From a virus, in the IMG/VR virus record IMGVR_UViG_3300046534_001301, positions 1 through 23,914 of that record: a stretch of DNA of 23,914 nt. The stretch is one strand, 5' to 3'. Made by a program: the position numbers and the translations under genes. This document shows, in pieces, positions 1-23,914 of this stretch. Position 1 is the first letter of the stretch. Every line of letters starts with the position of its first letter. A model generated the notes under the pieces. That model searched no databases and was not told where the DNA came from. It saw only the letters and a program-made list of their open reading frames with translations.

Positions 1-55
1 GCACAATTTTTACACCTCCAAAATGAAGCGTTACCAAAAGTAACAGGTTAAGACT

Positions 56-244
56 ATGGCAAAGGCAATATGTAAACTAGAAATAGATACTTCTGAAGCG
101 ATGGAAAAAATAAATAAATTGAAAACGCAAGCTGAAAATCTAAAGGATATTTTAAAACAAGTAAAAATGCTGTCGCAAGAAATGGAAGGGTCGATGGTGA
201 AATTTAATGCATCATGCGAAAACCTTTCATTCGAAATATCATAA
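56..244 (+). CDS. small hypothetical coiled-coil protein
   Basis: A 62-residue protein that I do not recognise. Its middle, about residues 12-45, is rich in Lys, Glu, Leu and Ile with heptad-like spacing, which suggests a short coiled coil. It has no signal peptide or membrane segment. It ends 15 bases before the small terminase gene and runs in the same direction, so it is probably the first visible gene of the packaging operon. The ribosome-binding site is weak (an AGG about 8 bases upstream). A 5-bp inverted repeat (GTTAC/GTAAC) at 30-44 precedes it. The composition and tight spacing favour a real gene, but there is no functional evidence. Confidence 0.55.
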   Translation: MAKAICKLEIDTSEAMEKINKLKTQAENLKDILKQVKMLSQEMEGSMVKFNASCENLSFEIS

Positions 245-259
245 AAACAGGTAAAGGAA

Positions 260-664
260 ATGGCAGGTAGACCCAGAACACCGACAAACATACTGAAACT
301 AAGGGGAGCTGATAAGGCCCACCCAGGCAGATTGAAAGAACGTGAGAACGAGCCAGAGAATAATATTTCAATTGGTGCGGCTCCCGATTATTTGAACGAG
401 CAAGAATCGAAAGGCTTTGATCTGATTGTTAAAGAATCAATTGACGGAGTTTTGGGCGGCGCTGATCGGATGGCAGTCGCGCAAGCTGCAAAGCTATTTG
501 TTATTTGTAATGGTCAGAATTTTGAGGATGGCGAGCCAGTGAAAGCCACGTCAAACCAACAGAATTTATTTTTTAAATACTTATCGCAATTTGGAATGAC
601 TCCGGCTGATCGTTCTAAAATCAATATTCCTAAATCTAAACCTAAAAACAAGTTTGATGACTAA
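260..664 (+). CDS. terS: terminase small subunit (P27-like family)
   Basis: A 134-residue protein expected to recognise phage DNA and hand it to the large terminase. The N-terminus, GRPRTPTNILKLRG, is the characteristic opening of P27-type small terminases (GRP.KPT..LK...G). It is followed by a basic stretch with a conserved-looking G-R-x-x-x-E-x-E-P segment and a helical middle. The length matches the family. The start at 260 follows an AAAGGA purine run. The stop overlaps the large-subunit start by one base (TAATG), indicating translational coupling. Position directly before the large terminase supports the call. Assignment is from motif and order. Confidence 0.85.
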   Translation: MAGRPRTPTNILKLRGADKAHPGRLKERENEPENNISIGAAPDYLNEQESKGFDLIVKESIDGVLGGADRMAVAQAAKLFVICNGQNFEDGEPVKATSNQQNLFFKYLSQFGMTPADRSKINIPKSKPKNKFDD

Positions 665-2346
665 TGCTAAAAGCCCTTTCGGATTACCCACACAGCCAAG
701 ATGCTTACATCTATGCGAGTCAGGTAACCAAAGGTCATATACCAGCATGTAAGGAAATCAAACAAGCTTGTCAACGGTTTATTGATGACTTCTTTAGAGA
801 CTTTGAATATCAATATGACGCGAGCAAGGCAGAATCAGCCTGCAAGTTTATTGAAAACCTACCGCACACCAAAGGCAGATGGGCGGCAAAGAAACAAGAT
901 TTAACGCTTGAAGGCTGGCAGAAGTTTATCGTTTGCAATTTGTTTGGATGGGTCAATTCGGCGGGGCTTCGACGATTTCGGAAAGCCTATTTAAAAATCT
1001 GTCGTAAAAATGGCAAGTCAGCAATGGCGGCGGCTATCGGACACTATCTTTTTTCTAAAGATGGCGAGTTTGGCGCAGAAATCTACAGCGGCGCGACAAC
1101 AGAAAAACAAGCCTGGGAGGTTTTCGGGCCTGCTCGGTTGATGGCATTAAGAACGCCAGACTATACCGAGAAGTACGGCATAGAAGTCAACGCGAAAAAC
1201 TTAACAATCATTGAAAATGGGTCAAAGTTTGAGCCCTTGATTGGCAAGCCTGGAGATGGTGCAAGCCCTTCTTGTGCGATTGTTGACGAATACCACGAAC
1301 ACGACACAGATGATTTTGTTGAAACGATGGAAACCGGCATGGGAGCGCGAGAACAGCCGCTTCTTTTAATGATTACCACAGCCGGTAATAACATTTCTGC
1401 GCCTTGTTATGACATGGAAACCGAATGTAAGAAAATGCTAGATGGTGTTTTCGATGATGATCGTATCTTTGCTTTAATCTACGGCATCGATGCGGGCGAC
1501 GATTGGACGGACCCGGCGATCTTACAAAAGGCTAATCCCAATTTTGATGTATCAGTTTCAGGTGAATTTTTACTAGCGCAACAAAAGGAGGCGATGCGGT
1601 CAGCGGCAAGGCAAAACGCATTCAAGCGCAAGCATTTAAACATATGGGTTGGCGCTCATACTGCATTTTTGAATATGGAAGATGTCAACAGGTGCGCGGA
1701 AGATTTGAATATTGATGACTTTATCGGGGTTGATTCTATTATTGCAATCGATTTAGCCTCTAAAATCGACATCGTTGCAACGCCTATAATATTTTCAAAA
1801 ATTATAGATGGCAAGGTTCACTACTATTTTTTCTCTAAATTCTATCTGCCGGAAGAAACGGTTTTAGACCCGAAAAACGACCATTACCGAAAGTGGGTAA
1901 TCGATGGGCATTTGATAGCGGTTGATGGAAATGAAATAGACTTCAACGAAATAGAGACGGACGTTAAAGAAACAATGGATAAACACGGCTCAAGGGAAAT
2001 CACGTACGACCCTTGGCGAGCCGCGCAAATGGCGCAATCATTGCAAGCGCGAGGCGCTAATATCGTGCAGTTCGATAATATCGTGAAATATATGTCTTCG
2101 CCGATGTACGAGATGGAAGCGGCAATAGTTGCGGGTCGATTTCACTATGATTCAAACCCCGTTATGACTTGGATGCTCTCTAATTTAGTCGCGAAAATTG
2201 ACGCCAAAGAGAGCGTATACCCTAGAAAACAAAAACCAGAAAACAAAATAGATGGCGTGGTTGCCTTAATCATGGCGATAGGCCGCTTTATGACTGTTGA
2301 AGTCAAGCACGTTTATGAAGATCGCGGTTTGCGAACCCTTGGATAA
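664..2346 (+). CDS. terL: terminase large subunit (packaging ATPase and nuclease)
   Basis: A 560-residue protein that pumps DNA into the prohead and cuts the concatemer. The N-terminal half is an ATPase: the Walker A-like loop CRKNGKSA lies at about residues 113-120 and the Walker B motif AIVDE at 205-209. The C-terminal half has the acidic pattern of an RNase H-like nuclease: D363 in IAIDLA, D449 in TYDPW and D530 in KIDGVVAL. The deviant Walker A (R-K-N-G-K-S) and the P27-type partner place it in the HK97/Terminase_1-like group. It is coupled to the small subunit upstream and followed 6 bases later by the portal gene. The length is normal for the family. Confidence 0.93.
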   Translation: MLKALSDYPHSQDAYIYASQVTKGHIPACKEIKQACQRFIDDFFRDFEYQYDASKAESACKFIENLPHTKGRWAAKKQDLTLEGWQKFIVCNLFGWVNSAGLRRFRKAYLKICRKNGKSAMAAAIGHYLFSKDGEFGAEIYSGATTEKQAWEVFGPARLMALRTPDYTEKYGIEVNAKNLTIIENGSKFEPLIGKPGDGASPSCAIVDEYHEHDTDDFVETMETGMGAREQPLLLMITTAGNNISAPCYDMETECKKMLDGVFDDDRIFALIYGIDAGDDWTDPAILQKANPNFDVSVSGEFLLAQQKEAMRSAARQNAFKRKHLNIWVGAHTAFLNMEDVNRCAEDLNIDDFIGVDSIIAIDLASKIDIVATPIIFSKIIDGKVHYYFFSKFYLPEETVLDPKNDHYRKWVIDGHLIAVDGNEIDFNEIETDVKETMDKHGSREITYDPWRAAQMAQSLQARGANIVQFDNIVKYMSSPMYEMEAAIVAGRFHYDSNPVMTWMLSNLVAKIDAKESVYPRKQKPENKIDGVVALIMAIGRFMTVEVKHVYEDRGLRTLG

Positions 2347-2352
2347 ATATAT

Positions 2353-3786
2353 ATGAATTGGTTTACAAAATTATTTAGCAATGCAACGACGAAAGAGCCG
2401 GAGTGGTGGAGACAGAACGGCTTTATGCGACCTACTGGATCAGGTCAAACGGTCAATGTTGACAGCGCTATGCGGGTATCAGCGGTTTATGGTTGCGTTC
2501 GTATTATCTCTGAAGCAATCGCAGCGCTACCGATTAAGATTTATGAAAAAACTGACGATGGCCGGGAAGTTTCAGACCATTATTTGAATAACTTGATTAA
2601 TTTGCCCAACCCTATTCAAACCGGTTTTGAGTTGAGAGAATTCCAACTATCTGATTTGTTGCTTCGCGGCAATTCATACAATCACAAGGTACCAACTAAT
2701 CGCGGTCAGCTAGGCGAGATTATTCCGTTATATTCTCAGCACATGAATGTTGATAAAACAATGAGCGGTAAATTAATTTTTGACTATCAAGAACCCGGCG
2801 CGGCCCGCGTCTACAGCCAAGATGAGATTTGGCGGATATCAGGCCGAAGCTCTAACGGCGTGACGGGTGACAGTCCTATATCACAAGCCAAAGAAGCGAT
2901 TGGTCTAGCGCTTGCATTAGAGGAACACGGCGCGGCACTATTTAAAAACGGCACACAAACCGGCGCAGTGTTTGAGATACCAGTGACATTAAGTGATACG
3001 GCTTTTGATCACTTACGAAAACAAATGGCTGAGAAAAAAGGTTCATCTCACGCACACGAAGATATGATTCTTGAAGGTGGATTGACCAGAAAATCTATTG
3101 CGATGACGGCCGAAGATTCTCAATTCATCGAAACTCGAAAGTTCACGATTGCCGATATAGCTAGATTTTACCGGGTGCCTTTGCACAAGCTGAATGAAAT
3201 GTCAGCCGCTACCTTTTCGAATATTGAACATCAATCAATCGAGTTCGTGACCGACACGCTAACGCCTTGGATGGTTCGCATTGAATCTTCAATCTATCGC
3301 GACCTGCTAACCAGCAAAGAGCGTGAAAAGCTCTACGCGAAGCACTCGGTTAACGCATTGCTTCGAGGTGCCACCAAAGAGCGGTCTGATTTTTACAAGG
3401 CTGGTATCAATGACGGATGGCTGAAACCTAACGAGGTTAGAGGCTACGAAGATTTAAACAAAGAAGACGGGCTCGACACATTTAGGCAACCACTCAACAC
3501 CACGACAGTTGGCGGCAAAGAGCAGCAAATGACAGACGCGGCAATTAGTAACTTGGTTGAGATGGAAGTTAAAGCACTCAAACAAGATAAAGCCAAAGAC
3601 CCCAAACACTTTGTTGATTTCTACGCTCGACACTTAACCAAAGCGGCCAACATGCTCGCGATTAACAAGCAAGATTTAATACCCTACGGCGAAGCTCGAT
3701 TGAAAGCGATTGAGACAGGCATTAACGACACTCTATTAACCAATATTTCAGCCAACGCGGCTGATGAAATGAAGGCGATACTATGA
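2353..3786 (+). CDS. portal protein (HK97 family)
   Basis: A 477-residue portal protein, expected to form the dodecameric ring at one capsid vertex through which DNA enters and leaves and to which the packaging motor docks. Family features visible are the early segment AVYGCVRIISEAIAALP (about residues 44-60), DLLLRGNSY near 97, and FTIADIARFYRVPLHKLN near 265-280. All three are typical of HK97-type portals. The C-terminus is a long charged helical region. The gene starts 6 bases after the large terminase and overlaps the protease start by 4 bases (ATGA at 3783-3786). The Shine-Dalgarno is weak, so translation is probably coupled to the upstream gene. Confidence 0.93.
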   Translation: MNWFTKLFSNATTKEPEWWRQNGFMRPTGSGQTVNVDSAMRVSAVYGCVRIISEAIAALPIKIYEKTDDGREVSDHYLNNLINLPNPIQTGFELREFQLSDLLLRGNSYNHKVPTNRGQLGEIIPLYSQHMNVDKTMSGKLIFDYQEPGAARVYSQDEIWRISGRSSNGVTGDSPISQAKEAIGLALALEEHGAALFKNGTQTGAVFEIPVTLSDTAFDHLRKQMAEKKGSSHAHEDMILEGGLTRKSIAMTAEDSQFIETRKFTIADIARFYRVPLHKLNEMSAATFSNIEHQSIEFVTDTLTPWMVRIESSIYRDLLTSKEREKLYAKHSVNALLRGATKERSDFYKAGINDGWLKPNEVRGYEDLNKEDGLDTFRQPLNTTTVGGKEQQMTDAAISNLVEMEVKALKQDKAKDPKHFVDFYARHLTKAANMLAINKQDLIPYGEARLKAIETGINDTLLTNISANAADEMKAIL

Positions 3787-4463
3787 ATAATCTTTATATT
3801 GATGACTTTATTGGGTCCGATATGTATGGCGATGGGATCACAAATAAAGGTGTCCGGGAAATCCTCGACACAATGGACGGTGATATTAACGTACACATTT
3901 CAAGCCCAGGCGGGTCCGTGTTTGAAGGTCACGACATATTCAACACACTAAAGGATTATGACAAAGGTTCTATTCAAGTCATTGTTGGTAGTCTAGCGGG
4001 AAGCATTGCCAGCGTGATTGCTTATGCTGGCGAAGGTTTGCCGATGGTGCGTGATAATTCAAGCATGTTTATTCACGACCCTTCAACGATTGTAATGGGA
4101 ACAGCGGCGGAAATGAGACAGACAGCCGACCAGCTCGACACAATCAAAGCCACCATTATGACAGCCTACCCGTCAAACGGCATGGACTACAGCGACCTAA
4201 TGGAAAAAGAAACTTGGTTTACCGCGCAGCAGGCGATTGATTCAGGCTTGGCTTTGCCTTATGAGAAAGGTCAGGTTATCAATAAGGCCAATTCAAAGTT
4301 TCACGGTTTGAGCTATCAAGATTTAATGGCAGCATTCAAAGATAGCGTTAAGCCAGTGATTGAGCCGATTATAGATCCAGTTATTGAGCCGATTATAGAA
4401 AACACACTCCCCAATTTGGAAGCGCGAAAAAGATTTTTAGAAATACAGTCGGATGACTGCTAG
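3783..4463 (+). CDS. head maturation protease, ClpP-like serine protease
   Basis: A 226-residue ClpP-fold protease that processes capsid and scaffold during head maturation. The motif ISSPGGSVFEGHDIFNTL (about residues 39-56) is the ClpP-type loop and helix. S77 in AGSIASVIAYAGE is the likely nucleophile and H98 in SMFIHDP the likely histidine. The C-terminal tail repeats short PVIEPIID units (about residues 193-210) and has a proline/isoleucine-rich low-complexity look, possibly a scaffold-like or linker segment. It sits between portal and capsid, the canonical position. A hairpin followed by a T-run lies directly downstream, before the capsid gene. Confidence 0.92.
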   Translation: MNNLYIDDFIGSDMYGDGITNKGVREILDTMDGDINVHISSPGGSVFEGHDIFNTLKDYDKGSIQVIVGSLAGSIASVIAYAGEGLPMVRDNSSMFIHDPSTIVMGTAAEMRQTADQLDTIKATIMTAYPSNGMDYSDLMEKETWFTAQQAIDSGLALPYEKGQVINKANSKFHGLSYQDLMAAFKDSVKPVIEPIIDPVIEPIIENTLPNLEARKRFLEIQSDDC

Positions 4464-4490
4464 GGCGGATGCTCTAAACAAGAAAACCCC

Positions 4491-4511
4491 AGCCGCTAAC
4501 GCGGTTTTTTT
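4491..4511 (+). terminator. hairpin plus T-run between protease and capsid genes
   Basis: A stem of AGCCGC with GCGGTT (6 bp including one G-T pair) and a TAAC loop is followed by seven T residues. This is the shape of a weak intrinsic terminator. It lies inside a late operon, 36 bases before the capsid start, so it may tune the protease:capsid ratio or act as an RNA processing or stability hairpin rather than a full stop. Confidence 0.55.
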
Positions 4512-4547
4512 ATGCCTGAATTAAGGCAAATAAAAGGAAAAAATATC

Positions 4548-5717
4548 ATGTCACAATTAGACGAAATGCGATTGAAGCGCGGTCAAGTAGTTGACCAAAT
4601 GAAAAACCTGATTAACGCCAACCCCGGCGACAAGTGGACGCCAGAAGTTGAGGCTAGTTATCAGAAAATGGATGCAGACCAAATCAGCATCAAGAATGAA
4701 ATCGGCCGCACTGAAAAGCAAACTAAACTTGACGCTGATTTAGATAGCGTGATTGTCAACGTTGCTCGAAGCACTGGCGACGTTAAAAAAGGCGTTAAAT
4801 CACCAGAGTATAAAAACGCTTTTATGAATTTGATGCGAGTTGGCAAGGGCAATGTGGGCCATGACGTGCTGAACGCTTTGCAAGTCGGCGCAGCTACAGA
4901 GGGCGGCAATATCGTACCGACTGAGTTGGACGCTGTGATTGTTGAATACTTGCAAGACTTTAATGAATTTCGTGGGATCGTTAATGTTGACGAGTCTGGG
5001 ACTGATCGTGAAATACCGCTAGAAACAAGTTTAGGCGCAGCAGCTTGGACAGCAGAAGAGGCGGAATATAACGAAAGTGATGCAGCATTTGGCAAGGCCT
5101 CTTTAGGCGCGCATAAGCTAACCAGAATCATCAAAGTATCGGAAGAATTAGTACAGGATTCTGTGTTTGATTTGATGAGTTATTTAGGGCGAAACTTTGG
5201 CAAGGCTTTTGGTCTGGCAGAGGAAGCCGCGATTGTTGCCGGTAATAACTCTGGCAAGCCTAACGGGTTTAACACGGCGGCGGGGACAGGTGTCACGGTT
5301 GCGGGTGCTACGTCTATTACAGCTCTTGAGTTGATTGATTTCTTTCATTCAGTGACTGGGCCTTATCGGAAAAGAGCTACTTTTGTAATGGCAGACACAA
5401 CAGCGGCTGCTATTCGAAAGCTCGTTGACGGTAATGGTCAGTTTATTTGGCAGCCTGGATTGCAAGCGGGACAGCCTGACATACTACTAGGGAAGCCTGT
5501 TGTCACGTCGGAATCAATGCCTGCTATGACTTCGGGACTTGATGCGATTTCGTTTGGTGATCTATCAGCTTATACCGTGATGGATCGTGGCGCTCGTCAA
5601 ATTCAAGTGCTTAACGAGCTTTATGCGGGTACAGGCCAAGTTGGCTATCGAATGTTTGCTCGAATGGATGGTGACTTGATTGACACCAATGCAGTCAAAA
5701 ATCTCACTATGGGTTAA
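4548..5717 (+). CDS. major capsid protein (HK97 fold)
   Basis: A 389-residue capsid protein. The N-terminal about 100 residues are charged and helical, like the HK97 delta/scaffold domain. From about residue 115 the protein resembles the mature HK97 fold: the QVGAATEGGNIVPTE segment, the strand-rich E-loop region around ETSLGAAAWTAEEAEYNES, then a PDILLGKPVVTSESMP segment typical of the family. I chose the ATG at 4548 because AAAGGA lies about 9 bases upstream. An in-frame ATG at 4512 sits inside the preceding terminator T-run, lacks a ribosome-binding site, and is probably not used. The protease encoded just upstream probably removes the N-terminal domain. The cleavage point cannot be read from sequence alone. 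Confidence 0.92.
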   Translation: MSQLDEMRLKRGQVVDQMKNLINANPGDKWTPEVEASYQKMDADQISIKNEIGRTEKQTKLDADLDSVIVNVARSTGDVKKGVKSPEYKNAFMNLMRVGKGNVGHDVLNALQVGAATEGGNIVPTELDAVIVEYLQDFNEFRGIVNVDESGTDREIPLETSLGAAAWTAEEAEYNESDAAFGKASLGAHKLTRIIKVSEELVQDSVFDLMSYLGRNFGKAFGLAEEAAIVAGNNSGKPNGFNTAAGTGVTVAGATSITALELIDFFHSVTGPYRKRATFVMADTTAAAIRKLVDGNGQFIWQPGLQAGQPDILLGKPVVTSESMPAMTSGLDAISFGDLSAYTVMDRGARQIQVLNELYAGTGQVGYRMFARMDGDLIDTNAVKNLTMG

Positions 5718-5733
5718 AGGCCATTTATTAATC

Positions 5734-5758
5734 GGGGCGGCTAATGTCGCCCCTTTTT
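5734..5758 (+). terminator. intrinsic terminator after capsid gene
   Basis: GGGGCGGC and GTCGCCCC form an 8-bp stem (one G-T pair) with loop TAAT, followed by five T residues. It starts 16 bases after the capsid stop. It probably gives extra capsid message relative to the downstream head-tail genes. Confidence 0.85.
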
Positions 5759-5774
5759 AATTGCAGAGGTACGC

Positions 5775-5939
5775 ATGATTAAATTATTAGTTTCATTGGC
5801 CGGAACAGATTGTGACGGCAAACCCTTCTCAAAAAAAATGGGTGATACGGTTAGCCTCGACGCGAAAAGCGAGTCGAACTATATCCTAAAGGGTATGGCC
5901 GAGCCTGTCGTTAAGACCAAGCCAAGCAAGAAAAAATGA
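5775..5939 (+). CDS. small hypothetical head-region protein
   Basis: A 54-residue protein starting MIKLLVSLAGT and ending in a basic tail, KPSKKK. It is not recognised by name. A small protein of this kind between capsid and connector is common in HK97-type head modules. GAGG lies about 7 bases before the ATG. The stop TGA overlaps the next start in an ATGA arrangement (5936-5939), showing translational coupling to the connector gene. Initiation here may drive expression of the whole head-tail joining group, because the connector itself has no clear ribosome-binding site. Confidence 0.75.
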   Translation: MIKLLVSLAGTDCDGKPFSKKMGDTVSLDAKSESNYILKGMAEPVVKTKPSKKK

Positions 5940-6502
5940 AGATCGAACGCATATTAGACGCGAAGGCGGAAGCGATTTCTTTAGACGAAGCGCGCAAGCA
6001 ATGCCGTATTTTAGACACTGATGACGATGACACGTTGCGAGCCTACATCGAAGCGGCGCGAAATCACGTTGAAACAGTGACCCGCAACGCATTAATCGAA
6101 GGTACTTATGCGTTTTATTTTGATGAGTTTGAAGATTTCTATCATATTTATAACCCGATTGTTTCAATCACTTCTTTCGAGTACAAAACAACCGATAACA
6201 TTGGCACCTATGCCGGGAGCTTAACCGGTTCAGATTATCATTTGAACACAGACCAAGGGTTGATCACATTGGCAGATGATGCAATGGATGACCTGTACGA
6301 GCAATCGAACGCAATCAAAATCACGGCCAGGGCAGGACAACCCAACATCGGCGCGGTGAAGGGCAATATAAAACTAGCCATGCTCCTTTTGATAGGCCAT
6401 TGGCACGAAAACCGCGAGGCCACTATTAGCGGCACCATCATTAAGGCCATACCTTTTGGCGCGCATGAATTGTTAAGCCCCTATCGAGCTTATCGATTAT
6501 GA
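5936..6502 (+). CDS. head-tail connector protein (gp6-like)
   Basis: A 188-residue protein of the HK97 gp6-like connector type, which forms a ring beneath the portal. The opening LDEARKQCRILDTDDDDTLRAYIEAARNHVE pattern (in about residues 16-46: short helix, acidic D-D-D-D-T-L turn, then a helix ending in A-R-x-x-V-E) is the family signature. The following segment, TYAFYFDEF, matches its beta-hairpin. Its start and stop both overlap neighbours by 4 bases, so it is translated within a coupled string with the head closure gene. No late regulation signal is visible. Confidence 0.87.
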   Translation: MKIERILDAKAEAISLDEARKQCRILDTDDDDTLRAYIEAARNHVETVTRNALIEGTYAFYFDEFEDFYHIYNPIVSITSFEYKTTDNIGTYAGSLTGSDYHLNTDQGLITLADDAMDDLYEQSNAIKITARAGQPNIGAVKGNIKLAMLLLIGHWHENREATISGTIIKAIPFGAHELLSPYRAYRL

Positions 6503-6816
6503 GAGCGGGTAAGCTACGCGATAAAATCGAAATACACAGCCACACATCGGCGGTAGATGATTTCGGCCAGTCCGTTAAAACGTACACACTATTAAAACCC
6601 GTCTGGTCTGAAGCCTTACCCATTTCAGCGAACGAGACAGAGACGGGCGGCAAGTATGAAGGGCGCTCAATCTTTCAGTTTACGATTCGATATACCACAG
6701 GAGTCAGCAACAAAAACCGCATTGTTTTCGGTGGGCAGAATTACGAAATATTCGAGGTTTTAAATACAGCGGCGCGCAATGTAGAGCTGAAAATCAAGGC
6801 GGTGTTAGATGAGTGA
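6499..6816 (+). CDS. head closure / head-tail joining protein
   Basis: A 105-residue protein opening MRAGKLRDKIEIH, the standard start of the head-tail joining family (SPP1 gp16/HK97 gp7-like), which plugs the connector after packaging. Further family-like features are the early D-x-x-G-Q turn (DDFGQSVKTY), a central W near residue 35, and the closing F-G-x-x-x-Y-E-I segment that precedes a short final strand. The size is normal. It overlaps the connector by 4 bases and the next gene by 8 bases. Confidence 0.87.
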   Translation: MRAGKLRDKIEIHSHTSAVDDFGQSVKTYTLLKPVWSEALPISANETETGGKYEGRSIFQFTIRYTTGVSNKNRIVFGGQNYEIFEVLNTAARNVELKIKAVLDE

Positions 6817-7225
6817 ATTTATTGATATTTCAGTAGTTGGTAATAGGGAGTTACAAAGAAAGCTGCGAAGGCTTGAGGTTAAATTGCAAAAAAAGATTGT
6901 TCGTAACGCGATAAACCGAGCGATTTTACCCGTTAGGGATAAGGCAAAATCGCTGGCTCCGGTGGATAGCGGCATATTAAAAAGCAAAATTAAAAGAAAA
7001 ACAAAGGTCAAAAACGGAGTTGCTCGGGCTCGAATTGTAACTGGCACCAGAATGGAGTTAGGGATTCCAGTGGATGCAAAGGGATACTATCCAGCCGCGA
7101 TTGAGTTTGGCACGCAACACCAGCCTGCAAGGTCATTTATGAGAGCGGCAATTACAGCGCTGAGAGTTCATGTTTTACAAAAAACAGGTGATTACATTGA
7201 CGAAGGGATTAGACGGGCCTTATGA
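6809..7225 (+). CDS. HK97 gp10-like tail component
   Basis: A 138-residue protein of the HK97 gp10 type, a head-tail or tail-completion component. The visible pattern is a basic helix (GNRELQRKLRRLEVKLQKKI), then PVRDKAKSLAPVDSG.LK at about residues 46-63, which is diagnostic for this family, then a basic strand and YYPAAIEFGTQHQPARSFMR. The A-P-V-D-S-G and E-F-G-T motifs are both intact. It overlaps the neighbouring genes on each side by 8 and 4 bases. Confidence 0.88.
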   Translation: MSEFIDISVVGNRELQRKLRRLEVKLQKKIVRNAINRAILPVRDKAKSLAPVDSGILKSKIKRKTKVKNGVARARIVTGTRMELGIPVDAKGYYPAAIEFGTQHQPARSFMRAAITALRVHVLQKTGDYIDEGIRRAL

Positions 7226-7653
7226 CTATAGAAAGCGCGATTGCAACAGGCCTAACAGCGGCGTTTATTGCTGACGGTACTTTGTCAGGTTTTAGCGTGC
7301 CGGTTTACGCACACATTGCCCCACAGACCGCAGCCTATCCTTTTGTCATCTATTCAATTTTTAACAGTGTGACAGAGAATCATTTAGACCCGGTTGCCGC
7401 TAATTTGACGCTGACCTCTGTTGATATTGATTTGAGCGTTTATTCAAGCTCGGTATCACAACGCGCGCTAATTAAGACCAGCATTAAAAACAAGCTACAC
7501 GGCTTTAGAGGGGCTTTAGGCACAGAAAACCTTGACATCAGAAGTTCATCAATGACTTCGTTTTCAGATTTTACCGAATCAGACCTTACTGGGTCAGATG
7601 CACAGATTTACCGATCAAGTTTTACTTTCAATCTATTTTACAACTGGAGTTAA
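7222..7653 (+). CDS. tail completion/terminator protein (DUF3168/gp17-like)
   Basis: A 143-residue protein with the features of DUF3168/SPP1 gp17-like tail completion proteins: an N-terminal helix (ESAIATGLTAAFIADG), then VYAHIAPQTAAYPFVIYSIF with the conserved P-F-V-Y-type strand, then a mid-protein hydrophobic strand (VDIDLSVYSSS). It would cap the tail tube and join it to the head. The gene is coupled to gp10-like upstream (ATGA) and separated from the tail tube gene by 3 bases. The family call is from motif and position, not alignment. Confidence 0.8.
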   Translation: MTIESAIATGLTAAFIADGTLSGFSVPVYAHIAPQTAAYPFVIYSIFNSVTENHLDPVAANLTLTSVDIDLSVYSSSVSQRALIKTSIKNKLHGFRGALGTENLDIRSSSMTSFSDFTESDLTGSDAQIYRSSFTFNLFYNWS

Positions 7654-7656
7654 AAA

Positions 7657-8055
7657 ATGTCAGACACAGGCACAGGCACAACTATTGCTTTTGGAACCAC
7701 AGGTTTCACTGGTCACATGCTTAGTTTTTCACCTAGTGGGCGTGAGCGTGGTGAATATGAAACGACCCACATGGGTACAACTGGCAGTAAAACATGGGCT
7801 CCAATGAAGCTTATAGATGAAGGGTCATTGGATATAGAATTCAACTTTGACCCGGACGAAAAGCCGCCGATGGATCAGCCATCAGAAACGATCACCATCA
7901 CATTCCCAATTCCGGCAGGTGGTTCAACTGGTGCGACTATGGTCGGTTCTGGATTTTTAACGGGTGATTCATGGTCTTCTGAACTCGAAGAAAAAATGGT
8001 AGGCGGCGCGACACTACGATGGGCAGGCCCGGTTACTTGGACGGCCTCCACATAA
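7657..8055 (+). CDS. major tail tube protein
   Basis: A 132-residue protein rich in Gly, Thr and Ser with alternating beta-strands, starting with a low-complexity TGTGTTIAFGTTG stretch. Segments such as KLIDEGSLDIEFNFDPDEKPP and the closing strand-rich half fit the short single-domain siphophage tube fold. Position between tail terminator and tail assembly chaperone is the standard place. It lacks an extra C-terminal Ig-like domain. Its stop overlaps the chaperone start (TAATG at 8053-8057). I infer the role mainly from order, length and composition. Confidence 0.8.
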   Translation: MSDTGTGTTIAFGTTGFTGHMLSFSPSGRERGEYETTHMGTTGSKTWAPMKLIDEGSLDIEFNFDPDEKPPMDQPSETITITFPIPAGGSTGATMVGSGFLTGDSWSSELEEKMVGGATLRWAGPVTWTAST

Positions 8056-8399
8056 TGTCACTCTCTCAACAGATATTAGACTGCGACGATTCCACAATTG
8101 AACCCATAGACCTCCCTGAATGGGGCGTCAAGGCGTTTATACGCACGATGACAGGCACTGACAGAGATTCTTGGGAATTGTACGCTAGCAAGCAGCTAGA
8201 GAAGGTCAACGGCGTTAATATTCGCGGTAAGCTGGCTTGTCTTTCTTTGTGTGACGAAAACGGCAAGCGCTTATTCGGTGATGGACAGGCAGAGGCGCTA
8301 TCAAAGAAAAGCTCGAAGGCATTAAACCGCGTTTATGAAGCATCGTTGAAGCTCAATAAGCTCAGTGATGAAGATATTGAGGCGCTAGAAAAAAACTAG
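8055..8399 (+). CDS. tail assembly chaperone, short form (gpG-like)
   Basis: A 114-residue mostly helical protein ending at TAG 8397-8399. It corresponds in place to lambda gpG, which helps fold and deliver the tape measure during tail assembly. An upstream in-frame ATG at 8019 lies inside the tail tube gene, so I prefer the ATG at 8055 because it forms a TAATG coupling with that gene's stop. The last codons are GAA AAA AAC TAG, which put the classic slippery heptamer A AAA AAC directly before the stop. A fraction of ribosomes should therefore make the longer form listed next. Confidence 0.88.
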   Translation: MSLSQQILDCDDSTIEPIDLPEWGVKAFIRTMTGTDRDSWELYASKQLEKVNGVNIRGKLACLSLCDENGKRLFGDGQAEALSKKSSKALNRVYEASLKLNKLSDEDIEALEKN

Positions 8400-8707
8400 A
8401 ATGCCGACCCGAAAGAATGTTTTGGGTCGGCCTCTCCTTAAAAATGGGCATGAGTGTTAGCCGGTGTCAGAAAGAGGTTAATTCGGCTGATTTTGCCGAG
8501 CTAATAGCCTATAACAACCTCAATCCTTTTATGATCGATCGCTCGGAATACATGCTAGCCACTCTTTGCGCTTTGACCGCCAATATTAACTCAAAAAACA
8601 AACAATACACCCGTGATGACTTTCTATTGCAGCAAGCAAAAAAAGTCCCTCAAAGCTCACAAATGATGGAAAAACAAATGGAGGCACTCTATGGCTCTAA
8701 TCAGTAA
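8055..8707 (+). CDS. tail assembly chaperone, -1 frameshift product (gpGT-like)
   Basis: Two-part coding region: frame 1 covers 8055-8396, then after a one-base backward slip frame 2 covers 8396-8707, giving about 217 residues. The second open frame has no good start of its own near the junction and is open from the slip site (it continues LECRPER then MFWVGLSLKMGM). Its -1 relation is the same as in lambda G/GT. The T domain is thought to bind the tape measure. The frameshift signal itself is listed separately. The product ends 16 bases past the start of the tape measure gene, which overlaps it. Confidence 0.85.
8390..8431 (+). promoter_or_regulatory. programmed -1 ribosomal frameshift signal
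   Basis: The slippery heptamer A AAA AAC is at 8390-8396 in the correct zero-frame phase. After a 6-base spacer (8397-8402) comes a perfect 8-bp stem, GCCGACCC at 8403-8410 pairing with GGGTCGGC at 8424-8431 around a 13-base loop. Spacer length and stem strength are typical of efficient bacterial -1 sites. The stop codon of the short form is the first zero-frame codon after the heptamer. Confidence 0.92.
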
Positions 8708-10202
8708 TTTATCGGTTGGTATTACTGCCAATATGCGGCCGCTACAGCGGGGACTGACAAGGACTCGAAGACAAATTAGGGGGTTTGTTCGGTCTGTCGC
8801 CAATATTAAAACCGCTATAGCAGGCGCAATCGGTGGCGCAGCAATCGGCGCAGTTTTAAAGAAGTCATTAAATGCTTGGAAGTCGCAAGAACAAGCCGTT
8901 GCAAGCCTGCAATCAGCAAATGATTCTATGGGTAGGTCAGCTGGAGGAATGACAAAAAAGATGATTGCCTTAGCTGGTCAGTTATCAAAAGAGGGTATTT
9001 TTAGTGATGCAGATATCATTTCGGGTATGGCTGTATTATCTACTTATAGCCAGATTACGGATGATCTAATGCCACGCGCAACACAGGCGATGTTAGATTA
9101 TGCGGCCAAGTCAGGTTCAGCAATGCCAGAAGCAGCGAATAAAATAGGTAAGGCCGCTATGGGTATGGCGGGCGAGCTTAGAGAGGTTGGCATTACCATG
9201 TCGTCTGAGACTGAAAGGGCTATAGCTCTATCAAGGAAAAACAAAGCAATTCAAGAAGGTAATGTTCAGGCGTTGAGGGATTCGGTCGGCTCATCCCCTG
9301 TTATTTTAAATTTTGACGGGAAGGGCTTATCTGAGTCGGCAATGGCGGCGCTAGAACTTAATAGAGAATTAAAGAAACTAGCGGCTAATGCTGAATCAAA
9401 TTTGCGCGGCGCGTCAGATGCGACAGAAATATTTAAACTAATTTTAACCGATTTGGAACAGCAGGTAGGCGGCACTAATAAAGCGCTTGGCGATACAGGA
9501 ACAGGCGGTATTGGGCAATTTACTAACGCTTTAAATGAGATGAATGAAAAACTAGGACAGGGGTTTTCGGGTGCGATCTCACCTTGGGCGCGCCAATTTG
9601 CAATTGATATGGGATTGATCAATATAAATGCAGAGGGGTTGGGTGTTCAATGGCGCAACACAATGCGTAATCTTGTTCATGCGTCAATTCCTTTTTTGAA
9701 TGCGTTGGGCGGTATTAAACTGGCTGTTAAAACTTTAGAGTTAGCTTTTGGCGGCTTTGAACTATTCACACTGACGGTATTTAAAAGCCTAGCGAGCGGG
9801 GTTAGTTCTGTCGCTGGTTTTTTCGGTATGGACACGGCTGGAGCTGATGAGGCATTGAGGGGGTTAAACAAAGATTTCCATAACCAATTGGCGGTAGTTA
9901 AAAGCATTAAGAAAGAGCTAGGGTCTATTTATGATGATGTTGAAAATAAGCAGTTCGGAAAGGACTTATTGAAGTCGTTTAATGATTTTGATAATCGCGC
10001 TAAGAAAACTTTTGAAGGCATAAAAAATCCAAAAGTGACCCCTGAAGCATTCGCATCAAAACCCACTAATAATTTTACTATTAAATCAGGCGACACGACT
10101 AGTGGCGACGTTCGGCCCCTGTTCCCTAAAGTGGATCGAACAAACGAGATATTGGGTATGATTAATACTAACATTGGCCGCAATGTGGCGAGGGCTGGAT
10201 AA
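8691..10202 (+). CDS. tail tape measure protein
   Basis: A 503-residue protein following the chaperone pair, where the tape measure always sits in siphophages. It opens with a basic N-terminus (RGLTRTRRQIRGFVRSV), then a glycine/alanine-rich hydrophobic stretch, AGAIGGAAIGAVLK, and long helical, alanine-rich regions. A further hydrophobic region lies around residues 340-385. The ATG at 8691 has GGAGG about 6 bases upstream. At the usual about 0.15 nm per residue, 503 residues would imply a short tail of very roughly 75 nm; this is a family rule, not a measurement. It is short compared with lambda gpH. Confidence 0.88.
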   Translation: MALISNLSVGITANMRPLQRGLTRTRRQIRGFVRSVANIKTAIAGAIGGAAIGAVLKKSLNAWKSQEQAVASLQSANDSMGRSAGGMTKKMIALAGQLSKEGIFSDADIISGMAVLSTYSQITDDLMPRATQAMLDYAAKSGSAMPEAANKIGKAAMGMAGELREVGITMSSETERAIALSRKNKAIQEGNVQALRDSVGSSPVILNFDGKGLSESAMAALELNRELKKLAANAESNLRGASDATEIFKLILTDLEQQVGGTNKALGDTGTGGIGQFTNALNEMNEKLGQGFSGAISPWARQFAIDMGLININAEGLGVQWRNTMRNLVHASIPFLNALGGIKLAVKTLELAFGGFELFTLTVFKSLASGVSSVAGFFGMDTAGADEALRGLNKDFHNQLAVVKSIKKELGSIYDDVENKQFGKDLLKSFNDFDNRAKKTFEGIKNPKVTPEAFASKPTNNFTIKSGDTTSGDVRPLFPKVDRTNEILGMINTNIGRNVARAG

Positions 10203-10951
10203 TGGCGACAACACTAGACATTGAAGAAAGCACCAGCATTAGCCAGAACAAAGACGGCATTCGCATAGAAAGAGTGGCTATAGTAACCGGCGTTACTGGG
10301 TCAGCGTCAGCGAAATTAAATACAGCGTTAAATGATGCCCAAATGCCTGATTTTGGCGAAGTTCATCCGGACGTTTCAGGTATCTATTTAAATGATATTA
10401 GTGGTCAGGTGATCGACAATGAAACTATTAAATTTGTTTTAAGTTATTACAATGACCCATCAACTTCAGACGGTGGTGAAACAACGTCGAGAGCATCAGG
10501 ATCAACAGTAATAGAAGAGATCAATTCTGATATAAACGGCGACCGTTTTTCAGCTGCCTATTCAAATGGAGTTGCTAGTATAAACGAGGCGTTTTCGGCA
10601 GAGGTAGAAAGGCCAAGAGTAACGTTTGATTTTACATTTACAACATCGGCATTCCCTAAAACTACTATTGACACATACCTGGGCAAAATAAATTCAGTAA
10701 TATGGAATAGCTACCCCGTGAAAACCATTTTATGCACAGCGGTGAACACTGAACAGCAGGATGATAATTACAAAGTCAGAATATCTTTTTCATACAACCC
10801 GGATACTTGGGTATTCATCGGAAAAACTGCCTGGGCACCACCTATTTTTGCAAGCACGCCAGCCGATTCTGGTCTTAATTTATCCACAGGCTTAAAAACA
10901 TTTGAAGTCTATGCTCAAGTTGATTTTTCACCTCTATCGCTTTCATTGTAA
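10202..10951 (+). CDS. probable minor tail or tail-tip protein, unrecognised
   Basis: A 249-residue protein directly after the tape measure, overlapping its stop by one base (TAATG). It is strand-rich and alternates polar and aromatic residues; I see segments such as VTFDFTFTTSA and YKVRISFSYNPDTWVF. No signal peptide, catalytic motif or membrane segment is visible. The place is that of the distal tail protein or first tip component, but the length and motifs do not let me name a family. It is coupled to the following 103-residue gene by another TAATG. Function is inferred from position only. Confidence 0.7.
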   Translation: MATTLDIEESTSISQNKDGIRIERVAIVTGVTGSASAKLNTALNDAQMPDFGEVHPDVSGIYLNDISGQVIDNETIKFVLSYYNDPSTSDGGETTSRASGSTVIEEINSDINGDRFSAAYSNGVASINEAFSAEVERPRVTFDFTFTTSAFPKTTIDTYLGKINSVIWNSYPVKTILCTAVNTEQQDDNYKVRISFSYNPDTWVFIGKTAWAPPIFASTPADSGLNLSTGLKTFEVYAQVDFSPLSLSL

Positions 10952-11262
10952 TGTCAAACGAAGAAACGATAAAAGAATGGTCAGAAGGCGATCCTTTAAC
11001 CCATCAGCGGTTGAATAATATAGTCAGGCCACTCAACCGGGCAATTAAAGCATTTAGCGCGCCGAAACAAATCAATTCAACAGAGCCTAGCGCGGCTCCC
11101 GTCGCTGGTAAAAACGAGGCATTCGATTGCACTGTGACTGAATCAACGCAAACAGTAACGGACTCAAACGGCGATACAATTGACTTAGAAAGAGTTGATA
11201 GTGTGACTTGTACAGAATCAAGCACTGGTCGAGTAATGACGCTTAATATTACCTATTCTTAA
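10951..11262 (+). CDS. small hypothetical tail-region protein
   Basis: A 103-residue protein coupled to the preceding tail gene by TAATG at 10949-10953. The first half is helical and basic (THQRLNNIVRPLNRAIKAF), which could be a trimeric coiled-coil or adaptor segment. The second half is rich in Ser, Thr and Val with strand-like spacing. That combination could suit a small tip or fibre-attachment protein, but nothing diagnostic is seen. It ends in a 4-base convergent overlap with the - strand gene at 11259. Confidence 0.65.
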   Translation: MSNEETIKEWSEGDPLTHQRLNNIVRPLNRAIKAFSAPKQINSTEPSAAPVAGKNEAFDCTVTESTQTVTDSNGDTIDLERVDSVTCTESSTGRVMTLNITYS

Positions 11263-11591
11263 TTAATCGCTAAATATGACTTTATTTGTTTAATAGCGCT
11301 ATATTGCTGCATTTCATAATCTTGCGGCCAGTCGAGCTGAGACTTTTCAACAATGCTTCGGACTGTTGCAAAAGGCACACCTCGGAAGCCTCTTTTTCTC
11401 AAGTCGCTTACTTGCTCATAAGCCTTCATTTGTTTATCAATATTATATCTTTGCATTTCGTAGTCACCCGGCCAGTCAAGCTTGGCTATTGTTTTGATCT
11501 CTCGAATGATTCTATTGGGTACTTGCGCTAATACGGTGCTCGTTAAAATGATCGATAGTAATAAAACGGCCAATATCTTTTTCATGTTCAT
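11259..11591 (-). CDS. small exported protein with duplicated motif, possible lysogenic-conversion gene
   Basis: A 110-residue protein with a clear signal peptide: MNMKK, then about 16 hydrophobic residues (ILAVLLLSIILTSTVLA), with a probable cut after VLAQ or A-Q. The mature part is two related units, LDWPGDYEMQRYN...KQMKAY and LDWPQDYEMQQYS...KQIKSY, about 45 residues apart. I recall similar W-x-D-Y-x-M-x-x-Y units in exported bacterial proteins but cannot name the family. It is the only leftward gene inside the rightward tail module and has its own ribosome-binding site (AAAGGA) and possible promoter. That is the usual setting of a moron expressed from the prophage. Either of the first two Met codons could be the start. 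Confidence 0.75.
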   Translation of the reverse strand: MNMKKILAVLLLSIILTSTVLAQVPNRIIREIKTIAKLDWPGDYEMQRYNIDKQMKAYEQVSDLRKRGFRGVPFATVRSIVEKSQLDWPQDYEMQQYSAIKQIKSYLAIN

Positions 11592-11611
11592 AAATCCTTT
11601 TTAGAGTTTCC

Positions 11612-11617
11612 ATTGTA
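11612..11617 (-). promoter_or_regulatory. candidate promoter -10 for the exported-protein gene
   Basis: Read on the - strand, TACAAT lies about 20 bases before the start codons of the 11259-11591 gene and is one mismatch from the sigma-70 -10 consensus. The upstream -35 is poor (T-rich, three matches at best), so activity is uncertain. An autonomous promoter would fit an inverted gene within a late operon. Confidence 0.4.
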
Positions 11618-11642
11618 TGCCTTTTATGCGTAAATTAAAAAC

Positions 11643-12749
11643 ATGACTAGTATCGGATTATTTCGGCGGGTTGTGCCTTCGGAAAGCAGCTATCTTTTCG
11701 AAGCTATCGCGGTTCCTTTGAATTATAGCGCCACTTGCACCTTTACCAGTGATGAAGCATTCGAGGTTGATTGGGGTGATGGGACTTTCATATCCTATTC
11801 GGCGGGTTCTGCATCAGTCGTGCCGAGCGGCTCTATCAATATCAGAAGTGATAACTCGGTCACGATTTGCCGGTTTAATACTGATACATACAGCTCGATA
11901 AACATAACTGAAAGCTCTACTCTAACCAGCGGCGCTTACTTATGCGCGTTTCTATCTAATTTAACCTCGTTTGCTATCGATGATGCTAGCAACATCACTA
12001 ATTTTAATTTTGCTTTTGCTCTCTGCTCAGGTTTAACCAGCTTTCCAGTCATTGATACTAGCTCAGTTACTACCTTGCAAGTTACATTCTATTTGTGTTC
12101 AAGCCTAACCAGCTTTCCAGTCATTGATACTAGCTCAGTTACCCACTTTGGCGGTACCTGGAACGGTTGCGAAAACCTAACCAGTTTCCCAGTAATTGAT
12201 ACTAGCTCAGGACTTATTTTTACTAGTAGTTGGAAGGATTGCGAAAACCTAACTAGCTTTCCTTTACTAAATACCAGCTCAGGAACTAACTTTTCAACCT
12301 CTTGGGAGGGCTGTTCAGGTCTCACCAGTTTTCCGCTAATTAATACAAGCTCAGGAACAGACTTCGTGAGGACTTGGGAGAACTGCACAAGCCTTACGAG
12401 TTTCCCAGTAATCGATACAAGTTCCGGTGTTGAGTTTAGACAGTCATTTAATCAATGCACAAGCCTGACTAGTTTCCCAAGTCTGGATTATTCGGCGGCT
12501 GAAGATATGGAAACGATGTTTGGTGCCTGTACCTCATTAGTAACAGCGGGTCATTTTGAAACATCTAACGTCAGGGATTTTGAAGATATGTTTAATGGCT
12601 GTAGCGCGCTAGAATCAATTGCATCAATCAATACAACAAGATCGGGCGCAAATAAGATAGACATGTTTGAATCAACTGGTTCATTAACCTCCCCTAATGC
12701 ATCCGAGCGCGGTTTATTAAAAAGCTCTAGTGGTTACGATTTTAATTAA
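11643..12749 (+). CDS. BspA/DUF285-like leucine-rich repeat protein, candidate tail fibre or receptor-binding protein
   Basis: A 368-residue protein in the place where siphophages carry their fibre gene. Residues about 25-60 contain FEVDWGDGTF, the PKD-like opening common in proteins with DUF285 repeats. From about residue 107 come nine tandem 24-residue units with the pattern LTSFPxxDTSSxxxxxxxWxxCxx, each with a Cys near position 22. This is the BspA-type LRR. The final about 45 residues break the pattern. No signal peptide is present, which argues against a host surface protein and for a virion part. No good ribosome-binding site precedes the ATG. Alternatively it could be an accessory gene. 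The LRR call is firm, the fibre role is inference. Confidence 0.8.
   Translation: MTSIGLFRRVVPSESSYLFEAIAVPLNYSATCTFTSDEAFEVDWGDGTFISYSAGSASVVPSGSINIRSDNSVTICRFNTDTYSSINITESSTLTSGAYLCAFLSNLTSFAIDDASNITNFNFAFALCSGLTSFPVIDTSSVTTLQVTFYLCSSLTSFPVIDTSSVTHFGGTWNGCENLTSFPVIDTSSGLIFTSSWKDCENLTSFPLLNTSSGTNFSTSWEGCSGLTSFPLINTSSGTDFVRTWENCTSLTSFPVIDTSSGVEFRQSFNQCTSLTSFPSLDYSAAEDMETMFGACTSLVTAGHFETSNVRDFEDMFNGCSALESIASINTTRSGANKIDMFESTGSLTSPNASERGLLKSSSGYDFN
11961..12608 (+). repeat. nine tandem 72-bp repeats encoding the LRR units
   Basis: Units begin at 11961, 12033, 12105, 12177, 12249, 12321, 12393, 12465 and 12537, each 72 bp. Units 2 and 3 share a 37-base exact run (12034-12070 and 12106-12142). 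Outer units are more diverged, so the array has probably grown in the middle by recent duplication. Confidence 0.9.
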
Positions 12750-12784
12750 ACTAATCATAGTTCCTTGGTTGGGGTGTTAGTTGA

Positions 12785-12808
12785 GATCCGCTCAATTGTG
12801 AGCCGATC
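12785..12808. terminator. hairpin between convergent genes, possible bidirectional terminator
   Basis: GATC-C-GCTCA, loop ATTG, TGAGC-C-GATC forms a 10-position stem with one C-C mismatch. It lies between the rightward LRR gene (ends 12749) and the leftward gene ending at 12812. There is no strong T-run on either side, so it may only be a weak terminator. Confidence 0.45.
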
Positions 12809-12811
12809 TAT

Positions 12812-12982
12812 TTAGCTATCAATTGCTTCTTGAAAAACTTTCTCAACATCGGTAAGCAGCTTGTTTTTATGTTCTTGATCACGAACAGGCACAGCCACAA
12901 AGTCAATTCCATACTTAACATACATCGTCGCCACTTCAAGATTCTTTCTTGATTCTACCGGGCTGCACTTACTCATTTTCAT
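12812..12982 (-). CDS. DUF1382-like small phage protein
   Basis: A 56-residue protein translated from ATG at 12982: M-K-M-S-K-C-S-P-V-E-S-R, then NLEVATMYVKYGIDFVAVPV. The pattern SPVE-x-R...LE-A...GI-FV-VPV is that of DUF1382 proteins known from lambdoid phages. The family function is unknown to me. AAGGA lies about 7 bases before the ATG. The start overlaps the stop of the upstream gene by 14 bases. It is the last gene of the four-gene leftward operon from the promoter near 13650. The family call is from memory of the motif. Confidence 0.72.
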   Translation of the reverse strand: MKMSKCSPVESRKNLEVATMYVKYGIDFVAVPVRDQEHKNKLLTDVEKVFQEAIDS

Positions 12983-13196
12983 GGTCTACTTCCTTGGTTG
13001 GGGTGTTAAGATGTTTTTTAATAAATTTTGGCAGGGCGCGGCATAACGCATTGTTAAATCGATTGCAGGATATTGAGAAATTAACGAATGCAACAACGCT
13101 AGTGCCTTTCATACATCTTTCAATCTGTTTATCGGTTACATCTTCAGGGAGTCTGTAATGTTTTCTTATAGCTTCAACACTTTCTTTATCCATCAT
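12969..13196 (-). CDS. small hypothetical protein
   Basis: A 75-residue protein, not recognised. It begins with two Met codons (ATGATG) and overlaps the stop of the upstream gene in an ATGA arrangement. The middle has a basic helix, SCNRFNNALCRALPKFIKKH. Its last codons (TPTKEVDHENE) also contain the ribosome-binding site AAGGA for the downstream DUF1382-like gene, including a 19-base sequence that recurs at 12761-12779. Expression is therefore coupled within the small leftward operon. Confidence 0.68.
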   Translation of the reverse strand: MMDKESVEAIRKHYRLPEDVTDKQIERCMKGTSVVAFVNFSISCNRFNNALCRALPKFIKKHLNTPTKEVDHENE

Positions 13197-13360
13197 ATTC
13201 CCTCGATTAGTTTTTCGCGCAACTCAGCCAGCCGCTTTATCAGCTGCTCTTTTTCTTCTGGCGTTACATACTCTCTAAAGCTAACTAAGCCTGCTTTCTT
13301 TCTTCGCGCTCTCAAGGCTGCGTTATCGGCTGCCCTGGATTTGGGTTTATTTTTATTCAT
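13193..13360 (-). CDS. small basic DNA-binding-like protein
   Basis: A 55-residue protein read from ATG at 13360: MNKNKPKSRAADNAALRARRKKAG, then LVSFREYVTPEEKEQLIKRLAELRE. The arrangement of a basic N-terminus, one strand (LVSFREYV) and two helices recalls ribbon-helix-helix type small phage proteins. The first segment is rich in Arg and Lys. No clear Shine-Dalgarno precedes it, 20 bases after the previous gene, so coupling is likely. The stop overlaps the next start (TGA in ATGATGG). A DNA- or RNA-binding role is inferred from composition. Confidence 0.65.
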   Translation of the reverse strand: MNKNKPKSRAADNAALRARRKKAGLVSFREYVTPEEKEQLIKRLAELREKLIEGI

Positions 13361-13380
13361 TTTATTTCTATATTAACTTA

Positions 13381-13617
13381 TTAAAGTTTTTCTCTTTCTG
13401 GCATACTGTCAAATTCCTGTTTAGTTATCACTCGTTTCAAATCAAACATGCAATCTATAACGGTGTTATAGTTCATTTGTTGGAAACCCTCGTTTCGATT
13501 ACCGACCCAAACATAATTTTCTTTCAGAATTACGTTGTATTTGTAATCAAACCCCTGACTCTCACCATCGTTACACTCTGCTACCGCATAGTGATTTAAA
13601 ATTTGCTTGCTTGACAT
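13381..13617 (-). CDS. small hypothetical protein, first gene of a leftward operon
   Basis: A 78-residue protein, not recognised. It contains an aromatic-rich central part (YKYNVILKENYVWVGNRNEG) that looks like a small beta-sheet and an acidic or polar N-terminus. GGAG lies about 8 bases before the ATG at 13617. It follows a good promoter whose spacer holds a 12-bp palindrome, so it should be the first product of a regulated transcript also covering the next three genes. Confidence 0.68.
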   Translation of the reverse strand: MSSKQILNHYAVAECNDGESQGFDYKYNVILKENYVWVGNRNEGFQQMNYNTVIDCMFDLKRVITKQEFDSMPEREKL

Positions 13618-13643
13618 TTCATTTACTCCGTTTAAGTACGACC

Positions 13644-13672
13644 AATATATAGTAACGCGTTACCGATTGCAA
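13644..13672 (-). promoter_or_regulatory. leftward promoter with 12-bp operator palindrome
   Basis: On the - strand, TTGCAA (-35, 13667-13672) and TATATT (-10, 13644-13649) are separated by exactly 17 bases. The spacer holds the perfect palindrome GTAACGCGTTAC at 13652-13663, an ideal repressor site because a bound protein would block RNA polymerase. The palindrome does not resemble the operators of the main switch. Its regulator is unknown. Confidence 0.7.
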
Positions 13673-13736
13673 GGGTTAATTACACTTTTTATCCATCTAT
13701 TTCCATTGGGCGGGTTTTGTGTACTTCTGTACGTAT

Positions 13737-13756
13737 TTGTCGTGACTTGTCGTGAC
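13737..13756 (+). repeat. tandem 10-bp repeats, possible integrase arm sites
   Basis: TTGTCGTGAC occurs twice head to tail, 13737-13746 and 13747-13756, about 50 bases from the tRNA-like core. Tyrosine integrases commonly bind short directly repeated arm sites beside the core, so this is the best candidate for one arm of the attachment site. The role is inferred. Confidence 0.5.
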
Positions 13757-13797
13757 TGTGTCATAGGAAGGGCGTCCGATAAGTCATTGATTTATAT

Positions 13798-13865
13798 ACT
13801 ATTGTAGCTTAATTGGCAGGCTACGAACCGAGCGGTCGGGAGTTCGAATCTCTCCAGGTGCGCCA
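13798..13865 (+). other. attP: attachment-site core: degenerate tRNA segment
   Basis: The 3' half is a good tRNA match: T-stem GGGAG/CTCTC (13838-13842, 13850-13854) around TTCGAAT, then CAGGTGC, discriminator G and CCA ending at 13865. A D-arm-like TAGCTTAATTGG precedes it. The segment is only 68 bases, the anticodon arm is missing about 7-8 bases, and the 5' acceptor strand pairs poorly, so it cannot be a working tRNA. It lies 15 bases from the end of the integrase gene. A phage copy of the host tRNA 3' end is the standard attachment core. The G discriminator and GCGCCA end suggest a tRNA-Arg target, weakly. Confidence 0.72.
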
Positions 13866-13880
13866 TATTTGTTTTGTTTT

Positions 13881-14990
13881 TCAAGAGCTTACAGCTCGAA
13901 CTGTAGGCTTTCGTCGTTGTAGTAATGTCACTGGGCGGGAATTGTGTCTTTCTGAGAAACATATTTTATTGGCCGCTGTCAATAACTCCGATATCTCAGG
14001 TGATGAATAGTGCGCAGTTATATCGTTATTAGAGTGTCCCAATAAAATTTTTATCGTCTCCATCGGCACGCCACCGGCCGCTCTGAGGCGTCTTCCGCAG
14101 GTATGCTTCAGGTCGTGGACTCGGACTAAGCCTTTTAAACCTGCTTTATCTCTAGCGCGCTTCCATCCTGAGTTGTTAATCGTTTTAACCGGCTTGCCTT
14201 TGTAGCTAAAAACATAATCAGGATTTTGCCCTCTCACGCTTTCAACCACCGACTTCGCATAATCATTCAAAACTATTAAACGATCTTCACGATTTTTAAC
14301 CAAGTCACCCGGTATTAGAAAAACAGACGTTTCCAATTCAGGCACATCTATTTCATAATCCCAGCGCAAACCACAAACGTCACTTTCGCGCGTCCCCGTG
14401 TTTACTTTGAACAAACACATTTGCGCTAGATGATCTGGCAGCTCTTTAAAAAGCCTTCGCTGCTCATCCCAGCTTAAAGGGTAAGGCTTCCTTGCATCAC
14501 TCTTTGGTAATAGCTGAATCAGTGGAGAAGTGTTCAACCAAGTGTTCCCGCTTTCGTCACGCCAAAGCCTAGCCGCCAGATTTAGAACAGTTCGAACCAC
14601 TACTAACGGCTGGTTGATTGTGTGATTTTTAACGCCTTCCTTTTTGCGGAAATCAATAAACGGCTTTAATGTGCCGCCGTGTATTTTGTTAAGCGGCAGA
14701 TGACCAATAAACGGATCTAGCTTTGCTATGTAAGATCCTATGTTAGCGATCGATGATAAGTGCATATTCTCCTCCATATAACGTATTGCTGCTTCTCTAA
14801 ACGTGAATTCCCGTCTAACGCCAAACTTGACTAGCTGACGGACTTCCTCAATTCTCCGCGCTAGAATTAACTCAGCTTCTGCTTTTTCGTGAGTGCCACT
14901 ACTTTCTCGAATTCTATATCCGAGGACGGATTTGTGTAGATACCAGATTTCACCTCTTTTAATAAGGCCGGTTGTTTTTTTGCGTTGCAT
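13881..14990 (-). CDS. int: tyrosine integrase
   Basis: A 369-residue site-specific recombinase that would insert and, with excisionase, remove the phage at the adjacent tRNA-like site. The N-terminal part (GLIKRGEIWYLHK...) is the arm-binding domain and residues about 60-160 the core-binding domain. Catalytic residues are R201 (TGTRES), a Lys near 232, H292 in HDLKHT, H319 in LLGHS and nucleophile Y328 in TAHYSS. The second catalytic Arg of the usual H-x-x-R is Lys here (HDLK). I recall this variant from a common phage integrase group, so I do not regard the gene as dead. It overlaps the upstream gene by 124 bases. Confidence 0.93.
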   Translation of the reverse strand: MQRKKTTGLIKRGEIWYLHKSVLGYRIRESSGTHEKAEAELILARRIEEVRQLVKFGVRREFTFREAAIRYMEENMHLSSIANIGSYIAKLDPFIGHLPLNKIHGGTLKPFIDFRKKEGVKNHTINQPLVVVRTVLNLAARLWRDESGNTWLNTSPLIQLLPKSDARKPYPLSWDEQRRLFKELPDHLAQMCLFKVNTGTRESDVCGLRWDYEIDVPELETSVFLIPGDLVKNREDRLIVLNDYAKSVVESVRGQNPDYVFSYKGKPVKTINNSGWKRARDKAGLKGLVRVHDLKHTCGRRLRAAGGVPMETIKILLGHSNNDITAHYSSPEISELLTAANKICFSERHNSRPVTLLQRRKPTVRAVSS

Positions 14991-15208
14991 AATCGTTCTC
15001 CAGTTTTCGACTTATTCTGACTCCCATTCCTGAGCTTATATTCATCCGCCCAGATATCTAAGTCAACTCTATCGAACGCGATCCCTTGAATACCCATTTT
15101 AATTTCAATCTGAAATGGCCGGCACTCAGCATTAAACCGATTCTTATCCATGCCTAGATAGCCTGGGGCGTCTCGGTGCCTGATGAACCGGGGGTTAATT
15201 TGTGGCAT
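14867..15208 (-). CDS. probable excisionase / DNA-binding protein
   Basis: A 113-residue protein directly upstream of integrase. The first about 60 residues (RHRDAPGYLGMDKNRFN..., then QGIAFDRVDLDIWADEY) have the look of a small winged-helix DNA-binding domain of the excisionase/AlpA type. Similar proteins commonly precede this integrase group. The remaining about 50 residues are basic and low in complexity and are encoded in the 124-base overlap with the integrase start, in another frame. The start region shares an 18-base exact sequence with 16261-16278. Excisionase role is inferred from domain and place. Confidence 0.7.
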   Translation of the reverse strand: MPQINPRFIRHRDAPGYLGMDKNRFNAECRPFQIEIKMGIQGIAFDRVDLDIWADEYKLRNGSQNKSKTGERLCNAKKQPALLKEVKSGIYTNPSSDIEFEKVVALTKKQKLS

Positions 15209-15231
15209 GTCTATTTCCTTTGTTGGTTTTT

Positions 15232-15822
15232 CTAAGCGGCGACTAACGCTTTCTGGTCGTACTGTGAAATGCCGTAAATAATGGCGTATAGATTCCAGAT
15301 AAACCGAAAAGACAGTTCATTAAATTCATGGTCCCAGAAGTCAGTAAATGTAAAATCCTCGTGTTTGAATCCCATGGCCGCGTCTAGCGCTCTTTCTTGA
15401 CCATCGTGAGCGTAAGGTAATACTTCTTCTTTAATTTCTGCCCAAAGCTCACGCCGTTCTGGCCTAGGCATTTCTGAGGTGTCACTCCAGAAAGTATGTA
15501 AAACATGGCGTTCAAACTTTTCAGGGCTAAACTTTTCGGTGCCACCATGGCGATCGATCGATATGCACTTTTCTTCCCAGTAGCCTGGATTGATTCGTTC
15601 AGACCTAAAGAACTCGAACATGTCTTCTATCCGATTAAAAACATAAGTACCACAATCTCCCGTCACGCATAGATGGCCTGACCATGTGATTAAATCAAAG
15701 TAATAGCAGCTGGTGCCTGGCTCCTTAAATCTTATTCTGCGACTTACTCCGTCATCTGAAATAATTTGCATTTCGTGATTTTTAACGTCGTTCAAAAACC
15801 TTTCCTGTGTACATTCACTCAT
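15232..15822 (-). CDS. conserved phage hypothetical protein
   Basis: A 196-residue protein. I choose the ATG at 15822 (MSECTQ) because GAGG lies about 10 bases upstream, whereas the ATG at 15831 abuts that same ribosome-binding site. It contains ISDDGVSRRIRFKEPGTSCYYF and FDLITWSGHLCVTGDCGTYVF, which I recall as a recurring pattern in phage proteins of this size with no named function. The C-terminus is helical and aromatic. It is soluble, with no signal peptide. Its leader belongs to the repeated boundary element described below. Confidence 0.75.
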   Translation of the reverse strand: MSECTQERFLNDVKNHEMQIISDDGVSRRIRFKEPGTSCYYFDLITWSGHLCVTGDCGTYVFNRIEDMFEFFRSERINPGYWEEKCISIDRHGGTEKFSPEKFERHVLHTFWSDTSEMPRPERRELWAEIKEEVLPYAHDGQERALDAAMGFKHEDFTFTDFWDHEFNELSFRFIWNLYAIIYGISQYDQKALVAA

Positions 15823-15827
15823 AACAA

Positions 15828-16034
15828 TCATTCCTCTATGACAATATCATTCTTAAAGTTTGTTTCCGATTCTGGATGCATTGATTTAATACCCACCAAA
15901 ATACCGACTGCAAAGAACCTTGCATCTTTACCTGTTGCTATGAATTGCTCGCCATCTATCATTACTTCGATAACCGGGTTTTCTATTTGACCGGATGCTA
16001 TCTGACTAACTGTATTTTTATCTATATCCATCAT
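15828..16034 (-). CDS. small hypothetical protein
   Basis: A 68-residue acidic protein, not recognised. It contains IEVMIDGEQFIATGKDARFFAVGILVGIK, one hydrophobic stretch that is probably too short and broken for a membrane segment. Two adjacent ATG codons (16034 and 16031) follow GAGGAAGG. The second has the better spacing. The end of this gene carries the ribosome-binding site for the downstream 196-residue protein (I-E-E-stop reads ATAGAGGAATGA). Confidence 0.65.
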   Translation of the reverse strand: MMDIDKNTVSQIASGQIENPVIEVMIDGEQFIATGKDARFFAVGILVGIKSMHPESETNFKNDIVIEE

Positions 16035-16041
16035 CCTTCCT

Positions 16042-16242
16042 CTACCGGGTTAATGTTTCGTAATCTTCACATAGTTTAATGTGTTGATCTGCCCATTTAT
16101 GTGCTTTCAAAAATCTTCGTTTTTTGCTATCAAAAATAGAGTTATAAAATTGAAGACCAACCGGCCTATCTTTTTTAAAAAAGACCTTAGCAACAACCAT
16201 TCCTGTAAAAGTTATTTGAATTTGTTTCCTGTAGTCACTCAT
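16042..16242 (-). CDS. small basic hypothetical protein
   Basis: A 66-residue protein, not recognised: a strand-rich first half (QIQITFTGMVVAKVFFKKDRP) and a basic helical second half (DSKKRRFLKAHKWADQHIKL). The ATG at 16242 follows GAGGAAGGATTGTT, the shared leader. The gene ends LTR-stop, the codons supplied by the next copy of the leader repeat. The basic helix could contact nucleic acid, but that is a guess. Confidence 0.65.
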   Translation of the reverse strand: MSDYRKQIQITFTGMVVAKVFFKKDRPVGLQFYNSIFDSKKRRFLKAHKWADQHIKLCEDYETLTR

Positions 16243-16297
16243 AACAATCCTTCCTCTACCGGGTTAATTTGTGGCATGGTCTATACCTCTATTGGGT

Positions 16298-16540
16298 TTA
16301 AGCGCATTCAGGACAATCACCCATTGGATAAATACCTGATTTCATGCCGCAGCCCGATCTATCGTTAGGGCCGTCCAGCTGAATTCCTTTGCAACTTTTT
16401 GATCGTTCTCCTGCCTCCCATCCATCCATCCATAGTGCTCTAGCATTGGCTTGAGTTCTGTAATTAGCAGGGCAATCGAGATTGCTCATACCTGATATGC
16501 TTGCGTTAAAACCTGATTGTTTTGGGTTTTTGTAGTTCAT
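16298..16540 (-). CDS. RMF/CrpP-like small protein with Cys-rich tail
   Basis: An 80-residue protein if it starts at ATG 16540. Two other in-frame ATG codons at 16546 and 16549 crowd the ribosome-binding site GAGGAAGG and are less likely. The central pattern, CPANYRTQANARALWMDGWEAG, matches the ribosome modulation factor-like signature (CPY...W..GW..G). E. coli RMF dimerises 70S ribosomes. Phage homologues of the wider family are mostly uncharacterised. The C-terminus adds Cys residues ending CPEC, which could bind metal. A second RMF-like gene lies at 23665. Confidence 0.65.
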   Translation of the reverse strand: MNYKNPKQSGFNASISGMSNLDCPANYRTQANARALWMDGWEAGERSKSCKGIQLDGPNDRSGCGMKSGIYPMGDCPECA

Positions 16541-16556
16541 GGTCATCATCCTTCCT

Positions 16557-16736
16557 CTACCGGGTTACACAAACTTCAGTATCTTCAAACTTCTCAACAA
16601 GGTCTTTGGCGTCTTGTAAGTAACAGTCCGGCACATTTTGTAAATTAGCAATGGCTAAATTAAGAACTCCAAATATTCCAAATGCCTCCATTTCTGTGAG
16701 TTCTAAAACTACCGTTTTTTTGACTAATATATTCAT
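16557..16736 (-). CDS. small hypothetical protein
   Basis: A 59-residue protein: MNILVKKTVVLELTEMEAFGIFGVLN, then helical to the end EVCVTR. It is not recognised. A strand followed by two helices is plausible. The ATG at 16736 follows GAGGAAGGATTGTT. The final T-R-stop codons come from the leader repeat that also serves the next gene. About 120 bases of structured non-coding DNA separate it from the exonuclease gene upstream, so its translation may be controlled separately. Confidence 0.65.
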   Translation of the reverse strand: MNILVKKTVVLELTEMEAFGIFGVLNLAIANLQNVPDCYLQDAKDLVEKFEDTEVCVTR

Positions 16737-16764
16737 AACAATCCTTCCTCTATTTAAAATAATG

Positions 16765-16850
16765 CCGGTCTATTCAGTACCAATGATTGAGACCGGACTT
16801 CACTACCTTTCGGGGGTAGCTCCCATTTCCCCGCTCCCTTTTAAAGCGGG
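16765..16850 (-). ncRNA. structured intergenic RNA with three hairpins (candidate)
   Basis: In the only sizeable gap of the leftward operon, three stems follow each other in the transcript: CCCGCT/AGCGGG (16830-16850), CTACC/GGTAG (about 16804-16820) and CCGGTCT/AGACCGG (16765-16796, perfect 7 bp). No T-run follows the stems, so this is not a simple terminator. It could be a structured 5' leader for the 59-residue gene, a processing site or a small RNA. Confidence 0.4.
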
Positions 16851-16856
16851 TAAATT

Positions 16857-17468
16857 CTAAGCGGTTAAATCGCGCTTAACTTCGTCAACCAGACGTTCAA
16901 ACTCTGCTATCCTGATTGCCATTTTTTCAAAATCTTCGGCCTGTTCCTCTGCGTTTATTCTAAAAACATAAAGCCGTTTGTCGGCGGTGAAGTTGTCGCA
17001 GTAGCTTATAAAGTCGATCCATTCCTTGCCTGATTCCTTTAGGTTAAACATAAGCTGCCAGCGGTAGGCTGTGTCAAAACCGCCTTTCTTAATGCGTTGA
17101 TAATGTACTGATGGAATGACGGATTTAATCTCGACCAAACCATCGGTTCGGTTACCGTCTGGACTGCAACCTGTAAAGCCGTTGTCATAAAACCCGCCAT
17201 TGTCAACAGTGCAAAAGTGCTCGCTCTCATATAACGCCCTGGCGAGTGGCTCCTGTTCGTGACCTCTAGCCATGTGATCATTGCTGTAACCGGACGGTAT
17301 GCATTTTCCCGTTACTTGTTCAAGCGCGATATCAACCGCTAGTTTCTTTGCTGGATCTCCAAACGTTTTGCCAAAGTTAGCCATTACTTTCGCTATGGCC
17401 GAGCCAGTCAAATGACCAGCGCGAAGCCCTAGCCATTCGTCTGTGTTTTGCTCAATATCAATAAACAT
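16857..17468 (-). CDS. YqaJ-like phage recombination exonuclease
   Basis: A 203-residue nuclease of the YqaJ/lambda Exo type, which resects DNA ends for annealing-based recombination. The ATG at 17468 gives MFIDIEQNTDEWLGLRAGHLTGS and overlaps the upstream stop by one base (TGATG). A longer reading upstream would lie within the neighbouring gene and is rejected. Active-site residues match the family: E73 in GHEQEPLA, D104 in SPDG, E113 and K115 in VEIKS, and Q138. The length is typical. It follows a probable ssDNA-binding gene, so the pair forms the phage recombination module. Confidence 0.9.
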   Translation of the reverse strand: MFIDIEQNTDEWLGLRAGHLTGSAIAKVMANFGKTFGDPAKKLAVDIALEQVTGKCIPSGYSNDHMARGHEQEPLARALYESEHFCTVDNGGFYDNGFTGCSPDGNRTDGLVEIKSVIPSVHYQRIKKGGFDTAYRWQLMFNLKESGKEWIDFISYCDNFTADKRLYVFRINAEEQAEDFEKMAIRIAEFERLVDEVKRDLTA

Positions 17469-17980
17469 CAGATAGCCATCGTCTTTATCAAATCGACATT
17501 TTCGGGTGAGATAGTGACGTGCTTTAATACGATGTCGAGGTTGCCATTTGCCTTGTACGCTGCAACCGCTCTCAGCCACTTTTCTTTATCGGTTGGTGTT
17601 AGTTCTGGTTTTTGTAATACGGGCGGTATGCGGCTAATGCGTAAGCCCTCGACGGTATCTCGACCAAACTTAACGTTGGTATCAACATAAATATTCACAG
17701 GCACATTGTTCCAATCATCAATGAAGTGTGAACCAACCAAATCTTTGACTGACGTTGAATTAAACGCGTTAAGTATCATTGGTTTTAGTTTTTCACCCGG
17801 CCTTATTTCAGCTTCAGCAAAATGAGCCGTGTTAAATAGATCCTTGGTTTTCTTCGTTTGGTCCAGTTCAAGCCGTACGTATTTAATCGTTAATACGGTT
17901 GGCTCTACAATGTCAGCACTCGATAAGTACGGGCTGTTGAAAGCCTTTCTATAATGCGTTTTCTCAATTACTGCGCTCAT
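17468..17980 (-). CDS. recombination-associated protein, probable OB-fold ssDNA-binding type
   Basis: A 170-residue protein upstream of and coupled to the exonuclease. The segment KPMILNAFNSTSVKDLVGSHFIDDWNNVPVNIYV (about residues 66-99), then FGRDTVEGLRIS, resembles conserved phage proteins with the pattern LN.TN...I..L.G.....W.G..V.LY....V..FG...D.IRI, widely found beside YqaJ nucleases and probably OB-fold. No RecT or Bet gene is visible, so this may bind ssDNA or aid annealing. The ATG at 17980 overlaps the upstream stop (TAATG) and uses the GGTGAAGG of that gene's end as ribosome-binding site. The role is inferred. Confidence 0.72.
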   Translation of the reverse strand: MSAVIEKTHYRKAFNSPYLSSADIVEPTVLTIKYVRLELDQTKKTKDLFNTAHFAEAEIRPGEKLKPMILNAFNSTSVKDLVGSHFIDDWNNVPVNIYVDTNVKFGRDTVEGLRISRIPPVLQKPELTPTDKEKWLRAVAAYKANGNLDIVLKHVTISPENVDLIKTMAI

Positions 17981-18297
17981 TATCCTTCACCCTTTTCTGT
18001 TGTTGTCAGTCTGCGGTATGTGTCCCATGTGTAAAGCTCGCCATTAACCGGGCATCTAGTTACAACCTGACCATTTTCATCGAATTTTTCGAAGCGCTGC
18101 CAATCTTCAATCTCGTTATCTTTTTTACCAACGTCTTCAACCAATATTAACTCTCCAAATTTCGGCCGGCTTGGAAACAGTTCGCTTAACAATTCTTGAT
18201 AATTGATGTGAATACAACATGAGCCCATTGCCTTCTCGTTTGTTAAGCGTCTAGCCAGTAGCGCTTGTTTCAATACTTCTTCGGTGACCGCTCTCAT
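17980..18297 (-). CDS. tandem paralogue A, hypothetical phage protein
   Basis: A 105-residue protein, the most downstream of four related genes. It shares with the others a helical start (AVTEEVLKQALL), a middle ELFPSRPKFGEL, an F-x-x-x-D-x-x-G turn, and the end TYRRLTTTEKGEG. In it, K-G-E-G-stop doubles as the ribosome-binding site of the next gene. Function unknown. It is separated from paralogue B by a 44-residue membrane-protein gene that has been placed between them. Its stop overlaps the start of the recombination protein. Confidence 0.7.
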   Translation of the reverse strand: MRAVTEEVLKQALLARRLTNEKAMGSCCIHINYQELLSELFPSRPKFGELILVEDVGKKDNEIEDWQRFEKFDENGQVVTRCPVNGELYTWDTYRRLTTTEKGEG

Positions 18298-18428
18298 TCT
18301 AAAATCTCCCTCAAATCGTTTGTTGTCAGCACTATGATGATCAGTAAAGCAATGCCGGTTAAATTGGCGCCAATGTTTTCAGTACCTAGCGCGAGTAAGA
18401 AAGCAACGCATAGAGTTAGGTTAATCAT
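18294..18428 (-). CDS. small membrane protein
   Basis: A 44-residue protein: MINLTLCVAFLLALGTENIG, then NLTGIALLIIIVLTT and a short charged end. The two hydrophobic stretches would make one long or two short membrane spans. ATG at 18428 overlaps the upstream stop (TAATG), and its own stop overlaps the next start (ATGA). Translation is therefore tightly coupled on both sides, which supports a real gene despite its size. Function unknown. A small inner-membrane protein in an early operon could affect host envelope or superinfection, but nothing shows this. Confidence 0.68.
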   Translation of the reverse strand: MINLTLCVAFLLALGTENIGANLTGIALLIIIVLTTNDLREILE

Positions 18429-18721
18429 TACCCTTCACCCTTTTCGGCAGGTGTCTGGCGCCTGAAGTTTTCCCATTCGCAGTAATCCCCATATTCACCT
18501 TTAGTTAATATGTTACCGTCAGCGTCAAGGCTGAAAAATTTACGCCATGCTCCCTCATCAGTAGCGCCGTTGCCGTTCCACACCCAAATAAGCTCTCCCC
18601 CCTTTGGCAGCTCTGGGAATAGCTCATCAAAAACATTGCTAGAGTAAAAGGCATCATGCCTTGAACTATGCTTATTCATTGCGGCGATAACTTCCGCCTC
18701 TGTTACTGTTCGTTCGCTCAC
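18428..18721 (-). CDS. tandem paralogue B, hypothetical phage protein (GTG start)
   Basis: A 97-residue protein from GTG at 18721: SERTVTEAEVIAAMNKH, then LFPELPKGGELIWV, FFSLDADGNIL, and WENFRRQTPAEKGEG. The same skeleton recurs in A, C and D. The GTG is 7 bases after AAAGGAG, which is formed by the last codons of paralogue C, so I choose it over an in-frame ATG further upstream inside C. The C-terminal Q-T-P-x-x-K-G-E motif is familiar from small phage proteins of unknown function. Confidence 0.72.
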   Translation of the reverse strand: MSERTVTEAEVIAAMNKHSSRHDAFYSSNVFDELFPELPKGGELIWVWNGNGATDEGAWRKFFSLDADGNILTKGEYGDYCEWENFRRQTPAEKGEG

Positions 18722-18750
18722 GGCTATTCTCCTTTCTGCGTGGGGGTTTG
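18719..18750 (-). repeat. 32-bp boundary repeat, copy 1
   Basis: This is identical to 18988-19019. It contains on the - strand the end codons T-Q-K-G-E-stop, the ribosome-binding site AAAGGAG and the GTG start of the next gene. It joins paralogues C and B. Confidence 0.93.
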
Positions 18751-18990
18751 GCGTCTGTAGTGTTTCCATCCAACAAGACTTGCAGGACCAACAAAAACAC
18801 GACCTTCATTATCAATGTGATGAAATGGCCGCCAGTTGCCGTATGGCATAGGGGCCAAAGTATCACTTACATCAACAAGCTCCCCCGGCTTTGGCAGCTC
18901 TGGGAATAGCGAACTGACAGTATCCTTAAATGATAAGCGCTTTTTCAGTGCATCGATTACTTGCTGCTCTGTTACTGTTCGCTCGGTCAC
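18724..18990 (-). CDS. tandem paralogue C, hypothetical phage protein (GTG start)
   Basis: An 88-residue protein from GTG at 18990: TERTVTEQQVIDALKKRL, LFPELPKPGELVDV, FHHIDNEGRVFVG, and WKHYRRQTPTQKGE. It is closest to paralogue B; the two genes share the 32-base boundary repeat and a 20-base exact run coding the LPELFPE-side region. It lies 2 bases after the stop of D. No catalytic motif, signal peptide or membrane segment. Function unknown. Such tandem copies suggest dosage or diversification, as seen in anti-host or anti-defence protein families. Confidence 0.72.
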   Translation of the reverse strand: MTERTVTEQQVIDALKKRLSFKDTVSSLFPELPKPGELVDVSDTLAPMPYGNWRPFHHIDNEGRVFVGPASLVGWKHYRRQTPTQKGE

Positions 18991-19019
18991 GGCTATTCTC
19001 CTTTCTGCGTGGGGGTTTG
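18988..19019 (-). repeat. 32-bp boundary repeat, copy 2
   Basis: This is identical to 18719-18750. It carries the end codons of paralogue D, the ribosome-binding site and the GTG start of paralogue C. Confidence 0.93.
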
Positions 19020-19295
19020 TGGTTTGGCGTACATAAAACAAACGGTAGTGGTGTTTTCAACACTTCCGTTCATAAAACATACGTACTCACTATCATCGTT
19101 TATATAGCAAAAAACTCTAATTTTTGGATTTTTAAAGCTTTCGTGTTGACTAACTACAATAGCCTCCCCCTCTTTAGGCTTGAAAATGGGCGGGAATGCC
19201 ATTTCTAGTATTACGCCAAAGATAGGAAGGTTAGTTATTGATGCGTGAGTTAAAATGGATTTCAGTTTTTCTTCATTAATGGTTCGCTCGCTCAT
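18993..19295 (-). CDS. tandem paralogue D, hypothetical phage protein
   Basis: A 100-residue protein starting MSERTINEEKLKSIL, ending AKPQTPTQKGE. Start and end match paralogues B and C, but the centre (FPPIFKPKEGEAIVV...CYINDDSEYVCFMNG) is diverged and contains several Cys and Phe residues. The ATG at 19295 follows AGGAG by 8 bases, and this ribosome-binding site is in the last codons of the upstream gene (Q-E-R-I-K-stop). It is the first gene of the four-member array. Function unknown. Confidence 0.72.
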   Translation of the reverse strand: MSERTINEEKLKSILTHASITNLPIFGVILEMAFPPIFKPKEGEAIVVSQHESFKNPKIRVFCYINDDSEYVCFMNGSVENTTTVCFMYAKPQTPTQKGE

Positions 19296-19612
19296 TTGAT
19301 CCGCTCCTGATCGTCTACAGTCACAACATGAATAGAACCCGACAAATTTAAATTATTAGAATCACAGTAATTTGAAGTAAGGCGCTTAGTGTTGAAACTT
19401 AAAACTTTAAAGCCCGAACCATCTAGATAAGGCAACAGCCAATATTCCTTTGGCTCAGGCTTGATGCGGTAATCATGGGTGGCAAAGTCCATAAATACAT
19501 GTTTAACATGTCTATCTTTAAACTTAGAATCTATAGCAGCCTTAACCCTACGCTGAATAACCTTGCCATCCTTATGCGCTTGGATAACTTCAATCATTTC
19601 GTCGTGTGTCAT
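19292..19612 (-). CDS. conserved phage hypothetical protein
   Basis: A 106-residue protein opening MTHDEMIEVIQAHKDGKVIQRR, then FATHDYRIKPEPKEYW. This combination (a helix ending in H-K-D-G-K, later D-Y-R-I-K-P-E-P) is a recurrent phage protein pattern that I recognise by shape but cannot assign a function. It overlaps both neighbours by 4 bases. Its last codons give the ribosome-binding site for paralogue D. The C-terminal half is strand-rich. Confidence 0.75.
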   Translation of the reverse strand: MTHDEMIEVIQAHKDGKVIQRRVKAAIDSKFKDRHVKHVFMDFATHDYRIKPEPKEYWLLPYLDGSGFKVLSFNTKRLTSNYCDSNNLNLSGSIHVVTVDDQERIK

Positions 19613-19725
19613 TTCATCCGCTCCTGTAGTACAACGATTTGTGCTAATTCATCCGAGTAACGATGCTTTTTCATCAGCCTTTCGTGGTGCGCTTGTTCGG
19701 CTGCTGTCATTTCAGGCTTATTCAT
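19609..19725 (-). CDS. very small hypothetical protein
   Basis: A 38-residue protein, MNKPEMTAAEQAHHERLMKK..., mostly one charged helix, ending LQERMK. The stop overlaps the next start (ATGA), and the last codons Q-E-R-M-K carry AGGAGCGGAT, the ribosome-binding site for the next gene. This boundary is nearly the same as at 19293-19309. The 8-base overlap with the upstream gene and these coupling signals support translation. Function unknown. Confidence 0.6.
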   Translation of the reverse strand: MNKPEMTAAEQAHHERLMKKHRYSDELAQIVVLQERMK

Positions 19726-19903
19726 AACCACGATCCCAAGCTTCAAACTCTGCCCTTGATTCTGCTTTGCGTTCAGCGGCATCCTCTTCTATTGTTTGGC
19801 GCTCTGATAGCGTCATTTCGTCAACGCTGTCATCGTAAAAGGGGCTACGCGGATCATTGTCATATCGGCGAATGTCGTCAGGGTAATTATCATGCTGAGA
19901 CAT
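19718..19903 (-). CDS. small acidic hypothetical protein
   Basis: A 61-residue protein from ATG at 19903, MSQHDNYPDDIRRYDNDPRSPF, then a long acidic helix (ERQTIEEDAAERKAESRAEFEAW). I prefer this start to upstream codons because it overlaps the previous stop as TAATG. The charge is strongly negative. Small acidic phage proteins are often DNA mimics or inhibitors of nucleic-acid-binding enzymes, but the sequence does not prove it. Confidence 0.66.
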   Translation of the reverse strand: MSQHDNYPDDIRRYDNDPRSPFYDDSVDEMTLSERQTIEEDAAERKAESRAEFEAWDRGYE

Positions 19904-20220
19904 TATGAAACCCCCGCAAAAGCATCGTGAAGAGGTTGGGGTGATGTGTTGGTGAGTCTTTGGATTTTCGTTTGAAGCTCTTGACACTTTTTGTCAGACT
20001 GACTTTTAGCGAGGGCTAGTTTCTGGTTAAGGACTTCAGCGGCATGGTCGCGAATACGATCTAGGTGCTTGTCCATATCAACTTCAACGCTGCAAATAAA
20101 AACACCGGCGCAATATTTCTCAAAATCTTCGGGTGCATCAGTGCGGATATCGACTGCGAAATTTAGCTTTCCTTCTAATATATCGGCGGGGTCTGATGCG
20201 TATAAATAAAACTGGGTCAT
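19903..20220 (-). CDS. first gene of leftward early operon, hypothetical
   Basis: A 105-residue protein from ATG at 20220 (MTQFYLYASDPADILEGKL). GGAG lies 8 bases upstream, while the longer reading from 20259 would start within the promoter region, so it is rejected. The first half is strand-rich, and residues about 60-95 form a coiled coil (LDRIRDHAAEVLNQKLALAKS...KIQRL). It lies about 20 bases after the expected start of transcription from the leftward promoter, so it should be an immediate early protein. In lambda this place is held by N, but there is no arginine-rich motif here. Confidence 0.7.
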   Translation of the reverse strand: MTQFYLYASDPADILEGKLNFAVDIRTDAPEDFEKYCAGVFICSVEVDMDKHLDRIRDHAAEVLNQKLALAKSQSDKKCQELQTKIQRLTNTSPQPLHDAFAGVS

Positions 20221-20248
20221 TTGCTTCACTCCATTGGTTGATGAGTGA

Positions 20249-20276
20249 AGTATAAACACTTTGGTTAGTATAGCAA
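20249..20276 (-). promoter_or_regulatory. leftward early promoter (pL-like)
   Basis: On the - strand, TTGCTA (-35, 20271-20276) and TATACT (-10, 20249-20254) are 16 bases apart. The first operator overlaps the -10, and the second covers the -35 and extends upstream. It would drive the leftward operon beginning at 20220. Confidence 0.72.
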
Positions 20277-20287
20277 CCAGTTTGTTT
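20254..20287. promoter_or_regulatory. left operators OL1 and OL2
   Basis: OL1, 13-bp core AACCAAAGTGTTT on the - strand at 20254-20266. OL2, AACCAGTTTGTTT on the + strand at 20275-20287. Their centres are 21 bp apart, two helical turns. Both match the right operator AACCAAAGCGGTT at 21089-21101, with AACC and GTTT-type half-sites 5 bases apart. They are presumably bound by the repressor and Cro-like protein. Confidence 0.72.
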
Positions 20288-20308
20288 ATATAATTATTTT
20301 ATTTTAGG

Positions 20309-20335
20309 CAAAAAAAACCCCGCGGTAGCAGGGTT
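20309..20335 (-). terminator. intrinsic terminator of the repressor operon
   Basis: On the - strand, AACCCTGC, loop TACC, GCGGGGTT makes an 8-position stem with one mismatch, followed by a run of T residues. It ends repressor-operon transcription just before the leftward promoter. Confidence 0.82.
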
Positions 20336-20357
20336 GGGTTAATTATTAATTTAAAAT

Positions 20358-20582
20358 CTATCTATATGTTGCTCTACTGACTGATAGATCTTTATGTTTT
20401 ACGTCACCACTTCTCCGGCCGCCTCCTGATTTCCTTTTATCGGTTTGATCACGTTGGTCGGGCTGGTCGGGCTGGTCGGGCTGATCGGGCTGATCGGGCT
20501 GATCGGGCTGAGACTCTCTTTCTTTGATAGCCTTTGTCAATTCTTTTAATAGCAATTTTGTCGTAATATGTATCGGCACCAC
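20358..20582 (-). CDS. small proline/aspartate-repeat protein with basic tail
   Basis: About 74 residues if started at GTG 20582, which lies 5 bases after CGGAG. An alternative TTG at 20606 overlaps the repressor stop but lacks a ribosome-binding site. The N-terminal helix (ITTKLLLKELTKAIKERES) is followed by six Q-P-D units, then a basic tail (KRKSGGGRRSGDVKHK) with an arginine-rich look that could bind RNA or DNA. It lies between repressor and terminator, so it is expressed in lysogens. Not recognised; possibly a lysogeny-expressed regulator or exclusion protein, but that is speculation. Confidence 0.6.
   Translation of the reverse strand: MVPIHITTKLLLKELTKAIKERESQPDQPDQPDQPDQPDQPDQRDQTDKRKSGGGRRSGDVKHKDLSVSRATYR
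20456..20509 (-). repeat. six tandem 9-bp repeats
   Basis: Six copies of 9 bp (GGTCGGGCT three times, GATCGGGCT three times) from 20456 to 20509. They code for Q-P-D units on the - strand. The length is a multiple of three, so copy-number change would keep the reading frame. Confidence 0.92.
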
Positions 20583-20598
20583 TAAAACTCCGTTTTTT

Positions 20599-21030
20599 CT
20601 AAGCAACTAAATTTAGTAAGGGTATCACGCCCAACCGTCTCATCTCCTCATTATACCAAGCTTTATAAAGTATCTTAAAAGCCTTTTTCCGCCACTCTGC
20701 ATCCGCCATTGTCTTTGGGTATTCTTTGGAATATTCAATTATTCCTAATACCGCAAAGTCTAGCGCCTCCTCGTTCCATTCATCATATAGGTGATTTTTT
20801 GGACAGGTTAGTTCATTAGGTTGGTCTACCTCCTTACTAATAAGCCAGTCAATACCAAGGATTTCAGCAATCGCTGGCTTTAGATTACCGGGTACCTTGC
20901 CTCGTTTAATCCAATGGTTGAGTGTTTGAGCATTCGGTAAGCCAATTGCAAAGGCTAGTTGTCGCTTTGACTTATAAAGCACCAAGCCTTTTTCTAGTAG
21001 CTGCTCAATAAATTCATTGTCATTAATCAT
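20599..21030 (-). CDS. lysogeny repressor, CI-like without visible protease domain
   Basis: A 143-residue protein divergent from the Cro-like gene, with the two operator regions on either side of the repressor operon. Residues about 20-60 form a helix-turn-helix (KSKRQLAFAIGLPNAQTLNHWIKRGKVPG) followed by I-A-E-I-L-G-I, as in phage repressors. The C-terminus is helical (LDFAVLGIIEYSKEYP, then AFKILYKAWYN) and shows no A-G self-cleavage site or S24 peptidase Ser/Lys pair. Induction may therefore not use RecA-stimulated self-cleavage. The ribosome-binding site is weak. The assignment is by HTH and context. Confidence 0.82.
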   Translation of the reverse strand: MINDNEFIEQLLEKGLVLYKSKRQLAFAIGLPNAQTLNHWIKRGKVPGNLKPAIAEILGIDWLISKEVDQPNELTCPKNHLYDEWNEEALDFAVLGIIEYSKEYPKTMADAEWRKKAFKILYKAWYNEEMRRLGVIPLLNLVA

Positions 21031-21067
21031 ATAAAAGATTTTACCCCGCAGATAAATAAATAAATAT

Positions 21068-21101
21068 CAACAATGTGTTTGCATATATAACCAAAGCGGT
21101 T
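21068..21101. promoter_or_regulatory. right operators OR1 and OR2
   Basis: OR1 is AACCAAAGCGGTT at 21089-21101, embedded in the perfect 17-bp palindrome ATAACC-AAAGC-GGTTAT (21087-21103). A weaker site, CAACAATGTGTTT, lies at 21068-21080, centre-to-centre 21 bp away, the same spacing as on the left. The matched spacing supports the weaker site. Confidence 0.72.
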
Positions 21102-21106
21102 ATACT
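21078..21106 (+). promoter_or_regulatory. rightward early promoter (pR-like)
   Basis: TTTGCA at 21078-21083, 17 bases, and TATACT at 21101-21106. OR1 fills the spacer. The expected transcription start falls at about 21112-21114, on the ATG of the Cro-like gene, so the transcript may be leaderless. Confidence 0.72.
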
Positions 21107-21112
21107 CGGACG

Positions 21113-21352
21113 ATGAAAATATTAATAACACTGACGCCACTTGAAAGAGCCATTGAATTTTTTGGCGGCAATCAAGCTGCATTGGCGCGTGCCATTGATC
21201 CACTCGCTTCAACCATGATCGTTACCCACTGGAAAAAAAGAGGGGTACCACCTTGCCGTTATCATCAGATACAGCAAGCGTGCAATGGCACTGTAACGAC
21301 TGAAGATTTTTATTTTCACGCGAAAGAATCACCCTCTTTAACAACAACATGA
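21113..21352 (+). CDS. Cro-like / YdaS-type transcriptional regulator
   Basis: A 79-residue protein with a compact HTH: TPLERAIEFFGGNQAALARAI, then THWKKRGVPPCRYHQIQQACNG. This matches the small Cro/YdaS-type phage regulators that begin LTPLERAIE.FG.Q..LA. It is divergent from the repressor and first in the rightward operon, so it should favour lytic growth by turning down the repressor. There is no Shine-Dalgarno before ATG 21113, and the predicted transcript begins at or beside the ATG, which suggests leaderless translation. A terminator follows it. Confidence 0.85.
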   Translation: MKILITLTPLERAIEFFGGNQAALARAIDPLASTMIVTHWKKRGVPPCRYHQIQQACNGTVTTEDFYFHAKESPSLTTT

Positions 21353-21380
21353 ATTTTCTCTCCTCGTTTATGTTGTTTTT

Positions 21381-21412
21381 GCATCGTCATTCAAAATGAT
21401 TGGTGCTTTTTT
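21381..21412 (+). terminator. tR1-like intrinsic terminator after cro
   Basis: GCATCGTCATT and AATGATTGGTGC pair over 11 bp with one bulged base and a CAA loop, followed by six T residues. Its place after the first gene of the rightward operon matches lambda tR1, implying that replication genes need leak-through or antitermination. Confidence 0.85.
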
Positions 21413-21422
21413 ATTCACATTG

Positions 21423-21465
21423 AAAGCCTCTGGGTCAATGGCTTTTAGTTTTTCTAATCGACCCA
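21423..21465 (+). promoter_or_regulatory. possible RNA pseudoknot in leader of the rightward operon
   Basis: AAAGCC (21423-21428) pairs with GGCTTT (21440-21445). TGGGTC (21431-21436), inside that loop, pairs perfectly with GACCCA (21460-21465). The loops are 2, 3 and 14 bases, a feasible H-type pseudoknot. It lies between the terminator and the next gene, where an antitermination or translation-control RNA could act. Confidence 0.45.
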
Positions 21466-21493
21466 AAACAAACGAAAGGACAGAGAGGTAAGT

Positions 21494-21694
21494 ATGTATT
21501 ACGAGCAATCGAATAGAAGGACGCATGAAATTAAACTCCGTTTTTCTGACTGTGAAGAAATGAAGATCAACCGCTTCATTTCAGATCAAGGCGGTCAACC
21601 TGCGGTACTACTTCGCGAATTAATAATGGAAGCCTTAAAGACTTCTAACACTAATGCTAACCAAGTTGCTAAAAACTTGGAAGTCGCTAAGTAG
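21494..21694 (+). CDS. small ribbon-helix-helix-like regulator
   Basis: A 66-residue protein with one strand (THEIKLRFS) followed by two helices (CEEMKINRFISDQG and QPAVLLRELIMEAL), the plan of Arc/MetJ-type ribbon-helix-helix proteins. GAGAGG lies about 7 bases before ATG 21494. It occupies the place of lambda cII, though the fold is different. It may regulate the lysis-lysogeny choice or simply be an early DNA-binding protein. Its 3' end contains a perfect 7-bp inverted repeat (CCAAGTT/AACTTGG, 21661-21680) within codons. Confidence 0.7.
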   Translation: MYYEQSNRRTHEIKLRFSDCEEMKINRFISDQGGQPAVLLRELIMEALKTSNTNANQVAKNLEVAK

Positions 21695-21760
21695 CCCCCA
21701 TGGGCTTAAAAAACATAATTAAAAGGAGGCCTTTTTTAGGGGCTCCGAAAGGGCTAATAA
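21693..21760 (+). other. intergenic region with short hairpins
   Basis: AGCCC-CCAT-GGGCT at 21693-21706 follows directly on the stop of the RHH gene. AAAAGG-AGG-CCTTTT lies at about 21720-21734, ending in a T-run. The second is terminator-like but has only a 3-base loop. Further on, CTCCG near 21744 can pair with the CGGAG ribosome-binding site of the next gene, so translation of that gene may be modulated. Confidence 0.35.
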
Positions 21761-21779
21761 GTCACCGGAGAAAAAACAA

Positions 21780-21962
21780 ATGCATGAATTAGAACTGCCG
21801 GACCTTCAACATCGCCAGGTTTTAGAATACTCAGTAACAAATGGTTTAACGCTTGAAGAAGCGTGTAAAAAATTAATTATGCAGCAAATTGACGTGTTTA
21901 ATGCCAAGCAAATTGAGCTCGCAAAATACGCCAATGTTTTCAGCATTAGAGCCGCTAAGTAA
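21780..21962 (+). CDS. small hypothetical early protein
   Basis: A 60-residue protein, MHELELPDLQHRQVLEYSVTNG, then LTLEEACKKLIMQQI and a helical end. A strand followed by helices again recalls ribbon-helix-helix proteins but with weaker fit. CCGGAG lies about 10 bases before ATG 21780. It ends 5 bases before the initiator gene. Function unknown; the place between regulator and replication genes suggests an early regulatory or replication accessory role. Confidence 0.62.
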   Translation: MHELELPDLQHRQVLEYSVTNGLTLEEACKKLIMQQIDVFNAKQIELAKYANVFSIRAAK

Positions 21963-21967
21963 TCCCC

Positions 21968-22780
21968 GTGGATAACCCTCAATTTATCTTTATGCCATAC
22001 GAAATACTCATCGACGACCGTCTAACTTTAAGACAGCTAAAAGTCTTAATGGCGATCTGTTCATGGCGTAAAAGTAACACCAATATATCGCGTGTTAGCA
22101 GAAAAATACTATCAGAAAAAACAGGGATTAGAGAAACAAGAATCTCCACAGTAACAACCGAATTATCAAAATTGGGATGGCTGGAAAAGAAAGGAAATGG
22201 CGGGAAATCTCAATGGATTGAATACACCCTAACGGTGCCCGAATTGGGTACGGTACCCGAATTGGGTACGGTACCCAGTTTGGGTTCAAAGGGTACCCGA
22301 ATTGGGTCACAAACGGTACCCGAATCAGGTACACCCATAGTTACAGTTACTAATACAGTTACTAATACAGTTACTAATACAGTTACTAAAAGCGAATCAC
22401 ATGTAAAAGCATTTAAGTCTTTTAATCTTCAGCATAAGGAAGCACTGAAGATGAACATCGAATTTGATAAATGGGTTTTGCCTTTATGGGTCAGCCCTTC
22501 GGCCTGGGCTGAGTTTGAACAGCATCGCTCGACGGTTAAGAAAAAGGACTGGTCGGACCTTGCCAGAACTAAGGCGGCAAACGTCTTAAAAGGCTTCACT
22601 TTTGAAGAGCAGCAAACCGCAGTCAATATCTCAATTATGAGCGGCTACCCAGGTCTTTATCCCAAAAAAGCAAACGGAGTAAGCAATGCAAACAATAGCG
22701 GGGCTAATGCCCGTAGTAAATCAGGACACGCCAATATCCTCCAGCACCTTAAACGTCAAAGCCAGTCAGCCGGAGGATAA
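21968..22780 (+). CDS. replication initiator, lambda O-like, with internal origin
   Basis: A 270-residue protein from GTG 21968. It opens FIFMPYEILIDDRLTLRQLKVLMAI, then a winged-helix DNA-binding part with ETRISTVTTELSKLGWLEKKGNGG, the pattern of phage replication proteins of the O type. Residues about 88-140 are low in complexity (VPELGT units, then TVTN units) because the DNA there holds origin iterons and AT-rich repeats. The C-terminal part should contact the P-like helicase loader. GTG has only a weak ribosome-binding site but follows the upstream stop by 5 bases; ATG 21992 is a less likely start. It overlaps the P-like gene by 95 bases. Confidence 0.85.
   Translation: MDNPQFIFMPYEILIDDRLTLRQLKVLMAICSWRKSNTNISRVSRKILSEKTGIRETRISTVTTELSKLGWLEKKGNGGKSQWIEYTLTVPELGTVPELGTVPSLGSKGTRIGSQTVPESGTPIVTVTNTVTNTVTNTVTKSESHVKAFKSFNLQHKEALKMNIEFDKWVLPLWVSPSAWAEFEQHRSTVKKKDWSDLARTKAANVLKGFTFEEQQTAVNISIMSGYPGLYPKKANGVSNANNSGANARSKSGHANILQHLKRQSQSAGG
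22232..22330 (+). repeat. ori: five 18-bp iterons: replication origin inside the initiator gene
   Basis: Consensus ACGGTACCCGAATTGGGT at 22232, 22250, 22268, 22290 and 22313, each 18 bp. The first three are contiguous, the last two have 4- and 5-base spacers. Each unit has inverted arms ACCC and GGGT separated by 5 bases (degenerate in unit 5), as lambda O iterons do with their own arms. The place within an O-like gene matches lambda ori. Confidence 0.85.
22343..22390 (+). repeat. four 12-bp AT-rich repeats, probable DNA unwinding element
   Basis: Four copies of ACAGTTACTAAT (the last ends AAA) in tandem, 75 percent A+T, starting 12 bases after the iterons. In lambda an A+T-rich segment beside the iterons melts first. 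These repeats encode T-V-T-N units. Confidence 0.78.
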
Positions 22781-23333
22781 TATTGTGTATTTATTTTCTG
22801 AACTAGCTATCAAGTATGCCCACAAGTTCACCTCAGTTTTTGGTGATGACGAAGACGTGTTGCACGCCACTCAAAACGAATGGGCTAAATCACTAGGCGG
22901 CATACCTAACGCGCAACTGAGGCAGGGCGTTGATGCCTGTATCGATCAATACCCCTCATGGCCGCCAACGGTCGGAGAGTTTAAACAGCTTTGCAAACTA
23001 AGCGCAAAAGCCTTGGGCGTGCCTACAGTCGAAGCGGCGTGGTTGGAGGTGTCAAGCACAGCAATGACCGTTAATTTCAGTCACGGCATAGTGCTGGCAG
23101 TGAGAAACGACCCACGCTGTATGACATTCGAATGGCGGCTATTACCTTTCGCTAAAGGCTTGAAATTGTTTGATCTAATTTACTCAGATTATCTAGCTAG
23201 AGTCGCAGACGGTGAAGTCTTTATTTTACTCCCCGCAATTGAAAATAAGGTAGGCAAGCCAGTTACCAAAAGCGAACGATTAGCCGCATCAAATAAATGG
23301 ATGGATCAACTCAAGGGAGCAATAGCACGATGA
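22686..23333 (+). CDS. replication protein P-like helicase loader
   Basis: A 215-residue protein whose N-terminus (MQTIAGLMP...), LFSELAIKYAHKF and QYPSWPPTVGEFKQLCK (about residues 88-104) follow the lambda P pattern. P recruits host DnaB helicase to the O-bound origin. CGGAG lies 6 bases before ATG 22686, which supports this start even though it falls 95 bases inside the O-like gene in another frame. Later starts would lose the N-terminal helix. The C-terminus is helical. Its stop overlaps the next possible start (ATGA at 23330-23333). Confidence 0.78.
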   Translation: MQTIAGLMPVVNQDTPISSSTLNVKASQPEDNIVYLFSELAIKYAHKFTSVFGDDEDVLHATQNEWAKSLGGIPNAQLRQGVDACIDQYPSWPPTVGEFKQLCKLSAKALGVPTVEAAWLEVSSTAMTVNFSHGIVLAVRNDPRCMTFEWRLLPFAKGLKLFDLIYSDYLARVADGEVFILLPAIENKVGKPVTKSERLAASNKWMDQLKGAIAR

Positions 23334-23653
23334 AAAAAGGTTCAAAAATGGAATTGAACGAACGGCCTATATTCGACTTTGAAGCGCAAGGTCATAAAGT
23401 TTTCGAGCACAAAGGTCACAAGTTTATTCAGCACCAGGAGTTCACCAAATACTACGAGGGCGACGAATTATTACATTCTGAGCCACTGCCAATATCAAGT
23501 GATGAGCCGACTCAGTGGGCCTTCTGGGGCGGTCAGATTATGACAGGCAATGAGATTGTTAAGGCAATGAAGCATATCGGGCCAGAAGTAATAGAGCCAA
23601 CAGGCGGTAAGGCTGCAATGTGGCAGCGGCTAGAAAATATTAAAAACAACTAG
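23330..23653 (+). CDS. small hypothetical protein
   Basis: About 107 residues from ATG 23330, which overlaps the previous stop as ATGA. An alternative ATG at 23348 has AAAGG 7 bases upstream. It contains GHKVFEHKGHKFIQHQEFTKYY, two short H-K-rich strands, then helical segments to the end LENIKNN. No known motif and no membrane segment. It belongs to the rightward early operon after the replication genes, where lambdoid phages carry the variable ninR-type genes. Confidence 0.68.
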   Translation: MKKGSKMELNERPIFDFEAQGHKVFEHKGHKFIQHQEFTKYYEGDELLHSEPLPISSDEPTQWAFWGGQIMTGNEIVKAMKHIGPEVIEPTGGKAAMWQRLENIKNN

Positions 23654-23850
23654 GAGAATAGAACATGAGTGCTAGATCAGACGGAATAGAGGCTTACGAC
23701 AAAGGGGAAGATCATGTAATTGATAACCCTTATGAATATGAAGATAAGAGAAGTGAAGAATGGTTAGACGGTTGGCGCTTTGGACTGAAATGCGACGTTG
23801 AAAATGAATTGCCGTAATCCTAACCACCAATCAGGAGAATAGAACATGAG
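23651..23850 (+). repeat. repeated ribosome-binding leader, two copies
   Basis: AGGAGAATAGAACATGAG occurs at about 23652-23669 and again at 23833-23850, each time giving the ribosome-binding site and start codon of a small gene. It is the rightward counterpart of the boundary repeats in the leftward operon. Confidence 0.85.
23665..23817 (+). CDS. RMF/CrpP-like small protein
   Basis: A 50-residue protein from ATG 23665: SDGIEAYDKGEDHVIDNPYEYEDKRSEEWLDGWRFG. The pattern A-Y-x-x-G...NPY...EWLDGWR-x-G is the ribosome modulation factor-like signature (compare CPY...W.GGWR in E. coli RMF). It is short, soluble and acidic. AGGAG lies 8 bases before the ATG, within a sequence repeated before the next gene. 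A second family member is encoded at 16298-16540. Ribosome binding is a family-based guess; functions of phage members are largely unknown to me. Confidence 0.7.
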   Translation: MSARSDGIEAYDKGEDHVIDNPYEYEDKRSEEWLDGWRFGLKCDVENELP

Positions 23851-23914
23851 TAAAGAAATAGCAGAAGCAATGGCAGTTATTAAGCAAGCAATGATTGACG
23901 ATGGGCCAAGTGAG
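23846..23914 (+). CDS. partial small hypothetical gene cut by window edge
   Basis: An open frame from ATG 23846 to the window edge, 23 codons: MSKEIAEAMAVIKQAMIDDG..., a charged helix. AGGAG lies 8 bases upstream in the repeated leader. Too short to identify. Confidence 0.6.
   Translation, partial: MSKEIAEAMAVIKQAMIDDGPSE

Follow-up and report, generated by a model that had tools for sequence, protein, structure and literature searches.

A probable lambda-type replication origin with an in-frame 12-bp tandem array inside the O-like initiator gene of a temperate phage

The virus DNA analyzed here (IMGVR_UViG_3300046534_001301; the whole stretch of 23,914 bp is referred to as the window) is from a temperate phage whose replication module is of the lambda type. 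The terminase is ~50% identical to terminases of ST64B-like, Klebsiella and Vibrio phages. The replication region is near the right end of the record. A weakly repressor-like gene (20599-21030, minus strand) lies opposite a YdaS/Cro-like gene (21113-21352, plus strand) that is in the cro position and matches the YdaS family just above the Pfam cut-off. No cII match was found among the window's genes with Pfam and PHROG profiles, and a promoter scan did no better than with shuffled sequences.

We found an O-like replication initiator gene at 21968-22780 (plus strand; GTG start, 270 aa, no clear ribosome-binding site). Its product matched phrog_678 ("replication initiation O-like") with an E value of 2.5e-22, and PHROG matches to other initiator families were weaker. 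A profile made from four O proteins aligned with residues 12-243 (hhalign 97.6%, E 3.5e-12). Full-length matches to annotated phage O proteins were 24-29% identical (best E 7e-4). The score for Pfam PF04492 (Phage_rep_O) was below the curated cut-off (18.1 vs 28.7 bits), and there was no Pfam match to a RepA_N domain at E 0.1. No close relatives of the gene were found by pattern search of viral and genome contigs, by tblastn against phages (E 1e-5), or by DNA similarity.

An AlphaFold model of the O-like protein was made with an alignment of 19 sequences; a run on the sequence alone had been uninformative (pLDDT 33.7). The model has a winged helix (pLDDT ~90), a linker that carries the putative origin, and a helical C-terminal domain (pLDDT ~85). 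Residues 98-143 are without structure (pLDDT ~40). The winged helix aligned with two initiator structures, 4pql (Z 9.4) and 4pt7 (Z 9.2), and with DnaD (Z 8.7). However, LexA and other winged helices scored as high, so the fold alone is unspecific. A sequence search of the PDB with the protein gave no matches, and a Foldseek search of the PDB with the model gave only generic winged-helix matches (best E 0.02).

The gene next downstream (22686-23333, plus strand) encodes a P-type, lambda-P-like helicase loader. It matched PF06992 with 29.3 bits (cut-off 26) and phrog_109 with an E value of 2e-15. This gene has two candidate starts: an ATG at 22686, which gives a 95-bp overlap with the O-like gene, and a GTG at 22785, directly past the O-like stop codon and preceded by CGGAGGA. 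The O-like, P-like, terminase and integrase genes are all intact open frames, and the latter three passed curated cut-offs.

The O-like gene contains five dyad iterons, located mid-gene at ~270 bp into the reading frame. They have a dyad core of 17 bp (6 + 5 + 6, that is, 6-bp arms around 5 bp), as in the best dyad, iteron 2 (GTACCCGAATTGGGTAC; 22253-22269). The others are iteron 1 (GTGCCCGAATTGGGTAC; 22235-22251), iteron 3 (GTACCCAGTTTGGGTTC; 22271-22287), iteron 4 (GTACCCGAATTGGGTCA; 22293-22309), and iteron 5 (GTACCCGAATCAGGTAC; 22316-22332), all given on the plus strand. A preliminary description of this DNA had the count of five right and put the length at 18 bp, close to the 17 bp of the core. 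A repeat finder reported a 21-nt unit five times, at 22231, 22249, 22267, 22289, and 22312 (spacings of 18, 18, 22, and 23). A dyad scan found at most two copies in 40 dinucleotide and 40 codon shuffles of the gene, compared to the five observed. The best score was 33 in the dinucleotide shuffles and 30 in the codon shuffles, vs 73 observed. Because no shuffle had more than two dyads, chance is excluded as an explanation for five iterons. The exact iteron 24-mer was absent from the viral contigs searched.

Four of the five iterons share one reading frame. Iterons 1 and 2 encode VPELGT, iteron 3 encodes VPSLGS, and iteron 5 encodes VPESGT. Iteron 4 is read in a different codon frame and encodes GTRIGS, yet its first 15 bases are equal to those of iteron 2. 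Because iteron 4 keeps these bases in another frame, it is the DNA that is conserved and not the peptide. The earlier proposal that DNA function dominates coding here is supported by iteron 4 and by the position of the region in the predicted disordered linker. The iterons encode residues 90-122 and the 12-bp array described below encodes residues 125-141, so the putative origin fills this linker. Based on the model, the origin DNA is predicted to code for the linker between two folded domains.

Nine bp past the last iteron are four perfect 12-bp repeats of TACAGTTACTAA (22342-22389, plus strand), a probable unwinding element that encodes TVTN repeats. Tandem Repeats Finder reported 4.0 copies with 100% match, in agreement with the four AT-rich 12-bp repeats originally noted. 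The GC content of the array is 25%, compared to 43% for the window and 26% for the lambda AT region. The array is within the least stable 0.2% of the window's 50-bp stretches, calculated from nearest-neighbour energy. The array is followed by an AT-rich extension (22390-22432, plus strand; 30% GC) that may belong to the melting region. The same 12-mer array was not found in other phages or initiators in the collections searched, where the 12-mer occurred in unrelated proteins only. No relative close enough to compare conservation of the array was found among viral and genome contigs, among phages, or by DNA similarity.

We compared this region to those of lambda-type O genes. Starting from four O proteins, we collected 160 relatives in genome and viral contigs, added annotated O genes, and reduced the set to 132 genes besides that of the window. 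The queries were lambda-type proteins, so the set covers their kin rather than the closer kin of the window. At least three dyad iterons were present in 127 of the 132 genes, with 3-9 copies and mostly four (45 genes) or five (43 genes); these counts are not independent events because many of the genes are near-identical enterobacterial copies. Having five iterons instead of four had been taken as a distinguishing feature of the window. It is ordinary in this family (43/127), and Stx phages have six (PMC7466680). The last iteron spacing was 22-24 bp in nearly all relatives and is 23 bp in the window. Measured from where the last iteron ends, the least stable 45 bp started at -15 to +40 bp in 110 of the 128 genes, the window's included. 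The window shares the order found in its relatives: iterons, then the least stable segment right after.

The melting region itself is different. Repeats like CAAAAGACA followed the last iteron in 126 of the 127 relatives (one to four elements in the melting region, the sole exception being a truncated gene), and the window has none. An nhmmer profile of 84 lambda-type tails had no match anywhere in the O-like gene. With this result we rejected a hidden lambda-type melting element past the array, where two copies of TAAAAGC (22386-22412) had looked like such an element by eye.

Two other observations came from the surveyed genes. The O genes of loci L010-L089 have a similar N-terminal domain and origin and quite different C-terminal domains, as expected for exchange at the origin-carrying linker. 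A Klebsiella pneumoniae record of 4.6 kb (L379; NZ_CP080357.1, 1-4627), classified as a plasmid, consists of a lambdoid cI-cro-cII-O-dnaC-ren segment and nothing else, and in this resembles lambda dv. The record is linear. It could be an assembly fragment that was filed wrongly, or a natural mini-replicon that an in-gene origin drives.

Lambda oriλ in gene O, together with the Stx phages, is among the closest known parallels. As in the window, there are dyad iterons mid-gene, an AT-rich melting region next, and a P-type gene after that (PMC7466680, PMC5043065). The iteron sequence is different, as had been proposed, and the window has four perfect 12-mers and no CAAAAGACA-type repeats. Lambda O also has an N-terminal leader that the window's O-like protein lacks. 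A melting region made of tandem repeats had been put forward as a further difference. Repeats in the lambda melting region are already described (PMC10797057), so being made of repeats does not separate the window from lambda. The kind of repeat does: those of lambda and its relatives have another motif and are not perfect tandems. Among the surveyed genes, the iterons nearest to the window's (TTACCCGAATCGGGTAA and TTACCCGAATCAGGTAA, 3-4 of 17 bases apart) are those of O genes of the Klebsiella phage GZ7 type (phrog_678). These genes share the C-terminal domain with the window, and five iterons are common among them. In contrast, protein identity is only ~29%, the melting region is lambda-type, and the loader of GZ7 is DnaC-type rather than P-type.

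Origins inside initiator genes are also found outside of the lambda group. SPP1 oriL, compared here through the literature only, has direct repeats and an AT-rich unwinding region inside the initiator gene 38 (PMC6316719). In the staphylococcal plasmid pSK41, the origin is in rep, which has four Rep boxes mid-gene. Rep has the architecture predicted for the window's O-like protein: a winged helix, an origin-encoded linker, and a helical C-terminal domain. The linker of Rep can be removed (PMC5703833). Unlike the O-like protein, which has no RepA_N match, Rep is a plasmid initiator of the RepA_N family. RK2 oriV and E. coli oriC have AT-rich 13-mer repeats in a melting region beside the initiator sites (PMC10797057). 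These are analogies only, as neither origin is within an initiator gene.

We conclude that the site is very probably the origin of vegetative replication of this temperate phage, lambda-type and embedded in the O-like gene, as the preliminary description had suggested. The matches to phrog_678 and with hhalign, the P-like neighbour, and a layout like that of 127 relatives all support this conclusion, alongside the anatomy of the site, its location in the linker, its low duplex stability, and the conservation of iteron 4 at the level of DNA. Weighing against it are the 24-29% identity to O proteins, the Pfam score below cut-off, and the absence of the lambda-type melting element. We rate the origin as a divergent variant of the lambda oriλ, SPP1 oriL, and pSK41 ori kind in which the melting region was replaced. 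Because in-gene origins are textbook knowledge for lambda, this origin alone is no surprise.

By analogy with lambda, SPP1 and pSK41, the O-like protein, probably dimeric, would use its N-terminal winged helix to bind the five dyad iterons and would strain the adjacent DNA. With the DNA negatively supercoiled, the 12-bp array would melt. The P-like loader with the host DnaB helicase would then be received by the opened strands and by the C-terminal domain. In the lambda scheme, O binds the iterons, adjacent AT-rich DNA opens when supercoiled, and P brings DnaB (PMC5043065). The gene would tolerate the origin because no part of a folded domain, only the linker between the two, is encoded there.

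Phages PfAn1 and Silvergun, which were reached via the P-like gene, pointed to (TD)n linkers. We found at least 120 stretches of (ATACAG)4 in viral contigs (loci L188-L307; e.g., L203:141-1073, L223:367-1125, and L243). Among the matches listed, 95 closed frames were 150 aa or longer; 92 of them read (TD)n, and the median position in the gene was 0.50. A second search covered all codings of (TD)4 so that codons were not preselected. In the 35 closed mid-gene cases among the 80 loci listed, ACA was used for 142 of 185 threonines in the array and for 134 of 500 elsewhere in the genes (Fisher p 3e-32). Similarly, GAT was used for 161 of 178 aspartates in the array and for 325 of 586 elsewhere (p 1e-19), and 30 of the 35 genes were biased in that direction. 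In contrast, (TD)n arrays in other proteins among the loci listed were unbiased relative to their own genes (ACA, 51/169; GAT, 82/164). Because use of ACA and GAT far exceeds that in the rest of the gene, the mid-gene (ATACAG)n arrays look constrained as DNA.

Length and position, rather than homology, were the criteria for the mid-gene (TD)n set. Many members have PHROG matches to a DnaD-like loader, a primosomal protein, or a replication initiation protein; in some, Pfam finds DUF1376, DnaT or Phage_rep_org_N. In the 90 bp upstream of the arrays, the top 6-mer was present in 3.1 copies, compared to 1.95 elsewhere in the gene (p 4e-12) and 1.88 in codon shuffles (p 4e-14). The DNA before these arrays is repeat-rich, as iterons would be.

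The window's 12-mer contains ATACAG (ATACAGTTACTA), a likeness that need not mean common descent of its array and the (ATACAG)n arrays. Plasmid Rep proteins and DnaD read their repeats as single strands (PMC10797057, PMC10201434). We considered the DnaD single-strand motif TnnT as a shared code and rejected it. By inspection, TnnT is present on both strands of the 12-mer and missing from (ATACAG)n, which makes a single shared code unlikely.

We found that in-frame tandem arrays also recur in more distant initiators. The best chromosomal relatives of the O-like protein are two prophage initiators, L382 (G451) and L383 (G558), with matches of 34% over residues 4-138 and 42% over residues 167-245. 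Like the window, both have iterons followed by 12-bp in-frame arrays. Their iterons are their own, and their arrays differ from each other (GAAGTATCTAAC, 2.5 copies; GAACCTGTGAAG, 3.1 copies); the sequences of both elements are unrelated to those of the window. We then used phrog_678 and phrog_270 to find a wider set of 39 distinct initiators. A mid-gene tandem array with a period of 5-17 was present in 24 of the 39 (nine with period 12 and six with period 11); in some cases the array consists of the iterons, and AT-richness is not universal. In contrast, such arrays were found in only 3 of 23 other genes of the same loci and in 7 of 390 codon-shuffled copies.

These counts bear on a different reading of the window. 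In it, the origin still has the iterons as its binding sites, and the 12-mers arose in the disordered linker by slippage, as a neutral expansion. Melting would then work as well with any other AT-rich DNA there, 22390-22432 included. Four identical copies are what recent slippage would be expected to leave, the array sequence is unique among the collections searched, and the linker is disordered, with that of pSK41 dispensable as protein (PMC5703833). However, slippage at the level of protein does not explain the codon choice of the (ATACAG)n arrays, which is missing from (TD)n in other proteins, and arrays recur at this place in initiators far more often than in the control genes and shuffles. 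We consider this reading possible but unlikely.

The dyads might instead serve the initiator gene as an operator, either for autoregulation or to control copy number, with replication starting elsewhere. Iterons of iteron plasmids can also serve in copy-number control. Nevertheless, these dyads are mid-gene, ~270 bp inside the frame, and adjoin the least stable DNA, as in lambda and 127 relatives, and we regard an operator as very improbable. Least probable, and only barely credible, is that the record is part of a decayed prophage with its origin out of use: the 23.9-kb record may be incomplete and the O-like gene has no clear ribosome-binding site, but the four frames named above are intact, three of them scoring above curated cut-offs.

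The recurrence of in-frame tandem arrays mid-gene in phage initiators is a more interesting result than the single origin. We think there is about an even chance that the 12-mer array represents a kind of element that is general and apparently undescribed. Such an element would be made of short tandem repeats, in frame and directly after mid-gene iterons, in phage initiators of several families (O-like, DnaD-like, and DnaT/DUF1376-like), serving as a coding-embedded site for unwinding or strand loading. It would change fast in sequence but persist in position and, in many cases, in period (6 or 11-12 bp). We found no paper on ATACAG or TDTD arrays in phage initiators in the open literature, to which the search was confined. 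Part of this topic may be covered in the review "Bacteriophage replication modules" (Weigel and Seitz 2006). A usable rule follows: in phage initiator genes, look for iterons and then for a low-complexity in-frame array in the linker. This rule would locate origins in many phage and prophage genomes without annotated ones. It also raises the question of whether the array is read as single-stranded DNA by the initiator or loader or just lowers the melting energy.

Repeats are present in other parts of the window. A 9-bp repeat in six copies (20458-20511, minus strand) encodes QPD repeats in an open reading frame (20358-20606, minus strand) that adjoins the repressor-like gene. Four small adjacent open reading frames (17980-19295, minus strand) look like diverged tandem copies of each other, with ends like QTPTQKGE or TTTEKGEG and starts like ERTVTEQQVIDAL. 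Directly after the tail genes, a gene at 11643-12749 (plus strand) encodes a 368-aa protein made of ~24-aa repeats of the LTSFPVIDTSSG type, and within it the DNA has a 72-bp tandem repeat (12034-12262). This protein may be a host-binding or variable surface protein.
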